Source: Phycisphaerales bacterium
GTDB lineage: Bacteria; Planctomycetota; Phycisphaerae; Phycisphaerales; UBA1924
Assembly: GCA_007693785.1 (NCBI GenBank)
Contig: RECY01000028.1
Coordinates: 1-64,000, forward strand
Length of the DNA stretch: 64,000 bases
Direction of reading: 5' to 3'
Shown here: positions 1 through 64,000 of the stretch, piece after piece
Numbering within the stretch: the stretch's first letter is position 1
Layout of the letters: every line of letters begins with the position of its first letter
Notes under the pieces: generated by a model
What the model saw: the letters and a program-made list of their open reading frames with translations, nothing else
What the model was told of the DNA's origin: nothing
Databases searched by the model: none
Translations under genes and position numbers: made by a program

Positions 1-202
1 CCCGGCGGGGGGGGGGGGGGCCTTGTCCCGTCCCCCCCCCCCCCCCGCTGAGGCCGCCCCCGCCCCCGCGGGGGGGGGGGCGGGCGGGGGGAGGGGAGGG
101 AGCACGGGTTGGATCGGAATCCAAGCCGTGGCACCGGAGTGGGGAGGCGGCGGGGGTGGGCTCGGGGGCCGGGTTGGGCATGGGGGATCCTAGAGTCGGG
201 GT
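1..202. other. G/C-homopolymer-rich leader before the first gene
   Basis: The first 100 bases are dominated by long runs of G and C, including several G-runs of ten or more. No gene is visible. Such tracts can form G-quadruplexes but are also typical places for assembly or base-calling errors, so the sequence here should be read with caution. Bases 100-202 run into the start of the first gene with no recognisable promoter. Confidence 0.5.
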
Positions 203-1726
203 ATGGGCATTCGGACTTTGGCGTGCGTTTCGGTCGTCGCGGCTTGCGGCGGCGGATTCGGGGAGGTTGCTGTGGCGGGTGAGCCCGAGCGGGTGCCGGC
301 GCACCGGGACTGGCGCGAGCTGGAGGCGCCGCTGCTGACGCGGCACGTGAAGCTGACCGACGAGTCGCGGTTTGTGAAGGCCGGGGAGGCGTATTTCAGC
401 CCGGACGGGTCGTGGATCGTCTTCCAAGCGGTGCCGGTGCCGCCCGAGGGCGAGGACGCGAGCCCGCACTACTCGATGTACGTCGCGAAGCTGGCTCACG
501 ATGAGGATGGGCGTGTGGCGGGGCTGGAGGGCGAGGCGATGCTGCTGAGCCCGCCGGGCTCGGCCAACACGTGCGGGTGGTTCCACCCGCAGTTCCCGTG
601 GAAGGTGATGTTTGGCTCGACGCTGGTGCCGCCGGCGGCGGACGACCGCCCCGGGTTTCAGGTCGGGACGCGTCGGTACGTGTGGCAGTTTCCGGAGGAG
701 ATGGAGATCGTGCAGCGGTCGGTGCCGGAGATCTGGCACGACTTGAACATGGCGGACGAGCCGCAGCCCGAGATCCTGCCGGTGACGACGCCGGACTTCG
801 GGGAGGACGCGGTGCGCCCGGTGGTGATCTTCGAGCACCCGGGGTATGCGGCCGAGGGCTCGTGGTCGAGCGACGGGCGGTTCATCCTCTACACGCACGC
901 GGGGGCGCCCGAGGGCGGGGGTCGCCCGGAGGGGAATCTGTGGATCTACGACGCGGATTTTGGGACGCGCGAGCCGCTGGTGGTGGCGCGCGGGTACGAC
1001 GGCGGGCCGTTCTTTGCGCCGGACGACTCGATGATCTGCTACCGCTCGGACCGGGCGGGGGATAACAAGCTGCAGCTGTTCGTCGCGACGCTGGCGCGTG
1101 ACGAGGCGACGGGCGCGATCACGGGCGTGGGGCGCGAGGTGCAGCTGACCGACGACGGGCACGTGAACTGGGCGCCCTATTGGTATCCGGGGAGCGGGAC
1201 GGACGGCGAGGGTCGTGCGCACGGGGCGTTGGCGTACACGTCGAGCCGCGCGGGTCACGACAATTACGAGCTGTTCGCGCTGCCGATCGATCGGGCGATG
1301 GCGGGTGCGGCGTTGCGTCGGGGGACGCCGGGTGGCGTGTCGCCGCGACGCCTGACGATGGCCGACGGGTTCGACGGGCTGGGCGTGTTCAGCCCGGACG
1401 GGCGGCACCTGATGTGGACGAGCCAGCGCCGGGAGCTCGGACTGCCGGGGAGCGGGTCGAGCCAGCTCTGGATCGCGGAACTCGCGGAGGGCGCGACGGC
1501 GGCGGACCTGACGGGCCCGCTGGCGGCCCGGCAGGCGGAGTTGCTGGCGATCGCGGAGGCGGAGGTCGATGGGCTGGAGGTCGCGGGCGTTGTGGCGCAG
1601 AGCGAATCGTTTGGTGGGGAGTGGCTGGTGACGCTGACGCCGGGGGATGCGCTCGCGTGGCGGGCGCGGACGTACCGGGTGCGCGCGGACGGGCACTGCG
1701 AGCGCGTGCGTGACGGCGGGGTGTGA
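203..1726 (+). CDS. Exported TolB-like beta-propeller (PD40) protein
   Basis: 507 aa. The N-terminus (about residues 1-26) is a short hydrophobic stretch ending in AVAG and reads as a signal peptide, so the protein is probably periplasmic. The body carries repeated PD40/WD40-like blades: AYFSPDGSWIVF near residue 63, GSWSSDGRFILYTH in the middle, FFAPDDSMICYRSDRAG further on, and VFSPDGRHLMWTSQR near the C-terminus. These are the hallmarks of TolB-type six-bladed propellers, which usually bind proteins or peptidoglycan-associated partners. Four blades are obvious. There is no catalytic peptidase domain, so this is not a dipeptidyl-peptidase fusion. The gene is not adjacent to tol/pal genes, so its partner is unknown. 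ATG start at 203. Confidence 0.8.
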   Translation: MGIRTLACVSVVAACGGGFGEVAVAGEPERVPAHRDWRELEAPLLTRHVKLTDESRFVKAGEAYFSPDGSWIVFQAVPVPPEGEDASPHYSMYVAKLAHDEDGRVAGLEGEAMLLSPPGSANTCGWFHPQFPWKVMFGSTLVPPAADDRPGFQVGTRRYVWQFPEEMEIVQRSVPEIWHDLNMADEPQPEILPVTTPDFGEDAVRPVVIFEHPGYAAEGSWSSDGRFILYTHAGAPEGGGRPEGNLWIYDADFGTREPLVVARGYDGGPFFAPDDSMICYRSDRAGDNKLQLFVATLARDEATGAITGVGREVQLTDDGHVNWAPYWYPGSGTDGEGRAHGALAYTSSRAGHDNYELFALPIDRAMAGAALRRGTPGGVSPRRLTMADGFDGLGVFSPDGRHLMWTSQRRELGLPGSGSSQLWIAELAEGATAADLTGPLAARQAELLAIAEAEVDGLEVAGVVAQSESFGGEWLVTLTPGDALAWRARTYRVRADGHCERVRDGGV

Positions 1727-2100
1727 CGCGTGCCGGCGTGGTTCGGTTCTGCTTGATGGCTTGGGGTGGGCCGGGCGATCGAGCCATCGGGGAGCGTCGG
1801 GAGAGACGGACCGGAGGTCCATCCGGCCAAGCCTCAGAAGGTCTGCTCGATTTGTGAAATCAAGCCAAGCGTGAAAATTAGGCTTGATCGGTGAGCCTCG
1901 ATCCGTAGTCTGGGTGAATTGGGATGTTTCGCCCGGGTCATGGGCGTCGGCGTTTGTCGGCGCGGCCGCGAGCGGGGGATTGGGACAGGGAAGGGATCGG
2001 CATCGAGAGAGATAGAGGGAACGCCCGCCCGGTCGGGTTGGCGTTGTTTGTGCGCACGCGTGTGCGCGTTGCATTGGGATTTCGGAAGAGGAGACAAGAC
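1727..2100. other. 374-bp intergenic region with a palindrome
   Basis: No gene is visible. It contains a perfect 8-bp inverted repeat (ATCAAGCC at 1859-1866, GGCTTGAT at 1881-1888) around a 14-base AT-rich loop, and further down a GCGCAC/GTGCGC hairpin near 2055-2070. The region presumably holds the promoter and 5' leader of the secreted protein at 2101. No confident -35/-10 pair can be named. Confidence 0.4.
1859..1888. repeat. Perfect 8-bp inverted repeat, possible operator
   Basis: ATCAAGCC and GGCTTGAT are exact reverse complements separated by 14 bases. It is not followed by a T-run, so it is not an intrinsic terminator for the upstream gene. It lies about 210 bp before the start of the downstream secreted-protein gene. 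An operator is possible but unproven. Confidence 0.3.
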
Positions 2101-2832
2101 ATGCAGAGGATTCGGCGCGTTGCCGCGACAATGGTCGCGGCAGGAGTGGTATCGTGCGCGGTCACGTCGGCCGACGCGAATTTTAATCTGATCGGTTTCA
2201 ACTTCACGACGCCCGGCGCCACAACGCCGGACCCGCAGAACTGGAACCGGTTGTCGGTGAGCGGCGGCTCGACGATCAACAACGTGATCGACGAGACGGG
2301 TGCGGCGACGGGCGTGAACGTGACGTGGGGCGGGGTCCCGCAGGGGCCGCTGTACCTGAGCACGAGCACGCTGGCGCCGAACGCGACGCCGCAGTATGAC
2401 TATGACCTCTCGGGGATGGTCGGCTACGGGTTCCGGGCGGGGAGCGAGCTGTTCGCGACGCTGTCCGGGCTGGAGGCGAACACGCCGTATGAGGTGTGGT
2501 TCGTCGCGTACCGCGGCGGCGGGGCGATCGACAACCTCGTGAGCGTGAGCGACGGGGACACGATCGATGCGTTCAGCTTCGCGCAGCAGCTCCCGTTCGA
2601 TGACAACGACGGCCGGTTCATCGTGAACAGCACGGTCGCGAACAGCTCGCAGAACTGGAACGACCTTTCGATCGTGGTGAACAGCAGCAGCACCGGGACG
2701 CTGACGATCAACTGGGAGGGTCAGACGCAGACCACGGTGGCCGGCGCTCTGGCGATCCGTGTCATTCCTGCGCCGGGTGTCGGGGGCGTGCTGGTGTGCT
2801 CGCTTCTGCTGGCGGCCCGTCGGCGGCGTTGA
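2101..2832 (+). CDS. Secreted protein with PEP-CTERM-like Arg-tailed C-terminus
   Basis: 243 aa. The ATG at 2101 is preferred over upstream in-frame starts because GGAAGAGGAG lies just before it and because it puts a signal peptide (hydrophobic residues about 8-24, ending near SADA) at the N-terminus. The mature part is Asn/Ser/Thr-rich and predicted to be all-beta. The C-terminus reads IPAPG, then a hydrophobic stretch, then RRRR. This is the layout of PEP-CTERM sorting signals, with PAPG in place of PEP, processed by exosortase-type enzymes in other bacteria. No exosortase lies in this window. Function unknown; probably surface-anchored or extracellular. Confidence 0.75.
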   Translation: MQRIRRVAATMVAAGVVSCAVTSADANFNLIGFNFTTPGATTPDPQNWNRLSVSGGSTINNVIDETGAATGVNVTWGGVPQGPLYLSTSTLAPNATPQYDYDLSGMVGYGFRAGSELFATLSGLEANTPYEVWFVAYRGGGAIDNLVSVSDGDTIDAFSFAQQLPFDDNDGRFIVNSTVANSSQNWNDLSIVVNSSSTGTLTINWEGQTQTTVAGALAIRVIPAPGVGGVLVCSLLLAARRRR

Positions 2833-2843
2833 TTCATGACAAA

Positions 2844-2918
2844 CCGCCCGCGGGGTTGCGCGGGCGGATGGGTATGTCGCCGCGGGGCGTGGTTTCGGCC
2901 GCGTCCCGCGGCTTTTTT
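2844..2918 (+). terminator. Intrinsic terminator after the secreted-protein gene
   Basis: Two consecutive hairpins: a 9-bp stem at 2844-2852/2859-2867, and a 10-bp stem (one G-T pair) at 2880-2889/2902-2911 followed by six T at 2913-2918. The second is a strong Rho-independent terminator on the + strand. Confidence 0.85.
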
Positions 2919-3035
2919 CGACGCCGATCGCGGTCGGCTCGCGGTTCGCGTCGGGGAGTGGGGGTTTCCTATCATGCGAAAGCCGGGCCGGTGTGCGGCC
3001 CGGGGAGATGTTCCAGGCGATCGCGGGTGGTGTTG

Positions 3036-4637
3036 ATGACCGAGCCCGAAGACTTCGGCTTCTCGCCCGTGCGCACGCTCGCGCACGTCTCGGAGGCGGT
3101 GCAGGCGCCCGGGCACACCGGCTTCTGGCACGCGCTGATCGCGGACCTCCTGAAGATCGACCCGGAACTCTCGGCGTCGACCAGCCCGGACCCTTCCGAT
3201 CCGTCGCACTCGCACCAGTTTTTCTCGCTCCCCGCGAGCGGACGGGGCGCGGGGGCGCACGACCGGGCGGTGCGGATCGGTGGGCTGGTGATCGATCCGC
3301 CCGAGGGCGTGCGCGTGGGCGCGGGCGTGGTGGCGTTGCACGGGTACGGGAACCCGGGGCCGCTGAGCGGGGAGCGGGAACGGTGGCGCGCAGTGAGCGA
3401 GCGGGGCGTGCGGGTGCTGGCGGTGCGCGTGCGTGGCTACCCGGGCTCGTCGCGGGACGTGGGGGATTGGCTGGACAAGACGGCGTTTGGTGGCGGGTGG
3501 ATCACGCGGGGGCTGGATGAGGCCGCGGGCGGCGTCGGGGCGGGGTCCGGCGGCGAGGCGGCGCGCGGCTGGGGGTTGGTCGGCGCGGTGGCGGACGTCG
3601 TGCAGGCGGTGCGGGCGCTGCACGGGACGCTGGCGGCGGGAACGCCGATCTATCTGTCGGGTGAGAGCTTTGGCGGCGGGCTGGCGGTGATCGCGGCGGC
3701 GCTGCTGGCGCGGGTGGGGCCGGTGGATCGGTTGTGCGTCGGGCTGCCGTCCCTGGGGGATTGGTCGTGGCGCTTGGAGCACGCGACGAAGCGCGGGGCC
3801 GGGGCGGGGTGGGAGGTCGAGGTCTTTCTGGAGCACCACCGTCACCTGCACGAGGGCGTGCGCCAGCTGCTGGCGTTGACCGACGCCGCGGTGCACGCGC
3901 GCCAGGTGGACGTGCCGGCGCTGTGCAAGCTGGCGCGTCGGGATGATGTCGTGCCCGCGCCCGCGGCGGCTGCGGTGTTCAACGCGCTGCGGGCCGACCC
4001 GGGGTTGAAGTGGCGGTTTGTCGTGCCCTACGGGCATTTTGACGGCGGGCTCGGCGCGGCGCGTCGGCACGCGTTGTTCGAGCGTTGCCGCACGGCGTTT
4101 CTCGACCCGCGCCGTTCGCCGGAGGAGAGCATGGGCGAGTGGGAGCCGCGGCTGCATCACGGCGATCAGGGCCCACCGGGTGAGACGCTGCGTGAGACGC
4201 AGGGCGGATTGTTCGGGGAGGGCGGCGAGGGCGGCTCGCCCGCGCCGCTGGACGAGGATCGGCGTGTGATCGAAGCCTATGAGCGCGCGGGGCGGACGCT
4301 GGACGACCTGCCGTACACGGAGGCGTTTGAGTTGTTGCTCGGGGAGCTTGGCGGCGAGGCGGCCCCGCGCGACGTGCTGCACCGGTTGCAGACGCTGCGC
4401 AAGGCCGGGCGTTTGCCGAGGCTGGGTCGGAGCGCGACCAGGCCGCCGGCGATCACGGCGGAGGAAGAGTCGTTGCTCTCGGCGCTGGTGAGCGATGCGG
4501 CGGGGGGGCTTGGGCGACGGGATCGCTTGCCGTATGCGCCGGAATTTGATCGGCTGGTGGAAGAGTTCAACATCCGCACGGGTCGGGCGATGAGCCCGCA
4601 CGACGTGTGGCGCCTGGTGGCGAAGCTGGCGAAGTGA
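3036..4637 (+). CDS. Alpha/beta hydrolase (esterase-like) with C-terminal tandem module
   Basis: 533 aa from the ATG at 3036. The catalytic part has ALHGYGNPG near the oxyanion-hole strand, the nucleophile elbow GESFGGG (Ser211), Asp303/304 in RRDDVVP, and His334 in GHFDGG. Together these form a plausible Ser-Asp-His triad of an alpha/beta hydrolase; the substrate is unknown. Beyond about residue 400 lies an extension not expected for the fold. It holds two copies of a module of about 40 residues, starting LPYTEAFELL (residue 425) and LPYAPEFDRL (residue 498), each followed by a helical PxDVxxRLxxL segment. The gene begins after a terminator and is followed 35 bp later by the next gene, so it probably heads a short operon. 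An in-frame extension upstream of 3036 is GC-rich noise. Confidence 0.75.
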   Translation: MTEPEDFGFSPVRTLAHVSEAVQAPGHTGFWHALIADLLKIDPELSASTSPDPSDPSHSHQFFSLPASGRGAGAHDRAVRIGGLVIDPPEGVRVGAGVVALHGYGNPGPLSGERERWRAVSERGVRVLAVRVRGYPGSSRDVGDWLDKTAFGGGWITRGLDEAAGGVGAGSGGEAARGWGLVGAVADVVQAVRALHGTLAAGTPIYLSGESFGGGLAVIAAALLARVGPVDRLCVGLPSLGDWSWRLEHATKRGAGAGWEVEVFLEHHRHLHEGVRQLLALTDAAVHARQVDVPALCKLARRDDVVPAPAAAAVFNALRADPGLKWRFVVPYGHFDGGLGAARRHALFERCRTAFLDPRRSPEESMGEWEPRLHHGDQGPPGETLRETQGGLFGEGGEGGSPAPLDEDRRVIEAYERAGRTLDDLPYTEAFELLLGELGGEAAPRDVLHRLQTLRKAGRLPRLGRSATRPPAITAEEESLLSALVSDAAGGLGRRDRLPYAPEFDRLVEEFNIRTGRAMSPHDVWRLVAKLAK

Positions 4638-4672
4638 GCGGCGCGTGCGTGCGCAGTGGAAGGGGAGTTTTG

Positions 4673-5608
4673 GTGAGCAAGTCGTTCCGCGCGTTGATGA
4701 CGGGGCTGGTGGATTACGCGGGGCTGTTCCCGCCGGCGAAGCTGGAGATGGCGAAAGCGGCCGAGAACTTTGCGCGCGACAGCATGGGTGCGCACGCGTG
4801 GGCGCAGGGGCGGTTCATCTGCCCGGCGACGCGTTTGGATGAGCTGAGCGAGCACGCGGCCTCGCTGATGCCGGGCACGCACGCGACGAGCGGCTACCGC
4901 GAGCACGCGGACATGGTGGAGCCGTGGCGGGTGAGCGTGGTGTGCGACACGGAGCTCGGGGCGGCGCTGGACGCGATCGACGCGTTCAACGCGCGACACA
5001 GTGAAGAGCAGAACGGGCGGGCGCAGGCGGACTCGATCGAGATCCGCGTGCAGAAGGTGGGCGCGATCGATGAGGCGCTCGACGTGCTGCCGGAGGACGT
5101 GTTCCCGTATTTTGAGGTGCCGGTGGAGGGGGATTGTCGCGGGTTTGTGACGGCGGTCGCGGGGAACTCGGCGGCCGCGAAGATCCGGTGCGGAGGGATC
5201 ACGCCGGACGCGTTCCCGACGTCGGCGCAGGTGGCGGCGTTTATCCACGCGTGCGCGGATGCGCAGGTGCCGTTCAAGGCGACGGCCGGGCTGCACCACC
5301 CGGTGCGGGCTGAATACCCGCTGACGTATGAGGCGAACCCGCCGCGCGGTGTGATGCACGGGTACGTGAACGTGTTCCTGGCGGCGGCGCTGGTGAGCCG
5401 CGGGGGGCTGGAGCGGGAGCGGACGGCACAGTTGCTGGAAGAGACCGACGCGGCGGCGTTCGAGTTCACGGACGAGCACGCGTCGTGGGGTGGGGCGTCG
5501 GTGGATCTGGCGGCGCTGGCGGAGGTGCGCGAGCGGTTCGCGCTGAGCTACGGGAGCTGCTCGTTCGAGGAGCCGGTGGGGGATGCGAAGCGGTTGGGAT
5601 GGATGTGA
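4673..5608 (+). CDS. Conserved hypothetical protein ('DYAGLFPPA' family), fah neighbour
   Basis: 311 aa from the GTG at 4673, chosen because GGAAGGGGAG lies just upstream and because SKSFRALMTGLVDYAGLFPPA then starts the protein. The LVDYAGLFPPAKL motif at residues about 11-23 is typical of an uncharacterised bacterial family of about 300 residues. Later features include FPYFEVP in the middle and HHPVRAEYPLTYE near residue 205, both suggestive of a TIM-barrel-like enzyme, but no catalytic residues can be assigned. It precedes fumarylacetoacetase with only the DUF559 element in between. A role in aromatic amino acid breakdown is therefore possible but is inference from position. No signal peptide; cytoplasmic. 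Confidence 0.7.
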   Translation: MSKSFRALMTGLVDYAGLFPPAKLEMAKAAENFARDSMGAHAWAQGRFICPATRLDELSEHAASLMPGTHATSGYREHADMVEPWRVSVVCDTELGAALDAIDAFNARHSEEQNGRAQADSIEIRVQKVGAIDEALDVLPEDVFPYFEVPVEGDCRGFVTAVAGNSAAAKIRCGGITPDAFPTSAQVAAFIHACADAQVPFKATAGLHHPVRAEYPLTYEANPPRGVMHGYVNVFLAAALVSRGGLERERTAQLLEETDAAAFEFTDEHASWGGASVDLAALAEVRERFALSYGSCSFEEPVGDAKRLGWM

Positions 5609-6108
5609 GTGGTGGGTGCGATGAGCAGGGCCGCCCGGGATCCCTCTCCCGTCCGCGGGAGAGGGCCGGGGTGAGGGCTTCCCAACCTTCCTCTCCTCCT
5701 CCTGCAATCCCGCCCCTGCCCACATCCATCTCGCGTGATGAGAGCGCAAAGGATCGGACAGATCCGAAGACCTTCGCACGGTTGCTGCGGCGGCACGCGT
5801 CCCCGCCGGAAAGGTTGCTCTGGTCGCGTCTGCGCGACAGACGGCTCGGGGGGTTCAAGTTTCGGCGTCAGCACCCGGTGGGTGGGTACGTGCTGGATTT
5901 CTATTGTGCCGAGGCACGGCTCGCGGTCGAGGTCGACAGCGCATTCCACGAGGGACGGCGTGCGCTCGACGCGCGGCGGGACGCGGTGCTTGCAGAGCTT
6001 GGCATCGGGGTGCTTCGCGTTTCGGCCGGCGACGTGAGCTTGCTTATGGACTCCGTGCTTGCGACGGTGCTGCGGGCGGTTCGGTCGCGGGTGGAGGAGA
6101 GAGGGTAA
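5599..6108 (+). CDS. DUF559 (Vsr/restriction-endonuclease-like) protein
   Basis: The conserved domain runs from about base 5770 to 6080: LLRRHASPPERLLWSRLRDR, FKFRRQHPVGGYVLDFYC, LAVEVDSAFHEG, and VLRVSAGDV near the end. This matches DUF559, a PD-(D/E)xK-type nuclease fold related to very-short-patch repair enzymes; the D of LDFYC and the E of VEVD are the likely active-site residues. The true start is uncertain. The ATG at 5599 (overlapping the preceding gene) would place the palindrome at 5642-5665 inside the coding sequence, while a GTG at 5671 or TTG at 5782 would exclude it. The gene is bracketed by related palindromic repeats in opposite orientation (5642-5678 and 6125-6171). It sits between two genes with shared context, so it looks inserted. 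Confidence 0.7.
   Translation: MDVSGGCDEQGRPGSLSRPRERAGVRASQPSSPPPAIPPLPTSISRDESAKDRTDPKTFARLLRRHASPPERLLWSRLRDRRLGGFKFRRQHPVGGYVLDFYCAEARLAVEVDSAFHEGRRALDARRDAVLAELGIGVLRVSAGDVSLLMDSVLATVLRAVRSRVEERG
5642..5678. repeat. Palindromic repeat, 5' flank of DUF559 gene
   Basis: A perfect 10-bp stem (CCCTCTCCCG at 5642-5651, CGGGAGAGGG at 5656-5665, loop TCCG) followed by CCGGGGTGAGGGC. Its reverse complement resembles the repeat at 6125-6171, so the two flank the DUF559 gene as an inverted pair. Confidence 0.75.
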
Positions 6109-6124
6109 CGAGGAAAGCCGGGGA

Positions 6125-6171
6125 GCCCTCACCCGCTGCTGCGCAGCCACCCTCTCCCGCGAGCGGGAGAA
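6125..6171. repeat. Palindromic repeat, 3' flank of DUF559 gene
   Basis: Reads GCCCTCACCC, a short spacer, then CCTCTCCCGCGAGCGGGAGA, which folds on itself. It is the inverted, partly diverged counterpart of the repeat at 5642-5678. It lies 17 bp after the DUF559 stop codon and before fahA. Confidence 0.7.
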
Positions 6172-6241
6172 GGTGCGGAGGGAGCGTCTACACTCGACTT
6201 CGGCGAGATCGTGTTGTCCAACCGCACCGGAGTTTGCACCC

Positions 6242-7645
6242 ATGACCTATCCCATCGACCACACCCACGACCCCGCGCTCCGCAGCTGGGTGGAGAGCGC
6301 CAACGCCGAGTCGAGCGAGTTTCCGATGCAGAACTTGCCGTGGTGCCGGGCGCAGCGGCTGGACGAGATCGAGGCCGAGGGGGACGCGGAGCTGGCGCCG
6401 GTCTTCCTCGCGACGCGGATCGGGGACGAGATCGTGGACCTCGAGGCGCTCGCGGACGCGGGGCTGTTCGAGGATGTCTTTGAGGATGAGGACGAGGGGG
6501 TGATGGGGTTCGCGCTGGTCGAGTATCTCGTCGCGGCCTCGCCGGCCGAGCGTGTTGCGTTCCGGCGTCGGCTGAGCGAGTTGCTCTCGGCGGGCGACGC
6601 GCGTGTGCGGGACGATGAGGAACTGCGGGAGGAGGCGGTGACGCCGGTGTCGCGCTGCGTGGTGCTGCCGGCTCTGGAGCCTCGGGATTACACTGATTTT
6701 TATGCGAGCGTGTACCACGCGACGAACGTGGGGAACATGTTCCGCCCGGGGAACGCGCTGCTGCCGAACTACAAGCACGTGCCGATCGGGTATCACGGGC
6801 GGGCGTCGACGGTGGTGCCGAGCGGGACGGGGATCGTGCGTCCGAAGGGTCAGCAAGCGCCGGCGGAGGAGGGCGGGTCGCCGAGCTTCGGGCCGTGCAA
6901 GCTGCTGGATTACGAGCTGGAAGTCGGCTTTGTCGTCGGGCGTGGGAACGAGCTGGGGGAGACGATCCCGATTGAAGAGGCCGAGGCGCATATTTTAGGT
7001 CTGTGCCTGGTCAACGACTGGTCGGCGCGGGACATGCAGAAGTGGGAGTACCAGCCGCTGGGGCCGTTCCTCGCGAAGAGTTTCGCGACGACGGTTTCGC
7101 CGTATCTGGTGACGCTGGAGGCGCTCGCGCCGTTCCGTTGCGCGGCGTTCGAGCGGGGCGCGGGCGATCCGCAGCCGCTGGGGTATCTCTCGAGCGACGC
7201 GAACCGTGCGCACGGCGGGGTGGACCTGACGCTGGAGGTGTGGCTGAGCTCGGCGCAGATGCGGGAGCAGGGTCACGAGCCGGTGCGGCTGAGCCGAGGG
7301 TCGTTCCGGGACATGTACTGGACGATCGCGCAGATGCTGACGCACCACGCGAGCAACGGGTGCTCGATGCAGCCGGGGGATTTGCTGGCGAGCGGGACGG
7401 TGAGCGGGAAGGCGCGGGAGAGCCGCGGGTGTTTGCTGGAGTTGACGTGGGACGGGGACTCGTTCGCGGAGCCGCCGGTGTTGGTCCCGGGGACGCAGCG
7501 GACGGCGATCGAGCTGCCGACGGGTGAGACGCGGACGTTCCTGGCCGACGGCGACGAGGTGATCCTGCGCGGCTGGTGCGAGGGCGAGGGGCGGCGTCGG
7601 ATCGGGATGGGGGAGTGCCGCGGGGTGGTGCGGGCGGCGCGGTAG
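6242..7645 (+). CDS. fahA: Fumarylacetoacetase
   Basis: 467 aa from the ATG at 6242. Catalyses the last step of tyrosine/homogentisate degradation, splitting fumarylacetoacetate into fumarate and acetoacetate in the cytoplasm. Family signatures: NLPWCRAQ near the N-terminus, PIGYHGRASTVVPSGT, LDYELEVGFVVGRGNELGE, NDWSARDMQKWEYQPLGPF, AKSFATTVSPYLVT, and GDLLASGTVSG near the C-terminus. The Glu pair of ELEVGF and the Asp of NDWSARD match the metal-binding set. Length is slightly above the usual 420-440. No homogentisate dioxygenase or maleylacetoacetate isomerase gene lies in the window, so the pathway genes are dispersed. Confidence 0.95.
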   Translation: MTYPIDHTHDPALRSWVESANAESSEFPMQNLPWCRAQRLDEIEAEGDAELAPVFLATRIGDEIVDLEALADAGLFEDVFEDEDEGVMGFALVEYLVAASPAERVAFRRRLSELLSAGDARVRDDEELREEAVTPVSRCVVLPALEPRDYTDFYASVYHATNVGNMFRPGNALLPNYKHVPIGYHGRASTVVPSGTGIVRPKGQQAPAEEGGSPSFGPCKLLDYELEVGFVVGRGNELGETIPIEEAEAHILGLCLVNDWSARDMQKWEYQPLGPFLAKSFATTVSPYLVTLEALAPFRCAAFERGAGDPQPLGYLSSDANRAHGGVDLTLEVWLSSAQMREQGHEPVRLSRGSFRDMYWTIAQMLTHHASNGCSMQPGDLLASGTVSGKARESRGCLLELTWDGDSFAEPPVLVPGTQRTAIELPTGETRTFLADGDEVILRGWCEGEGRRRIGMGECRGVVRAAR

Positions 7646-7686
7646 TTGTTGCGCGAGCGGAATGTGCGTGGAGGAGCGTTGGAGTG

Positions 7687-7703
7687 ACGGGCGGGACGCC
7701 CGT
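7687..7703. repeat. Short palindrome between convergent fahA and FIST gene
   Basis: ACGGGCG and CGCCCGT are perfect reverse complements around GGA. The region is the 91-bp gap between two convergent stop codons. No T-run follows on either strand, so it is better described as a short intergenic palindrome than as a classical terminator. Confidence 0.5.
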
Positions 7704-7736
7704 CCCACCGAGCTTTTGTCGTTCGTATTGGTTGAG

Positions 7737-9053
7737 TTACGCCTTCGTCCTGAACAGCGCCAGGCAGGCGGTGTGCCCGTGGAGGTGGCTGGCTTTGCCG
7801 ACGGGGCCGATCTCGCCGCCGGCGAAGAAGCCGGCGAGGGGGACGCTGGGCTCGGGCGGGGCGATGGGCTTGCCGCCCTTGGCGAGATCGCTCCCGGCTC
7901 GGGCGGGGCTGAAGGCTCGGGCGACGGCCTCGGCGTCGTGGTTCGGGCGGTCGAACAGGCGCGTGCCGCGGCTGTTGCAGGTGATCAGCAGCGCGCCCGC
8001 CGGCGGGCCGTGGATCGTTTGCCCGTCGAGCAGGAGCGCGAGGTCCTCGTCGGCGGTCTGCGCGTCGCGCGTGTGCAGGCGGACGGTCTGCCCGACGCGG
8101 ACGAGGTCCGCGACGGCGAGCGCCCCGTGGTTCTCGTCGGCCCCGATGATGTTGCGGATGAGGTAGTCGCCGCGACCGAAGCGTTCCTTGTACTCGTCGA
8201 TCACCAGCCCGAGGAACAGGCCCTTGCTGAGCTGCTCGCGCTCGTGCTCGGTCGCGTCGCTGACGGCCTCGCGCACGGCCTGGAGCGCGGGCCGGCCGCC
8301 GAGCTCGAGCAGCAGGTTCTTGCGGGCCTTGGTGATGACCATGTTGTGCCCGACGGGGCGGCAGCCCTGGCTGACGACGGTGTCGATGCGGACGGGCCCG
8401 CGGAAGGTGACGCCGACGAGCCCGTCGCGCCGCGTGCGGTCGTCGAGGACGAGGGCGTTCTGCCCGGGAGCGCGCCCCGCGCTGGCGACGCCGCCGATGA
8501 GCGGGGCGCCGGGAGCGAAGGCCTTGCGCGCGGCGTTGAGCGCGGGGAGGAGCTTGACGGTGGGGACGCTGAAGGGATCGAGGAACAGCAGCGACCCGGC
8601 GGCGTCGGGCTGGTCGATGCCGATGGCTGCGGCGAGCTCGCGGACGCCGGCGTCGTCCTCGGGCTCGACGCCGCGGACGCGGGAGCCGTCGAAGGGCTCG
8701 ACCTCGACGCCGGGGAGGCTGGCGCCGAGGACGGCGATGCCCGGGGCGCGTTCGAGCTCGGTCGCGCCGGCGAGGACACCCTCGGCGCTGACGGCGATGA
8801 GGTGACGCGGGGCGATCTCGGCGCGCACGGCTTCGGCGACGCGCTCCATGCTGCCGGCGTGGTGGGCGCTGACGAAGAGGATCGCGAGGTCGGCGTGCGC
8901 GACGGCGCGAGCGCTGAGCGCGTCGGCCGCGGCGTGGGACGCCTGGCGGGCCGCGACAACCGAATCCGGGTTCCCGCTCAGCCCGCTCGCGAAGACGGGC
9001 GCTCCCGGGGCGCGTGAGGCGGAAGGGCCGTGCTGTGGCTGGGGGGCGGGCAC
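7737..9053 (-). CDS. FIST-domain signalling protein
   Basis: 438 aa with a GTG start at 9053; the start is weakly supported because no strong ribosome site precedes it. The N-terminal half reads DLAILFVSAHHAG, HLIAVSAEGVLAG and ELERAPGIAVL, which is the FIST-N pattern. The C-terminal half has SQGCRPVGHNMVITKA and ADENHGALAVADLVRVGQTVR (split here by other residues), followed by GPPAGALLITCNSRGTRLF, all typical of FIST-C. FIST proteins are thought to bind small ligands, possibly amino acids, and feed sensory pathways. It follows a BaiN-like flavoprotein gene by 72 bp on the same strand, suggesting co-transcription. Confidence 0.85.
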   Translation of the reverse strand: MPAPQPQHGPSASRAPGAPVFASGLSGNPDSVVAARQASHAAADALSARAVAHADLAILFVSAHHAGSMERVAEAVRAEIAPRHLIAVSAEGVLAGATELERAPGIAVLGASLPGVEVEPFDGSRVRGVEPEDDAGVRELAAAIGIDQPDAAGSLLFLDPFSVPTVKLLPALNAARKAFAPGAPLIGGVASAGRAPGQNALVLDDRTRRDGLVGVTFRGPVRIDTVVSQGCRPVGHNMVITKARKNLLLELGGRPALQAVREAVSDATEHEREQLSKGLFLGLVIDEYKERFGRGDYLIRNIIGADENHGALAVADLVRVGQTVRLHTRDAQTADEDLALLLDGQTIHGPPAGALLITCNSRGTRLFDRPNHDAEAVARAFSPARAGSDLAKGGKPIAPPEPSVPLAGFFAGGEIGPVGKASHLHGHTACLALFRTKA

Positions 9054-9125
9054 ATCAAGATCGTATGCGCCGGGGGTTGGCCCGGGGGGACGCGCCGCAC
9101 GCGGTGGGGGGCGGTGCGGGGCGGT

Positions 9126-10379
9126 TTATCGGCAGCGCGCGTCGGCGGCGCTGAGGCCCGCGATGTGCCCGCTGGCCCAGGCCCATTGGAAGTTGAAGCC
9201 GCCGATGCGTCCGTCGACGTCGCAGATCTCGCCGCAGAGGTGCAGGTTGGGGCGCACGCGGCTGGTCATGGTGCCGAGTTCGATTTCGGCGAGTGGGACG
9301 CCGCCGGCGGTGGTTTCGGCGTGGGTGAAGCCGCGGTCGCCGGTGACGGGGACGGGGCACTCGGTGATGAGTCGGACGAGTCGTTTGCGTTGGTCGCGGG
9401 TAAGGGCGTGCCCGAGGGTCTGGGGCTCGATCTCTGCTTGGGCGCAGAGTGTTTCGGCGAGTCGTGCGGGGAGGTGCTCGCTGAGCCAGCGGACGACGCC
9501 GCGTTTGTTGAGGGCTTGCAGGTCGGCGTCGAGCTGGTCGGGTGTGGCATCCGGGAGCCAGGCGATGACGAGGTGGGCGGCGCGGTCCTGGTGTCGTGCG
9601 CTCGTGAGGTAGCGGCTGAGGTCCATGGTGCTGGGGCCGGAGAGGCCGAAGTGGGTGCAGAGGGTGGAGTTGGTGAAGCTGAGGAGTCTTTTGCCGGTGC
9701 CGGCGCGGAGTTCGAGGCGTGCGGGGAGCGTGAGGCCGGAGAGGTGGCGGATGAAGTGGTCGGGCTCGACGATGAGGGGGACGAGGGCGGGGAAGACGCG
9801 GGGGGTGACGGTGTGCCCGAGGGCTTTGGCGAAGGCGTAGCCCGCGCCGTCGGAGCCGGAGCGGGGGAGGGCCATGCCGCCGGTGGCGAGGATGAGCCGG
9901 TTGGCGGTGAGCTCGCCCCAGTCGCCGGCGAGGGTGTAGGCGTGGTCGATAGGTTGGATGGTCTCGACGCGTCGGGGGTGGTGGATCTCGGCGCCGGTGT
10001 CTCGGACGCCTTGGAGGAGGGCATTGAGGACGGTGCGGGCGCTGTCGGTGGTGGGGAAGAGCTTGCCGGTGTCTTCGCGTTTGAGCTCGACGCCGAGGGC
10101 TTGGAAGAAGGCGACGGTGTCGGGGACGTCGAAGCGTCGGAGGACTTTCTTGATGGCGTTTCGGGTGCTGCCGGCGTAGGCGTCGGGTGTGACGGCGTGG
10201 TGGGTGACGTTGCAGCGGCCGCCGCCGGCGACGAGGATCTTGGCGCCGAGCGTGCGGGCGCCGTCGAGGGCGACGATGCGGATGGGGCGGTTGAGCTCGC
10301 GTGCTCGCCGGCCGGCGTGGATGGCGGCCATCAGCCCGGCGGCGCCGGCGCCCACGATCGCGATGTCGGCTTGGTCCAT
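9126..10379 (-). CDS. BaiN/HI0933-family flavoprotein
   Basis: 417 aa from the ATG at 10379 (an in-frame TTG three codons upstream is less likely). The N-terminus carries a Rossmann dinucleotide site, DIAIVGAGAAGLMAA, followed by LGAKILVAGGGRCNVTH, the signature of the HI0933/YhiN/BaiN family of FAD-dependent oxidoreductases. The C-terminal FAD-contact motif is seen in NLHLCGEICDVDGRIGG and FNFQWAWASGHIAG. Members of this family act as NAD(P)H-dependent reductases, and some reduce bile-acid intermediates; the substrate here is unknown. Predicted cytoplasmic. It lies between copA and the FIST gene, same strand. Confidence 0.9.
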   Translation of the reverse strand: MDQADIAIVGAGAAGLMAAIHAGRRARELNRPIRIVALDGARTLGAKILVAGGGRCNVTHHAVTPDAYAGSTRNAIKKVLRRFDVPDTVAFFQALGVELKREDTGKLFPTTDSARTVLNALLQGVRDTGAEIHHPRRVETIQPIDHAYTLAGDWGELTANRLILATGGMALPRSGSDGAGYAFAKALGHTVTPRVFPALVPLIVEPDHFIRHLSGLTLPARLELRAGTGKRLLSFTNSTLCTHFGLSGPSTMDLSRYLTSARHQDRAAHLVIAWLPDATPDQLDADLQALNKRGVVRWLSEHLPARLAETLCAQAEIEPQTLGHALTRDQRKRLVRLITECPVPVTGDRGFTHAETTAGGVPLAEIELGTMTSRVRPNLHLCGEICDVDGRIGGFNFQWAWASGHIAGLSAADARCR

Positions 10380-10552
10380 GTCGTGCAACTCTCACAGAAA
10401 GTGGTCCAAGCGTAGGGCGTGTGCGCGACCAGATCGGTGCGCCCGGAAGTGCGGCTGAACGGGGAGCGCCCCATCGAGGAGGATCCGAAAAGACGGGCCG
10501 GCGGCCCGCCGCATCGAGATTCGGAAGGCGAGCCCGATCCGGTCGCCAACAT

Positions 10553-12847
10553 CTAGATGCGAACGCGTCGGAGGCGGAGCGCGTTGGCGACGACCGAGAC
10601 GGAGCTGAGGCTCATGGCGCCGGCGGCGAGCATCGGGTTCAGCAGCCAGCCGGTGAGCGGGTAGAGCACACCGGCGGCGACCGGGATCAGGGCGGCGTTA
10701 TAGGCGAAGGCCCAGAAGAGGTTCTGGCGGATGTTCCGCATGGTGGCGCGACCGATGCGGATCGCGCGGGGCACGCCCATCACGCCCGGGGCGATGAGGA
10801 CGACGTCGGCGGACTCGATCGCGACGTCGGTGCCGGCGGCGATCGCGATGCCGACGTCGGCGGTCGCGAGGGCGGGGGCGTCGTTGATGCCGTCGCCGAC
10901 GAACGCGACGGGCCCGAGCTCGCGTTGCGCGTCCCGCACCGCCTCGGCCTTTTGTTCGGGCAGGACCTCGCTCCGGACGCGCGAGATGCCGACGCGGCCC
11001 GCGATCGCGCGGGCGGTGCGCTCGCGGTCGCCGGTGACGAGTTCGGTGGTCAGACGCATCGCGTGGAGGGTGCGCACGCTCTCCTCGGCGTCGGGCTTGA
11101 GGGGATCGCTGATCGCGAAGCAGGCGACGGCATTCGCGCCGATCGCAACAAAGACCGGTGTCTTGCCCGCTGCGGCAAAGCGGTCGGCGTCGGGCTCGAG
11201 CGGGTCGGGATCGATCCCGAGTTCGCGGAGCCACGCCGCCGAACCAACGCTGACGTGCGCGCCTTCCACACGCGCGCGCACGCCGCGGGCGGGGCGGGAT
11301 TCGAAGGCCGTGATCGTTGAGAGGGCGAGCCCTCGCGACTCCGCTTCGGCGACGACGGCTCGCGCAAGCGGATGCTCGGATCGTGTCTCAACGCTCGCGG
11401 CCAGGCGAAGGGCTTGATGCTCGGTGGTGCGTTCGTGCGGGCTTTGAGCGCGGAGCACCACGTCGGTGAGCGATGGGGCGCCGGCTGTGAGGGTGCCGGT
11501 CTTGTCGAGCAGGACGCCCTGGACGCTGGCGATGCGCTGGAGGGCGTCGCCGCGTCGGAAGAGCACGCCGAGCGTCGCGCCTCGACCGGTGGCGACCATG
11601 ATCGAGGTCGGCGTCGCGAGCCCCATGGCGCACGGGCAGGCGATGATGAGCACGGCGACCGCGTTCGAGACCGCCATCGCGAACGCCGGCTCGGGGCCAA
11701 GAAGCTGCCAGACGATGAAGGTGATCGCCGCAATGACGATGACAACTGGCACGAAGACGCTCGTGACGCGGTCCACGAGTGTCTGGATCGGGAGCTTGGC
11801 GGCCTGCGCCTCCCGGACCGTGCGCACGACCTGGCTCAGCACCGTGTCGCGACCGACACCGGTGGCGCGGATGATCAGCGAACCTGACTGCGCGACCGTG
11901 CCGCCGACAACGCGGTCGCCGGGTGTCCGGCGCTGGGGCTCGGGCTCGCCGGTGAGCATGGATTCGTCGACGAAGGCCTCGCCCTCGATCACCTCGGCGT
12001 CGGCCGCGATGCGCTCGCCGGGACGGACGACGATCTCGTCGCCAACGCGGAGCTGCTCGGCTGGCAGGTCCGTCTCGCGTCCGTCTCGTCGGACGCGAGC
12101 GGTCGCGGGGCGGAGCTTGAGCAGGGCGCGGATCGCGCCGGAGGTGCGCCCGCGGGCGCTCGCTTCGAGGTGCCGCCCGAGCAGGACGAGCGTGATGATG
12201 ACGGCCGACGCTTCGAAGTAGACGTGACGCGAGCCCTCGGGCAGGAGCGCGGGCGCGATCGTGACGAGGGCGGAATAGGCGAAAGCGGCGCTGGTGCCGA
12301 GCATGACCAAGGCGTTCATGTCCGGCGCGAGGCGTCGGAACGAGGCGAGCCCGGTCGTGTAAAAACGTCGCCCGGACCCGAACTGTACGATCGCGGCGAG
12401 CGTGAGCAGAACGAACCGAAGCGGGCGCTCGCCCATTGCGCCCATGATCGCGTGGTGGAACGCGGGGACGAGGTGTCCGCCCATTTCGATGACGACCAGC
12501 GGCGCGGTGCAGACGGCCGCGAGCGTCAGGTTGCGGCGCAGGCGGGCGTGCTCGGGGTCCGGTGTGTGGTCGTCGGTGGTGGCGTTTAGGTCGACGGTTT
12601 CGGCGTCGTAGCCCGCTTTGCGGATCGCTTCGGCGAGAGTTTCGGTGTCGATGCCGGGGTCGGTTTCCACGGCCGCGCTCGCGGCGGCGAGGTTGACCGA
12701 GGCGGCGCGCACCCCGGGCGTGCGCCGCAGGGCGCGCTCAACGCCCGCGACGCAGGTGGCGCAGTGCATGCCGGTGACGCGGAGCGTGGCGTGGTCGCTG
12801 GGGGCGCTGCGGTCGCTTGTCGGGGGCATCTCAAGAAGCTTACTCAC
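10553..12847 (-). CDS. copA: Copper-translocating P1B-type ATPase
   Basis: 764 aa. One N-terminal metal-binding domain with GMHCATC (Cys29, Cys32), then transmembrane helices, the actuator motif MLTGEP, the intramembrane metal site ACPCAMGLATP, the phosphorylation loop DKTGTLT, SEHPLA of the nucleotide domain, and GDGINDAPAL. The CPC site with an HMA domain marks a Cu(I)-type P1B-1 exporter. The start used is the GTG at 12847, whose GTGA overlaps the stop of the upstream kinase gene; an ATG at 12829 would remove only six residues. No copper chaperone or CueR-like regulator is nearby, and the coupling to an ECF sigma factor and kinase is unusual. Confidence 0.9.
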   Translation of the reverse strand: MSKLLEMPPTSDRSAPSDHATLRVTGMHCATCVAGVERALRRTPGVRAASVNLAAASAAVETDPGIDTETLAEAIRKAGYDAETVDLNATTDDHTPDPEHARLRRNLTLAAVCTAPLVVIEMGGHLVPAFHHAIMGAMGERPLRFVLLTLAAIVQFGSGRRFYTTGLASFRRLAPDMNALVMLGTSAAFAYSALVTIAPALLPEGSRHVYFEASAVIITLVLLGRHLEASARGRTSGAIRALLKLRPATARVRRDGRETDLPAEQLRVGDEIVVRPGERIAADAEVIEGEAFVDESMLTGEPEPQRRTPGDRVVGGTVAQSGSLIIRATGVGRDTVLSQVVRTVREAQAAKLPIQTLVDRVTSVFVPVVIVIAAITFIVWQLLGPEPAFAMAVSNAVAVLIIACPCAMGLATPTSIMVATGRGATLGVLFRRGDALQRIASVQGVLLDKTGTLTAGAPSLTDVVLRAQSPHERTTEHQALRLAASVETRSEHPLARAVVAEAESRGLALSTITAFESRPARGVRARVEGAHVSVGSAAWLRELGIDPDPLEPDADRFAAAGKTPVFVAIGANAVACFAISDPLKPDAEESVRTLHAMRLTTELVTGDRERTARAIAGRVGISRVRSEVLPEQKAEAVRDAQRELGPVAFVGDGINDAPALATADVGIAIAAGTDVAIESADVVLIAPGVMGVPRAIRIGRATMRNIRQNLFWAFAYNAALIPVAAGVLYPLTGWLLNPMLAAGAMSLSSVSVVANALRLRRVRI

Positions 12848-15351
12848 GGGGCGCGGGCGGGATTCGGGGTGATCGGTCCTGCGGCTCGGCGCTGGATGCG
12901 TTCGATGGTGGCGTCGAGCGTGTCGGCGTTCTCGCGATAGGCCTTCCGGGCGGCCTCGGCGGTGAGGCCGAGGTCGGCGAGTTGCGTGATCGCGTGCTCA
13001 AGGACGGCCTGCCCGGCGGGAAGGCCCTCGGTGCAGGCGGTCACGGTCGCGAGCGTGATGAACGCGTCGATGGTGTCGGGGTGCGCGGGGCCGAGGTGTT
13101 GGGCGAGGCCCGCGGCAGCGCGCTGCGCGAGCGGGCGGGCGCGCTCGAAGCGGGCGGCTCGGATGAGCGTGGAGGCGAGGTTGTTGGTCGCGGTCAGCGT
13201 GCCCGGGGCGTCCTCGCCCAGCAGCGCGGTGCGCCCTTCCAGCACGCGCTCGCGGATCGGGATCGCGTCTTCGGCGCGGTCGAGCTGGCTCAGCGCGCTG
13301 GCGAGGTTGTTCAGCGTGGTGAGCGTGTGGATGTGGTGGGGCCCGAGGATGGTCTCGGCGGCCTCGGCCGCGCGACGGGCGTACGGGAGTGCCTCGGCGG
13401 GCTCGCCGAGCTCCAGGTGCGTGTACGCGAGGTTCGAGCTGAGCGGGATGATGAACATGTGCGCGCGCCCAAAGCGCTGCTCCACGATCTCGAGCAGCTC
13501 GGCCATCGCGTCGATCGATCGCCTGGGCTCGCCGGCGTCCTCGTAGAGCGTCGCAAGGTTGCTGAGCGCGCGGAAACGCTGGAGCGGGCGGTCGTGCGAG
13601 CGTTCGGCGGCGGTCTCGAAGGCGGCTTGGGCCTCGGCCAGCTTGCCCGTGCTCATGAGCGCGACGCCGAGGTCGTTCCAGGCGCGGACCGTGATCGGGT
13701 CGTGCAGCCCGCGGGTGTGCTCGAGCTTGGGGATGAGCTCGAGAAGTGCGGCGGCGCCGGCGTCGGCACGCTCGGTCAGGACCAGGCTCGACGCGCGCGC
13801 CGCCGCGGGACGGTAGCGCTCGGGGTGCGCCCCCAAGAGTTCGGCGGCGGCGGTCTCGGCGTGGGCGAGCAACGCCCCGGCCACCTCGAGATCGCCCAGC
13901 GAAATCAGCACCTCCGCCAGCGTCGAACGCATCGCGGTTTCGACGGCCGGGGTCGTGGCGAGCGCGGCGTCGGTGCGCTCGGCGGCGGCGCGGACGATCT
14001 CGATGATCGGTGTGGTTGGGCCGTCCAGCTCCGGCGCGGCGCGGGCGAAGACCTCTTCCTGCATGAAGGCGTTGATCGCGTTGGTGATCGCGAGCTGCTC
14101 TTCGGCGCGGGCCGTCGCGTGGCGGGCTTCGAAGAAGCCGATCACCGCGGCGACGGTCGTGATCGTCACCGCGGCGGCTGCGACGAGAATCGTCGCCGTC
14201 TCGCCCGGGTGACGCCTGGCGAGGCGGAACAGGCGCGTCGGCGTCGCGATCGGGCGGCTTTCGACCGGCTCGTGGCGCAGCCAGCGCCCGAGTTCGGCCG
14301 CGAACGACTCGGCGCTCGGGAAGCGACGCGCCGGGTTCTTGTCCAGCGATCGCAGCACGATCGCGTCGAGGTCCCCCCGCAGGCGTGCGGCGCGGCGAGC
14401 GGCGTGGGCGCGCCCGAAGCGGTCCGGATCGACGGCTTCGCTGGGCTTCCGCGGCGTCTGCTCGCGGATCATCCGGTACAAACGTGCCGGGTCGTGGTCC
14501 GCATCCGCTGGATCGAGCGGCGGGCGCGCGGTCAGCAGTTCGTAGAGCACGGCGCCGAGGGCGTAGACGTCCGATCGCACGTCCGGCGGCTCACCGGGGC
14601 GGGTTTGTTCGGGGGCCATATAGCTCGGCGTGCCGACGGGCGCGAGGTTCATGGTCAGGAGCTTGCCGTCGAAGGCCGAGCCCGTCAGCGCCCGCGCGAT
14701 GCCGAAGTCGATGACCACCGGCTCGGGCCCGGTGGGGGTCTGTCGAAGCAGGATGTTCGCGGGCTTGAGATCGCGGTGGATCAGCCCGCGCTGGTGCGCG
14801 CGGTGGACCGGGGCGCACGCGGCGGCGATGCACTCGACGGCGGCCTCCGGCGAAGTCCGGATCTCCGGCGCGTCCCACGCGACCGGCTCGCCCTCGACCA
14901 GCTCCGTTACGAGGTAATGGCGGCCGTGCGCGTCCACGCCCGAGTCGAGGTACCGCGCGACGCCGGGGTGGTCCACCGCGGCGAGCGCGAGCGCTTCGGC
15001 TTCAAAGCGCGCGGTCGCCTCGGCCGAGGCGAACCCGGGGGGCATCAGCTTGAGCGCGACGCGCCGCTCCACCGGGTCCGTCTGCTCGGCGCGGTAGACC
15101 TCCCCCATCCCGCCCGAGCCCAGACGCTCGAGCAGGCGGTAGGGCCCGACATGGGTCACCGCTTCCGCAGGGGAGGTTGGGCCGCGAGGCTCGTCGTCGT
15201 GGTGGGCGAGGAGCTCGCGCGCCATGGCCGCCGCTTCCGGATCGCTCGCCTCGGCCCGGCGCACCACCGATGCGCGATCCTCCGGCGGGTGATCGATCGC
15301 TTCCAGAAAGATCGCCCGCGCCTGCGCGTGGCGACGCGTCGCCGGGTTCAT
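12844..15351 (-). CDS. Membrane Ser/Thr protein kinase with C-terminal TPR repeats
   Basis: 835 aa from the ATG at 15351, which overlaps the sigma-factor stop as ATGA. A helical N-terminal segment (1-65) precedes a Hanks-type kinase domain: glycine loop RLGSGGMGEVY (76-86), catalytic Lys101 in VALKLM, HRDLKPANILL near residue 190, and VIDFGIARAL. A hydrophobic segment at about 375-400 (VAAAAVTITTVAAVIGFF) is a single membrane span. The C-terminal 400 residues are TPR/kinesin-light-chain-like repeats such as NDLGVALMSTGKLAEAQAAF and TLNNLASALSQLDRAEDAI, probably periplasmic and ligand- or partner-binding. The layout is that of planctomycete kinases paired with ECF sigma factors. Its stop overlaps the copA start. 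Confidence 0.9.
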   Translation of the reverse strand: MNPATRRHAQARAIFLEAIDHPPEDRASVVRRAEASDPEAAAMARELLAHHDDEPRGPTSPAEAVTHVGPYRLLERLGSGGMGEVYRAEQTDPVERRVALKLMPPGFASAEATARFEAEALALAAVDHPGVARYLDSGVDAHGRHYLVTELVEGEPVAWDAPEIRTSPEAAVECIAAACAPVHRAHQRGLIHRDLKPANILLRQTPTGPEPVVIDFGIARALTGSAFDGKLLTMNLAPVGTPSYMAPEQTRPGEPPDVRSDVYALGAVLYELLTARPPLDPADADHDPARLYRMIREQTPRKPSEAVDPDRFGRAHAARRAARLRGDLDAIVLRSLDKNPARRFPSAESFAAELGRWLRHEPVESRPIATPTRLFRLARRHPGETATILVAAAAVTITTVAAVIGFFEARHATARAEEQLAITNAINAFMQEEVFARAAPELDGPTTPIIEIVRAAAERTDAALATTPAVETAMRSTLAEVLISLGDLEVAGALLAHAETAAAELLGAHPERYRPAAARASSLVLTERADAGAAALLELIPKLEHTRGLHDPITVRAWNDLGVALMSTGKLAEAQAAFETAAERSHDRPLQRFRALSNLATLYEDAGEPRRSIDAMAELLEIVEQRFGRAHMFIIPLSSNLAYTHLELGEPAEALPYARRAAEAAETILGPHHIHTLTTLNNLASALSQLDRAEDAIPIRERVLEGRTALLGEDAPGTLTATNNLASTLIRAARFERARPLAQRAAAGLAQHLGPAHPDTIDAFITLATVTACTEGLPAGQAVLEHAITQLADLGLTAEAARKAYRENADTLDATIERIQRRAAGPITPNPARAP

Positions 15352-15851
15352 CGTTCGCCCCCGGAAAGCTCTCGGCGGAGCCATGCTTTGGCGAACGCCC
15401 AGTCGTTCTCGGCCGTGCGGAGGCTGATGCCAAGCGCTTGCGCGACCTGCGGCATGCTGAGCCCGCCGAACAGGCGCATCGTGACCACGTCCGCCTGGCG
15501 GGGGTCGAGCTCGGCGAGCTTGGCGAGCGCCTCGTCGAGTTCGAGCACGTCGTGGGCCTGGTGGGTGGCGGCGGGGTCGGTGCTCAGGCTGAGGGTGGGG
15601 CGCCCGCCGCCGCGTTTGATGCGGTTGCGTCGGCGGGCGTGATCGACCAGGATCTGGCGGCACTGGCGCGCCGCTCGGCGGAGCAGCTCGCCCCGGTCCA
15701 CCCCCGCCGCGCCGCCCGAATCGATCAAACGCACCACCGCCTCGTTCGCCAGGTCGGTCGCGCAGAGCGTGTGCCCGCGTCGCTCGGACCGGAGTTGACC
15801 GGCCGCCACGCGACGGATCTCGGCGTACAGCGTCTGGCTCGCGTCCTGCAC
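15348..15851 (-). CDS. ECF-type RNA polymerase sigma factor
   Basis: 167 aa from a GTG at 15851 with an AGGGGA site just upstream. Region 2 is seen in HTLCATDLANEAVVRL and AARQCRQILVDHARRR; region 4 is the helix-turn-helix QADVVTMRLFGGLSMPQVAQALGISLRTAENDW. This matches the ECF class often found with Ser/Thr kinases in planctomycetes. It has no adjacent anti-sigma factor with a zinc motif; control may instead come through phosphorylation by the kinase translated from the overlapping gene. It heads a three-gene unit (sigma, kinase, copA) with 4-bp overlaps at both junctions. Confidence 0.9.
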   Translation of the reverse strand: MQDASQTLYAEIRRVAAGQLRSERRGHTLCATDLANEAVVRLIDSGGAAGVDRGELLRRAARQCRQILVDHARRRNRIKRGGGRPTLSLSTDPAATHQAHDVLELDEALAKLAELDPRQADVVTMRLFGGLSMPQVAQALGISLRTAENDWAFAKAWLRRELSGGER

Positions 15852-16070
15852 GGCGCATCCCCTGGCCCGCGGCGCGGGCCCGACCCGGCGGCCACGCCCC
15901 GGGCGAATGCTCTAGTCTCCCGCGTCCGCACGCCTAGGACAAGCGAAAACACCCGGCCCCGCCCGCCGGGGCAAGGGACATCCCCAAAGGCACGGCTCCG
16001 TCGGATCGCACCTAGAATCGGGCGATCTCATCGGAGCCAACCCCCTGCGGGGTCGCTCCGGGGGCGTGGT

Positions 16071-16143
16071 GCCGCCTTAGCTCAGTTGGTAGAGCATCGG
16101 TTTTGTAAACCGACGGTCGCCGGTTCGAGTCCGGCAGGCGGCT
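16071..16143 (+). tRNA. tRNA-Thr (anticodon TGT)
   Basis: A complete 73-nt cloverleaf: acceptor GCCGCCT paired with AGGCGGC, D-loop with AGTTGGT, anticodon stem TCGGT/ACCGA with loop TTTGTAA (anticodon TGT at 16104-16106), and T-arm GCCGG-TTCGAGT-CCGGC. Discriminator T at 16143; CCA is not encoded. It reads the codon ACA. A short T-run follows at once. Confidence 0.95.
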
Positions 16144-16230
16144 TTTGCGGCTGGATTGAGGCATGGACGGTCTGCGCTCATTGACGGGGCTTTAAATCAG
16201 ACTTTTTAATCCATAATACCGCGATTCCCA

Positions 16231-16259
16231 TTGACAACCCCCTCTCGATCCGTCACACT
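16231..16259 (+). promoter_or_regulatory. Possible sigma-70-like promoter before Cys-rich genes
   Basis: A perfect TTGACA at 16231-16236 is followed after 17 bases by CACACT, a weak -10. Transcription would then begin at about the GTG of the next gene, implying a leaderless or near-leaderless message. The -35 is good, the -10 is poor. Confidence 0.35.
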
Positions 16260-16265
16260 TCAATT

Positions 16266-16766
16266 GTGCTGACCCGTGTTGCGGTCATTTTCGTGGTCGC
16301 GTTCGGCTCGCTCTCGTTGGTTGAGGGCGGGCTGCGGTGCCTTTGGGGTGGTTTGTCGGGTTGCGGCGGGTGCGTCTCGGCGTGTGTCGAGGGGCGGATG
16401 TCGGAGCCTTGCACTTCGGGCGACTCGTGTGATTTGGCGTCGCCCGGGATCGCGGAGCGTTCGGGTTGCTGCGGCTCGCTGTCGGGCTCGGCGTGCGCCG
16501 TTGCTGGGCAGACGTGCTGCCCGCGAGGGCCGTTGGATTGCGAGCCTTGCCCCTTATGCCGCGGCCCGGCGCGCCAGCCGATGCCACCGGCGCCGCGGGA
16601 CGGGCGTGCGGTCGCGGAGGTCTTTGAGGCGACGCCGCGGACGGTGAGCGTGATGTCCTGGACCCCGGCCGAGCCGCGTTGGCTGAGCTGGGATCGTCCT
16701 TGCGACCGGGCCCGCCCCGCGGACGTGGCGGCTCGCCTGGCGTGGTTGTGCGTCTGGACGACATAG
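16266..16766 (+). CDS. Possible exported Cys-rich protein
   Basis: 166 aa from a GTG at 16266. The N-terminus LTRVAVIFVVAFGSLSL is a plausible signal peptide or membrane anchor. It contains 16 Cys, 14 of them between residues 25 and 98, including CGGC (33-36), two CC pairs (68-69, 84-85) and overlapping CxxC motifs (92-98). The C-terminal 65 residues are Pro/Arg/Ala-rich with little Cys. Third codon positions are mainly G or C, as in neighbouring genes, which supports coding. No Shine-Dalgarno site is visible, and the family is not recognised. It lies between tRNA-Thr and a second Cys-rich gene. A soft-metal-binding or disulfide-rich envelope role is inference. Confidence 0.55.
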   Translation: MLTRVAVIFVVAFGSLSLVEGGLRCLWGGLSGCGGCVSACVEGRMSEPCTSGDSCDLASPGIAERSGCCGSLSGSACAVAGQTCCPRGPLDCEPCPLCRGPARQPMPPAPRDGRAVAEVFEATPRTVSVMSWTPAEPRWLSWDRPCDRARPADVAARLAWLCVWTT

Positions 16767-16991
16767 CGGGCGGCGCGTGCGCGCGCTGCAGCCGCGGGCC
16801 CGTGCTTCGGGCCCTGGCGGGGTTCTTCACGAGCCCCGTGTTGTCCGGAAAGCGTTGTCATTTTTTTGAAACGTGGAAACGCACTGTGTGAAGCGTTTGG
16901 CGCGGACGGGCCGGTTTGGGCCCGTGGCGCGGAACGCTCGAAGATGAACCACAAAGCCGGATCGGTGAGATCCGGAGCAAGGATTTGCGTC

Positions 16992-17327
16992 ATGAAGTTT
17001 GCGATCGCGATGTTTATTGTGCTGGCGGCTGCGGGGCTCTTCCTGCTGTCGAGCCAGGGCGCTTCGGCCCAGACGGGCCTGCAGGCCGGCGCGTGCTGCG
17101 TCTGCTGCGAGGAGGGTTGCCCGTGCTGCGAGGACGGGTGCTCCTGCAACACCGGCGGGTGCTGCTGCCCGTGCTGCGAGAACTGCTGCGGCGGCGTGTG
17201 CGACGCGCCCTGCTGCGAGGCCTCGGGGTGCTGTGACACGGGCGCCAGCGCCGAGGCGACGGGCGACAAGGCCCCGGCCGAGTGCGGGCAGGGCGTGTGC
17301 TCGGAGAAGGTCGGCTGCGCCGGGTGA
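16992..17327 (+). CDS. Small exported protein with extreme Cys density
   Basis: 111 aa from the ATG at 16992, with AAGGA about nine bases upstream. Residues 1-27 form a clear signal peptide ending ASAQ. The mature chain has 24 Cys, 21 of them in the 47 residues 35-81, arranged as CC pairs, CxC, one CCC, and CC-x2-3-C spacings separated by Gly, Glu and Asp. Three more follow at 98, 103 and 109. No known fold is recognised. Metallothioneins have comparable Cys content but are cytoplasmic. Possible roles are extracytoplasmic metal binding (Cu, Zn, Cd) or a disulfide-rich surface peptide. It is not adjacent to secretion or modification genes. A very strong terminator follows, so it is expressed as a discrete unit or as the end of a two-gene unit. 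Confidence 0.75.
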   Translation: MKFAIAMFIVLAAAGLFLLSSQGASAQTGLQAGACCVCCEEGCPCCEDGCSCNTGGCCCPCCENCCGGVCDAPCCEASGCCDTGASAEATGDKAPAECGQGVCSEKVGCAG

Positions 17328-17352
17328 GCCCGCGTCGTTGACCGCGTGATGT

Positions 17353-17416
17353 GGCCGCCTTGGGGCGGCCGCGATTGACCATCGGCCGGCGTCCGCGCGA
17401 CGCCGGCCGATTTTTT
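17353..17416 (+). terminator. Strong terminator after Cys-rich gene
   Basis: A 7-bp GGCCGCC/GGCGGCC hairpin (17353-17370) is followed by a perfect 13-bp stem (17381-17393/17399-17411, loop CGCGC) and six T ending at 17416. Confidence 0.92.
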
Positions 17417-17647
17417 CGCAACCCGTGGCGGTTATCAGACGCGATGGAGCCCGCTTCCCGCTTCGCGCGGATGTGTTTCTCGTGAAGACTCGTGGGGTTG
17501 CTCGACTACCACCTTAACAGGGGGTAGATTACTCGCGGCGATTCCCGGGAGGGTGTCGCCAATACGGACATGCCGCGATGTCGGAGGGCCCGTGCGTCCT
17601 CGGGTGGCTGGAGCGGCGAGAGAGCTTTGTTGAGAGAGGATGTTCAC

Positions 17648-18304
17648 ATGATGCGTGTGGTTTCAATGGCGGCCGCGGTCGCGATGGTTTCGGGCGCGGC
17701 GATGGCCGCCCCGTCGACGTTCGGCGTCGGGAGCGACCCGGAGCTGGCCGGCCTGCTCCAGAACGAGCTTTTCGTGGCCGAGGGTCGCACGGGCAACAAC
17801 GCGCCCAGCGGCGACTGGGAGCTCGGGATCACGACCAACAACCCGTACACCGTGCGCGACCAGGCGCAGCGGAGCTGGACGGCGGGCGAGTTCGTCGCGT
17901 TCAGCCTGACCTACGACAGCTCGACGGGTGACGTGAGCTACGTCTTCGGCGACGAGGTCCTGAGTTGGAACGTTGTGGGCAATGTGGGGAACATCTATCT
18001 CCGCGCTCGGGCGACCGAGGGCGAGGTCATGCTCCGCGGGCTGAACCTCAACGGCTTCGACCTGAGCGCCGTCGTCGGCGCGGGCGGGGACGCGGGCTCG
18101 CTGGACATCCTCGGGATCAGCGGCGCGGGCTCGCGCTTCTCGCTGATCGGCGAGGCGATGATCGATCCGGACGGGGGGCGCGGGAGTAACCCCGCCTTCC
18201 AGATCAAGGTTGACACCGCCCCGATGCCGATCATCCCCACCCCGACCGCCGCGGGCCTCGGCCTGCTGGGCCTGGGCGGGCTGGCGGCCCGTCGGCGTCG
18301 CTAA
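17648..18304 (+). CDS. Secreted protein with PEP-CTERM-like Arg-tailed C-terminus
   Basis: 218 aa from the first of two adjacent ATG codons (17648, 17651), with GAGAGGA upstream. Signal peptide about residues 1-21 ending AMAA. The mature part starts with a segment rich in acidic residues (ELAGLLQNELFVAEGRTGN), then GDWELGITTNNPY, and is predicted all-beta. The overall look is close to the 'choice-of-anchor' families of exported proteins, though this assignment is tentative. The C-terminus is PTPTAAGLGLLGLGGLAARRRR-type: Pro/Thr linker, hydrophobic stretch, four Arg. This sorting signal presumably leads to cleavage and surface or extracellular release. Followed by a strong terminator; monocistronic. 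Confidence 0.75.
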   Translation: MMRVVSMAAAVAMVSGAAMAAPSTFGVGSDPELAGLLQNELFVAEGRTGNNAPSGDWELGITTNNPYTVRDQAQRSWTAGEFVAFSLTYDSSTGDVSYVFGDEVLSWNVVGNVGNIYLRARATEGEVMLRGLNLNGFDLSAVVGAGGDAGSLDILGISGAGSRFSLIGEAMIDPDGGRGSNPAFQIKVDTAPMPIIPTPTAAGLGLLGLGGLAARRRR

Positions 18305-18336
18305 GCGTCGCGGACCGGTTTCGATGGTTCTTCCAG

Positions 18337-18373
18337 CGCCCCGCCGAGGCTTTCTCTCGGCGGGGCGTTCTGT
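18337..18373 (+). terminator. Intrinsic terminator
   Basis: A perfect 12-bp stem (18337-18348/18356-18367) with a 7-base loop, followed by TTCTGTTT. Confidence 0.85.
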
Positions 18374-18448
18374 TTCGGCTAGCATCAAGCACGCACCGCG
18401 CCGCGGCCGGGTGCGAGCCGCGGCGCTTCCATTCCGGGAGTCAGCGCC

Positions 18449-19855
18449 ATGACCACGCCCAGCGTCCATCCCTCGAACCAGCCGACCGCCTTTCACTGGG
18501 ACCCGCAACCCGAAGCGGCTGCGTACGTGCAGGGTCTGATCCGGGCCTGTCTGGACGCCTGCCCACAGGCGGCGGACCTCGCCGAGCGGATGCAGACGCA
18601 GACCGGCACGCGATTCCTGGACTGGGTGGACTATGTGCAGCTCCCGGCGAGCGACAAGGCGCGGGCCGAGCTCGCCAGCGTCGGCTTCGAGCCCAGCGGT
18701 GAAGCGGCGCCGGGCGAGGCGTTTGTGAATCACAAGGGTATCTTCCCGGCGGTGGTGCTCGCCGACGGCCCGCGTCGTGTGGCGATCAAGGTCGACGCCG
18801 TCGCGGATTTTCTCGCGGTCTGGCGATTGGCGGGGGCGCACGTCGAGGGCGAGGCGGGGGCGCGGATGCGCCAGGCGCGGGCGTTCGTCGGCGAGGGCGC
18901 GGAGATGTGGGTCATCGAGCGACACGGCTTCCGCGGGTTTGTCTCGCCGGCGGTGGATCACAAGCTGAGCTGGAAGGCGGCCGAGCATCTGGAGCGGCTC
19001 TGCCGTCGCCAGCGGGCGTTTGACAGCGACGGCGTTGGGCGCGACGACGCGGGGTTTGACGAGGCGCACGCGGTGGTCGATGAAGCCGTGCGGGATCTTG
19101 GGCAGGACTGGGCGTGCGACCTGTTCTTCGAGAGCGAGCGTCGCTACTGGCAGCGACGGAACCGGGCGGCCCGCGTGCAGAAGGCCCGGCAGGACACGCT
19201 CGGGCTCGGCTGGGCCAACCACGATCACCACACGTATCGCTCAAGCCGGCACTGCTACTCGCGGCTGATCTCGCTGCTGGAGAAGATGGGGTTTCACTGC
19301 CGCGAGCGGTTCTATGCGGGCGAGGAGGCGGGCTGGGGCGCGCAGGTGCTCGAGCAGCCGGTGACGAACATCGTGATCTTCGCGGACGTGGACATGAGCC
19401 CTGCGGAGATCGCGGGCGACTTTGCGCACGAGGGGCTGCACGAGACTCGCCCGGAGCTCGGGACCGTCGGGCTGTGGTGCGCGTTGCACGGGGAGAGCGC
19501 GTTGCAGGCGGGGATGCACCACCTGGAGTGTCAGTTTGATTGGCACGCGCTGAAGGCGCAGCTCGAGGCCGAGGCGGGGATCAAGACGATGGACCCGTTC
19601 ACAACGTTCCCGTTTTTGCGTCAGGCGTTTACCGAGGGGGAGCGGTGGGCGGTGTCGCACGCGCGGGTGGCCGAGCTGGAGGCGGCGGGGAAGATCACGC
19701 CGGAGCAGGGGGAGCAGTTCCGCACCAAGGGCGCGATCGGGAGCCACCTGGAGAACCTGGAGCGGAACGACGGGTACAAGGGCTTCAACCAGCAGGGCGT
19801 GAGCGACATCATCAGCCGGACGGACCCGCGGAAGCTCGTCAGCAGCGGGACGTAA
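18449..19855 (+). CDS. Conserved hypothetical protein upstream of proBA
   Basis: 468 aa, ATG at 18449 with GGGAG upstream. No signal peptide or membrane span. Notable segments are ANHDHHTYRSSR (five His/Asp in a short run), NIVIFADVDMSP, DFAHEGLHETRPELGTVGLW, and a C-terminal YKGFNQQGVSDIISRTDPRKLV. The two His-rich motifs could bind a metal, and HEGLHE resembles a metallohydrolase-like site, but no catalytic family can be assigned. Only 25 bp separate it from proB, so it is probably co-transcribed with the proline genes; whether it acts in the same pathway is unknown. Confidence 0.75.
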   Translation: MTTPSVHPSNQPTAFHWDPQPEAAAYVQGLIRACLDACPQAADLAERMQTQTGTRFLDWVDYVQLPASDKARAELASVGFEPSGEAAPGEAFVNHKGIFPAVVLADGPRRVAIKVDAVADFLAVWRLAGAHVEGEAGARMRQARAFVGEGAEMWVIERHGFRGFVSPAVDHKLSWKAAEHLERLCRRQRAFDSDGVGRDDAGFDEAHAVVDEAVRDLGQDWACDLFFESERRYWQRRNRAARVQKARQDTLGLGWANHDHHTYRSSRHCYSRLISLLEKMGFHCRERFYAGEEAGWGAQVLEQPVTNIVIFADVDMSPAEIAGDFAHEGLHETRPELGTVGLWCALHGESALQAGMHHLECQFDWHALKAQLEAEAGIKTMDPFTTFPFLRQAFTEGERWAVSHARVAELEAAGKITPEQGEQFRTKGAIGSHLENLERNDGYKGFNQQGVSDIISRTDPRKLVSSGT

Positions 19856-19880
19856 GCCTGCGCCAAGGCGTGTTCTGAAG

Positions 19881-21032
19881 ATGACGAGTGTTTCACCAAC
19901 CCGACTGGCCGGTGAGCGCCGGCGTCTGGTCGTCAAGGTCGGCAGCGCGGTGCTTGCGCCCGCGGGTGTGCTGTCGCCCGAGCGGGTGGCGCTGATCGCG
20001 GGTCAGGTCGCGGCGGCTCGGGCTTCGGGGCGGGTTGAGGTCGTGCTGGTGTCGAGCGGGGCGGTGGCGGCGGGGCTTGGCCCGTTGGGGTGGCGGGAGC
20101 CGCCGCGGACGATCGTGGGCAAGCAGACGGCGGCCGCGGTCGGGCAGTCTCGCCTGATGCGAGCCTACGCCGAGGCCTTGGCGGCGCACGGGCTGGAAGT
20201 GGCGCAGGTGCTGCTGACGGGTGAGGACGTGCGGGATCGCACGCGGTTTCTGAACGCGCGCCGCACGCTGGAGAGCCTGCTCTCGCTCGGTGTCGTGCCG
20301 ATCGTGAACGAGAACGACTCGGTGGCGTACGACGAGATCCGCTTTGGGGATAACGACCGCTTGAGCGCGCACGTGGCGCACCTGATCGACGCGGAGCTGT
20401 TGATTCTGCTGAGTCAGGCCGACGGCGTGCGCACGGGTGGGGGCGCGGGGGAACTGGTGCCGGTGATCGAGGACGTCGCGTCGGCATGGGCGCACGTGGG
20501 CAAGGGCACGAGCCGCGTGGGGACAGGGGGGATGGCGACGAAGCTGGAGGCGGCGTCGATCGCGAGCGGGTCCGGGGTGGAGGTGGTGATCGCGTCGGGT
20601 GTGCAGGCGGACGCGGTGTCGCGGGCGCTCGCGGGGGAGGCGGTGGGGACGCGGTTCCCGGTGCGGGCATCGGCTCCGGAGGCGCGGAAGCGGTGGATCG
20701 GGTATTCGACGCGGGTGACGGGTCGTGTGCGGGTGGACGGGGGGGCGGTGCGGGCGTTGGTGGAGCGCGGGGCGAGTCTGCTGCCGGGCGGGATTGTTGC
20801 GGTGGAGGGCGCGTTCGATCGCGGGGCGGCGGTGGAGGTGGTGGGGCCGAACGGGGTGACGATCGCGCGCGGGCTGACGGGGTACGGCGCGGCGGAGCTG
20901 GACCGTGTCAAGGGCCTGCGATCGTCGGAGATCGAGGGGGTGCTCGGCGTGAGCTACAGCGAGGAGATCATCCATCGCGATGACTTATTTGTGTTCGCGA
21001 GGCGAGGGACCGCGGCGGAGGGCGCACAGTGA
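19881..21032 (+). CDS. proB: Glutamate 5-kinase
   Basis: 383 aa. Phosphorylates glutamate as the first step of proline synthesis in the cytoplasm. The amino-acid-kinase domain covers about residues 14-260: LVVKVGSAVLA, VSSGAVAAG, VNENDSVAYDEI, FGDNDRLSAHVA and GTGGMATKLEAA. A C-terminal PUA domain follows (RGASLLPGGIVAVEG to YGAAELDRVKG). Full length for the PUA-containing type, which is usually feedback-inhibited by proline. Its stop overlaps the proA start as GTGA, indicating translational coupling. Confidence 0.97.
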   Translation: MTSVSPTRLAGERRRLVVKVGSAVLAPAGVLSPERVALIAGQVAAARASGRVEVVLVSSGAVAAGLGPLGWREPPRTIVGKQTAAAVGQSRLMRAYAEALAAHGLEVAQVLLTGEDVRDRTRFLNARRTLESLLSLGVVPIVNENDSVAYDEIRFGDNDRLSAHVAHLIDAELLILLSQADGVRTGGGAGELVPVIEDVASAWAHVGKGTSRVGTGGMATKLEAASIASGSGVEVVIASGVQADAVSRALAGEAVGTRFPVRASAPEARKRWIGYSTRVTGRVRVDGGAVRALVERGASLLPGGIVAVEGAFDRGAAVEVVGPNGVTIARGLTGYGAAELDRVKGLRSSEIEGVLGVSYSEEIIHRDDLFVFARRGTAAEGAQ

Positions 21033-22297
21033 GCGCACAAGAGGCGTTGTTTGAGCCGCGGGTTGTGGCGTCGCGCGTGCGCGAGGCGTCGCGGATCGTC
21101 TCGACGCTGCCGAGCGCGATAAAGAACGCGGTGCTGCTGGATCTGGCGGGGCGTCTGGATTCGTCGGCGGGTGCGCTGATGGCGGCGAACGGCGAGGACA
21201 TGGAGGCCGCTCGGGCAGAGGGTTTGCCCGAGGCGAAGCTGCGTCGCCTGGAGCTGACCGCGGCGGGGATCGGGCAGATGAGCGAGGGGCTGCGTCAGGT
21301 GGCGGCGTTGCCGGATCCGGTGGGTGTGGTGACGCGGGACGACGTGGTGGCGAGCGGGCTGCGGGTGCAGAAGGTGCGTTGCCCGCTGGGCGTGGTGATG
21401 ATGATCTACGAGGCACGCCCGGGTGTGACGGTGGACGCGTTTGCGCTGTGTTTGAAGGCGGGGAACGCGTGTTTGTTGAAGGGGGGCAGGGAGGCGGCGC
21501 GGTCGAACGCGGCGCTGGCCGAGCTTTTGCGTGCCTCGCTTGAATCGCACGGCGCGCCGGCGGACAGCGTGGCGCTCGTGACGACCAGCGATCGCGAGCG
21601 GATGCGCGAGCTGCTGCAGCTTGCGGACCTGATCGACTTGGTGATCCCGCGTGGCGGGCGGGGGCTGATCGATTTTGTGCGCACGAACTCGGCGATCCCG
21701 ACGGTGCAGCACGACGCGGGGGTGTGCCACGCGTTTGTGCACGCGTCGGCGGATCTGGACGTGAGCGAGCGGGTGTGCGTGAGCGCGAAGACGAGCTCGC
21801 CGGCGACGTGCAACACGCTGGAGTGCGTGCTGATTGACCGGGACATTGCGCCGGCGTTTGTGCCGAGGCTGTTGCAGGCGTACGCCGCGGCGGGTGTCGA
21901 GGTGCGCGGCGACGACGCGGTGCGTGCGCACGCGGGGGGGCTGTCGGTGACGCCCGCGAGCGAGGCGGACTGGGGGACGGAGTATCTGGATCTGATCGTG
22001 GCTGTGCGTGTGGTGGATGGGCTGGAGGGGGCGTGTGCGCACATTCACCGGTACGGCTCGAACCACACCGACGTGATCCTCGCGCAGGACGAGGGGACGA
22101 TCGAGGCGTTTCTGGCTCGGGTGCAGTCGTCGTGCGTGCTGGCGAACGCGTCGCCTCGGTTTAACGACGGGTTTCAGCTCGGGCTCGGCGCGGAGATCGG
22201 CATCTCGACGACGCGCCTGCACGCCTACGGCGCGATGGGGCTGGAGGAGCTGACGACACAGCGGTACGTCGTGCGCGGGAGCGGGCAGACGCGTTAG
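21029..22297 (+). CDS. proA: Gamma-glutamyl phosphate reductase
   Basis: 422 aa from a GTG at 21029 inside the GTGA overlap with proB. NADPH-dependent second step of proline synthesis, giving glutamate-5-semialdehyde. Signatures: IYEARPGVTVDAFALCLKAG, LLKGGREAARSN, VIPRGGRGLI and the catalytic Cys region SAKTSSPATCNTLE, then RFNDGFQLGLGAEIGIST near the C-terminus. The last gene of the pathway, proC, is not in the window. Its stop overlaps the stop of the convergent rdgB gene by 4 bp. Confidence 0.97.
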   Translation: MSAQEALFEPRVVASRVREASRIVSTLPSAIKNAVLLDLAGRLDSSAGALMAANGEDMEAARAEGLPEAKLRRLELTAAGIGQMSEGLRQVAALPDPVGVVTRDDVVASGLRVQKVRCPLGVVMMIYEARPGVTVDAFALCLKAGNACLLKGGREAARSNAALAELLRASLESHGAPADSVALVTTSDRERMRELLQLADLIDLVIPRGGRGLIDFVRTNSAIPTVQHDAGVCHAFVHASADLDVSERVCVSAKTSSPATCNTLECVLIDRDIAPAFVPRLLQAYAAAGVEVRGDDAVRAHAGGLSVTPASEADWGTEYLDLIVAVRVVDGLEGACAHIHRYGSNHTDVILAQDEGTIEAFLARVQSSCVLANASPRFNDGFQLGLGAEIGISTTRLHAYGAMGLEELTTQRYVVRGSGQTR

Positions 22298-22986
22298 GGC
22301 GTGGCTTGAAGTTGCTCGCGGAGGCGGGCGGCGGCGGCGGCCCGGTGGCTGAGCGTGTTCTTGCGGCCGGGCGAGAGTTCGGCCGAGGTCTGCGTGAGCT
22401 CGGGTTTCACGAGGAAGATGGGGTCGTAGCCGAAGCCGTGCTCGCCGCGCGGGACGTCGCCCGGCAGGCCGATGCGCCCTTCGAATGAGCCGCGGACAGT
22501 GCGGACCAGGCGGGCCGGGGCGCCATCGCTCGGCGGGGCGGCAAGGGCGATGACGCAGACGAAGCGGGCGTCGCGTTGCTCGAGCGGAACACCGTCGAGC
22601 TCGCGCAGGAGCTTGGCGTTGTTGCGTTGGTCGCGTTCGTCGCGGCTCATGCCCTCGGCCTCGCCGTCGGTCCGCCCGTCGTTGAAGTAGTGGCTGCTGA
22701 TGACGCCGGGCGCGCCGGCGAGGGCGTCGACCTCGAGCCCGGAGTCGTCGGCGAGGCACCATCGCCCGGTCTGCTCGGCGTAGCTCAGGGCCTTGATGGT
22801 CGCGTTGGCTTCGAAGGTGTCGCCGGTTTCGTCGGGCTCGCGGAAGCCGCCAGGGGGCGGGTCGAGGTCGGCGAGGCCGAGGATGGGGAGGTCGGTGAGG
22901 ATCGCGCGGAACTCGGCGACCTTGTGCGGGTTGGCGGTGGCGAGGACGAGGGGGAAGGCGGGGTGGTCGGCGTGGGTGTCGGGCAT
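22294..22986 (-). CDS. rdgB: XTP/dITP pyrophosphatase (HAM1)
   Basis: 230 aa, ATG at 22986. Removes non-canonical purine nucleoside triphosphates from the pool. Motifs: LATANPHKVAEFRAIL at the N-terminus, CLADDSGLEVDALAGAPGV in the middle and GFGYDPIFLVKP followed by AELSPGRKNTLSHRAAA near the C-terminus, all of the HAM1/RdgB family. Slightly longer than the E. coli protein. Convergent with proA with overlapping stop codons. Confidence 0.96.
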   Translation of the reverse strand: MPDTHADHPAFPLVLATANPHKVAEFRAILTDLPILGLADLDPPPGGFREPDETGDTFEANATIKALSYAEQTGRWCLADDSGLEVDALAGAPGVISSHYFNDGRTDGEAEGMSRDERDQRNNAKLLRELDGVPLEQRDARFVCVIALAAPPSDGAPARLVRTVRGSFEGRIGLPGDVPRGEHGFGYDPIFLVKPELTQTSAELSPGRKNTLSHRAAAAARLREQLQATP

Positions 22987-23098
22987 GTGGACATCGTTGC
23001 CGGTTGGGTCGGACCGGTCAGTGAGTTGTTTTCAGGGTTGGCACGGGCCGACGATTCTGGCCGATCCGTATGTCGTGCGACGGCGTGTGATCGTTTGG

Positions 23099-23362
23099 TT
23101 AGTCCGCGCCCAGGTCTTGGGCCCATGTGCCGCGGTCGATCGCGTCCTTGGCCTCGGCGAGCCCGGTCCCCATGGCGTCTCGGTAGAGCTTGATCGCTTC
23201 GATTTTTCGCCCGCGAGAAATCGCGTCGCGTATGTCCGCCGCCGCGGGGTGCGGACCGGGCTTTTCGATGCCCAGGGCTTCCATGATGATCGCCATCGAC
23301 CGCTCGATGCGGGCCAAACGCCACTCGATCCGCCCGATGTCCGGTCCGGTGAACAGCCCCAT
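23099..23362 (-). CDS. Small protein with ribosomal L7/L12 C-terminal-like domain
   Basis: 87 aa. The ATG at 23362 is preceded by GAGGAGGG; the longer in-frame extension upstream is not supported. After the helical start RIEWRLARIERSMAIIMEALG comes IRDAISRGRKIEAIKLYRDAMGTGLAEAKDAI, which resembles the IKxxRxxTGLGLKEAK helix-turn of ribosomal protein L7/L12 C-terminal domains. It lacks the L12 N-terminal dimer domain, so it is not a stalk protein. Comparable small proteins are widespread but uncharacterised. Divergent from the PfkB-type kinase gene. Confidence 0.75.
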   Translation of the reverse strand: MGLFTGPDIGRIEWRLARIERSMAIIMEALGIEKPGPHPAAADIRDAISRGRKIEAIKLYRDAMGTGLAEAKDAIDRGTWAQDLGAD

Positions 23363-23604
23363 CTTGCGGCCCTCCTCTGCGTCCGTGATCGTTGCGTGGA
23401 TTTCAAGACTTCGGGATTGACCAGCACGGGCGAGCCGTGATCGCACGGAACCCACATCGTCGAATCTGCCCGTCTTGCGAGTTATCTTACCGGTGCATCG
23501 ATCATCGCGTCTCTCTGCCCGGATACCGCCGGCATCGGCTTCGCGGGAGATCGCTCCGCGGGGATCGGGCTTGCCCTGGGTCGGTGGGCGGTGTCCAATT
23601 CGGC

Positions 23605-24816
23605 ATGAGCGAGACACAGCACAACGGGGGCGGGGACGGCGGGGCGCGGGCGGATATCGCGCAGGCGGCGGCCGCGGCGATCGAGCGGGCCTCGGGAGAA
23701 CTCACGGGCGTGCGCGCGTTGGTGGGGTTTGATGGCTTTCTTGATGAGATCATCCGTGTGGTGAGCACGCGCCGGTCGATGGCGGATGATGATTTTGAGG
23801 CGATCGCGACGATCCCGGAGTTTGCCGCGAGGTGCGGGGCGGCCGCGGGGAAGAGTGCGAATATTGAGCTGAGCGTGCGCGAGCAGCGGTTTGGCGGGAA
23901 CGGGCCGCTGATGGCGGGGGGTGTCGCGAGGCTGGGCATGCCGACGACGTATTGCGGGGCGATCGGCAGGAGCGCGGACGAGCCGGGGGTGGTGCACCCG
24001 TTGTGGCAGGATTTCGCGGCTCGTTGCGAGCGGGTGATCCCGGTGGGGCCGCCGGCACACACGGATGCGCTGGAGTTTGATGACGGCAAGATCATGCTGG
24101 GCAAGCCGCGGGCGGTGCAGGACGTGACGTGGGAGCTGTTGAAACGCACGATCGGGCTGGAGGAGATCCGACGGCTCATCGAACGTTCGACGCTGGTCGG
24201 GATCGTGAACTGGACGCTCTGCGGCGGGGTTGAGGGGATCTGGCATGGGCTGATCGACGAGGTGTTTCCGGCGTTGAAGCCGCTGGTCGGCGGGCGCACG
24301 CGGCGTGTGTTCATCGATCTTTCGGATCCGGCGAAGCGCACAGACGAGGACATCGCGCGGGCGGTGGGGGTGTTGCGGAAGATGGATGCGCTGGTGCCTG
24401 TGACGCTGGGGCTGAACCTGTCGGAGGCGGAGCGGCTGGCGCATGTGCTCGGCGTGGCGGCGTTCGGGGACGAGCACAACACGTCGCTGGCGCGGGCCGT
24501 GCGGGACGGGGCGGCGGCGATCCGCGAGGCAAGCGGGCTGTCGTGCGTGGTGGTGCACCCGCGCCAGGGCGCGGGGGCGGCGACGGCGACCGAGCGCGAG
24601 TGGTTCGAAGGCCCGTTCACGCGGTCGCCGCGGCTGAGCACGGGGGCGGGGGATCATTTCAATGCCGGCTTTGCGTTTGCCCAGAGTCTCAACTTGCCGT
24701 TGTCACAGTGTTTAGCGGTCGGCGTGGGCGTGAGCGGCGCGTATGTGCGCGACGCGGCGAGCCCGGATCTCGCGAGATTGCAGGGGGTTTTACGCGATCT
24801 GCCGGTGCCGGAGTGA
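23605..24816 (+). CDS. PfkB-family carbohydrate/nucleoside kinase
   Basis: 403 aa from the ATG at 23605. N-terminal substrate strand ALVGFDGFLDEIIRVV, then FGGNGPLMAGGVARLGMPTTYCGAIG (the PfkB signature-1 region in pieces), and near the C-terminus RLSTGAGDHFNAGFAFAQ, where GAGD holds the catalytic Asp and the anion hole. The substrate cannot be told from sequence; the protein is longer than ribokinase (about 310) owing to insertions such as WTLCGGVEGIWHGLIDE. Cytoplasmic. Not in an obvious sugar operon. Confidence 0.85.
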   Translation: MSETQHNGGGDGGARADIAQAAAAAIERASGELTGVRALVGFDGFLDEIIRVVSTRRSMADDDFEAIATIPEFAARCGAAAGKSANIELSVREQRFGGNGPLMAGGVARLGMPTTYCGAIGRSADEPGVVHPLWQDFAARCERVIPVGPPAHTDALEFDDGKIMLGKPRAVQDVTWELLKRTIGLEEIRRLIERSTLVGIVNWTLCGGVEGIWHGLIDEVFPALKPLVGGRTRRVFIDLSDPAKRTDEDIARAVGVLRKMDALVPVTLGLNLSEAERLAHVLGVAAFGDEHNTSLARAVRDGAAAIREASGLSCVVVHPRQGAGAATATEREWFEGPFTRSPRLSTGAGDHFNAGFAFAQSLNLPLSQCLAVGVGVSGAYVRDAASPDLARLQGVLRDLPVPE

Positions 24817-25057
24817 TGGGGGCGGGATGTCGTGTCAGATTTGACCGGATCTGAACCAAGAAACTTATGCCGAAGCCGGTGATTCTGGTAGGGTGTTGAG
24901 CAGTGGATGGCCGTCGCGTCGCGGGATGTCGGGGCGAGGCCTTGGTGCATCGTGGATCGGTGGCGGGAGATTGGATCGAGCGAGGCGTATTGTGGCGTCC
25001 TGGCTTGGGTGGTCGTGCGCATGTTGCAAGCTCGTGGGTGTTTAAAAGGGGTATGCG

Positions 25058-25717
25058 ATGAATCATGGAACAATGTTTGCGAGTGGCATGGCGGTATTAG
25101 CAATTTCAGCGGGCAGTGTGTTCGGAAGCGTATCGATTACAGAGTCGTTTCGGACGCTGCAGGTCTTTGCTTCCACAAGTTCTGGAAACATTCTTGAGGA
25201 TGAATTCACATTTACTGAGCTTGGTGCTTACGACAACGAGTTGGATGCTATGCGGCAAGGCGGGGCGGTGTCTGCGTACGCATTTGCATCGCAAAACACG
25301 CTGATTTCTGTCGATCATTTTTCAGGCAGGCTTGATGTTGAAGCGATGGTTGTTGCTGGCTCGCCCAGCAATGCCGAATCGGTGCCGAATGCCAGTGTCG
25401 TCGTTCGATTTGAAGTGAGTGAACCAACAGAAATACTTTTTTCAGGGAGTGCAACTGGAAATTCGTTTGGGATGTTTGGGTTGTTGCAGAATTCGGATCC
25501 ATTGTTCTCGGTTTTCGAAGCTGGTACGATTACGGACCTGTCATTAATACTTATGCCAGATTATGAATATGAATTCTACGCTTCGGTTGGCTTTAACCAG
25601 CAGGGTGCGGGTGGGTTCGTGGATGATCTGGTTTTTGATCTCAGATTTATTCCTGCGCCGGGTTCGCTCGCGATGCTCGCCTTCGGCGGCTTGGCGGCTC
25701 CGCGTCGGCGTCGGTGA
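25058..25717 (+). CDS. Secreted protein with PEP-CTERM-like tail, AT-richer gene
   Basis: 219 aa, ATG at 25058 preceded by AAAAGGGG. Signal peptide about 1-23 ending VFGS. The mature part is Ser/Thr/Asn-rich and all-beta in appearance, with no known domain. The C-terminus reads FIPAPG, hydrophobic LAMLAFGGLAA, then PRRRR, the same sorting layout as the proteins at 2101 and 17648. The gene is visibly AT-richer than its neighbours and uses codons such as ATT, TTT and AAT freely. That suggests relaxed selection or recent acquisition. It is flanked by ordinary high-GC metabolic genes. Confidence 0.75.
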   Translation: MNHGTMFASGMAVLAISAGSVFGSVSITESFRTLQVFASTSSGNILEDEFTFTELGAYDNELDAMRQGGAVSAYAFASQNTLISVDHFSGRLDVEAMVVAGSPSNAESVPNASVVVRFEVSEPTEILFSGSATGNSFGMFGLLQNSDPLFSVFEAGTITDLSLILMPDYEYEFYASVGFNQQGAGGFVDDLVFDLRFIPAPGSLAMLAFGGLAAPRRRR

Positions 25718-25763
25718 TTGCCCGTTTGTCACCTCTTGCGAGGGTCGGCCATAGCATCTTGGC

Positions 25764-27317
25764 ATGGCTTCTGAACTCGCGAGTATTCTGAACACCCTCG
25801 GCCTAACCGACGACCCGCGGATCTCGCTCGATCGACTCGAGCCGGGCGCGGGTTTTGTGTTGTGTGAGAACCCCACGACCGGCGAGGCGATGGCTCGTGT
25901 TCGCCTCGATGATGCCGACGCCTACGAGCGGGCGGCGAGCGAGGCGCACGCGGCGTTTCTCCGCTGGCGCACCGTCCCGGCTCCGGTGCGTGGGCAGGTG
26001 GTGCGGGCGATCGGGGACGAGCTGCGCGTGCACCGGGATGCGCTCGGGCGGCTGGTTTCGCTGGAGGTTGGGAAGTCGCTGCCGGAGGGGATCGGCGAGG
26101 TGCAGGAGACGGTGGACATCGCGGATTTCGCGGTGGGGCTGAGCCGCCAGTTGTACGGGCTGACGATGCCGAGCGAGCGGGCGATGCACGCGATGCGGGA
26201 GCAGTGGCTGCCGCTGGGGGCGATCGGGGTCATCACGGCGTTCAACTTCCCGAACGCGGTGTGGGGTTGGAACGCGATGCTGGCGGCGGTCTGCGGCGAC
26301 AGCGTGCTGTGGAAGCCGAGCCTGCTCGCGCCGCTGACGGCGATCGCGACGAACACGATCTGCCAGCGCGTCGCGAGCCGCATGGGGCACGAGGGGGTGT
26401 TCGGGCTGGTGATCGGGGAGGACCAGGTTGTCGGCGAGCGGATGATCGCGGACAAGCGGTTCCCGTTGATCTCGGCGACGGGCTCGTGCCGCATGGGGCG
26501 GCACGTGGGGGGCGTGGTCGCGCAGCGCCTCGGGCGGTGCCTGCTGGAGCTCGGCGGGAACAACGCGCTGATTGTGGAGCGGGACGCGGACCTGGATCTG
26601 GCGTTGAAGTCGGTCGTGTTCGGCGCGATCGGGACGGCCGGGCAGCGGTGCACGACGACGCGTCGGCTCTACCTGCACGAGTCGATCGCGGACGAGTTCT
26701 GCGAGCGTCTGGTGCGGGCGTATGCGAGCGTGAAGGTTGGGGACCCGCTGGCGAAGGGCGTGCTGTGCGGGCCGCTGGTGTCGGCGGCGGCGGTGGAGGG
26801 TTTTGAGAGCGCGGTCGCGGCGGCGAAATCGCAGGGCGGGGAGGTGCTCGCGGGCGGGTCGCGGGCGGAGGCGTCGGAGTTGACGCCGCCGGGGCTCGGC
26901 GGGCACTTCGTGCGGCCCACGATCGTGCGCGCGCCGGCGTCGGGCGAGCTGCCGATCGCGAGGGAGGAGACGTTCGCGCCGATTCTGTACGTGTTCACGT
27001 TCAAGACGCTGGAGGAGGCGATCGCGAAGCAGAACGACGCGGATCAGGGGTTGAGCAGCGCGATCTTTACGGAGAGCGCGAGGTCGGCCGAGCGATTTCT
27101 GGATCCTTCGGGGGCCGGGAGCGACTGCGGCTTGGCGTACGTCAATCTCGGGACGAGCGGGGCGGAGATCGGCGGGGCGTTCGGGGGCGAGAAGGACACG
27201 GGCGGCGGGCGCGAGAGCGGGAGCGACTCGTGGAAGGCGTACATGCGCCGCCAGACCTGCAGCGTGAACTTCAGTGGGGAACTGCGCCTCGCACAGGGGA
27301 TCGAGCTCGACCTCTAA
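25764..27317 (+). CDS. Aldehyde dehydrogenase, ALDH7/antiquitin-like
   Basis: 517 aa, ATG at 25764. NAD(P)-dependent oxidation of an aldehyde to an acid. Signatures: TAFNFPNAVWGWN near residue 155, SLLAPLTA, LLELGGNNALIVE (catalytic Glu), and GTAGQRCTTTRR with the catalytic Cys. The C-terminal segment NLGTSGAEIGGAFGGEKDT and ESGSDSWKAYMRRQTC is characteristic of the alpha-aminoadipic semialdehyde dehydrogenase (antiquitin) group, which acts in lysine catabolism. No other lysine-degradation gene is adjacent, so the physiological substrate is inferred only. Confidence 0.9.
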   Translation: MASELASILNTLGLTDDPRISLDRLEPGAGFVLCENPTTGEAMARVRLDDADAYERAASEAHAAFLRWRTVPAPVRGQVVRAIGDELRVHRDALGRLVSLEVGKSLPEGIGEVQETVDIADFAVGLSRQLYGLTMPSERAMHAMREQWLPLGAIGVITAFNFPNAVWGWNAMLAAVCGDSVLWKPSLLAPLTAIATNTICQRVASRMGHEGVFGLVIGEDQVVGERMIADKRFPLISATGSCRMGRHVGGVVAQRLGRCLLELGGNNALIVERDADLDLALKSVVFGAIGTAGQRCTTTRRLYLHESIADEFCERLVRAYASVKVGDPLAKGVLCGPLVSAAAVEGFESAVAAAKSQGGEVLAGGSRAEASELTPPGLGGHFVRPTIVRAPASGELPIAREETFAPILYVFTFKTLEEAIAKQNDADQGLSSAIFTESARSAERFLDPSGAGSDCGLAYVNLGTSGAEIGGAFGGEKDTGGGRESGSDSWKAYMRRQTCSVNFSGELRLAQGIELDL

Positions 27318-27485
27318 GCCCTGTCGGGGCGGATCGGCGGGACGCGCGTCTCGCCAGTGGAGCGCGTCGGTCGCGTCAGGCCAGTCCGCCGTTGCGCGCC
27401 GCTTTTGCAGGCGGATTGGACGCTCCCGCACGCCCCCTCTTGCGCTGTCATCCCGAGCCCTGTTCGCGCGTCTACGATCCTCGCG

Positions 27486-28271
27486 ATGGTCAGTCCGAAC
27501 CCCCGGTTCCGCGTTCCGGCGCGGCGGCCCCAAGAGCGATCCACGGAGGCGAGCGTGCGTGAACAAATGGTCGACGCGTTGGCGGCCGAGGCGGTCGCCC
27601 CGATCCAGAACGGCATGATTGTCGGGCTCGGCACCGGGCGTGCCGCGAGCCGGGGCATCCGCGCCCTGGCCGAGCGCGTCCGCGCCGAGAACCTCGACAT
27701 CCGCCTCGTCTCCACCAGCGAGGCGAGCGAACGCCTCGCCCGCGAACTCGGGCTCGAGGTGACCGAATTTGCCACCATCGAGCGCGTCGATTATCTCTTC
27801 GACGGTGCCGACGAGATCGATCCGGAGCTCCGCCTCATGAAAGGCGGCGGCGGCGCCATGACCCGTGAGCGCATCGTCGCCTGGGCGACCGACCGGTGCG
27901 TCTATATGGTCGATGAGGGCAAGATGGTCGATCGCCTCGGGCAGACCAAGCCGCTGGCGGTGGCCGTGCTCGCCTTTGGGCTCGCGACCGTCCGCGTCTA
28001 CCTGCGGGAGCTCGGTTTCCACGGCGTCGTCCGTCGCGAGATGAACGGGGACCTGTTCATCACCGACAACGGGAACCTGATCGTGGACGTCGAGCTGCCG
28101 GCGGAGATCGACCTGGAGGAGATGGCGGTCAAGCTGAACGATCTGCCGGGCGTGATCGACCACGGGCTGTTTTTGGACGAGGCCGACGAGGTGCTGGTGG
28201 AGCGGGCGGACGGCTCGATCGAGCACATGGAGCGGGTGGACGACGATGAGGATGAGGGGGACGAGGGCTGA
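27486..28271 (+). CDS. rpiA: Ribose-5-phosphate isomerase A
   Basis: 261 aa from the ATG at 27486, directly after an AT-poor leader. Interconverts ribose-5-phosphate and ribulose-5-phosphate (pentose phosphate pathway). Motifs: GMIVGLGTGRAASRGI, LVSTSEASERLA (usually TSxxT), DYLFDGADEIDPELRLMKGGGGAM and the catalytic region around ITDNGNLIVDVEL. The N-terminal 25 residues and the acidic C-terminal tail (DDDEDEGDEG) are extra compared with the E. coli enzyme. Confidence 0.95.
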   Translation: MVSPNPRFRVPARRPQERSTEASVREQMVDALAAEAVAPIQNGMIVGLGTGRAASRGIRALAERVRAENLDIRLVSTSEASERLARELGLEVTEFATIERVDYLFDGADEIDPELRLMKGGGGAMTRERIVAWATDRCVYMVDEGKMVDRLGQTKPLAVAVLAFGLATVRVYLRELGFHGVVRREMNGDLFITDNGNLIVDVELPAEIDLEEMAVKLNDLPGVIDHGLFLDEADEVLVERADGSIEHMERVDDDEDEGDEG

Positions 28272-28300
28272 GAGGATGTTTGTGAGTCGCGGGCTCCGGA

Positions 28301-28450
28301 TGTGCCACTGACCTTGGCCGCAAGGTCAGTGCTCCTTGAGCTTTGTCTCCTTCGACGCCTGTCGGGCCGTTGGATTGATGACACTGAGTTATGGAGAGAG
28401 GGTGATGGGCGGCCCGGAGCACTGACCTCTCGGAAGAGGTCAGTGGCACA
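28301..28450. repeat. Paired-hairpin repeat, copy A
   Basis: 150 bp in the gap between convergent rpiA and icd. Begins TGTGCCACTGACCTT and ends GAGGTCAGTGGCACA. Hairpin 1: CACTGACCTT/AAGGTCAGTG around GGCCGC. Hairpin 2: CACTGACCTC/GAGGTCAGTG around TCGGAA. The spacer between them is not conserved with copies B (49013) and C (53856), while the hairpins are nearly identical. The outer arms of hairpins 1 and 2 can also pair with each other. Confidence 0.85.
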
Positions 28451-28471
28451 GGGCTGTCGTGCTTTCCAGCC

Positions 28472-29959
28472 TCACTGTCCCTGCGCGAGGCTGTAGCCGG
28501 GCTTGCCGTCGAAGTAGCGGAGGGGTTGGAAGTCGGTGACGCCGAACTTCTCGGCGACTTTGTTCAGGAGTTGCACCGTCGGCCCTTGCCCGAGGCTCGG
28601 GCTCTGGCTCATGTCGCGGAGTTCGAAGCGGGCGCGGTAGTAGTCCACGCACTCGGTGTAGACGCTGCCGGTGGGCCAGACCTGGGTGCCGCGGTTGCTC
28701 AGCAGGGTCAGCTTGAACGGCGTGTGCTCGCAGATCGCCTGCAGTCGCTCGGCCAGCTCCGGCGCGGGGAGCACGCTGTCGACGTAGATGTCGCACCCGA
28801 CGTGCACGCTGGTTGCTTTCTCGAACGTGCGCATCAGCGTGTTGTGGCGCGGGCGCTCGGGGCGGGTCAGCGTCGGGGTGTCGGGGGCGTCGGTGGTGGT
28901 GGGCTCGCGGGTGGTCGGCGAGGAACCCAGCTTGGCGATGATCGCGTCGACGAAGCCCGCGGTGTTGACCGGGGGCGTCGAGGCGTCGCCGAAATCGCCG
29001 GTGTGGACGCCGGATTCGAGGGCGGCGTAGAGGGCGTTCTCGATGATCGCGGCCTGCTTGAGCATGCCGAGGTGACGGAGCATCATGAGCCCGCTGAGGA
29101 TGAGGCTGGTGGGGTTGGCGATGCCCTTGCCAGCGATGTCCGGTGCGGTGCCGTGGACGGCTTCGAAGATCGAGATGTGGTGCCCGATGTTGGCGCTGGG
29201 TGCGAAGCCGAGCCCGCCGACGAGCCCGGCGGCCAGATCGCTGACGATGTCGCCCTGCAGGTTGGGGAGCACGACCATCTTGTAGTTCTGCGGGCGGATG
29301 ACCAGGTTCATGCAGAGGGCGTCGATGATGACGTCGGCTCGTTCGATGCCCGGGTAGTCGCCCCCGATCGCGTGGAAGCGGTCGAGGAAGAGCCCGTCGG
29401 TCATCTTCATGATGTTGGCTTTGTGCCCGCAGTGGACCTGCTGGATGCCGAGGCGTTTGGCGAGCTCGAACGCGGCGCGGTGGACCTGCTCGCACCCGGG
29501 AGCGGAGATGAGGCGTTTGCACTCAACGACGTCGTTGGTGAGGCGGTGCTCGATGCCGCCGTAGGTGTCCTCGATGTTCTCGCGGATGACGTAGAAGTCG
29601 ACGGGGACGCCTGCTTTGGAGTAGACGGTTTCGACGCCGGGGAGGGCTTGGAAGTGCCGGATGTTGGCGAAGGCGCCGTACATCTTTCGGAGGCTGACGT
29701 TGATGGACTTGCCGCCGCCGCCGATGGGCGTGCCCATGGGGCCTTTGAAGAGGACGCCGCAGTCTTCGATGGTGCGGATCGCGTCGTCGGTCATGCCGCG
29801 GGAATCGCCCTTGGCGAAGACGCGTTCGCCCATCTCGACGGGTGTGAAGTCGACATGCTGCTGGACGCCGGCGGCTTCCATGATGCGGAGCGCGCCGTCC
29901 ATGATTTCGGGGCCGATGCCGTCGCCGGGGGCGAGCGCGATCCGGAGTTTGTCAGCCAT
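28472..29959 (-). CDS. icd: Isocitrate dehydrogenase, Thermus-type with C-terminal extension
   Basis: 495 aa from the ATG at 29959. Oxidative decarboxylation of isocitrate to 2-oxoglutarate (TCA cycle). Signatures: LAPGDGIGPEIMDGALRI, RENIEDTYGGIEHR (substrate loop), HKANIMKMTDGLFLD, and the cofactor region GFAPSANIG followed by EAVHGTAPDIAGKGIANPT. The core ends near residue 330. It is followed by a low-complexity Thr/Pro linker and a further domain of about 120 residues (HVGCDIYVDS to LRYFDGKPGYSLAQ). The T. thermophilus enzyme has a similar total length and an extra C-terminal domain, so this is the same architecture. Cofactor (NAD or NADP) is not decided from sequence. Confidence 0.93.
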   Translation of the reverse strand: MADKLRIALAPGDGIGPEIMDGALRIMEAAGVQQHVDFTPVEMGERVFAKGDSRGMTDDAIRTIEDCGVLFKGPMGTPIGGGGKSINVSLRKMYGAFANIRHFQALPGVETVYSKAGVPVDFYVIRENIEDTYGGIEHRLTNDVVECKRLISAPGCEQVHRAAFELAKRLGIQQVHCGHKANIMKMTDGLFLDRFHAIGGDYPGIERADVIIDALCMNLVIRPQNYKMVVLPNLQGDIVSDLAAGLVGGLGFAPSANIGHHISIFEAVHGTAPDIAGKGIANPTSLILSGLMMLRHLGMLKQAAIIENALYAALESGVHTGDFGDASTPPVNTAGFVDAIIAKLGSSPTTREPTTTDAPDTPTLTRPERPRHNTLMRTFEKATSVHVGCDIYVDSVLPAPELAERLQAICEHTPFKLTLLSNRGTQVWPTGSVYTECVDYYRARFELRDMSQSPSLGQGPTVQLLNKVAEKFGVTDFQPLRYFDGKPGYSLAQGQ

Positions 29960-30090
29960 CGTGTCGGGGTCTCCGCGTGCGGGTCGTGCTCGCGCGGTGG
30001 CGCGAGCGGGATCACTGAAGTTTCGGGGATGAAACATAGCGCCGGCGCACGGCGTGCGAGCGTGCCGCACCTTCCCGTCTCACGCCCGCT

Positions 30091-30150
30091 GCCCTCCCCC
30101 GCCCCAGCGGGGGAGGTGTCGGCGCAGCCGACGGAGGGGGTCCGGGGAAA
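30091..30150. repeat. Double-hairpin palindromic repeat upstream of icd
   Basis: Two perfect stems in tandem: CTCCCCCGC/GCGGGGGAG (30094-30115, loop CCCA) and GTCGGC/GCCGAC (30118-30132, loop GCA), followed by GGAGGGGGTCCGGGGAAAAAT. It lies in the 402-bp gap between icd and sua5 (29960-30361), which holds no gene. The rest of that gap contains the icd promoter region and a solitary hairpin at 30301. Confidence 0.7.
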
Positions 30151-30300
30151 AATCGCCCCAATCGCACAGAGCCAGATTCCGAAGCCAAGCTCGCCGACGT
30201 CATGGACCGCTGCGGTGAGGTCGGTGCCCGTTGCTCTTTCTCTATCTCCCCGCCCTCGCTTTGCCCGGTTTGGTGAACGGGAGCGGGCGCGAGGCGGCCC

Positions 30301-30335
30301 GGAGCAGTGATCTTGCGGACAAGGTCAGTGGCACA
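30301..30335. repeat. Solitary half of the paired-hairpin repeat
   Basis: Reverse-orientation relative of hairpin 1 of copies A-C, ending GGTCAGTGGCACA. One arm has changed (CAGTGATCTT where the others read CACTGACCTT complement-wise), so the stem is imperfect. The second hairpin is missing. Confidence 0.7.
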
Positions 30336-30361
30336 TGCCGGAGCGTCCGGTCGCGGCGTGC

Positions 30362-31351
30362 TTAAGGCGTGCTCGCTCTCGTGAGGCGCTCGTGGACGGC
30401 TTGCCAGATCGCCGTTTCCTCGGGCCGCTGCCCGCTCGCGGGTGGGCGGCAGACCAGGATCCACGTGGGTTGCGCCGCGTCCGCCTCGCGGAGGGCCGCG
30501 TAGAGGCGAGCCGCGTAGGCCGAGGCGTCGCTCGGCATCACGATCGCCTCGTGCGGCGGCTCCACCGCGACGGGCAAGCCCGGCGGCGTCAGCACCACGC
30601 ACGCCCCCGTGCTCGACACCATCGCCTCGTCCAACGCTGAGAGGGTTTCGACCAAGTGCACCGGTGCCGACGGGCGGTAGTGGGGCCCCAGACGCCCCGG
30701 CGAGCCGGCGTGTCCGTCGGTTCCCTCGCCCTCGCCCACTGCGATGCCCAGCACTTCCGCGATCGCCGCCGCCCCGATCATCCCGGGCCGGAGGATCACC
30801 GGGCGGGCCGGGTCCATGAGCGAGAGCACGGTGGATTCGAGGCCGACGCGGCACGCCCCGCCGTCGAGCACCAGCACCTCGCCCGGGTCGAAGGCCTCGC
30901 GCACGTGCGACGCCAGCGTCGGGCTCACCGCACCGGATCGGTTGGCGCTCGGCCCGACCAGCGGCTCACCCACCGCCCGGAACAGCGCCAGCGCGAGTGG
31001 ATGGTCCGGGCTCCGCACCGCGACCCCCGGCCCGCCCGCGGTGACCGCGCTCGGCACCCCCGCCCCCGCCGGCAGCACGAGCGTCAGCGGGCCCGGCCAG
31101 AACGCCGACGCCAGCCGACGCGCCGCCATCGGCCAAGCCCCGGTCACCCGCCGAGCCATCGCCTCGTCCAGCACGTGCACGATGAGCGGGTTGCTCGCGG
31201 GGCGACCCTTGGCCGCGAACACCCGCGCGACCGCCTCCCCATTGAGCGCCAGCGCCCCGAGCCCGTAGACGGTTTCCGTCGGAAACGCGACCAGCCGCCC
31301 GCTGCGCAGGCGACGCACCGCGTCGTCGAGCTCGGGCTGGGGATGGTTCAT
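30362..31351 (-). CDS. sua5: L-threonylcarbamoyladenylate synthase (Sua5/YrdC)
   Basis: 329 aa, ATG at 31351. Makes threonylcarbamoyl-AMP for the t6A37 modification of ANN-decoding tRNAs. YrdC core in residues 1-200: LVAFPTETVYGLGALAL, KGRPASNPLIVHV, FWPGPLTLVLP, VAVRSPDHPLA and GPSANRSGAVSPT. The remaining 120 residues are the Sua5-type C-terminal domain, with HYRPSAPVHLVET at its start. This two-domain form is common outside the enterobacteria. The stop lies next to the solitary hairpin at 30301. Confidence 0.95.
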   Translation of the reverse strand: MNHPQPELDDAVRRLRSGRLVAFPTETVYGLGALALNGEAVARVFAAKGRPASNPLIVHVLDEAMARRVTGAWPMAARRLASAFWPGPLTLVLPAGAGVPSAVTAGGPGVAVRSPDHPLALALFRAVGEPLVGPSANRSGAVSPTLASHVREAFDPGEVLVLDGGACRVGLESTVLSLMDPARPVILRPGMIGAAAIAEVLGIAVGEGEGTDGHAGSPGRLGPHYRPSAPVHLVETLSALDEAMVSSTGACVVLTPPGLPVAVEPPHEAIVMPSDASAYAARLYAALREADAAQPTWILVCRPPASGQRPEETAIWQAVHERLTRASTP

Positions 31352-31390
31352 CGCGCGATGCGGGCTTCGGGCAGGTTCGGCGGCGGGGCG

Positions 31391-33259
31391 TCAGCGCGAG
31401 GTGCGGACGACGCCGTGCTCGTCGATGACGGCGTCGGCGTCGGGGACGTCGAACCGGATGCCGTTGCGCTCCAGCGTCATCCCGAGCGCCGCATAGTAGT
31501 TCGCCAGCGCGGTGTTGTAATCGACCAGCGCCTGCAGCTCCTCGCGCTCGCTCCCGGCGAGGGATTCCTGACGGTTGAGCTCGAGGTCGAGAAACTCGAT
31601 CGTGAACCCGCGGAGGAGCTGCTTCTCGATCTGCAGCGCCCGCAGGACTTCCGCCGCCGCGAGGCGGGAGACGCGCGTCTGCTCGATCAGGCGGTAGTTG
31701 AGGCGGACGGTATCCAACGAGGTTTTCAGCTCCAGCACGATCTGCTGGATCGTGTTCCGGTAGCTGATGACCGCCTGCATCCGCTCCAGGCGGCGCTGGC
31801 GGGCGAGCGCCTCGGCCCCGCGGTTGCCGATCGGCTGCTCAAAGAACAGGCCCACCAGGAAGCTGATGAACTGCCCGTCCACGATGTCGCCGTAGGCGTC
31901 GCCCAGGTTCCGCTGCAGTTCCTCGTACCGCCCCTGGAGGCGCAGGTCGAGCTGCGGGAGGCGCTGGTTGTCCGCGACGGTCTGGCGGATGCTCGTGTCG
32001 TCGATCGATAGGATCGCCCGCGCCACTTCCGGGCGCTTCTCGATCGCGGTCGTGATCGCGTCCAGCAGGCTGAACTCGATCGCCTCGTCCACCGCTTCGT
32101 CGGCCGGGATCAGCATCGCCTCGGAACCGATCGGGAACGCGTCATCGTTGATCAGCACCTTGAGCCGATCGCTGGCGCGGCGGAGCGACGTCTGCGCCCG
32201 CAGCACGTCGGCGCGGCGGCTCTCCACACGCGCCACCGCGTTGGCGATCTGGGCGCGGCTCACGTCGATCCGACGACGCTCGATCACCTGATCCCGGACC
32301 TGCACGCCCCGGTCAAACAGGCGCTGCAGGATCATCAGGTCCCGGTGCGCCCGGTAGAGCTCCCAGTAGGCCGACTCGGTCTCGGTCACGGTGCGGATCA
32401 ACTCGCTCTTGAGCGCCGCGACGCTGCTGCGCTCGGCGTTCCGGGCCAGGCGGACCTGCGCGAGGTTTACGCCCGAGCCGGCGTTGCGCATCAGCGGCTG
32501 ATCGATCTGGGCCGTCAGCCCGAGGCGCCACGACGGGTCCGGCGAAAGCTGGCGCCCCGGACTGTTGTCGTCGAGGTACGTCACCGCCTGCTGCAGCGTC
32601 AGCGTCCCGCCCGAGAGGAGCTGTCGCCGGATGCCGGTCGTGTTGGTGATCGCGTTCTGGTCCGTCGCCGCCGGGTTGGGCACGCCGAAGCTCGCGACCG
32701 ACGCCTGCGGGCTGTCGGTCCGCGTGTACTCGAGGTTGCTGAACAGCACCCAGTCGAAGGCGGCCTCGGCCGCCACGACCTGGCTCTCCGCGACCGCCGG
32801 CGCCAGACGCGCGAACTGCAACTCCAGGTTCCGCTCCACCGCCGACCGCACCGCCCGCTCCAGGCTGATCGCGACGACCCGCTGCGCCCGCCCGAGCATG
32901 TCCTCCGCGAGCGGAAGATCGTCGGCGTCCAGCGAGTACGAGCCCGGGCCCCCCATCGTCTCGAGTTCGGGCATCACCCGCTCGTCGATCTGCAACGCCG
33001 CCGCTGTGCTCTCGCGCTCGGTGATGCGTCGCTGGGGCGACTGCGAGGGCTCGTCGAGCTCGCGCCGGATGGTGTCGACCAGGGCCCGCTGCATGGCGGC
33101 CTCGGACCCGCGGGTCACGCTCCGGTTCGACTCGCACCCGGACATCGCCGCGAGCGAGCCCGCGGACACCGCGAGCGCGACGCCGGCGACGCGGCACAGA
33201 GCCGCGGGGAGCAAGACACGCCGGGACGCCCCGGGCCGACGATGTTGGACAGGATGCAT
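31391..33259 (-). CDS. TolC-like outer-membrane efflux protein
   Basis: 622 aa, ATG at 33259. The N-terminal 40 residues hold a signal peptide ending LAAMSGCE, a lipobox-like site, so it may be a lipoprotein. The rest is two repeats of the outer membrane efflux protein family, rich in long Ala/Arg/Gln/Leu helices (for example LARNAERSSVAALKSELIRTV and YNTALANYYAALGMTLER near the C-terminus). TolC-family proteins form trimeric outer-membrane channels for efflux or type I secretion. No RND pump or adaptor protein is adjacent, so its partners must lie elsewhere. Longer than TolC (about 470-490) mainly at the N-terminus. Confidence 0.85.
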   Translation of the reverse strand: MHPVQHRRPGASRRVLLPAALCRVAGVALAVSAGSLAAMSGCESNRSVTRGSEAAMQRALVDTIRRELDEPSQSPQRRITERESTAAALQIDERVMPELETMGGPGSYSLDADDLPLAEDMLGRAQRVVAISLERAVRSAVERNLELQFARLAPAVAESQVVAAEAAFDWVLFSNLEYTRTDSPQASVASFGVPNPAATDQNAITNTTGIRRQLLSGGTLTLQQAVTYLDDNSPGRQLSPDPSWRLGLTAQIDQPLMRNAGSGVNLAQVRLARNAERSSVAALKSELIRTVTETESAYWELYRAHRDLMILQRLFDRGVQVRDQVIERRRIDVSRAQIANAVARVESRRADVLRAQTSLRRASDRLKVLINDDAFPIGSEAMLIPADEAVDEAIEFSLLDAITTAIEKRPEVARAILSIDDTSIRQTVADNQRLPQLDLRLQGRYEELQRNLGDAYGDIVDGQFISFLVGLFFEQPIGNRGAEALARQRRLERMQAVISYRNTIQQIVLELKTSLDTVRLNYRLIEQTRVSRLAAAEVLRALQIEKQLLRGFTIEFLDLELNRQESLAGSEREELQALVDYNTALANYYAALGMTLERNGIRFDVPDADAVIDEHGVVRTSR

Positions 33260-33638
33260 GGGTCGATAAAGCTAGGTCCACCCCGGCAACCCGGCAAGGC
33301 GAGGGGGATCCGTGCCCCGCTGCGGGAAATCCTCCCCCCGCGTCTTCCCGCCCGCGATCCGAAGCCCGCCCGCGTGGGACCGGTAGAATGTGCGCAGTTC
33401 GGGCGCTCTGGCGGGCCCGCGACCGGGGCCACGGGGCGAAATATCCGCCCGATCACGGATTCTGGCCGACGGTGTCTCGGGGCTAGCCTCGCGCCGCACC
33501 GGCGTCCGAGGCCGAAGCACACCCGGGCGCCGACGTCGGCAGGGTGAGCCCGATGGATGGGACCCCCCGGGGACGCCCGCGGCTTCGTGCAGCCGCCCGT
33601 CCCGACCGACCGAGCCACCCAGACGAGGAGTCTGAGCG
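33260..33638. other. 379-bp divergent intergenic region
   Basis: Lies between the divergent TolC-like and SH3-domain genes and must hold both promoters. It has several GC-rich short inverted repeats but no clear -35/-10 pair or operator. GACGAGGAG at about 33622-33630 is the ribosome site of the downstream gene. No coding sequence is supported. Confidence 0.4.
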
Positions 33639-35198
33639 ATGACCCACGCCCGTGCGATTCCGATGACCACACCCAAGGCCCCCGCGACGCGTCCGCTCGC
33701 GTGGGTGCTGGGTTCGATCTTGCTGGCGCTCGCCGTTCTGACGCCCCGGGCCCACGCCCAGGCGATGCAGGACGTGGAGCCCTATGTCGCGGTGGTCACC
33801 AGCGAGCGGGTCCCGCTCCGCTCGGGTGACATGCGCCAGTTCTATCAGGTCGCCGAGTTGGAGCAGGGCAAGATGCTGCTCGTCGTCGCCGAGAGCGGCG
33901 ACTGGGCCCGCGTGCGCTACCCGTCGGGGCTCCGGGCGTACCTGGCGCAGGAGGACGGCGTCGTGGACGGGCAGACGCTGACGCTGATCCGCCCAAGCCG
34001 CCTACGCGCGGTCAACCAGGCGAACGCGGACCCGACGGCGAGCTGGAAGCCCTTGCTGGCCGAGCCCTTGCCCGTGAACACCGCGCTCCCGTTGGTGGGG
34101 CGGATCTCGAGCCGGACCAACCGGGAGTTTTACTTGGTCGAGGCCCCGGCACAGGCCGTGGGGTACGTAACGCGCTCGGCCTTGCGCCGTGCGACCGAGG
34201 CCGAGGCGTCTTCGTTCCAGGCGCAACGCATGTCGGCCGCCGATCAGGCTTCCCGCTCGACCGATCGGGACGCCGATCGGAGCGAGGAGCGCCCCGCGCA
34301 GGCCGAGCCCTCCGCCCCGGCGGAAGAGGCGTCCCCGACGCCCGAACCCGCCGCCCCCCGGGACTCGCCGCGCGAGCCCGTTCGCGCCCCGGCCCCCGAG
34401 CCCGCGACCGAGCCCGAAGACGACGAGGAGGACGACGAACTGCTCGAGCCGATGGTCCGCCCCGGGGACGAGCCCGCCCCGAGCGACGACCCCGCCCGGC
34501 GTCCGATCATGGGCGACCTCGCCCGCGAGCGCCCGGCCCCCGTCGCACGCGAGGACGAGCCCGAGGTGATCGAGCAGCGAGCCCCCGGCGCGCTCGAGCG
34601 AGCCGCCGAAACCCCCGAAGAGCCCGCCGAGCCCGCGGTGATGTCGATCAACGACCTCGAGGCGGCCTTCCAGGCGGTGCTCGCCCAGCCCGTGCTGGAG
34701 GCGGAGGTGGACGAACTCCTCACCGAGATCCGTCGCGTGCGCGCGACGATCGACGGCGACGCTGTCAACGAGCGCCTCCGGGCCGGGCTCGACCGACGCA
34801 TCGCGATGCTCGAGCTGCGCCGCGACTACCGGCGGACGCTCCGCCAGAGCGAATCCTCCGCGATCGATCTGGAAGCCTCGGAGGAGCGCCTCGCCCGCCG
34901 GATCGAGGATCTTGCCCGGACCGACGTGTACGCCGTCATCGGCACGCTGCAGGCGAGCAGCGTGTACGACGGGCAGCGCCTGCCGCTGCTGTACCGCGTC
35001 CGCTCGGTGGGCGACGGGCCCGTGCGCACGCTCGGGTACATCGCACCGACCGAGGACCTGGACCTGCTCTCGAAGCTCGGGCGCATCGTCGGCGTCGTGG
35101 GCTTCGTCGAGCGCGACACCCAGCGCAACATCCTCATGCTCCGCGCCCGACGCGTGAACGTCATCGACCCGTCCGACCTGGGCCTGCGGGACGACTGA
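33639..35198 (+). CDS. Exported SH3-domain protein with acidic/Pro linker
   Basis: 519 aa, ATG at 33639 with GAGGAG upstream (an ATG eight codons later is possible). Signal peptide ends near AHAQ (about residue 41). Residues about 48-110 look like a bacterial SH3 fold (VTSERVPLRSGD, YQVAELEQGKMLLVV, DWARVRYPSGL), and a second, weaker such region follows to about 185 (YVTRSALRR). Residues about 210-330 are a long Glu/Pro/Ala-rich low-complexity linker. The C-terminal part (about 335-519) is helical, then beta (DVYAVIGTLQAS, LPLLYRVRS, VVGFVERD). SH3 domains of this kind often bind peptidoglycan. Function unknown. Followed by a terminator. Confidence 0.75.
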   Translation: MTHARAIPMTTPKAPATRPLAWVLGSILLALAVLTPRAHAQAMQDVEPYVAVVTSERVPLRSGDMRQFYQVAELEQGKMLLVVAESGDWARVRYPSGLRAYLAQEDGVVDGQTLTLIRPSRLRAVNQANADPTASWKPLLAEPLPVNTALPLVGRISSRTNREFYLVEAPAQAVGYVTRSALRRATEAEASSFQAQRMSAADQASRSTDRDADRSEERPAQAEPSAPAEEASPTPEPAAPRDSPREPVRAPAPEPATEPEDDEEDDELLEPMVRPGDEPAPSDDPARRPIMGDLARERPAPVAREDEPEVIEQRAPGALERAAETPEEPAEPAVMSINDLEAAFQAVLAQPVLEAEVDELLTEIRRVRATIDGDAVNERLRAGLDRRIAMLELRRDYRRTLRQSESSAIDLEASEERLARRIEDLARTDVYAVIGTLQASSVYDGQRLPLLYRVRSVGDGPVRTLGYIAPTEDLDLLSKLGRIVGVVGFVERDTQRNILMLRARRVNVIDPSDLGLRDD

Positions 35199-35246
35199 TT
35201 CCGGCGCGAAGGCGATTGGGCGCAGATTCGGGGATTCCAAAAACGA

Positions 35247-35280
35247 AAGCCGCGGGCCGTCCGGCCTGCGGCTTATTTGC
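35247..35280 (+). terminator. Intrinsic terminator after SH3-domain gene
   Basis: A 12-bp stem with one G-T pair (AAGCCGCGGGCC at 35247-35258, GGCCTGCGGCTT at 35263-35274), followed by ATTTGCGTTT. Confidence 0.75.
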
Positions 35281-35400
35281 GTTTGAGCGATCCAAAAGCG
35301 GTCGGGCTCAGGCGGCGGTTACAGGCGGATGCCTCGGAACTCTCGCGGTCGATGCTCACGGCCTGGCTCATCCATAGTTAGCCGTTGCCGCGTGCCACAA

Positions 35401-35904
35401 TCACACTGAGAAAACATATGAAATAAAAATAATGATGATCGGAAGAAGGCAGAGCCCCGACACGAGCCTGCTCTGGGTGTATTCCGTTGATGCCCAGCGA
35501 GCCCATGCCCTCCATCGGCGTTGAAGCCGGGCGATTCTGGGCAGTGATCGGTTGCATTCCGGACACTTGCGTATGTCGGCGACTTCAAGAAACGGCTTCA
35601 GGTCATACTCACACTTCGGACAGATGATGTGCCCTGCAAGAATGCGATCCCGCAGTTGCCGCCCTTTGCGATCGTGCGCCCAAACCAGCCAGAAAGCCCA
35701 TGCGTAACAGGCGTATATGATTGTCGTTCGGGTCATGCTCCAGAATGGATCCTGCAAAAGATTTGCAAGCACCTTAAAGCCAGCTTGTTCGTAGCGGATG
35801 GCTAGATCAATCCCGCCAATCAGAATCGCTGCGACGAGCACGCCGTTTCTCCACGCGGCGGCTCGGTGCAGCGACTCTAGAGACATGTTCTTTCGCGTGC
35901 TCAT
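35401..35904 (-). CDS. Small membrane protein with CPxC/CPEC zinc ribbon
   Basis: 167 aa, ATG at 35904. Two hydrophobic segments near the N-terminus (VLVAAILIGGIDLAI; TIIYACYAWAFWLVW) and one at the C-terminus (LVSGLCLLPIIIIFISYVF). In between lies a cytoplasmic ribbon, CPKCEYDL followed after about 15 residues by CPEC, likely to bind zinc. It is a paralogue of the next gene upstream (35952-36425), with the same order of ribbon and the motif RRWRAWARW/RWRRWI after it. Such proteins recur in planctomycete genomes without known function. The gene is part of an AT-richer block. Confidence 0.7.
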   Translation of the reverse strand: MSTRKNMSLESLHRAAAWRNGVLVAAILIGGIDLAIRYEQAGFKVLANLLQDPFWSMTRTTIIYACYAWAFWLVWAHDRKGRQLRDRILAGHIICPKCEYDLKPFLEVADIRKCPECNRSLPRIARLQRRWRAWARWASTEYTQSRLVSGLCLLPIIIIFISYVFSV

Positions 35905-35951
35905 GTGTGATCACTCGTTTGCAGTCACACGTTCGGCTGAAAGTTTAATTT

Positions 35952-36425
35952 TTATTCCAGATCATGGATTGTGATGTGTGTTCGGGAGCTTTCTATCCAG
36001 CGCCGCCATCGGCATTCAAGCAAGGCCAGTTCGGGCAGATTCTGCCCGCATTCTGGGCATTTTCTGGTTTCGGCTTGACTCAATTGTTTGACTTTAGAGA
36101 CGTCGTAACGGCAAAACGGACACGGCAATCCGCCGTTTCGCATAGCGCTTCGGATACGGCCTCGCATAAAATTCGTATACACAAAGAGACATACAAGAGG
36201 GAGGGAGCAAATGATTGCTAATAATATAAAAATAATTAGCATTTGACGGTACATAATTAAACTAAAGTATGCCGAGAAAATATAAAAAACTAAAGTAGAT
36301 AAAGTAAAAAAAGATACTGCCGAACTAGCAGCGTATCTGGGAATAAAATGAGGAAACCGGCAAGCATCGTACTTGCCGGTGACGCGTCGACTAAATAATC
36401 GATAACAAGTAAATTTATTCACCAT
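35952..36425 (-). CDS. Small membrane protein with CPFC/CPEC zinc ribbon (paralogue)
   Basis: 157 aa, ATG at 36425. A strongly hydrophobic N-terminal half (SFFTLSTLVFYIFSAYFSL; LIIFILLAIICSLPLVCLFVY) gives two membrane spans; the C-terminal half has CPFCRYDV and, after about 20 residues, CPECGQNL. The gene is clearly AT-rich compared with the rest of the window. Its start overlaps the end of the upstream secreted-protein gene by 11 bp, so the two are translated from one message. Function unknown. The overlap with a secreted gene invites a partner or immunity-type idea, which is inference only. Confidence 0.7.
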   Translation of the reverse strand: MVNKFTCYRLFSRRVTGKYDACRFPHFIPRYAASSAVSFFTLSTLVFYIFSAYFSLIMYRQMLIIFILLAIICSLPLVCLFVYTNFMRGRIRSAMRNGGLPCPFCRYDVSKVKQLSQAETRKCPECGQNLPELALLECRWRRWIESSRTHITIHDLE

Positions 36426-37443
36426 CGATAGACAGGCCGCATTTAGATCTTAGACAAAAAAGGTAATCAGCTTTCGCATTCTGCATTTTCAGATCGTATC
36501 TGTTCTTGGCTTCATCTCGACATCTCATTTCACCGGCAATTGTACCAATTACGCCACCTATAATACAGCACTTTCCCAGAAGTGACGGTCCACCTGGGCT
36601 ACAAAACTTAACTCCTAGGCCGCATCCGGCAAGGCCACCGGCCCAAGCGGCATTTCTGCAGCTGTCGCGGTCTGCGTTGTACTCGTTGGTCGCCTTTGTC
36701 CTTGCAAGAAAGAATTCGTCGGAGCACTGCTTTCTGCACGGCGATCCGGGAAGCGATGCGTCATCTTCCGTTGAGCCACCTTGTGCTGGGGAAGCGTTCT
36801 GGCTCCCGGGAGTCATTCCTTGTTGAATCCATGGACGGGCTACGAAAGATGCTCCGTTCCAATCATACTCCGTGAGTCCACTAAAATAGAACTCGTTGGC
36901 TCGTTGTTGTGCGTGCGTATGTGCGTCAACGACGTTTGCTGTGACGGCAAATGGAGTAAGTACACGGTGTGTTGACGGTAGCCATTCATCATCGCCTGCG
37001 ATCAAAACGACATCGGTGGTCTGTACAGCAATTGTAGCTACAAAGCTGTTGTTCAAGACGACTATGCCGGATGCTGTGCCATGCTGGGCGATACTGATAT
37101 CGATTACTTCTGCATCCAACTCCCCATACCGAGGGAAGAAAAACACATCCTCATAGGGTGCGAAGGCCTCAAGCTCACTGTTAAGGAAGAATTGTCCGAC
37201 TGGCGAATCATCTGCCTCGGGCAGTGCGGGGTCGACGGTAATAAGCATCAGTTCGAAGATCCCCGGCGCGGTTTCATCGCCGAGGTAGAGCAGCCGGAGT
37301 GTGTCGTCCGGTTGCAGCCCCAGCGACTGCTCCAGAAACTCGTCAAAGCTGACGAATGGATCCGTCGCCTCCGCTTGTTTGTTCCAGGTCCCCGGGGACA
37401 GTGCGATGGCGGCACTCACGCAGCACAAAAGGCTGAGTTTCAT
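36415..37443 (-). CDS. Exported protein with Cys-rich, glycine-zipper C-terminus
   Basis: 342 aa from the ATG at 37443 (AAAAGGGA upstream); a longer in-frame start is not supported. Signal peptide about 1-25. Residues about 25-210 are acidic and beta-rich (FDEFLEQSLGLQPDDTLRLLYL, VFFFPRYGEL), with no known domain. The C-terminal 110 residues begin SPCRKQCSDEFFLARTKA, then a Gly-rich hydrophobic stretch AAWAGGLAGCGLG and CCIIGGVIGTIAG, with about ten Cys in all. Such a glycine-zipper segment can insert in or associate with membranes. AT-richer than the surrounding genome. It heads a three-gene unit with the two zinc-ribbon membrane proteins. Confidence 0.65.
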   Translation of the reverse strand: MKLSLLCCVSAAIALSPGTWNKQAEATDPFVSFDEFLEQSLGLQPDDTLRLLYLGDETAPGIFELMLITVDPALPEADDSPVGQFFLNSELEAFAPYEDVFFFPRYGELDAEVIDISIAQHGTASGIVVLNNSFVATIAVQTTDVVLIAGDDEWLPSTHRVLTPFAVTANVVDAHTHAQQRANEFYFSGLTEYDWNGASFVARPWIQQGMTPGSQNASPAQGGSTEDDASLPGSPCRKQCSDEFFLARTKATNEYNADRDSCRNAAWAGGLAGCGLGVKFCSPGGPSLLGKCCIIGGVIGTIAGEMRCRDEAKNRYDLKMQNAKADYLFCLRSKCGLSIDGE

Positions 37444-37626
37444 GGCATCCCTTTTCGATTTGTTGCTCGCCCATTCGAGCAATCGGTGCCAGATTAGCCG
37501 GGTCGGCGGTGTGGTGCAGGCAAGTTGTTGATGAAGATTTTGGTAGATCCGGAATGAATTACGCTGGGACTCTTGCATCGTAATTTATTACGGATTGAAT
37601 GGGCCGTGGGTCTTGGGCACGGGGCT

Positions 37627-38181
37627 TTACAGGCGGAGTGTCTCGGCCGGGGTGACGCCCGGGCTCGACAGCCCGGCTTCCTCCGCCACCGCGAGGAGGC
37701 CCGCGACGTCGCTCGCGTCGAAGGCGGCGGTGTCGAAGCTGTCGCCGTCGAGCACGCCCCAGCAGGAGCCGTCGGGGCGGAGCAGGGGGATGACGATCTC
37801 GGCCTGGTCCTTGGGGTCGCAGGCGACGTAGTTTTCGCCGAGCGTGCGGACGTCGTCGATGAGAACGGGGCGGGCGTCGAGGCAGCTCCGCCCGCACATG
37901 CCGTGGAGCCCGATGGGGCTGCAGGCGGGCGTATCGCGCCGTTCGAGCAGGATCATCTCGTCAGCCGGCTCGCCCTCGGGCGTGAGGGGGCGTTCGTAGA
38001 AGCCGATCCAGCTATACGGCTTGCCGGGCTCGTGGGGGATGGTGCGTGATCCGAAGGCGGACCAGACGGCGTCGACGACCGCGCGCATCCGCTCGCCACG
38101 ATCAGCCGCGGGCGGGAGGGCGCGAACGGCAGCCAGCAACGGCCCGTAGTCGCGAGCCGGTGTCACACGGTCCAGTGCCAT
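37627..38181 (-). CDS. GAF-domain protein, free-Met-sulfoxide-reductase-like
   Basis: 184 aa from the ATG at 38181. The single GAF domain has CSPIGLHGMCGRSCLD, VLIDDVRTLGENYVACDPKDQAEIVIPL and WGVLDGDSFDTAAFD. This is close to free methionine-(R)-sulfoxide reductase (fRMsr, MsrC), which reduces free Met-R-sulfoxide using three Cys. Cys87, Cys96 and Cys121 have the spacing of the three fRMsr Cys, and an extra Cys100 is present. The assignment is therefore good but not certain, as the flanking sequence differs from the canonical enzyme. It follows rpsR by 20 bp on the same strand. Confidence 0.75.
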   Translation of the reverse strand: MALDRVTPARDYGPLLAAVRALPPAADRGERMRAVVDAVWSAFGSRTIPHEPGKPYSWIGFYERPLTPEGEPADEMILLERRDTPACSPIGLHGMCGRSCLDARPVLIDDVRTLGENYVACDPKDQAEIVIPLLRPDGSCWGVLDGDSFDTAAFDASDVAGLLAVAEEAGLSSPGVTPAETLRL

Positions 38182-38201
38182 AGGGCGGGCCCCGGGGGGG
38201 A

Positions 38202-38447
38202 TCAGAGCGTGGCGCTGGTGTACGGCAGGAGGCCCATGAACCGGGCCCGCTTGATCGCCTGAGCGATCAGGCGCTGCTCGCGGGCGGTCGTGCCCAGACG
38301 CTTGCGCCCGTAGATCTTGCCGTTGGGGGTCATGGATCGGCGGAGCTCTTCGATGTTCTTCCACTCGACGAACTCGATGTTGTGCTCGCCGATCTGGACG
38401 ATCTTGGTCTTGGGCTGAGGGCCGAAACGCGTGAAAGTGCGGCTCAT
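38202..38447 (-). CDS. rpsR: 30S ribosomal protein S18
   Basis: 81 aa from the ATG at 38447. The C-terminal part has the S18 signature RRSMTPNGKIYGRKRLGTTAREQRLIAQAIKRAR in pieces, ending MGLLPYTS. S18 lies on the 30S platform next to S6. It is not in the usual rpsF-ssb-rpsR-rplI cluster; here it is paired only with the GAF gene downstream and is divergent from a DMT transporter. Confidence 0.95.
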   Translation of the reverse strand: MSRTFTRFGPQPKTKIVQIGEHNIEFVEWKNIEELRRSMTPNGKIYGRKRLGTTAREQRLIAQAIKRARFMGLLPYTSATL

Positions 38448-38662
38448 ATCCGAAAAATCTCCGTCGTGGGCTCGATCGGCCCGGCGACGTGCCGGGCGAC
38501 GGTTCCCGGGCGACGCGCGACCGGGCTCCAACGATAGGCCGACTCTGGACGAGGCGGCGAACCCCAGCCGGGGCCGGCCGCGGGGGTGGGTGTGGGGAGG
38601 GTCCGTCTCATCGTTCGCGTCGCTCGCGGTTGGCTCTTGAGTGACTCCTACGATCCCGGTTC

Positions 38663-39778
38663 ATGCGCCGCCCGCCGGACTTTTCGCCGCCGATCCCCCC
38701 GGCCGTGCCCCCCGATGGCGGGGCCGCCCCCGCGGTCACGCTCAGCGGGCTGGGCTGGGCAACGGCGACACTGGTCTGCTGGACGGTGACGCCGCTCTTG
38801 GTGAAGTACCTGACGGGCGTGTTCGACCTTTGGGCGAGCAACGGGTGGCGGTACGGGATGGCGGCGCTGATGTGGCTGCCGTTCCTGCTCTGGACGATCG
38901 CGAAGGGCAAGTTGCCGGCGGGCATCTGGCGCCGGGCGCTCTGGCCGGCGGTGTTCAGTGCGGCTGCGCAGGTCGCGTTCGTCGGGTCGTTCTACTTCAC
39001 CGGCGCCGGCATGGTCACGTTCGGGCTTCGGTTTCAGATCGTCGCGACCGCGATCGGGGCGTGCCTCTTCTTTCCCAGCGAGCGTGCGATCGTTCGGCGA
39101 CCGCTCTTTCTCATCGGCGGCGGCGCGGTCATCGCGGGGGTCATCGGCGTCGCCTCGCTCGCGACACCCGAAGCCGCCGGCGACATCACGCCGATCAGCG
39201 GCAGCACGGCGGCCTCGCCCGATCGCCACACCCTGGGCATCGTCCTCGCGATCGTCGCGGGCATCGGGTACGCCTGCTACGGGATGGCGGTCCGCAAGTG
39301 CCTCGCCGGCGTCAGCGCCCGCCTCTCGTTCAGCGTGATCAGCATCTACGTCGGGGCGGCGATGATCCTGCTCATGGTGCTCTTCGCCGACGCGCCCGTC
39401 GCCCAGCTCGCGGCGATCGACGGGACGCAGTGGTTCTATCTGATTCTCTCGGTCATCTTTGGGCTCGCGGCGGGGCACGTGATCTATTTCACCGCGATGA
39501 CCAAGCTCGGCGTTGCGCCGGCGACGGGGTTCGTGCAGTTGCAGCCGTTCACGGTCGCGGGTGCCGGCTACTTCGTGCTGGGCGAGGTGCTGAACCTGCG
39601 CCAGATCGCGTGCGGCGCGGTCGCGGTCGCGGGTGCGGGCGTGATGCTCTACACGCAGCACGCCGTCTCACGCCGCCAGCGGATCGACCGGATGCGGACG
39701 CTGGACACACTCCCGGTCAACGAGGCGGTCGCGATGGAAGAGGCGGAACTGGCGGGGGAAGAAAAGCGGGAGAGCTAA
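38663..39778 (+). CDS. EamA/DMT-family transporter
   Basis: 371 aa, ATG at 38663. About ten hydrophobic segments in two halves of the EamA type: WATATLVCWTVTPLLVKYL and GMAALMWLPFLLW early, GLAAGHVIYFTAMTKLGVAPA and VAGAGYFVLGEVLNLRQIACGA late. DMT transporters export or import small metabolites; the substrate is not predictable. A Pro/Ala-rich N-terminal tail and a charged C-terminal tail are cytoplasmic. Divergent from rpsR. Confidence 0.85.
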   Translation: MRRPPDFSPPIPPAVPPDGGAAPAVTLSGLGWATATLVCWTVTPLLVKYLTGVFDLWASNGWRYGMAALMWLPFLLWTIAKGKLPAGIWRRALWPAVFSAAAQVAFVGSFYFTGAGMVTFGLRFQIVATAIGACLFFPSERAIVRRPLFLIGGGAVIAGVIGVASLATPEAAGDITPISGSTAASPDRHTLGIVLAIVAGIGYACYGMAVRKCLAGVSARLSFSVISIYVGAAMILLMVLFADAPVAQLAAIDGTQWFYLILSVIFGLAAGHVIYFTAMTKLGVAPATGFVQLQPFTVAGAGYFVLGEVLNLRQIACGAVAVAGAGVMLYTQHAVSRRQRIDRMRTLDTLPVNEAVAMEEAELAGEEKRES

Positions 39779-39893
39779 GTTCTGATTGACGCGGCGAGCA
39801 TCGCTTCTGGAGCTGGGTGAGAAAGGCCTCGGGCCCGTCTCGACCGAAGCTTCTGACGGGCGAGAGGCCCGCGTCACGGGGGAGAGATCGGCG

Positions 39894-40868
39894 ATGGTCT
39901 GGCTTGTGCTGGTTGCGGGTCTTGCACTGGTGACGCTCGGGGCCGAGCTGCTCGTTCGCGGCGGGACGGCGCTCGCGTTTCGGCTTGGGGTGCCGCCGCT
40001 GTTTATTGGGCTGACGGTCGTTGGCTTCGGGACCTCGACGCCGGAGCTGAGCGCGAGCGTCGTCGCGACGCTTGACGGCTCGAGCGAGGTGAGCATCGGC
40101 AACGTGGTCGGGTCCAACATCTTCAACATCGCGGTGATCCTGGCGGTCGCGGCGATTGTGATGCCCATCCGCGTGCGGATCGCGGAGTTGCACCGCGAGC
40201 TGGTGGTGATGACGCTGGTGGCGCTGGTGCCGTTTGCGGCGTGGATGACCGGCGGCGTGGTGCCGGGGTGGATGGGCGGGGTGCTGCTAGGGCTGCTGGT
40301 GGTGTATCTGGGAGACGCGATCGTTCGCGCCCGGCGTGCGGGGGCGGAGGATCGGGCGCAGATGGCGGGGGAGCTGGCGCAGGCCGAGCCTGTGGTGGCG
40401 GGCGGGGCGGGGCGCTCGGTGTGGCTCTCGCTGGCGTTGATCGTGGGCGGGCTGGGCGCGTTGATCCTGGGGGGGAGCCTGTTCGTGCGTTCGGCGACGT
40501 CGATCGCCGGGGCGTGGGGCGTGCCGGAGGTGATCATCGGGCTGACGATCGTGGCGGCGGGGACGTCGCTGCCGGAGCTGGCGACGAGCGTGGTGGCCGC
40601 GCTGCGCGGGAGCTCGGACGTCGCGGTGGGCAACGTCGTGGGATCGAACATCTTCAACGTGCTGGGGATCTTGGGGATCGCGGCGTTGGTCGGCCCGCAG
40701 AGCGTGCCGCGGCAGGTGCTGGTGTTCGATGCGCCGGTGATGCTGGCGGTCAGCCTGGCGGCGTGGTGGATGCTGCGCACGGGGGAGACGCTGACGCGGC
40801 GCGAAGGGCTCGTGCTGCTGGGTGTTTTTGGGGCGTATCTGGCGACGCTGGTTGTGTTGGCGCGGTGA
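39894..40868 (+). CDS. Calcium/sodium antiporter (CaCA family)
   Basis: 324 aa from the ATG at 39894 (GGGGGAGAG upstream). Ten or eleven hydrophobic segments and two inverted alpha-repeats, GFGTSTPELSASVVATL with GNVVGSNIFN, and AAGTSLPELATSVVAAL with GNVVGSNIFN. These are the ion-binding signatures of YrbG/CaCA exchangers, which use the Na+ or H+ gradient to expel Ca2+ across the inner membrane. It follows the DMT gene by 115 bp and precedes the nucleotidyltransferase gene by 28 bp. Confidence 0.93.
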   Translation: MVWLVLVAGLALVTLGAELLVRGGTALAFRLGVPPLFIGLTVVGFGTSTPELSASVVATLDGSSEVSIGNVVGSNIFNIAVILAVAAIVMPIRVRIAELHRELVVMTLVALVPFAAWMTGGVVPGWMGGVLLGLLVVYLGDAIVRARRAGAEDRAQMAGELAQAEPVVAGGAGRSVWLSLALIVGGLGALILGGSLFVRSATSIAGAWGVPEVIIGLTIVAAGTSLPELATSVVAALRGSSDVAVGNVVGSNIFNVLGILGIAALVGPQSVPRQVLVFDAPVMLAVSLAAWWMLRTGETLTRREGLVLLGVFGAYLATLVVLAR

Positions 40869-40896
40869 GGTGAACCATCAGGCATACGCTTCCGTG

Positions 40897-41679
40897 ATGG
40901 CACATGGCTTGCGTGATGACATCGTTCGTCCATACTTGAATGCTCACCCGCACAAGGTCTTCTTTGTGACGGTGAGCGGTGCTCATCTGTATGGATTTGA
41001 ATCGCCAAATTCGGATTACGATTTACGAGGGGCACATATCACCGCGGCTCGTGCGATGCTCGGGCTGAGCCTGCCGCGGGAGACATACGAAATTCTCGAT
41101 CGGGCGAGCCCGATTGAGATGGACCTCGTGACGCACGACGTGCGGAAGTATTTTCAGATGTTGATGGGGCGGAACGGGTATGTTCTCGAGCAGATATGCA
41201 GCCCGTTGGTCGTTCATGCCGAGCCGGAGTTTGAAGAGATCAGGTCGATTGCGATGCGGTGTATCACCAGGCATCATCGGCATCATTTTCGCAGCTTCGC
41301 GTCGCATCAATGGGATGCTGTTGCCGGATCAAGCGCGGGCACGGTCAAGGGGCTGTTGTATACATATCGCCCGCTTCTGGCGGGCATTCACCTGATGCGA
41401 GAAGGGGTTGTCGAGTCGAATCTTCGCAGGCTCAACGAGGTTTTTCGCTTGGGCTATATCGATGAGCTGATTGAACGCAAGGTGTCGGGCGATGAGAAAC
41501 AGTTGATCGGAGAGATCGACATGACTTTTCATACTCGCGAGTTTGATCGGCTGAACGCGGCGTTGGATACCGCAGCAGTCGCTTCTGGTTTGCCCGAAGA
41601 CGTGGTTGTTGGCGACCAACTCGAAGATCTTTTGATTCGCCTCCGTCTCGCGACCCTGGATTCGCGATTGCAAAGGTAG
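40897..41679 (+). CDS. YcgL-type predicted nucleotidyltransferase (COG3541)
   Basis: 260 aa from the ATG at 40897; GTG codons at 40894 and 40870 are alternatives. The N-terminal motif VSGAHLYGFESPNSDYDLRG has the Gly-Ser and D-x-D of the polymerase-beta nucleotidyltransferase fold, followed by EMDLVTHDVRKYFQML with a further acidic residue. The C-terminal half is helical (KGLLYTYRPLLAGIHLM, DMTFHTREFDRLNAAL). Function of this family is unknown; members may modify tRNA or other nucleotides. The gene looks a little less GC-biased than its neighbours. Convergent with mqnE. Confidence 0.85.
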   Translation: MAHGLRDDIVRPYLNAHPHKVFFVTVSGAHLYGFESPNSDYDLRGAHITAARAMLGLSLPRETYEILDRASPIEMDLVTHDVRKYFQMLMGRNGYVLEQICSPLVVHAEPEFEEIRSIAMRCITRHHRHHFRSFASHQWDAVAGSSAGTVKGLLYTYRPLLAGIHLMREGVVESNLRRLNEVFRLGYIDELIERKVSGDEKQLIGEIDMTFHTREFDRLNAALDTAAVASGLPEDVVVGDQLEDLLIRLRLATLDSRLQR

Positions 41680-41705
41680 CCCCGGGCATATCTTTGGAGA
41701 TGCGA

Positions 41706-43028
41706 TTATTCGCCGGTGCGCCAGTTCTTGCCTTCGCGGGTGACGCGTCGGTAGAGGGTGTCGCGTTCGACGGGTTCGTAGCCGGCGTCGCGGATGGCTT
41801 TTTGCAGGTCGGCGACGGTGGTTTCCTGGTGGGTGGTGGAGCCGCCGACTTTGGTGATGTCGTACCAGACGACGGTGCCGTCGATGTCGTCGGCGCCGTT
41901 CTGGAGCATGAGCTGCGCCATGGGGAGCGTCTGCATGATCCAGAAGGCTTTAACATGCGGGAAGTTGTCGAGCATGAGGCGTGCGACGGCGAGGGTGCGG
42001 AGGTTTTCGAGCCCGACGGGGCCGGGGAGGTGCTCCATCTCGCTGCCGTCCGGGATAAAGGGGAGCGGGATGATGGTCTGGAAGTACCCGGCCTCGCGCT
42101 CGGCCATGTCCGGCGTCGGGAGGCGGGCGCCCTCGCCGGTCAGGGTGATCGCGCGACGATCGAGGCCCTGGGTGGCTGCGATGTTCTCGGCCTCCGGGTC
42201 GTGGTACTCGACGCCCGCGTACCCGAGGCGCGCCAGCGCCTGGTCCTGCGCTCGGCGGAGGATCTCCATGTGCACGAGGCGTTCGCGGCGCTGGTCGATG
42301 TGCCCGTACAGGATCGTCGCGTTAGAGTTGAGCCCGAGCTCGTGCGCAACGAGGTGGACGTCGAGCCACTCGTCGCTGCGGATCTTGCCCTTGAATGCGG
42401 CGTCGTGGACGCGGTCGTCGAAGACCTCCGCGCCGCCGCCGGGGATGGAACCGAGCCCGGCCTGCTTGAGTTCGGTCAGCACGGCGCGGATGCCGGCCTT
42501 GCGGTCGGTGCGCTTGTATTGCTTGGCGATCTTGGCGAGGTGGACGACCTCGACGGCCGTGAAGGCCTTGATGTGCAGCTTCGGGGCGGCGTCGCGGATC
42601 GTGCGCATCATGTCGGGGTAGTAGTCCCAGGGCAGGTAGGGGTGGAGCCCGCCGACGATGTGCATCTCGGTCGCGCCGGTCTCGATCGCTTGCAGCGCCT
42701 GGTTCCGGATGTAGTCGATGTCGCGTGTATAGGCGCCGTCGTCGCCCTTCTTGCGGTAGAACTCGCAGAACTTGCAGGAGAGCGCACAGACGTTGCTGTA
42801 GTTCATGTGGCGGTTGATGTTGTAGTAGGCGACACCGGGGTGGAGGCGTTCGCGCACGAGCTGAGCGAGTTCGCACACCGTCCAGATGTCGGGCGTCGAA
42901 TACAGCATCTCCCCCTCAGCGAGCGTCAGACGCTCCCCGGCGAGGACTTTCGCCCGGATCGGCTCCAGGGACGGGTCGGCGTTGGGCACGGGCCCGCCAG
43001 GCGGCAACGGCATCGTCGCGGTCGTCAT
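41706..43028 (-). CDS. mqnE: Aminofutalosine synthase (radical SAM)
   Basis: 440 aa from the ATG at 43028 (an upstream ATG at 43067 is possible). Radical SAM enzyme of the futalosine route to menaquinone. The 4Fe-4S motif is CALSCKFC, preceded by NINRHMNYSNV and followed by EFYRKKGDDGAYT; EMHIVGGLHPYLPWDYY and GSIPGGGAEVFDDRV are typical of MqnE, as is ITKVGGSTTHQ near the end. Other mqn genes are not in the window. Divergent from the small membrane protein gene. Confidence 0.94.
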   Translation of the reverse strand: MTTATMPLPPGGPVPNADPSLEPIRAKVLAGERLTLAEGEMLYSTPDIWTVCELAQLVRERLHPGVAYYNINRHMNYSNVCALSCKFCEFYRKKGDDGAYTRDIDYIRNQALQAIETGATEMHIVGGLHPYLPWDYYPDMMRTIRDAAPKLHIKAFTAVEVVHLAKIAKQYKRTDRKAGIRAVLTELKQAGLGSIPGGGAEVFDDRVHDAAFKGKIRSDEWLDVHLVAHELGLNSNATILYGHIDQRRERLVHMEILRRAQDQALARLGYAGVEYHDPEAENIAATQGLDRRAITLTGEGARLPTPDMAEREAGYFQTIIPLPFIPDGSEMEHLPGPVGLENLRTLAVARLMLDNFPHVKAFWIMQTLPMAQLMLQNGADDIDGTVVWYDITKVGGSTTHQETTVADLQKAIRDAGYEPVERDTLYRRVTREGKNWRTGE

Positions 43029-43269
43029 CGTGCCCAAAGGATAGCACCCGGTCGTGTCATATTTCAATGATTCTTGAAAACTGAGAAGCCGCGCGGGCCT
43101 GCCCAGGCGTCACAGGCGTCCTTGTTTCGCCCGTCCTGCCCAGTTTTCCCGCCTTCTCGGTTGGTGCCCGATCTCGGGTTTGGCATGGTGTGGGGCGACG
43201 TCGGGGCGTGGCCGCGTGCTGGGGTGTTCGCGGGTGATGCCGGAGAGCCGACGTCGGGAGGGCTTCACC

Positions 43270-43815
43270 ATGGCGGTTTCCATCGCGACGGCCCTATGGC
43301 GACGCGGCAAAAGCGAGCGGGCGGGCTCGGCGGCCGGCGACGGCCTCGCCTCGGCAATCGGCGTGCTCGTCACCTGGGGCTTCGGGCTCTGGAGCGTCGC
43401 CGTCCTCCTCCGCAGCGGGCTGGCGCTGATGCAGGACTCGGCCGCCCGCGTCAGCCTCTTCGGGCTGGACGCCGCCGGGCGCATGCGCGAGACGTGGGGC
43501 CTGACCTACGGCGGGTCTGGCGGTTTCTTCGATCGCAACGGCTTCACCCAGTTCGCCGGGCTCGAGGGCCCGCTGCTCGCCTCAGGGCAGGCGGCGCTGG
43601 TGGTGCTGGCGCTGATGTGCACGCTGGTGCCGAGCAAGGACGCCCGGATCTTCGCGGGCTCCGTGCTGGTGCTCTGGGCGGGGGTGTGGGCGATGAACGC
43701 GGCGTACCAGTCGCTGCACCACTTCAGCCCGCTGATGGCGGCGGCGCTGGCGCTCTCGATGATGGTGCTCTTTCTGGTCGCCCAGCACACGAGTAAAGCG
43801 GCCCGGGCGGTGTGA
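43270..43815 (+). CDS. Small membrane protein
   Basis: 181 aa from the ATG at 43270 (GGGAGGG upstream). Three or four hydrophobic segments: IGVLVTWGFGLWSVAVLL, ASGQAALVVLALMCTLV, AGSVLVLWAGVWAMNAAY and AAALALSMMVLFLVA. A loop contains GLTYGGSGGFFDRNGFTQF. No known family is recognised. Divergent from mqnE; followed by a terminator. Confidence 0.7.
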   Translation: MAVSIATALWRRGKSERAGSAAGDGLASAIGVLVTWGFGLWSVAVLLRSGLALMQDSAARVSLFGLDAAGRMRETWGLTYGGSGGFFDRNGFTQFAGLEGPLLASGQAALVVLALMCTLVPSKDARIFAGSVLVLWAGVWAMNAAYQSLHHFSPLMAAALALSMMVLFLVAQHTSKAARAV

Positions 43816-43862
43816 GGGGGGGAAGGCACTAGGCAAGAGGCGGGAGGAGATGACGCGAGGTG

Positions 43863-43889
43863 GGCCCCGGATTCGGGGCCTTATTTGTT
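43863..43889 (+). terminator. Intrinsic terminator before dnaK
   Basis: GGCCCCG/CGGGGCC (7 bp, loop GATT) followed by TTATTTGTT. It ends the membrane-protein message and separates it from dnaK. The remaining part of the 319-bp gap (43890-44134) holds the dnaK promoter region. Confidence 0.8.
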
Positions 43890-43905
43890 GGGGGGTTTGG
43901 GTGGG

Positions 43906-43920
43906 CTGCCAGAGTGGCAG
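43906..43920. promoter_or_regulatory. 15-bp palindrome upstream of dnaK
   Basis: CTGCCA and TGGCAG are perfect reverse complements around GAG. It lies about 215 bp before the dnaK ATG. It is not a CIRCE element (TTAGCACTC-N9-GAGTGCTAA). An operator role is possible. Confidence 0.35.
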
Positions 43921-44134
43921 AGGAGCGGGGTGTGCGGGCGTCTGCGGCGGGCCGGGGAGGTTGTTAAGGGCGTTTAGAGGGCGTGGCTCTTGATGCGCCC
44001 GTTTGGCATCGGTCTTGCAATACGGGCTGTCGGAACGCGAACAATCTCCCCCGGCGGGGATGAGGGGTCGGCCCGGTGGGGGTTTGACCCTGAGGCTCGC
44101 CGGCGGCAGGCAGCGTCAGCAAGGAGACTCCGGC

Positions 44135-46045
44135 ATGTCCAAGATCATCGGCATCGACCTCGGCACCACCAACTCCGTGGTCGCCGTCATGGAGGGCGAC
44201 ACGCCCAAGGTCCTCATCAACGCCAGCGGCAACCGCACGACCCCCTCGGTCGTCGGCTTCACCGACAAGGGCGAAAAGCTCGTCGGGCAGCAGGCGAAGC
44301 ACCAGCAGGTCACCAACCCCAAGAACACCGTCAGCAGCATCAAGCGCTTCATGGGGCGCCGCCACAATGAAGTCGGCGAGGAAGAGAAACTGGTGCCGTA
44401 CGAGGTCACCGGCGGGGCGAGCGAGTTTGTGCAGGTGAAGGTTCGTGACAAGCAGTACACCCCGCAGCAGATCTCGGCGTTCATTCTGCAAGAGCTCAAG
44501 AAGACCGCCGAGGACTACCTGGGTGAGAAAGTCGATCGCGCGGTCATCACCGTGCCGGCCTACTTCAACGACGCCCAGCGTCAGGCGACCAAGGACGCCG
44601 GCGAGATCGCGGGGCTCAAGGTCGAGCGGATCATCAACGAGCCGACGGCCGCCAGCCTCGCCTACGGGCTCGACCGCAAGACCAACGAGAAGATCGCCGT
44701 CTTTGACCTCGGCGGCGGCACGTTCGACGTCTCGATCCTCGACGTTGGCGACGGCGTCTTTGAAGTCCTCGCGACCAACGGTGACACGCACCTCGGCGGC
44801 GACGACTGGGACCAGGTCCTCATCAAGCACCTCGCCAGCGAGTTTAAGAAGCAGGAGGGCATCGACCTCGCGCAGGACGCGATGGCGATGCAGCGCCTGA
44901 AGGAGGCCGCCGAAAAGGCGAAGGCCGAGCTGAGCACGATGCAGGAGACCACGGTCAACCTGCCCTTCATCACGGCCGACCAGAACGGCCCGAAGCACCT
45001 GCAGGTCTCCATCACGCGGAGCAAGTTCGAGGACCTCGCCTCCGCGCTCTTCGAGCGGCTCAAGGAGCCGTGCCGCCGGGCGCTGGCCGACGCGAAGCTC
45101 GACCCCTCCAAGATCGACGAGGTCGTGCTCGTCGGCGGCTCGACGCGCATCCCCAAGGTCCAGCAGATCGCCAAGGAGATCTTCGGTAAAGAGCCGAACC
45201 GCAGCGTGAACCCCGACGAGGTCGTCGCGGTCGGTGCCGCGATCCAGGGCGGCGTGCTCAGCGGCGATGTCAAGGACGTGCTCCTGCTCGATGTCACCCC
45301 GCTCAGCCTCGGCGTCGAGACCCTCGGCGGCGTCATGACGCGTCTCATCGAGCGCAACACCACCGTCCCGACCAGCAAGAAGGAAACATTCTCCACCGCC
45401 GCCGACCACCAGTCGAGCGTGATGATCCACGTGCTCCAGGGCGAACGCGAGTTCGCCAAGGACAACCGGAGCCTCGGGCAGTTCGAGCTCAGCGGGATCG
45501 CCCCGGCCCCGCGCGGCATGCCGCAGATCGAGGTCGATTTCACGATCGACGCCAACGGCATCCTGCAGGTCACCGCGACCGACAAGGCGACCGGCAAGAA
45601 GGCCGATATCCGCATCGAGAACTCCGGCGGGCTCAGCGATTCGGAAATCGAGCGCATGAAGTCCGACGCCGCCGCCCACGCCGAGGAGGACAAGCAGCGG
45701 CGCGAGCTGATCGACCTCAAGAACCGCGCGGAGGGCCAGGTCGCCCAGACCCGCAAGGCCCTCGAAGAGCACGGCGAGAAGGTCTCCGGCGACATCCGGA
45801 GCAAGGTCGAGAGCGCGATCGCCAACGTCGAGGACAAGCTCAAGGGCGAGGACAAGGCCGCGATCGAGGCCGCGGTCCGCGAACTGGACGCGGCGAGCAT
45901 GGAGCTCGGGAAGGTCGTCTACGAGCAGGCCGCGGCGAGCGGTGGTGCGACGCCCACAGGCGACGCCGACGCCGACGCTACGAACGCGGGCGATGACGAT
46001 GTCATCGACGCGGAGTTCGAGGTCAAGGACGACGATAAGAACTAA
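44135..46045 (+). CDS. dnaK: Chaperone DnaK (Hsp70)
   Basis: 636 aa from the ATG at 44135, with AAGGAG upstream. ATP-driven chaperone for protein folding, working with DnaJ and GrpE. Signatures: [14 protein letters not shown] at the N-terminus, [46 protein letters not shown], the substrate domain ([18 protein letters not shown]) and an acidic C-terminal tail ending in [10 protein letters not shown]. Length is normal. grpE and dnaJ are not adjacent, so dnaK is monocistronic between two terminators. Confidence 0.98.
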
Positions 46046-46077
46046 ACCCGCGCCTCACCTTGATGCGTCCACCCATG

Positions 46078-46110
46078 CGCCCCCGGCCTTTTTGGCGGGG
46101 GCGTTGTCAT
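46078..46110 (+). terminator. dnaK terminator
   Basis: A long GC stem (CGCCCCC-G-GCC against GGC-GGGGGCG, one bulge) around TTTTT, followed by TTGTCATT. Confidence 0.75.
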
Positions 46111-46399
46111 TCACAATGCCAGGCCGGCAAAACCCCCATCCGCCAGCGATGCGCCGGCGATGAGCCAGCAAAAAATGTGAGGGGGGGATCCACCCATCCC
46201 GGCGTGCCCACGCCCGGTGTTCCGCGGGGTTTCAACACGCCAATCATGGCTCCGGTCGGGCCCGGTGCGGGATTGTCCGAAAACAGCGCACAGAACGTGT
46301 GTGCGTCGCGCGAACCCAAAGTCACTTGGGGCGTACAACAAGTGTGTTCTCTCTCTCCTCCGCAGCCCCGCCGACCACCGGTCGTCGGGGCTGTTTTTT
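46111..46399 (+). ncRNA. Candidate small RNA between two terminators
   Basis: The 428-bp gap 46046-46473 holds no supported gene. After the dnaK terminator, about 250 bp follow that end in a second strong + strand terminator (46364-46399). The only + strand source for that terminator would be a transcript starting within this interval or read-through. No homology to SRP RNA, tmRNA, 6S or RNase P RNA is recognised. The minus-strand open frame across it is Ser/Pro-rich noise. Confidence 0.35.
46364..46399 (+). terminator. Strong terminator with no obvious upstream gene
   Basis: AGCCCCG paired with CGGGGCT (46364-46370/46386-46392), with a further CGAC/GTCG pairing inside, followed by six T at 46394-46399. 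Confidence 0.88.
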
Positions 46400-46473
46400 C
46401 GCCACACCCCGAGCCCGGCGGCTCACGCCGATGCCCGACGTTTGCAGAAGAAGCTAAGAGGGGCGGGCCTGCC

Positions 46474-47535
46474 TCACTCGCTCCAGCGGAGGACGAGCTT
46501 GCCGAACTGTTCGCCGGCTTCGAGTCGTTCATATGCCTGCTTCGCGTCTTTCGCGTCGTAGACCTTGTCGATCGCGGGCTTGATCGCGCCCTTGTTGAAG
46601 AGGGCGACGCATTCTTTGAACTCGTCGATGGTGCCCATGGTGGAGCCGAGGATTCGGAGCTGGTTCCAGAAGATGCGTGCGAGGTCGGTGGTGGCGTCGG
46701 GGCCGCTGGTGCAGCCGGGGGTGACGTACGTGCCGCCGCGGGCGAGGCTCTTGATGCATCGGAGGTGCGTCGCCTTGCCGGCCGAGTCGACCGCCATGTC
46801 CACGCCGCGCTTGTTGGTCCACGTGCGCACGTCCCGCGACCAGTCGTGGTCCTTGTCGGGCCCGCGATCGAGGAACGCGGCGTGCGCGCCGAGCTCCATC
46901 GCCTTGTCCAGCTTCCACTGGTGACGGCTCGTGACGGCGACCTTGCAGCCCATGTGCAGGGCGATCGCGAGGGCGCTGGTCGCGACGCCGCCGCCGATGC
47001 CGGTGATCAGCACGCTCTGCCCGGGACGGAGCTGGCCCTTGGTGACCATCATCGAGTACGCGGTGAGCGTCGTGAGCCCGAACGCCGCGGCTTCGGCGGG
47101 GTCGGCGTCGTCCGGCACCGCGGCGAGGTTGGCGGCGGGGACGGCGAAGCGTTCTCTGTGCGCGCCGAAGTGGTGCTCGCCGATGAGCTCGTACTCGGGC
47201 GCGAGCGTGGAACCGGGCGGGTCGTCGGGGTGCGCGCGATCCGGCTGACGCACGGCGGCGTTGTAGACCACGCGTCGCCCGAGCCAGGCCTGGTCGACGC
47301 CCTCGCCGACGGCTTCGACGACGCCGCAGGCGTCGCACCCGGAGACGCGCGGGTAGTCGAGGCTGAGCCCCGGGACACCCATGCCGACCCAGAGGTCCAT
47401 GTGGTTGAACGCGCTGCACAGCGTGCGGACGTGGACCTCGCCGCGGGCGGGCGGGTCCAGCTCTGCCCAATCGGTGCGGAAATCGATGTTCGGCGCGACG
47501 GGCTTGCCCTGCTTGGTGACGACGACGGCTCGCAT
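46474..47535 (-). CDS. MDR-superfamily (quinone/alcohol) oxidoreductase
   Basis: 353 aa from the ATG at 47535. Medium-chain reductase/dehydrogenase fold: FNHMDLWVGMGVPGL and PRVSGCDACGVVEAVGEGVD in the substrate domain, then the nucleotide-binding region VLITGIGGGVATSALAIAL. Conserved zinc ligands of the classical alcohol dehydrogenases are not obvious, so it may be a zinc-free NADPH-dependent reductase of the quinone oxidoreductase type. Substrate unknown. It follows rplS on the same strand but is separated by a terminator. Confidence 0.85.
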   Translation of the reverse strand: MRAVVVTKQGKPVAPNIDFRTDWAELDPPARGEVHVRTLCSAFNHMDLWVGMGVPGLSLDYPRVSGCDACGVVEAVGEGVDQAWLGRRVVYNAAVRQPDRAHPDDPPGSTLAPEYELIGEHHFGAHRERFAVPAANLAAVPDDADPAEAAAFGLTTLTAYSMMVTKGQLRPGQSVLITGIGGGVATSALAIALHMGCKVAVTSRHQWKLDKAMELGAHAAFLDRGPDKDHDWSRDVRTWTNKRGVDMAVDSAGKATHLRCIKSLARGGTYVTPGCTSGPDATTDLARIFWNQLRILGSTMGTIDEFKECVALFNKGAIKPAIDKVYDAKDAKQAYERLEAGEQFGKLVLRWSE

Positions 47536-47554
47536 GGGCAACGGTATGCGCACG

Positions 47555-47581
47555 AAAAACCCTTCGCAGACGCAAAGGGTT
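47555..47581 (-). terminator. rplS terminator
   Basis: On the minus strand AACCCTT(T)GC pairs with GC(G)AAGGGTT around GTCT, followed by five T. It lies between the rplS stop and the MDR gene. Confidence 0.75.
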
Positions 47582-47611
47582 CGTGGTTGTGAAAGCCGTG
47601 ATCGGGTGCGA

Positions 47612-48001
47612 TCAGTGGACGGTCTTCTGACCCTCGACGTGCTTCATGCCGCGGCGGCGGTCGCGGAGGCGGCGGCTCTTGCCCACGCGGTCGCGCAGGA
47701 AGTAGAGCTTGGCGCGGCGGGCGTCGGCACGGCGCACGACCTCGAACTTGGCGATCAGCGGGCTGTTGATCGGCCAGGTGCGCTCCACGCCCTGGTCGTC
47801 CACGATGCGCCGGACGATGATCATCTCGTTGATCCCGCGACCCTTGCGGCTGATCAGCACGCCCTGGAAGACCTGGATCCGCTCCTTGGCGCCCTCGACG
47901 ATGCGCACGTGGACGTTGATCGTGTCCCCGACGTCGAAACGGGGGAGGTCGGTCTTGAGTTGAGCTTCGTTGATGCTCTCGATCAGCTGCTGCGTGCTCA
48001 T
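47612..48001 (-). CDS. rplS: 50S ribosomal protein L19
   Basis: 129 aa, ATG at 48001. Located at the 30S-50S interface. Signature parts: PRFDVGDTINVHVRIVEGAKERIQVFQGVLI, SRKGRGINE, FPINSP-like WPINSPLIAKFEVVRR, and ARRAKLYFLRDRVGKSRRL. Last gene of an rpsP-trmD-rplS cluster (minus strand), as in many bacteria. Confidence 0.97.
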   Translation of the reverse strand: MSTQQLIESINEAQLKTDLPRFDVGDTINVHVRIVEGAKERIQVFQGVLISRKGRGINEMIIVRRIVDDQGVERTWPINSPLIAKFEVVRRADARRAKLYFLRDRVGKSRRLRDRRRGMKHVEGQKTVH

Positions 48002-48102
48002 GGCGGGCTCCTGCGGGGGATCGGGACGGGGGCGGAAACGCGCAGTCCCGGGCCGCGATGGTAGGCGGGTTGGGGGCGGGGGGTCCAGAGGGGGGAGGAG
48101 CC

Positions 48103-48180
48103 ATCAGGGATCAGCCATCAGGTGAGGACAGAGGTGGGAGCGGGCGTCTCAGGGCTGATCGCTGATGGCTGATCCCTGAT
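48103..48180. repeat. 19-bp perfect inverted repeat at trmD 3' end
   Basis: ATCAGGGATCAGCCATCAG at 48103-48121 is the exact reverse complement of 48162-48180, with a 40-bp spacer. The right arm lies inside the trmD reading frame, encoding the last residues (…SAISDQ), and the left arm in the trmD-rplS gap. Confidence 0.9.
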
Positions 48181-48991
48181 CGCTGTCCCCCTCCAGCAGA
48201 TCCGGCCGCCGCTCCCGGGTGCGTTCCAGGCGTTGGCGGAGTCGCCACTCGGCGACCGCGCCGTGGTCGCCGGAGAGCAGGACGTCGGGCACGGGCCGCC
48301 CGTCCCACTCCCGGGGGCGGGTGTAGTGGGGGCAATCGAGCAGGCGTCGGGCGTGGGGGTTGGCGGGGTCGAGGTCGGCGGGGGTGAGCCCGAACTCGGC
48401 GGCGAGGCGGGCGAGGGCCTTGGGAGGGACCGGGGAGCCGTTGGGGTCGGTGGTGGGTGCGTGCCCGAAGGAGTCCTGTGCGGCCGAGTCGTCGTCGCCG
48501 AGGACGCCGGGCTGGAGTCGTGCGATGGCGTCGACGAGGACGAGGGCCGCGAGCTCGCCGCCGGAGAGGACGTAGTCGCCGATGGAGATTTCCAGCGGCT
48601 CGAGGCGTTCGACGACGCGTTCGTCGATGCCCTCGTAGTGCCCGGGGATCAGGAGCAGTCGCGGTCGGGCGGCGAGGTCTTCGACGCGGGCCTGGGTCAG
48701 TCGCTCGCCCTGGGGGGTGAGCAGGACGCGGGCCGCGGGGCGAGGGTCCATCGCTTCGACGCCTCGGACGGCGTCCCAGAGCGGCTGGGGGAGCATGACC
48801 ATGCCCGGGCCGCCGCCGAAGGGGCGGTCGTCGGTCTTCTGGTGCTTGTCATCGGTGTAGTCGCGGAGCTGATGGGCGTGGAGGTCGATCGCGCCGGCAG
48901 CGATGGCGCGGGCGGGCATGGACACGCCGAGCACGCCGGGGGGGGCGGTGGTGAAGAGCTCGGGGAAGCTGGTGACAACGTCGATGCGCAC
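48149..48991 (-). CDS. trmD: tRNA (guanine-N1)-methyltransferase
   Basis: 280 aa from a GTG at 48991. Methylates G37 next to the anticodon, preventing frameshifts. SPOUT/TrmD signatures: IDVVTSFPELF, LRDYTDDKHQKTDDRPFGGGPGMV, LLIPGHYEGIDERV, EISIGDYVLSGGELAALVLVDAI and LDCPHYTRPREWDG. The C-terminal tail (from about residue 260) is divergent, and the last ten residues come from the arm of a 19-bp inverted repeat, so the gene end appears to have been remodelled by repeat insertion. Between rpsP and rplS; rimM, often in this cluster, is absent. Confidence 0.95.
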   Translation of the reverse strand: MRIDVVTSFPELFTTAPPGVLGVSMPARAIAAGAIDLHAHQLRDYTDDKHQKTDDRPFGGGPGMVMLPQPLWDAVRGVEAMDPRPAARVLLTPQGERLTQARVEDLAARPRLLLIPGHYEGIDERVVERLEPLEISIGDYVLSGGELAALVLVDAIARLQPGVLGDDDSAAQDSFGHAPTTDPNGSPVPPKALARLAAEFGLTPADLDPANPHARRLLDCPHYTRPREWDGRPVPDVLLSGDHGAVAEWRLRQRLERTRERRPDLLEGDSDQGSAISDQP

Positions 48992-49012
48992 GGAGGGAGG
49001 GTAGGGATCCGC

Positions 49013-49173
49013 TGTGCCACTGACCTTGTCTGCAAGGTCAGTGCTCGGTGGCTTCTACTTCTCCGGCTCTCTTTGTTGTTCGGTCGGTAGGTTGAGAACT
49101 CTCCCTTGCGAGGAGCGTTGGAGGGAGGAGAGGAGGGGGGGGCACTGACCTCTCCGAAGAGGTCAGTGGCACA
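49013..49173. repeat. Paired-hairpin repeat, copy B
   Basis: 161 bp between trmD and rpsP, same-strand genes. Begins TGTGCCACTGACCTT and ends GAGGTCAGTGGCACA. Hairpin loops are GTCTGC and TCCGAA, one base different from copy C in each. The spacer is unrelated in sequence to copies A and C, apart from a purine-rich run before hairpin 2. Confidence 0.85.
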
Positions 49174-49209
49174 GGCACCAGGCATAGGACAGCTGAACCC
49201 GTGAAAGGG

Positions 49210-49244
49210 CACGGGCCGCCAGTCTTTGCAGACGGCGGCCCGTG
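49210..49244 (-). terminator. Hairpin after rpsP
   Basis: CACGGGCCGCC pairs with GGCGGCCCGTG (11 bp), extended by an inner GTCT/AGAC stem. On the minus strand only CCCTTT follows, so it is a weak terminator or an attenuation hairpin between rpsP and trmD. The rest of the 333-bp gap (48992-49324) is taken by repeat copy B. Confidence 0.55.
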
Positions 49245-49324
49245 GGTGGTGGGGCTGAGTTGTTGGCAACTGTAGGAGTGCCGTCGGGCGGCGTCATCCG
49301 GTTTCGGGCGGATCCGGGAGCGGA

Positions 49325-49945
49325 TCAGGCCTCGGCGGACTCGCCCGCGGGGGCTTCCTCGGTCGGGGCTTCAGCGGCGGCTTCGGCGGCGGCCGCTTCC
49401 TCGTCCGCCTTCTTCTTCGCCTGGTGAGCCTCCTCGGCCTTGGTGGCCTCGGCGAGCGCGCCCTCGGCGGCGGTGGCGGCGGCGTCGGCTTCCTGGGGCT
49501 TGCCCGAGGCGACCGCCGACAACGCCGACTTCAGCGACTCGTTCACCGTCGACACGAACGACGACAGGTCCGCCTCGGCCTTGCCGGCCAGCTCGCCGAT
49601 CGACTTGGCGGCCGCCTGCGCACGCTCGCCCGCCTTCTTCGCGATCGTCCGGTTCCGGGCGACCTCGCGGTCCTTCTCCCACTCCGCCTTCTGCTTCGGG
49701 CTCAGCAGGTCCGCCTTCGCCAGGAAGTCCCGCACCGTGTCGCTCGGGACGGCCCCGTGCTCCAGCCAGTGCTTGATCCGGTCGTGCTTCAGCTCCAGCT
49801 GCTTCTCCGCGTCCTTCTCGATCGGGTTGTACCAGCCCAGGTTCTCAAGCACGGCCCCGTCGCGACGGGTGCGCTTGTCGATCGCGTTGATGCGGTAGAA
49901 CGGGCGGTTGCGACGACCCAGACGCTGCATGCGGATTCGGACCAT
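49325..49945 (-). CDS. rpsP: 30S ribosomal protein S16 with long C-terminal extension
   Basis: 206 aa, ATG at 49945. The first 85 residues are a normal S16: VRIRMQRLGRRNRPFYRI, NAIDKRTRRDG, LENLGWYNP and DRIKHWLEHGAVPSDTV. The next 120 residues are a Lys/Ala/Glu-rich helical tail (RAQAAAKSIGELAGKAEADL; AEEAHQAKKKADEEAAAAE) not found in the E. coli protein of about 82 residues. Such a tail would project from the ribosome or bind other proteins or RNA; its role is unknown. First gene of the rpsP-trmD-rplS cluster. Confidence 0.95.
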   Translation of the reverse strand: MVRIRMQRLGRRNRPFYRINAIDKRTRRDGAVLENLGWYNPIEKDAEKQLELKHDRIKHWLEHGAVPSDTVRDFLAKADLLSPKQKAEWEKDREVARNRTIAKKAGERAQAAAKSIGELAGKAEADLSSFVSTVNESLKSALSAVASGKPQEADAAATAAEGALAEATKAEEAHQAKKKADEEAAAAEAAAEAPTEEAPAGESAEA

Positions 49946-50160
49946 AAACCAGAAACTCCTTCAAATCGGGATGCTGATGGTGCAGGACCCGCTCGAAGGA
50001 GCAGCCGAGAAGCCGAAAAGGCTCGTCGTCACCGCCGGACGGGGCGGGTCCATGACCGGGTTTTGCGGACGGCCCCGGCAGGGAGCCGGGGAGGCGATGG
50101 TAGGCGGGGTGGGTCGGGCGTGTCGATCTTCTTGGGCGGTGGTGGAGGACTGAGGAGCGA

Positions 50161-50179
50161 CACAGGTCGGAGACCTGTG
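50161..50179. repeat. Short perfect palindrome near tRNA-Leu
   Basis: CACAGGTC and GACCTGTG flank GGA. It lies 18 bp from the 3' end of tRNA-Leu (minus strand). It resembles in style, but not in sequence, the other intergenic palindromes. Confidence 0.6.
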
Positions 50180-50197
50180 CCACCAAAGGGGAGGGAG

Positions 50198-50283
50198 TGG
50201 GCCCGGCGGGGGTCGAACCCGCACTCCGGTTTCCCGGAAGCGGCTTTTAAGGCCGCCGCGTCTGCCGATTCCGCCACGGGCCC
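50198..50283 (-). tRNA. tRNA-Leu (anticodon TAA)
   Basis: 86 nt with the long variable arm of class II tRNAs. Acceptor GGGCCCG/CGGGCCC, anticodon loop CTTAAAA (anticodon TAA, codon TTA), variable stem TTCCGGG-AAA-CCGGAG, T-arm GCGGG-TTCGACC-CCCGC. Discriminator A; CCA not encoded. Confidence 0.93.
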
Positions 50284-50342
50284 GAGGCAGGGCGGAGCCT
50301 AGCGGAACTCGGGGCGTGGAGCGCGGCACTCAGAACTCGAAG

Positions 50343-50412
50343 CTCGGAGCAGCGGATCGGATTGTGGAACGGGGACAAGCGGCCATGCCGAAGTCCGATC
50401 CGCTGCTCCGAG
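50343..50412. repeat. 19-bp perfect inverted repeat upstream of ABC operon
   Basis: CTCGGAGCAGCGGATCGGA (50343-50361) and its exact reverse complement (50394-50412), 32-bp spacer. It lies 56 bp before the ATG of the solute-binding protein, in the position of a promoter/operator. Fragments of the same sequence (CCGAGTTCCGAG) occur near 54018 and 63600, so it belongs to a dispersed family. Confidence 0.8.
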
Positions 50413-50467
50413 TTCCGAGCTCCGAGTTTGACGCCTCGCTCCGAGTTTCCGGTACCATGTCTTTCCC

Positions 50468-51928
50468 ATGTCCGAACCCGGCCAACCGTCATCCGTTCCG
50501 GCGAATCTCGGGCTCTGGACCCGTCGCGCGGTCATCGGGTCGATGGCGGCCGCGGGGCTGGGGTTTGTGGTCTTCGGGCCGCGGGCGGCGCGGGCGGCCC
50601 CCGCCGGGCGGGTGGTGCTGAACTACTGGGAGAAGTGGACCGGGCAGGAGGGCTCGGCGATGCAGCGCGTCGTCAACGCCTTTAACCAGAGCCAGGACCG
50701 GATCTGGGTCCAGTACTTCTCGATGAGCCCGATCGATCAGAAGGCGATGATCTCGATCGCGGGGGGGGACCCGCCGGACTTGCTGGGGCTGTGGAACTTC
50801 TCGATCCCCGCGTTCAGCCAGGCCGGGGCGATCGAGCCGCTGGAAGAGATGGCGAGCCTGTGGGGCGCGGAGATCGAGCGGACGTTCGCCGAGCGGTACG
50901 GGGACGACGACGGGTTCGTGCTGCGGGCGGAGCGGTACAAGGCGCCGGTGTGGAAGCTGCAAGCGCCGCCGGGCCGAGGGGGTGGCCGGTTGTGGGGCGT
51001 GGTGAACACGTGCAACACGCTGGGGCTGGTGTACGACCGTCGCGCGGTGCGCGAGGCGGGGATGGACCCGGACGCGCCGCCGCGGACGATCGAGGAGTTG
51101 GACGAGTTCGCCGAGCGGCTGACGACGTTCCGCGAAGGAGGAAGCCGTGCCGGCGAGATCGACCGGATCGGGTTCATCCACCGCGAGCCGGGGTGGTGGA
51201 ACTGGATCTGGGGGCATTTCTTTGGTGGCGAGCTGTTCGACCGCGATCGCGGCGTCATCACGGCCGACACGCCCGCGAACGTGCGCGGGTACGAGTGGGT
51301 GCAGAGCTACCCGGAGCGGTACGGGCTCGGGCGGCTCGTGAGCCTGTCCAGCGGGTTCGGGACGTACAACAGCGCGCAGCAGCCGCTGCTGGCGGGCAAG
51401 GTCGCCAGCGCGCTGCACGGGGCGTTCATCGGGAACCTGATCCGCACGTTCGACCAGAACTTTGAACTGGGTGCGGCCCCGTTCCCGGTCGATGCCTCGG
51501 TCTACGACCCGGAGCGCCCGATCGGGCTGCTGGAGAGCGACCTCCTGGTCATCCCGCGCGGGTGCCCGCACCCGCGCGAGGCGTTCGAGTTCCTGTGCTT
51601 CACGCAGCGTCAGTGGTCGACCGAGCAGCTCGCGATCGGGCACGCGAAGCCCGCGCCGCTGGCGCGGGTGTCGGCGGGGTTCGAGGCGGCGCACCCGAAC
51701 CCGCGGATTGATGTGTTCAACCGGATCGCGGGGAGCGAGCGGGCGTTCGGGAAGCCGGAGACGGTGGTGTGGCCGCAGTATGAGGGGGAGTTCAACGCGG
51801 TGATGGACCCGTTGTGGAAGGGCGAACGCTCGGCCCGCGCGATCGTGGAGGGTGTGCAGCGGACGATGGACCGGCACCTCAGCGCCGCCAACGCGCGCCG
51901 TGCGCGTCGTGACGGGGGCGACGCATGA
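50468..51928 (+). CDS. ABC sugar transporter, extracellular solute-binding protein
   Basis: 486 aa, ATG at 50468. The N-terminus has TRRAVIGSMAAAGLG, a Tat-like twin-arginine signal, so export may go through Tat. The mature part has VVLNYWEKWTGQEGSAMQRVVNAFNQ, the family-1 (MalE/UgpB-like) solute-binding start, with IAGGDPPDLLGLW and AFSQAGAIEPLEEMA following. The ligand is probably a sugar or oligosaccharide but is not known. Its stop overlaps the next gene as ATGA. Confidence 0.9.
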   Translation: MSEPGQPSSVPANLGLWTRRAVIGSMAAAGLGFVVFGPRAARAAPAGRVVLNYWEKWTGQEGSAMQRVVNAFNQSQDRIWVQYFSMSPIDQKAMISIAGGDPPDLLGLWNFSIPAFSQAGAIEPLEEMASLWGAEIERTFAERYGDDDGFVLRAERYKAPVWKLQAPPGRGGGRLWGVVNTCNTLGLVYDRRAVREAGMDPDAPPRTIEELDEFAERLTTFREGGSRAGEIDRIGFIHREPGWWNWIWGHFFGGELFDRDRGVITADTPANVRGYEWVQSYPERYGLGRLVSLSSGFGTYNSAQQPLLAGKVASALHGAFIGNLIRTFDQNFELGAAPFPVDASVYDPERPIGLLESDLLVIPRGCPHPREAFEFLCFTQRQWSTEQLAIGHAKPAPLARVSAGFEAAHPNPRIDVFNRIAGSERAFGKPETVVWPQYEGEFNAVMDPLWKGERSARAIVEGVQRTMDRHLSAANARRARRDGGDA

Positions 51929-52902
51929 GCACGCAGGACGCGCACACGCACATGCACGGGCTGAAGCCGGCGATCGATCCGGGGGCGAAGACGCCCCGGG
52001 GGCGGAACGTCGATCGCCGCACGCCGGAGTGGGTGACGGGGCTGCTGTTCGTGAGCCCGTGGATCGTGGGGTTCTTGTCGTTCATGGCCGCCCCGATCCT
52101 GATGAGCCTCTACTACAGCTTCACGGACTACCCGCTGCTGGAGCCGCCGGCGTGGGTCGGGCTCGGCAACTACGCGGAGATGTTCACCGACCCCTTGTTC
52201 TGGAAGACGATGGGGAACACGACGCTGTACGCGGCGCTCGCGGTGCCGTTCGGGACGATCCTCGCGTTGTTCGTCGCGTGGCTGCTGAACCAGAGCGTGA
52301 AGGGGCTGGTGTTCTTCCGCAGCGCGGTGTTCCTGCCGAGCCTGGTGCCGCTGGTGGCGAGCAGCATGATCTGGCTCTGGCTGTTCAACGGCGAGTTGGG
52401 GCTGATCAACGTGGCGATCGACGGGGTGCTGGGGCCGCTGGGGGTGCGCGGGCCCAACTGGCTGGGCGATTCGACGTGGATCATGCCGGCGTTGGTGCTG
52501 ATGAGCTTCTGGTCGATCGGTCAGGCGGTGGTGATTTACATCGCGTCGCTGCAGGACGTGCCGAAGAGCCTGTACGAGGCGGCGGACCTCGACGGGATGC
52601 CGCCGTTGACCAAGTTTTTGAACGTGACGCTGCCGATGATCTCGCCGGTGGTGTTGTTCAACGTGATCATGGCGATCATCACAAGCTGGCAGGTGTTCGC
52701 GGTGCCGTACATCATGCTGGGGAGCGAGGGCGGGCCGGACCGGGCGGGGTTCTTCTACACGATGTACCTCTACGACAACGCGTTCCGGTTCCAGCGGATG
52801 GGGTACGCGTCGGCGATGGCGTGGGTGCAACTGCTCATCATCCTGTCGCTGACGGGGCTGACGTTCCTCGCGAGCAAGAAGCTGGTGCACTACCGGGCTT
52901 GA
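51925..52902 (+). CDS. ABC sugar transporter permease (MalF/UgpA-like)
   Basis: 325 aa, ATG at 51925 (ATGA overlap). Six hydrophobic segments; GLLFVSPWIVGFLSFMAAPILMSLYYSFTDY at the N-terminus is typical of the first permease. The EAA loop that contacts the ATPase is YEAADLDGMPPLTKFLNVTLP. First permease of the importer. Confidence 0.92.
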   Translation: MSTQDAHTHMHGLKPAIDPGAKTPRGRNVDRRTPEWVTGLLFVSPWIVGFLSFMAAPILMSLYYSFTDYPLLEPPAWVGLGNYAEMFTDPLFWKTMGNTTLYAALAVPFGTILALFVAWLLNQSVKGLVFFRSAVFLPSLVPLVASSMIWLWLFNGELGLINVAIDGVLGPLGVRGPNWLGDSTWIMPALVLMSFWSIGQAVVIYIASLQDVPKSLYEAADLDGMPPLTKFLNVTLPMISPVVLFNVIMAIITSWQVFAVPYIMLGSEGGPDRAGFFYTMYLYDNAFRFQRMGYASAMAWVQLLIILSLTGLTFLASKKLVHYRA

Positions 52903-52924
52903 CGGCGCGGTTGGTGCTGGAGAC

Positions 52925-53836
52925 ATGCGCACGATGGCGAGAGGAACGGATCAGGGTGTGCTAGGGCGGATCGCGGTGTACGCGGTGCTGGTGGGCATCA
53001 GCCTGCTGTTTGCGTTGCCGCTGCTCTGGATGCTTTCGACGAGCTTGAAGCCGACGGAGCAGACGCTGGCGAACCCCCCGACGCTGCTACCGGAGCCGGT
53101 CTCGATCGTGCCGCAGCAGCTCGTGCGGAACTACATCGGCGAATTGGACGCGGACGGCGAGGTCGTCCACCGCGGCGTCTGGACCGACCCGGTCGTCGAC
53201 TTCCCGCTCTACCTGCGCAACACGTTGCTCGTCTCCTTCCTCGCGGTGGGGGGGATGGTGATCTCCAGCGCGCTCATCGCCTATGGCTTCGCCCGGGTCC
53301 AGTGGCGCGGGCGGAACGCGCTGTTCGTCTTTGTGCTCGCGACGATGATGATCCCGTTCCCGGTGCTGATGGGGCCGATGTTCATCATCTTCCGGGAGCT
53401 GGGCTGGATCGGGACGTTCCGCCCTCTCTGGGTGCCGGCGTTCTTCGGCACGGCGTTCAACATCTTCCTCCTGCGCCAGTTCTTCCTGACCATCCCGCGC
53501 GAGCTGGACGAGGCGGCCCGGATCGACGGGTGCTCGCACTGGGGGATCTTCTGGCGGATCATCGTGCCGCTGAGCCGCCCGGCGCTCAGCGTCGTGGCGC
53601 TGTTCCACTTCATCTTCATGTGGAACGACTTCCTCGGCCCGTTGATCTTCCTCAACCACCGCGACCAGTTCACGCTCGCGCTCGGCCTGCAGCTGTACCA
53701 GAGCCAGGCGGGGAATGTGCCGTGGAATTTGCTGATGGCGGCCAGCGTGCTGGTGGTGCTGCCGGTGGTGGTGCTGTTCTTCCTGACGCAGCGGACGTTC
53801 GTGGAGGGGATCGCGACGCAGGGGCTGAAGGAGTAG
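52925..53836 (+). CDS. ABC sugar transporter permease (MalG/UgpE-like)
   Basis: 303 aa, ATG at 52925. Six hydrophobic segments, beginning IAVYAVLVGISLLFALPLLWMLSTSLK; EAA loop DEAARIDGCSHWGIFWRIIVP. Periplasmic loop 45-100 is unusually long. The operon has no ATP-binding gene downstream: repeat copy C and a convergent response regulator follow. A shared, distantly encoded ATPase of the MsiK type must energise it. Confidence 0.92.
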   Translation: MRTMARGTDQGVLGRIAVYAVLVGISLLFALPLLWMLSTSLKPTEQTLANPPTLLPEPVSIVPQQLVRNYIGELDADGEVVHRGVWTDPVVDFPLYLRNTLLVSFLAVGGMVISSALIAYGFARVQWRGRNALFVFVLATMMIPFPVLMGPMFIIFRELGWIGTFRPLWVPAFFGTAFNIFLLRQFFLTIPRELDEAARIDGCSHWGIFWRIIVPLSRPALSVVALFHFIFMWNDFLGPLIFLNHRDQFTLALGLQLYQSQAGNVPWNLLMAASVLVVLPVVVLFFLTQRTFVEGIATQGLKE

Positions 53837-53855
53837 GGGAGCTCGGAGCGCCCCA

Positions 53856-53999
53856 TGTGCCACTGACCTTGTCCGCAAGGTCAGTGCTCCGGGCTTCGCT
53901 TCAAATCCTCTTGCCCTGGCCTGTCGTGGGTTGGTGGTGGGAGGGTTAGAGGAGGGGAAGATGGAGAGCACTGACCTCTCGGAAGAGGTCAGTGGCACA
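53856..53999. repeat. Paired-hairpin repeat, copy C
   Basis: 144 bp between the convergent permease and response-regulator genes. Begins TGTGCCACTGACCTT, hairpin loops GTCCGC and TCGGAA, ends GAGGTCAGTGGCACA. Spacer unrelated to A and B. Confidence 0.85.
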
Positions 54000-54045
54000 A
54001 TTCCGTCGGGCTCTGCGTTCCGAGTTCCGAGCTTCTCGCTCTTGC

Positions 54046-54702
54046 CTACGCCTCGGCCAGGCCTTCGCGGATGGCGAACCTCGCCAGGCTGACGCGGTCG
54101 TGGATGTCGAGCTTGTTCATCAGGTTGGTGCAGTGGTTGTCGACGGTCTTGACCGAGATGTGCATCGTGGTGGCGATGTCCTTCTTGCTCAGCCCGCGGG
54201 CGATGTAGCGGAGGACCTCGATCTCCCGCGGCGTCAGCGTGCCGGCCCGGGTTTTGGGCTCGGCGTTCAGGCGCGCGCCCTGGGCGTCGATCACGATCCG
54301 GGCTTTCACCTCCGGGCTGAAGCAGATCCCGCCCGCCGCGACCTCGCGGATCGCCCGCACCACTTCCTCCGGCGGCTCGCTCTTGGTCAGATACCCGCTC
54401 GCCTCGGCGCCCAGCGCGTCCTCGATGTACCGATCGTGGAAGAACGCGCTCAGAAACAGCAGCTTGGTCTCCGGCGAGCGGGCGCGGATCGTCCGCGCCG
54501 CGTCGAAGCACAGCAGCCCCGGCATGTCGATGTCCATCACCACAACGTCGGGCTTGTGACGGATCGTCTCATCGATCGCGGCTTCGGCACTCGGCACCTC
54601 CGCGACCACCGCGATGTCGCCCGCGTTGTTCAGCCACTGACGCAGCGTGTCGCGCACCAGCGTGTGGTCGTCGGCCAGGATGACGCGGATGGGATCGTTC
54701 AA
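54046..54702 (-). CDS. NarL/FixJ-family response regulator
   Basis: 218 aa. Starts with TTG at 54702 inside a TTGA overlap with the hybrid-kinase stop; GGAGG about eight bases upstream, within the kinase gene, supports this start. Receiver domain 1-125 with DD at 11-12, phospho-Asp57 in VVMDIDMPG, and KSEPP (Lys) later. C-terminal LuxR-type helix-turn-helix: LTPREIEVLRYIARGLSKKDIA, TTMHISVKTVDNH. The unit is a two-component system with the kinase. Confidence 0.93.
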   Translation of the reverse strand: MNDPIRVILADDHTLVRDTLRQWLNNAGDIAVVAEVPSAEAAIDETIRHKPDVVVMDIDMPGLLCFDAARTIRARSPETKLLFLSAFFHDRYIEDALGAEASGYLTKSEPPEEVVRAIREVAAGGICFSPEVKARIVIDAQGARLNAEPKTRAGTLTPREIEVLRYIARGLSKKDIATTMHISVKTVDNHCTNLMNKLDIHDRVSLARFAIREGLAEA

Positions 54703-57700
54703 CTCGCGGCCTCCTTCTGTTCGTGGTGCATGGCATCCCCGCCGGAACGCTCCGGCGGTGAGCCAACACCGTCTACAGGACGGTTTGTTCGAGACGCGCG
54801 GGCGAGCAACCCGGGCACGTCGCTGACTTGGAACGGCTTGTGCAAAAGAGCCGCGCCGAGGTCCGCCGCCTCATCCCCCGGCACATCTCCGGAGGTGATC
54901 AGTATCACCGTGCTGGTGTCGCCGCCGGCTCGGAGACGACGCAAACACCCCAATCCGTCGGGCGCCCCGCCTTCGAGATCGATCAGCAACAGCTTGTCGC
55001 CTCGTCTCTCGCCGGCCTGTGCCAAGAGTGTTTCGCCGTCCGACACAACCTCCACACGGTAGTCCTCAGCGCGCAGCACCGCGCTGAGGAACTGCCCGAC
55101 GTGCGCGTTCGCGGTGGCGATCATGACGAACTTGCCGCCGCCGACCGCCTCGCGGGTGGTGGGCTCGGCGTCTCGCACCGGCGGGGCGACGCCGGGGAGT
55201 TCGATCGTGAACACGGCGCCTTGCCCCGGGGCGGAGCGAAGGGCGATCGTTCCGTTGTGACGGGTGACGATGCCGTGCGTGATCGCCAGCCCGAGGCCCG
55301 TGCGGTCGCCGTGGGTTTTGGTCGTGAAGAACGGCTCGAAGATCCGCTGGTGCAGCTCCGGCGGGATGCCCCCGCCCGTGTCGCTGACGATCAAACGCAC
55401 CGGCGCAAGCCCGGGCACGCCCCCGAGCGATTCCGCACGCTCGGCCCGGATGCGCACCGTCCCGCCCCGGGGCATCGCGTCGCGTGCGTTCAGGCAGAGG
55501 TTCATCAGCGCCTGCTGGAGCTGGGTCGGGTCCGCATCGACGTACAGCGGGTCCCGCTCGCGGGAGAGGGTCGGCGTCTCCAACGCGATGTTCGCGGGCA
55601 TCGCGCGCCGCAGCAGGCGGGCGGTCTGCTCGATCGCGTCCCCGATCCAGACCGTCTGACGAGCCGGGTCGGACCGTCGGCTGAAGGTCAGCAGCGAACG
55701 CGTCACCCCCGCGGCCTGGTCGGCCGCTTCCTGCACCGTCGCCAAACTCTGGCGAGCCGGGTGCGACGCCTCCAGCGTGGACTGCGCCAGGCGCAGGTGC
55801 GTCCCGATCGCCGAGAGCAGGTTGTTGAAGTCGTGCGCGACCCCGCTCGCGAGCTGGCCCACCGCCTCCATTTTCTGAGCCTGGAGCAGGTCCCGCTCGG
55901 CCCGGCGCCGCTCGGTGATGTCGGTGAACATCGCGATGAACCCGCGCGCCTCGCCCGTGTGCGCCCGCAGCGCGGCCGCCGAGACGAGCGCCTCCACCGT
56001 CCGCCCGTCCGCACGCGGGATGCGGACGTCCCGGGGCTCTGCCCGCACGCCGACGCGCTGCAGCAGCATCTCCAACGGCTCGCGGGCCGAGCCCGGGAGC
56101 AGGTCGGGGACCGTGCGCCCGAGCACCTGCGCCAGCCCACGCCCGAGCAGTTCGCACATCCGATCGTTCGCGTACCCAACGACCCCGTCTGGGCCGACCA
56201 GCAGGATGCCCTCCTGCGTCGTCTCGACGATCTCGCGGAAGCGGGCTTCCGAATCGCGCAGCTCGGCCTCGGCACGCATCTGCGAGGTCAGGTCCTGGAT
56301 GAGCCCGACGATCCGCTCCACCGAGCCGTCCGGACCGATCGCCGGGAACCCCCGATCGCGCACCCACCGCACGCCCCCGTTCGGATGAACGACGCGGTAG
56401 GTCGCGTCGTATTCCGCGCCGCTCGCCATGCCCTCGAACGCCGAACGCACCCACCCGACGTCGTCCGGGTGCACCGAGTTGTACCAGTCTTCACCGTCGC
56501 GGAGCACCGCCTCCACCGATCGGCCCCAGAGCGTTTCGTACGCCGGGCTGATGTACTCGATCGTGCGCGTGTCCGGCGAGGCGACCCAGAACACCTCGCG
56601 CACCGTCTCGGCGATCTCGCGGAACCGACGCTCGCTCTCGCCGAGCGCCGCCTGCATCGCGTGACGATCGGTGATGTCCTCACTCGTGCCCGCGATCTTC
56701 CGACGACCGTCGCCCGGGTCCACAAACAGCCGCCCGCGGCACCGCACCCACCGCACGCTCCCGTCCGGCAGGCGCAGCCGATACTCGTCCTCGAACTGCC
56801 CGTCGCGGATCGCGCACGCCACCTGCCTCAGGCAGCCGGCGCGGTCCTCGTCCAGCACCTGCTCCAGCCACCGCCCGGGGCTGGACATCAGTTCCTGCAC
56901 CGTCGCGCCCCAGAGCACCCCCATCCCCGGGCTGAAATACTCGGGGCGGTCGTTGTCCACGTCCCAGATCCACAGCCCGTCGCGGATGTTCTCGATCAGC
57001 ACCTTCGCCTGGTGCTCGGCTCGCTCCCCGCGCTCGGTCGCCTCGGACAGCTCGGTCACGTCGAAAAACGCGACGTAGAAACGCCCCGTCTCGGGCAGGT
57101 GCGCCTCGGAGCCGCGGAGATGGCGGTACACGCCGTCCTTGCCACGCACGCGGCACTCGAGCCGGGCGGGCAAGAGCCGACGGGCCCGATCACTCGCCCA
57201 CTGCGCCCGGATCCGCGCCAGGTCGTCGGGATGGATCTTGTCCGCGTGCGCGCGCCCGAGGAGTTCCTCCCGCGCATACCCAAGCGTGCGGCTCAGGGCG
57301 TCGTTCACCTCCAGCACCACGCCGTCCACATCCACCACCGCGAGCATCGCCGGCGACAGGTGAAACAGCGTCCGGTGCTCGAGCCGCTCGTGGTCACCCC
57401 GGCGCGAGCGGGCGAGCAGCTCGGTCAGCAAGATCGTGAGCCCCGCGACCACCCCCGCGAGCAACGCCAGCCACACCCCCGCCGGATCCCCCGTCCCCAG
57501 CGATCCCCCCTCGCCCGAGACCCCGCCCCAGAGAGCCCCCCCCAGGCCAAGGCTCCAGAAGACAAGGGCCCCGTGGGCGATCCCAACCCCCGCCGGGAGC
57601 ACCAGCACCCCGGCCACCACCCTCGGCACCCGCCCACGCACCCCCGCCCAGACCACCCACCCCACCGACAGGGCGTAGCAAAGAACGGATAGGAAAAGGG

Positions 57701-57737
57701 ATACCAACACCGCCGACCCCAACGACGACCGCCACAA
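54699..57737 (-). CDS. Multi-PAS hybrid histidine kinase with degenerate receiver
   Basis: 1012 aa from a TTG at 57737 (start uncertain). N-terminal hydrophobic segments (about 1-110) anchor it in the membrane; four PAS domains follow (about 125-640), with motifs such as [18 protein letters not shown] and [24 protein letters not shown]. Then the phospho-acceptor [10 protein letters not shown], ATPase domain with [36 protein letters not shown] and RTGLGLAI. The last 130 residues are a receiver-like domain: LLLIDLEGG keeps an Asp and HKPFQV a Lys, but the usual acidic pair at the start (here VMIATANAH) is missing. It probably signals to the adjacent NarL-type regulator. Confidence 0.92.
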
Positions 57738-57955
57738 GCAGCCCCGGCCTGCGCAGTCTAGCGATTTTACCCTAGAGGCGTGCTCGCCCGCAGCGATGTC
57801 TTCGATGCACGGGCAAGCCTCAGGCTCCCCACTCCGACAGGCCTTCGCCGTGCCGAGCCATCGACTCGAACGATCCAGTTGAAAAAGTCCGCGAGGAGCC
57901 TCCCGCGCTGAAAGCGAGCCGGGGAGAATCGCCCGATCAGAGCAATCTCAATCCA

Positions 57956-57983
57956 AGAAAAAACGGCCCCCAAAGGGCCGTTT
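57956..57983 (-). terminator. Terminator of tRNA-Arg
   Basis: On the minus strand AACGGCCC pairs with GGGCCGTT around TTTGG, followed by six T. Confidence 0.85.
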
Positions 57984-57988
57984 CGAAG

Positions 57989-58062
57989 CACGGGCGGAAG
58001 GATTCGAACCCTCAACCTCCTGATCCGTAGTCAGGTGCTCTATCCAGTTGAGCTACGCCCGC
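57989..58062 (-). tRNA. tRNA-Arg (anticodon ACG)
   Basis: 74 nt. Acceptor GCGGGCG with CGCCCGT (G1-U72 wobble), anticodon stem CCTGA/TCAGG, loop CTACGGA (anticodon ACG, read as inosine), T-arm GAGGG-TTCGAAT-CCTTC with one G-T pair. Discriminator G; CCA not encoded. Confidence 0.93.
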
Positions 58063-58343
58063 GTCGGGTTGTCGCCGCCGGCGGGGGCCGAGGGCTGGAT
58101 CGGTCTCGGGCGGCTTTGACGCCGGGGCCGGGATCGGCCTGTAGGCTACGCGGGATCGGACGCCCCGGCAAGCCGCGAGGGCTCGGGTTCGGCTTGATTT
58201 TGGCGTTGGGGGTGCGATCATCTCTTTCCCACCTAGGCGATCGGCCCGGGCGGGCATGTTTCAGAGGCACACCATTCCCGTCGCTCTCGCGACGGGCTCG
58301 GCAACGCGGGGCCACACGCCCCAGCAACGGAGCGATTGAACCG

Positions 58344-58616
58344 ATGGCGCACTCCAACTCGGCGAAGAAAAGGGTCCGGCAGAACATCAAGCGGCGCGCG
58401 ATCAACCGCTGGCGGCTCCGCTCCATGCGGATGGCGATCAAGTCGTTCGAAACCAAGCTGACCCGCGGCTCGATCGACGAGGCCTCCGACGCTCTCCGCA
58501 GCGTCTGCCAGATCATCGACAAGACCGCCCAGAAGCGCGTCATCCACGCCAACCAGGCCGCCCGGCGCAAGAGCCGCCTCAACAAGCGCTTCGTCGCCGC
58601 CAAGAACGCCGGCTGA
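58344..58616 (+). CDS. rpsT: 30S ribosomal protein S20
   Basis: 90 aa from the ATG at 58344. Helical, basic protein of the 16S 5' domain. AHSNSAKKRVRQNIKRRAIN, then RMAIKSFETKL, and KTAQKRVIHANQAARRKSRL at the C-terminus match S20. Single-gene unit between tRNA-Arg and a CPBP protease. Confidence 0.96.
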   Translation: MAHSNSAKKRVRQNIKRRAINRWRLRSMRMAIKSFETKLTRGSIDEASDALRSVCQIIDKTAQKRVIHANQAARRKSRLNKRFVAAKNAG

Positions 58617-58883
58617 CCCGGGCGTCCGCCCGACTGCCCATTCGGCACACCCCGCCCAAACACGAGCCGCGAACGTCCTGATGCGGAGCCGACACGCCAT
58701 CGAGTCGTGTCGAACCCCGCGGCGCGTTCCCGGCTCGTTTGCTGCGCGCACAAGGCGTGCAGTTGGGGCGTGTGCGTGTCGGCGTGCGCGTCGTCCGGGT
58801 TTGTATGATGCCGCGTCGAGCGTGTGCGCGGAGCGGGCCGACTGTGATCGGTCGGAGCCTGGCTTCGGTGTTTTGGGGGCGGC

Positions 58884-59744
58884 ATGGCGGATCGCGGTGG
58901 TCGAGGGCGAGCCGGTGCGGGTCCTGGGGCCGCGCCGGTTGTGCGGCGCGGCTCGACGGCTCGCCCGCCCTCCTCGCTCCGCCCTCCTGCGGCCGCGTTG
59001 ACCTACGCCGCCCGATCCAAACGCCCGCTGGTCATCCTGATCTTCCTGCTCCCGATGCTGATCCTGTACGAGGTCGGCTCGTGGCTGTATCTTCGGGGCG
59101 AGTCGGGCGTGTTCGACACGATCGGTGCGCACAACCTGCTCGCCCGGTTTTTCGAGCTGTTCGGCGCGGTGAGCTTCCACCTGCCGGGCATCACGCTGGT
59201 GGTGGTGCTGCTGACCTGGCACGTGCTCCGCCGGGACCCGTGGCGTCTGGAGCCGAAGACGCTCGGCGGCATGGCGATGGAGTCGGTCGCGTGGACGCTC
59301 CCGCTCGTGGTGCTCGGGGTGCTGCTGAGCCCCGCGGGCGTGCTCGCGGGCGGGGCCGAGGCGCTCGCACAGACCGGATCAAGCGGCGTGGCGGCGACGC
59401 TGAGCGAGCTGCCCTGGCAGGCTCGCCTCACCCTCTCGGTCGGCGCGGGGCTCTACGAGGAACTCCTGTTCCGGATGGTCGGGATCGCGGCGGCCCACGT
59501 CATCCTCGCCGATCTGCTCCGCGTGCCCGAGCGGTGGGCCGGGCCGGGCGCGGTGCTCATCTCGGCGATCGCGTTCGCCTGGTACCACGACGCCGCGGGC
59601 TCAGCGGGCGAGGTCCGCCTCCTGCTGACCTTCTACATCCTCAGCGGGGTCTACTTCGGGATCATCTACCTCGCCCGCGGCTTCGGGATCGTCGTCGCCG
59701 TCCACGCCCTCTACGACGTCTTCGCCCTCATCGTCGTGGGGTGA
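58884..59744 (+). CDS. CPBP-family intramembrane metalloprotease
   Basis: 286 aa, ATG at 58884. Basic, Gly-rich N-terminal tail (about 1-45), then about six membrane spans. Catalytic motifs of the CPBP/CAAX (Abi) family: GLYEELLFR (two Glu), AFAWYHDAAG and HALYDVFALI. Related proteins cleave prenylated substrates or bacteriocins, or give immunity to peptides; the substrate here is unknown. Monocistronic. Confidence 0.88.
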   Translation: MADRGGRGRAGAGPGAAPVVRRGSTARPPSSLRPPAAALTYAARSKRPLVILIFLLPMLILYEVGSWLYLRGESGVFDTIGAHNLLARFFELFGAVSFHLPGITLVVVLLTWHVLRRDPWRLEPKTLGGMAMESVAWTLPLVVLGVLLSPAGVLAGGAEALAQTGSSGVAATLSELPWQARLTLSVGAGLYEELLFRMVGIAAAHVILADLLRVPERWAGPGAVLISAIAFAWYHDAAGSAGEVRLLLTFYILSGVYFGIIYLARGFGIVVAVHALYDVFALIVVG

Positions 59745-59956
59745 TCGCCCGCTGCACATCGGATCTCCCTGAACAGCCAGTGATGTCTGGGCGACGCTGA
59801 TCGGGGCGCGCGGGTTCGGGTGTTCGAGGCGTGTTCTCGGGCGCGGGTTGGGCTCGGTTGACCGACGCGTGCGGCGGGCTACCCTTGCTCTTGGCTCTCT
59901 GGACCGAGCCGCGGCTGTGCCCGACGCGACGGTTGGGCACGTCCACCCGCAGAACT

Positions 59957-60031
59957 GGCCCCATCGTCTAGCCTGGTCCAGGACGTCAGGTTCTCATCCT
60001 GAAAACAGGGGTTCGAATCCCCTTGGGGTCA
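59957..60031 (+). tRNA. tRNA-Glu (anticodon CTC)
   Basis: 75 nt. Acceptor GGCCCCA with TGGGGTC (one G-T), D-loop CGTCTAGCCTGG, anticodon stem TCAGG/CCTGA, loop TTCTCAT (anticodon CTC), T-arm AGGGG-TTCGAAT-CCCCT. Discriminator A; CCA not encoded. Confidence 0.94.
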
Positions 60032-60038
60032 TTGCAGA

Positions 60039-60074
60039 AGCGGCCCGGGCCTCGTGCCCGGGCCGCTGTCTTTG
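60039..60074 (+). terminator. Terminator after tRNA-Glu
   Basis: Perfect 12-bp stem (60039-60050/60056-60067), loop CTCGT, followed by GTCTTT. Confidence 0.8.
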
Positions 60075-60325
60075 GGGCCTCGAACCGTATTTTTTCACAC
60101 GTGATGCGGACACACCGGGGGTCTCTCGGGTTGGTCTGCGCGGGCTGTGCGGGTGGGGAGATGGGCAAAACGCTTGATCGGGCGGTTCTGGGGCGGTCGG
60201 GGTGGGCAAGGGGTTGGGATTGTGCGGGCGAGCCCCGAGACAAGTGCTCGGCCCGGGTGAGAACACCCGCTACGGGGTCAACTTCCGATCGGGATGCACC
60301 GATGCTGGGCACGGGAGGTGCCGCC

Positions 60326-60658
60326 ATGCCCGGAAAGCCCGACTCGAGCCGAACGCTACGGAGCGCGTACGCCGACGACCCGGAAATGACCGAACTGCTG
60401 GAGGTCTTCTGCGAGGAGATGCCCCTGCGTGCGGCGGCTCTCGAATCGGCGGCTCGCGAGCGGACGTGGGAAGAGCTCCAGCGTCTGGCGCATCAGTTGA
60501 AGGGCGCGGGTGCGGGGTACGGGTTCGATCAGCTCAGCGAGGTTGCGGGGGAGTTGGAGCGTCGGGTGAAAGCGCTCCGCGACGACGAGTGCCCGCTGGA
60601 ATCGGTGTGCGCGGATGTCGAAGCCTTGGCGGACCTCTGCCGCCGGGTGCGTGCGTAG
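60326..60658 (+). CDS. HPt phosphotransfer protein
   Basis: 110 aa from the ATG at 60326 (GGGAGGTG upstream; an ATG at 60302 is possible). Single HPt domain: MTELLEVFCEEMPLRAAALESA and then QRLAHQLKGAGAGYGFDQLSE, with phospho-accepting His56. HPt proteins pass phosphoryl groups between receivers. The REC-GGDEF gene begins about 110 bp later on the same strand, so it may feed it. Confidence 0.9.
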   Translation: MPGKPDSSRTLRSAYADDPEMTELLEVFCEEMPLRAAALESAARERTWEELQRLAHQLKGAGAGYGFDQLSEVAGELERRVKALRDDECPLESVCADVEALADLCRRVRA

Positions 60659-60767
60659 GCGCTCGGCGATGGCGGCGCCTGGGGCAGGAACGTTGGGGTC
60701 GGGGCTGTCAGAGCCCGGCGCCGTGGCGGGGGATGCGAGCCTGAACGGGCTTGAACAGGACGACTCG

Positions 60768-61724
60768 ATGACCATCGCCGCGGCACATCTGAGCGATACC
60801 AAGCCGAGGGTGTTGGTGATCGACGACTCCAAGGACGTGCACCGCCTGCTGAAGGCGCGTCTGCGGAACGAGCAGCTCGACCTCTCGCACGCCGAGAGCG
60901 GGGCGGCCGGGCTGGAGGCGGTGCAGCAGGAGGCGCCGGCGATCGTGCTGCTGGACCTGGACATGCCCGGGATGGACGGGTTCGAGGTGCTGCGCCGCCT
61001 GAAGGACGACGCCGCCACGATCCACCTGCCCGTGATCGTGCTCAGCGGGCTGCACAGCTCGCAGGACAAGGTGACGGCGTTCGACCTGGGCGCGGTGGAC
61101 TACATCACCAAGCCGTTCGACCTGACGGAGCTGCGCGTGCGCGTGCGGTCGGCGCTGCGGATGCACGGGCTGCTGCAGATGCTCGCCCAGCGGGCCCAGC
61201 TCGACGGGCTGACGGGGCTCTGGAACCGGGCGTACTTCGACCAGCGCTGGGGCGAAGAGGTCGCCTCGTGCCAGCGCCACGATCGCCCGCTGAGCCTCGC
61301 GTTCTTCGATGCCGACCACTTCAAGTCGCTGAACGACACCTACGGGCACCCCGCGGGAGACCAGGTCCTGATCGGGATTGCGCAGATCTTCCAGCGCGTG
61401 CTGCGCCAGACCGACATCGCCTGCCGCTACGGCGGCGAGGAGTTCGCGATCATCATGCCCGAGACCGAGCCCGACGAGGCGGTCAAGGTCTGCGAACGCG
61501 TGCGCGACACATTAGAGAACGTCTGCTGGGAGCGGCACCCCGAACGCGGCGTGACCTGCTCGATCGGGCTCTGCGGCTCCAATGGGAGCGTCTCCGTCGA
61601 CGCGGCGGCCTGGCTCCAGGCGACCGACGAACAGCTTTACAAAGCCAAGCAGGGCGGGCGGAACCGCATCGCCGTCCACCAGTTCGGCGGCCCCGGCAAG
61701 CCGAAGCTCAAGAAAGCCGGCTGA
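60768..61724 (+). CDS. Response regulator with GGDEF domain (diguanylate cyclase)
   Basis: 318 aa from the ATG at 60768; an ATG at 60669 would add 33 residues. Receiver domain: VLVIDDSKD (19-20 acidic pair), phospho-Asp63 in VLLDLDMPG, KPF of the KP motif. Then a GGDEF domain: DGLTGLWNRAYFDQRW, FFDADHFKSLNDTYGHPAGD and YGGEEFAII, an active-type GGEEF signature, so c-di-GMP synthesis is expected. An RxxD inhibitory site five residues before GGEEF (RQTDIACRYGGEE) is present in altered spacing. Confidence 0.93.
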   Translation: MTIAAAHLSDTKPRVLVIDDSKDVHRLLKARLRNEQLDLSHAESGAAGLEAVQQEAPAIVLLDLDMPGMDGFEVLRRLKDDAATIHLPVIVLSGLHSSQDKVTAFDLGAVDYITKPFDLTELRVRVRSALRMHGLLQMLAQRAQLDGLTGLWNRAYFDQRWGEEVASCQRHDRPLSLAFFDADHFKSLNDTYGHPAGDQVLIGIAQIFQRVLRQTDIACRYGGEEFAIIMPETEPDEAVKVCERVRDTLENVCWERHPERGVTCSIGLCGSNGSVSVDAAAWLQATDEQLYKAKQGGRNRIAVHQFGGPGKPKLKKAG

Positions 61725-61790
61725 AGCCCGGCGAGCGCCCGCGCCGGCTGACGGAGCTGTCCAGGACCCGACCTCTCAAAAAAGCGAGAT

Positions 61791-62711
61791 CTACCGCGGC
61801 GCGATCGCGTCGAGGAGGCGTCGGAGCGGCGATCCGATCGCCTCGTTCGTGCGCGCGCTGACGAACCGGCACCCCCGCTCGGCGAGCGCCCGTCGGAGGG
61901 TGGCGGTGTGCTCGGCGAGCGCGAGGCGGTAGGCGGCGGGCGTCGCCCGAAGGGTGTGGGGGCGACCACGCCACGAGTCCGGATCCCGCGCGCGGGACGG
62001 GATCGTGGTCGGGGCGGCCTCGTCGGGGTGCAGGAGCTGGCAGAGCACGACCCGGCGGCGACGACCGCCCGCACCGGCGCGGGCGCCCGCCAGAGCGCGG
62101 ACCAGCCCGCCGGGGGGCTCGAACGTGTCCCCGATCGCGACGAGGACGTCGGCCTCGCGGAGCGCTCGCGCGGGGGGGATGGCGGCGGCGAGCGTGGCGC
62201 CGGCGTGGGTTTCGGGGCCGGCGAGCTCGCGGAGGGACGCGTCGCGCGTCGCGCGGAGGGGGGTGAGCGTCGCGGGCTGGTCGCCCTGCGGGTGGATCGC
62301 AACGGCGACGCGGTCACCCGTGCGCCAGGCAACGCTCGCGAGGGCGGCGGCGAGTGCCTGGGCGGCGGCGAGCTTGTCGTGGATCCCCATGGAGGCGGAG
62401 CGATCGAGCACGATCGCGAGGCGGACGCGGGTTTCGGCGACGCGTCTCCGGAGGAACGGGCGTCCGGAGCGTGCAAGCAGGCGCCAGTCCAGCTCGCGCA
62501 CGGGGTCGCCCGGGGTGTAGGGGCGGGCGTCGTAGGGGTCGGCGCCGCGTCCGAGTAGGCGCGCGCGGTGGCGACCGCTGTCGAGGGTGTCGGCGATCGC
62601 CTCGGCGCGGAGGCGGAGCGCGCGCACGCGGGCGTCGATCGGTGCGACGCTCGGATCGTCGAGGGGGGCGGCGCGGCTCGCGGGTCGCGGTGGTGTGGGG
62701 GCGGGCGGCAT
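61791..62711 (-). CDS. DUF58-family protein
   Basis: 306 aa, ATG at 62711. DUF58 motif LGRGADPYDARPYTPGDPVRELDWRLLARSG in pieces, followed by a von Willebrand-like start VRLAIVLDRSASMGIHD (MIDAS-type DxSxS). Such proteins usually sit with MoxR ATPases and membrane VWA proteins; no MoxR gene is within the window, so the unit may continue elsewhere. It is followed downstream by none, and upstream by the PagL-like gene, 3 bp away. Confidence 0.88.
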   Translation of the reverse strand: MPPAPTPPRPASRAAPLDDPSVAPIDARVRALRLRAEAIADTLDSGRHRARLLGRGADPYDARPYTPGDPVRELDWRLLARSGRPFLRRRVAETRVRLAIVLDRSASMGIHDKLAAAQALAAALASVAWRTGDRVAVAIHPQGDQPATLTPLRATRDASLRELAGPETHAGATLAAAIPPARALREADVLVAIGDTFEPPGGLVRALAGARAGAGGRRRRVVLCQLLHPDEAAPTTIPSRARDPDSWRGRPHTLRATPAAYRLALAEHTATLRRALAERGCRFVSARTNEAIGSPLRRLLDAIAPR

Positions 62712-62714
62712 GGT

Positions 62715-63341
62715 TCAGAAGGGGAACCCGACGCCGGCGTAGAACGCGGGGGCGTCGCGGTCGGGGTTGCGTTCGTTCCCGTGGATGCGGGCGTTGGAGA
62801 TGTGGTGCCAGCGGACGCCGGCGTGGTAGAGCGAGCGTCCGGCGCTGGGGCGCCAGGTCAGGCCCGCGCCGGCGCGGGGGGTGAAGTTGAGACCGGTGCC
62901 GCCGGAGGGCACGTTGCCTGTCGAGGCGAGCACGCCCATGCCGGCGTCGATGAACAGGCTCCACTGGGCGCCGGCGGACGGGTCGCGGTGCGTGTTGACG
63001 ATGTGCCAGCGGAGGTTGAGCGCGGGGTTGACGCCCGCGGCGTCCCGCCCGGGCTGCGCAAAATACCAGATCGCCAGTTCGCCCATCACCTCGAAATCCT
63101 GCACGAGGAAGCGGCTGACGCTCGCGTACGCGTTCACGTCGGTCGCGTCGGTCAGGTCCGGGGCGTAGGTGACCCCGAGCGACCACCAACGCCCGTCGGG
63201 CTCGCCGAAGCGGGGCGGCGACGCGACCGGCACGGGCTCCGCAGCGCCCGCCAGATCGAGCGCAAACGGCCCCGCGATAGCGCCGGACGCGCCGAGCAGC
63301 GCGCACGCCCAAGCGACCGGATGGCTGACACACCTGCGCAC
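62715..63341 (-). CDS. PagL-like lipid A 3-O-deacylase / acyloxyacyl hydrolase
   Basis: 208 aa from a GTG at 63341 with GGAG upstream. Signal peptide about 1-23. The mature part alternates hydrophobic and polar residues as a small outer-membrane beta-barrel: WWSLGVTYAPDLTD, FEVMGELAIWYF. The C-terminus has VRWHHISNARIHGNERNPD and ends FYAGVGFPF, matching the His-Ser region of the acyloxyacyl hydrolase (PagL) family, with the terminal Phe typical of barrels. It would trim acyl chains from lipid A. Three bp upstream of the DUF58 gene on the minus strand. Confidence 0.8.
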   Translation of the reverse strand: MRRCVSHPVAWACALLGASGAIAGPFALDLAGAAEPVPVASPPRFGEPDGRWWSLGVTYAPDLTDATDVNAYASVSRFLVQDFEVMGELAIWYFAQPGRDAAGVNPALNLRWHIVNTHRDPSAGAQWSLFIDAGMGVLASTGNVPSGGTGLNFTPRAGAGLTWRPSAGRSLYHAGVRWHHISNARIHGNERNPDRDAPAFYAGVGFPF

Positions 63342-63388
63342 GGCGACGACTCCTCGCGACCTAGCGTTGCACGTGAGGAGGATACGCG

Positions 63389-63595
63389 ATGACCGAACCC
63401 CCCAGCGGCGACGAACGCCTGATGCGGATCGAAGAATCCGAGGCGTTCAATGCGCGGCAGCTCGAACTCCTCCACGAGGCGATCCTGGAGCTCGGCGGCA
63501 AGATGGACCGCATCGCCGCCCGCATGCGACAGCTCGAAGCGAAGCTCGCAGCCCAGGAGGCCGACGACGAAGCGGCGGGCGAAGAGCAAACCTAA
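63389..63595 (+). CDS. SlyX-like short coiled-coil protein
   Basis: 68 aa, ATG at 63389 with GAGGAGG upstream. One long coiled coil, RIEESEAFNARQLELLHEAILELGGKMDRI followed by MRQLEAKLAAQE, with an acidic tail. Length and pattern resemble SlyX, a small protein of unknown role, but the match is general. Divergent from the PagL-like gene. Confidence 0.65.
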   Translation: MTEPPSGDERLMRIEESEAFNARQLELLHEAILELGGKMDRIAARMRQLEAKLAAQEADDEAAGEEQT

Positions 63596-63612
63596 GGGCA
63601 CGGATCTCGAAG

Positions 63613-63660
63613 CTCAGAGCTCGGAACGCAGAGTTTCGAGTTCGGGAGTTCCGCTCTGAG
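63613..63660. repeat. Inverted repeat, related to the ABC-operon repeat
   Basis: CTCAGAGC...CGGAAC and GTTCCG...GCTCTGAG form an imperfect hairpin (one arm has two extra bases). It shares the GAGCTCGGAAC motif with the repeat at 50343 and a fragment at about 54018. It follows the SlyX-like gene. Confidence 0.6.
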
Positions 63661-63671
63661 AGACAATCTGT

Positions 63672-63704
63672 AAAAAAAAGCGGGCCCCGTACGCGGGGCC
63701 CGCT
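63672..63704 (-). terminator. Bidirectional terminator between SlyX-like gene and rho
   Basis: Perfect 11-bp stem AGCGGGCCCCG/CGGGGCCCGCT (loop TACG). Eight A precede it on the + strand, giving a U-tract on the minus strand for rho; TTT follows for the + strand. Confidence 0.88.
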
Positions 63705-63733
63705 TTGCTCTGTCTTTTGGCCTCGGCTCCCGC

Positions 63734-64000
63734 TCAGCCCATCGACATCGTCATGAGGAACTCGGCGTTGGTCTTGACCTTCTTCAGGCGGGTCTTCATG
63801 AGGTCCATCGCCTCGACGACGTTCATGTCGCTGAGGACTTTGCGCAGGCGGTAGACGAGCTCGAGCTCCTTGGGGTCCATGAGCAGCTCCTCGCGGCGCG
63901 TGCCGCTGGCGGCGACGTCGATCGCGGGGTAGACGCGCTTCTCGACGAGGCGGCGGTCGAGGTGGAGTTCGCTGTTGCCGGTGCCCTTGAACTCTTCGAA
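63734..64000 (-). CDS. rho: Transcription termination factor Rho (C-terminal part)
   Basis: Only the last 88 residues are in the window; the gene continues beyond 64000. They read [39 protein letters not shown], then [18 protein letters not shown] and FLMTMSMG at the end. The EFKGTGNxELxLDR and YPAIDxxxSGTRxE motifs are diagnostic of Rho, the hexameric RNA helicase that ends transcription. Stop TGA at 63734-63736. Confidence 0.97.

Follow-up and report, generated by a model that had tools for sequence, protein, structure and literature searches.

The window analysed here is a 64-kb stretch forming the first part of a 328-kb contig, from a genome of 3.06 Mb that is 95% complete. Two Cys-rich frames on its forward strand, ORF1 (16266–16766) and ORF2 (16992–17327), sit between a tRNA-Thr(TGT) gene at 16071–16143 (+), as the initial annotation had placed them, and a choice-of-anchor W protein (17648–18304); an Rfam scan returned tRNA only. 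ORF2 begins with ATG and encodes 111 residues, 24 of which are Cys, and recounting reproduced the earlier figure of 21 Cys within a 47-residue core (residues 35–81, 17094–17234, +). A Shine-Dalgarno-like AAGGA (16979–16983, +) lies 8 nt 5′ of the ATG, bearing out the ribosome site noted earlier. Immediately upstream of this site is a 7-bp perfect hairpin, CCGGATC-GGTGA-GATCCGG (16957–16975, +), whose local fold is no better than that of shuffled sequences (z −0.57), and no sigma-70-type promoter was found at the locus. The frame is followed by an intrinsic terminator-like element (17381–17416, +) in which a hairpin of 13 pairs (17381–17411) runs into a T tail, in agreement with the strong terminator described before. 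The N-terminal segment MKFAIAMFIVLAAAGLFLLSSQGASA (16992–17069, +) resembles a signal peptide, with a mean Kyte-Doolittle hydropathy of 2.9 over its best 12 residues and a cleavage-like site, ASA|QTG, that puts the presumed cut after residue 26. The complete translation is MKFAIAMFIVLAAAGLFLLSSQGASA|QTGLQAGACCVCCEEGCPCCEDGCSCNTGGCCCPCCENCCGGVCDAPCCEASGCCDTGASAEATGDKAPAECGQGVCSEKVGCAG, the bar marking the cleavage point thus assigned. The signal peptide claimed in the initial annotation stands as a prediction by inspection and hydropathy, and ORF2 is a putative exported protein.

The coding status of both frames was assessed with a codon score trained on synonymous-codon preferences in 22 long genes called in the window, in which leave-one-out windows of true genes were compared with wrong-frame windows. 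ORF2 scored 0.195, at the 31st percentile of true-gene windows, a value matched by only 1.6% of wrong-frame windows. Because this gene-like score is accompanied by a ribosome site, a signal-like start and a terminator, ORF2 is, as judged from its sequence, a real gene. ORF1 gave a different picture. Its score of −0.08 lies under every one of the 50 true-gene windows, and 21% of the wrong-frame windows score at least as high; an earlier score computed from five genes (0.053) was low too. Its GTG start has no Shine-Dalgarno site upstream, and searches of 61 near relatives, 218 class genomes and plasmids yielded no homologue, the weak matches proving spurious on translation. The 16 Cys reported for ORF1 were counted again (16 in 166 codons, 9.6%), a level also seen in spurious frames: among 1149 mechanical ORFs of at least 100 aa, drawn from 319 kb of DNA of this genome and related ones, several spurious ones have 9–11% Cys. 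In the same set the Cys content of ORF2 (21.6%) far exceeds that of the next richest frame (11%). The single feature in favour of ORF1 is a strongly hydrophobic start, unusual among mechanical ORFs. ORF1 is thus probably no gene, or an atypical one, and its description as a real exported protein is poorly supported. Since ORF1 is doubtful, the proposed pair of exported proteins is unsupported and was not used as evidence.

The predicted mature ORF2 product has 85 residues, a mass of 8.1 kDa and a pI of 4.0. It contains 24 Cys (28%), arranged in nine CC and four CxC steps, with adjacent Cys pairs and one Cys triplet in the core, together with 12 acidic residues and two Lys; Phe, Trp, Tyr, His, Met, Ile and Arg are all absent. 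Repeat analysis of 17100–17244 (+) showed that a 37-nt unit containing CCE occurs there four times, in diverged copies 65–73% identical to the reference copy. The copies diverged around fixed Cys, with CCE kept in all four, and they do not form a simple tandem array. We take them as a sign of internal duplication; ORF2 would then have grown locally by duplication of the CCE unit, and its resemblance to metallothioneins described below would probably be convergence. The strong ligands left in such a chain are mainly thiolates and it has no hydrophobic core, so that metal clusters or disulfides appear to be the two realistic ways in which it could become ordered. The structure prediction suggested in the initial annotation, run as an AlphaFold single-sequence model, gave a pLDDT of 53 and was unusable.

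Comparison of the ORF2 core with metallothionein domains identified a close match in Cys spacing. Residues 34–63 (ACCVCCEEGCPCCEDGCSCNTGGCCCPCCE) align without gaps to the alpha domain of human metallothionein-2, the letters of which were verified against PDB 1mhu, with agreement at 11 of 11 Cys and at the Gly of both Gly-Cys steps. ORF2 thereby satisfies the alpha-domain pattern CCxCCxxxCxxCxxxCxCx6CxCC in full. The block with all 11 positions (residues 35–62, 17094–17177, +) includes the matching G42 and G49 as well as three extra Cys, C45, C57 and C58. As it holds 14 Cys in 28 positions, partial pattern matches come easily, and the complete match was evaluated against shuffled cores. When the residues of the 47-residue core were shuffled 200,000 times it arose in 71 cases, and it arose in 25 of 200,000 shuffles that preserved the Cys-Cys gaps (about 1 in 8000). 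Among a panel of 15 metallothionein domain patterns, two of them PDB-verified, the alpha domain was the only one that stood out, with a single-pattern chance of about 1e-4; any panel pattern with at least nine Cys was fully covered in 0.5% of shuffles. The alpha-domain test was post hoc, chosen once the match had been noticed, and the panel-corrected chance is roughly 0.2–0.5%. For the beta domain (9 Cys) ORF2 covers 6 of 9 positions, which is the chance level (p 0.96). Identity to the alpha domain amounts to 13 of 30 residues. Because each identical residue is a Cys or one of the two Gly, the likeness is, at the level of sequence, a spacing match and no evidence of descent. Pfam Metallothio (PF00131) gave no match at the locus even at E 10, although the composition correction may hide one.

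Homologue searches for ORF2 were negative throughout. No match was obtained in Pfam, NCBIfam or PDB sequences, and BLASTP with composition adjustment returned nothing. There was no homologue in 61 near relatives, in plasmids or viral contigs, or in 392 genomes of the phylum, where 11 weak matches were all spurious on translation. A GTDB seed scan with ORF2 peptides produced 63 seed matches, none of which was confirmed. When GTDB was scanned with a 7-Cys pattern taken from the alpha domain, most of the matches listed were repeats of the (TGC)n type or frames that are not genes, and no signal-bearing relative was among those listed. Cys-pattern scans of family, class and phylum genomes returned noise, the sole exception being an unrelated Cys-rich HEAT protein (L263). 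One further locus of the same genome (L002), which gave a short DNA match, lay outside any Cys-rich gene and was discarded. Downstream of ORF2, 18449–19855 encodes a 468-aa protein that has no Pfam or NCBIfam match yet is conserved in roughly one in three genomes of the family (best matches 52–64% identical), and so represents an uncharacterised family; no ORF2-like Cys-rich frame was found beside 20 of its orthologues. ORF2 therefore appears, by these searches, to be an orphan rather than to belong to any metallothionein family, and the searches gave no evolutionary evidence that the spacing is conserved. The initial annotation had held that a lack of homologues with conserved Cys spacing would speak against its proposal. 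None was found, and we regard this as weak counter-evidence, because HMMER and BLAST statistics penalise compositions of this type, so that a diverged relative could escape, and because the search set contained no same-genus genome.

The absence of modification or transport genes noted previously is correct for the immediate flanks, where no metal-responsive regulator or transporter adjoins ORF2, but not at greater distance. The nearest metal gene, a copper-type (CopA-type) P1B ATPase with an HMA domain (10553–12847, −), scored 578.8 bits against an NCBIfam cut-off of 397 for copper-translocating ATPases. It lies 4.1 kb away on the opposite strand, outside the ORF2 transcription unit, and its proximity is therefore taken as a loose hint only. 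The same minus-strand region (10553–15851) contains an ECF sigma factor (Sigma70_ECF), then a long frame that by eye is serine/threonine-kinase-like, then the ATPase, with ends that touch or overlap, possibly an operon coupling signalling to copper export. The Sigma70_ECF gene agrees with the planctomycete origin given in the initial annotation. Searches for enzymes of disulfide formation gave no match to DSBA (PF01323) or VKOR (PF07884) in this 95% complete genome, while the same searches matched 9 and 3, respectively, of 14 control genomes. This disfavours a disulfide scaffold for ORF2, with other oxidases possible.

These observations lead us to a reading that we hold with moderate confidence, namely that ORF2 is a Sec-exported, acidic, Cys-dense protein that would fold around thiolate-bound soft metal ions and act in the manner of a metallothionein. 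The chain would pass through the inner membrane in an unfolded, reduced state and be trimmed by about 26 N-terminal residues; metal, most likely Cu(I), or Zn or Cd, would then give it its shape, either in the periplasm or on the cell surface. Residues 35–62 may form an alpha-domain-like cluster of the M4Cys11 type, and the other core Cys would add metal capacity. The role of ORF2 would be extracytoplasmic, to buffer metal or render it harmless after pumps such as the nearby CopA-type ATPase have expelled it. The sequence shows the gene, its signal-like N-terminus, its composition and its Cys spacing; from these we infer export, metal binding, the choice of metal and the link to CopA. The initial annotation had left soft-metal clusters and a dense disulfide scaffold side by side. 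The metal side gains from the gap-free alpha-domain fit, the lack of aromatics and His and the lack of DsbA/VKOR matches, with no backing from homologues; against it, a thiol-rich protein in the periplasm would be exposed to oxidation. A further step, put forward tentatively, is that the lineage may have independently evolved a metallothionein exported by Sec, with a first domain that arrived by convergence at exactly the Cys lattice of the vertebrate alpha domain; multi-metal thiolate buffering would thereby have moved from the cytosol to the periplasm.

The most serious competitor is a disulfide-linked envelope or surface protein whose Cys cross-link to one another or to other wall proteins, which we consider possible but distinctly less probable than metal-thiolate folding. 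An export-type N-terminus and an even number of Cys (24) would suit such a protein, and the PVC group offers precedents in Cys-rich wall-associated proteins, namely the YTV proteins (PMC8567305) and those of chlamydiae (PMC1403754). Another planctomycete family also has an exported 352-aa Cys-rich HEAT-domain protein. Its gene (L263:949–2094, −, equivalent to L277:5949–7094 in reverse-complement coordinates) encodes about 55 Cys, a HEAT_2 domain and CCPxxCC-type repeats, and is unrelated to ORF2 by BLASTP. The genome, however, has no match to the two disulfide-forming families searched, and ORF2 has neither hydrophobic nor aromatic core residues, while its adjacent Cys pairs and triplet would be awkward in an ordered disulfide fold. 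ORF2 is also small and without a recognised domain, and reports of YTV genes are confined to Planctomycetales (PMC8567305).

Two other origins deserve consideration. ORF2 could be a young or non-functional orphan, a real or nearly real frame enlarged as a TGC-rich unit was duplicated; whether or not it is expressed, it would have no metal function under selection. The internal repeats, the failure to find a homologue and the lack of a syntenic counterpart in 20 relatives that carry an orthologue of the downstream neighbour are what one would expect of such a sequence, yet its codon usage is that of an established gene, its ribosome site, signal-like start and terminator are all in place, and its repeat copies diverged around fixed Cys rather than forming a simple tandem array. 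We regard this origin as unlikely. That 11 of 11 Cys positions of the alpha domain coincide without a gap, along with two Gly, might alternatively suggest a eukaryotic metallothionein family member acquired horizontally and fused to a bacterial signal peptide. Such a transfer is very improbable given that the 13 identities in 30 residues are all Cys apart from the two Gly, that a beta domain is missing and PF00131 is negative, and that ORF2 combines host-like codon usage with internal repeats.

The preferred reading, an exported protein with metallothionein-like action, can be set against known systems. ORF2 shares with the vertebrate metallothionein alpha domain (PF00131; PDB 1mhu, 4mt2) the 11 Cys positions, both Gly-Cys steps and the absence of aromatics. 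It differs in having three extra Cys within the block and more beyond it, a predicted signal peptide and no beta domain; it is acidic where vertebrate metallothionein is lysine-rich, and it has no HMM match. Its composition agrees with the broad metallothionein definition (<10 kDa, roughly 15–35% Cys, few or no aromatics), at 8.1 kDa and 28% Cys with no F, W, Y or H, and is similar to that of the small Cys-rich metal-thiolate proteins described under this name (PMC7558416). In contrast, metallothioneins are typically cytoplasmic and lack a signal peptide, whereas ORF2 has a signal-peptide-like N-terminus by inspection and hydropathy. If ORF2 does hold metal clusters outside the cytoplasm, a thiolate buffer would be workable there and the M4Cys11 spacing would be a clear case of convergence. 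None of the papers searched described a bacterial metallothionein exported by Sec; composition-corrected searches see proteins of the ORF2 type poorly, and more may be hidden.

The bacterial metallothioneins SmtA, BmtA and PmtA, as well as MymT, resemble ORF2 in being small and Cys-rich, with presumed soft-metal thiolate chemistry, but they are cytosolic or lack a signal peptide, unlike the signal-like start of ORF2. SmtA contains His as well as a zinc-finger fold. ORF2 covers 6 of 9 positions of the SmtA Cys pattern, the chance level, and has no Pfam or NCBIfam match to the SmtA/BmtA family. PmtA occurs on the Pseudomonas surface, yet has no signal peptide (PMC11237414). Csp1 is an exported Cys-based Cu(I) store, a Tat-exported four-helix bundle (PMC7558416) whose Cys point inward; it binds 13 Cu(I) and folds without metal. 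Both are Cys-rich and exported, ORF2 by prediction, but ORF2 has a Sec-like signal, no twin arginine in its N-terminus, contiguous CC and CxC steps, and no Pfam or NCBIfam match to Csp1. The Cys-rich YTV proteins of planctomycete walls (PMC8567305), for which cross-linking has been proposed, and the cross-linked chlamydial OmcA and OmcB are, as is predicted for ORF2, exported Cys-rich proteins of the PVC group. They are different families, and ORF2 showed no Pfam or NCBIfam match to YTV or Omc domains. By the tests run, ORF2 thus appears to fit none of the bacterial metallothioneins, Csp1 or YTV, and is best described as a candidate that may work like a metallothionein.
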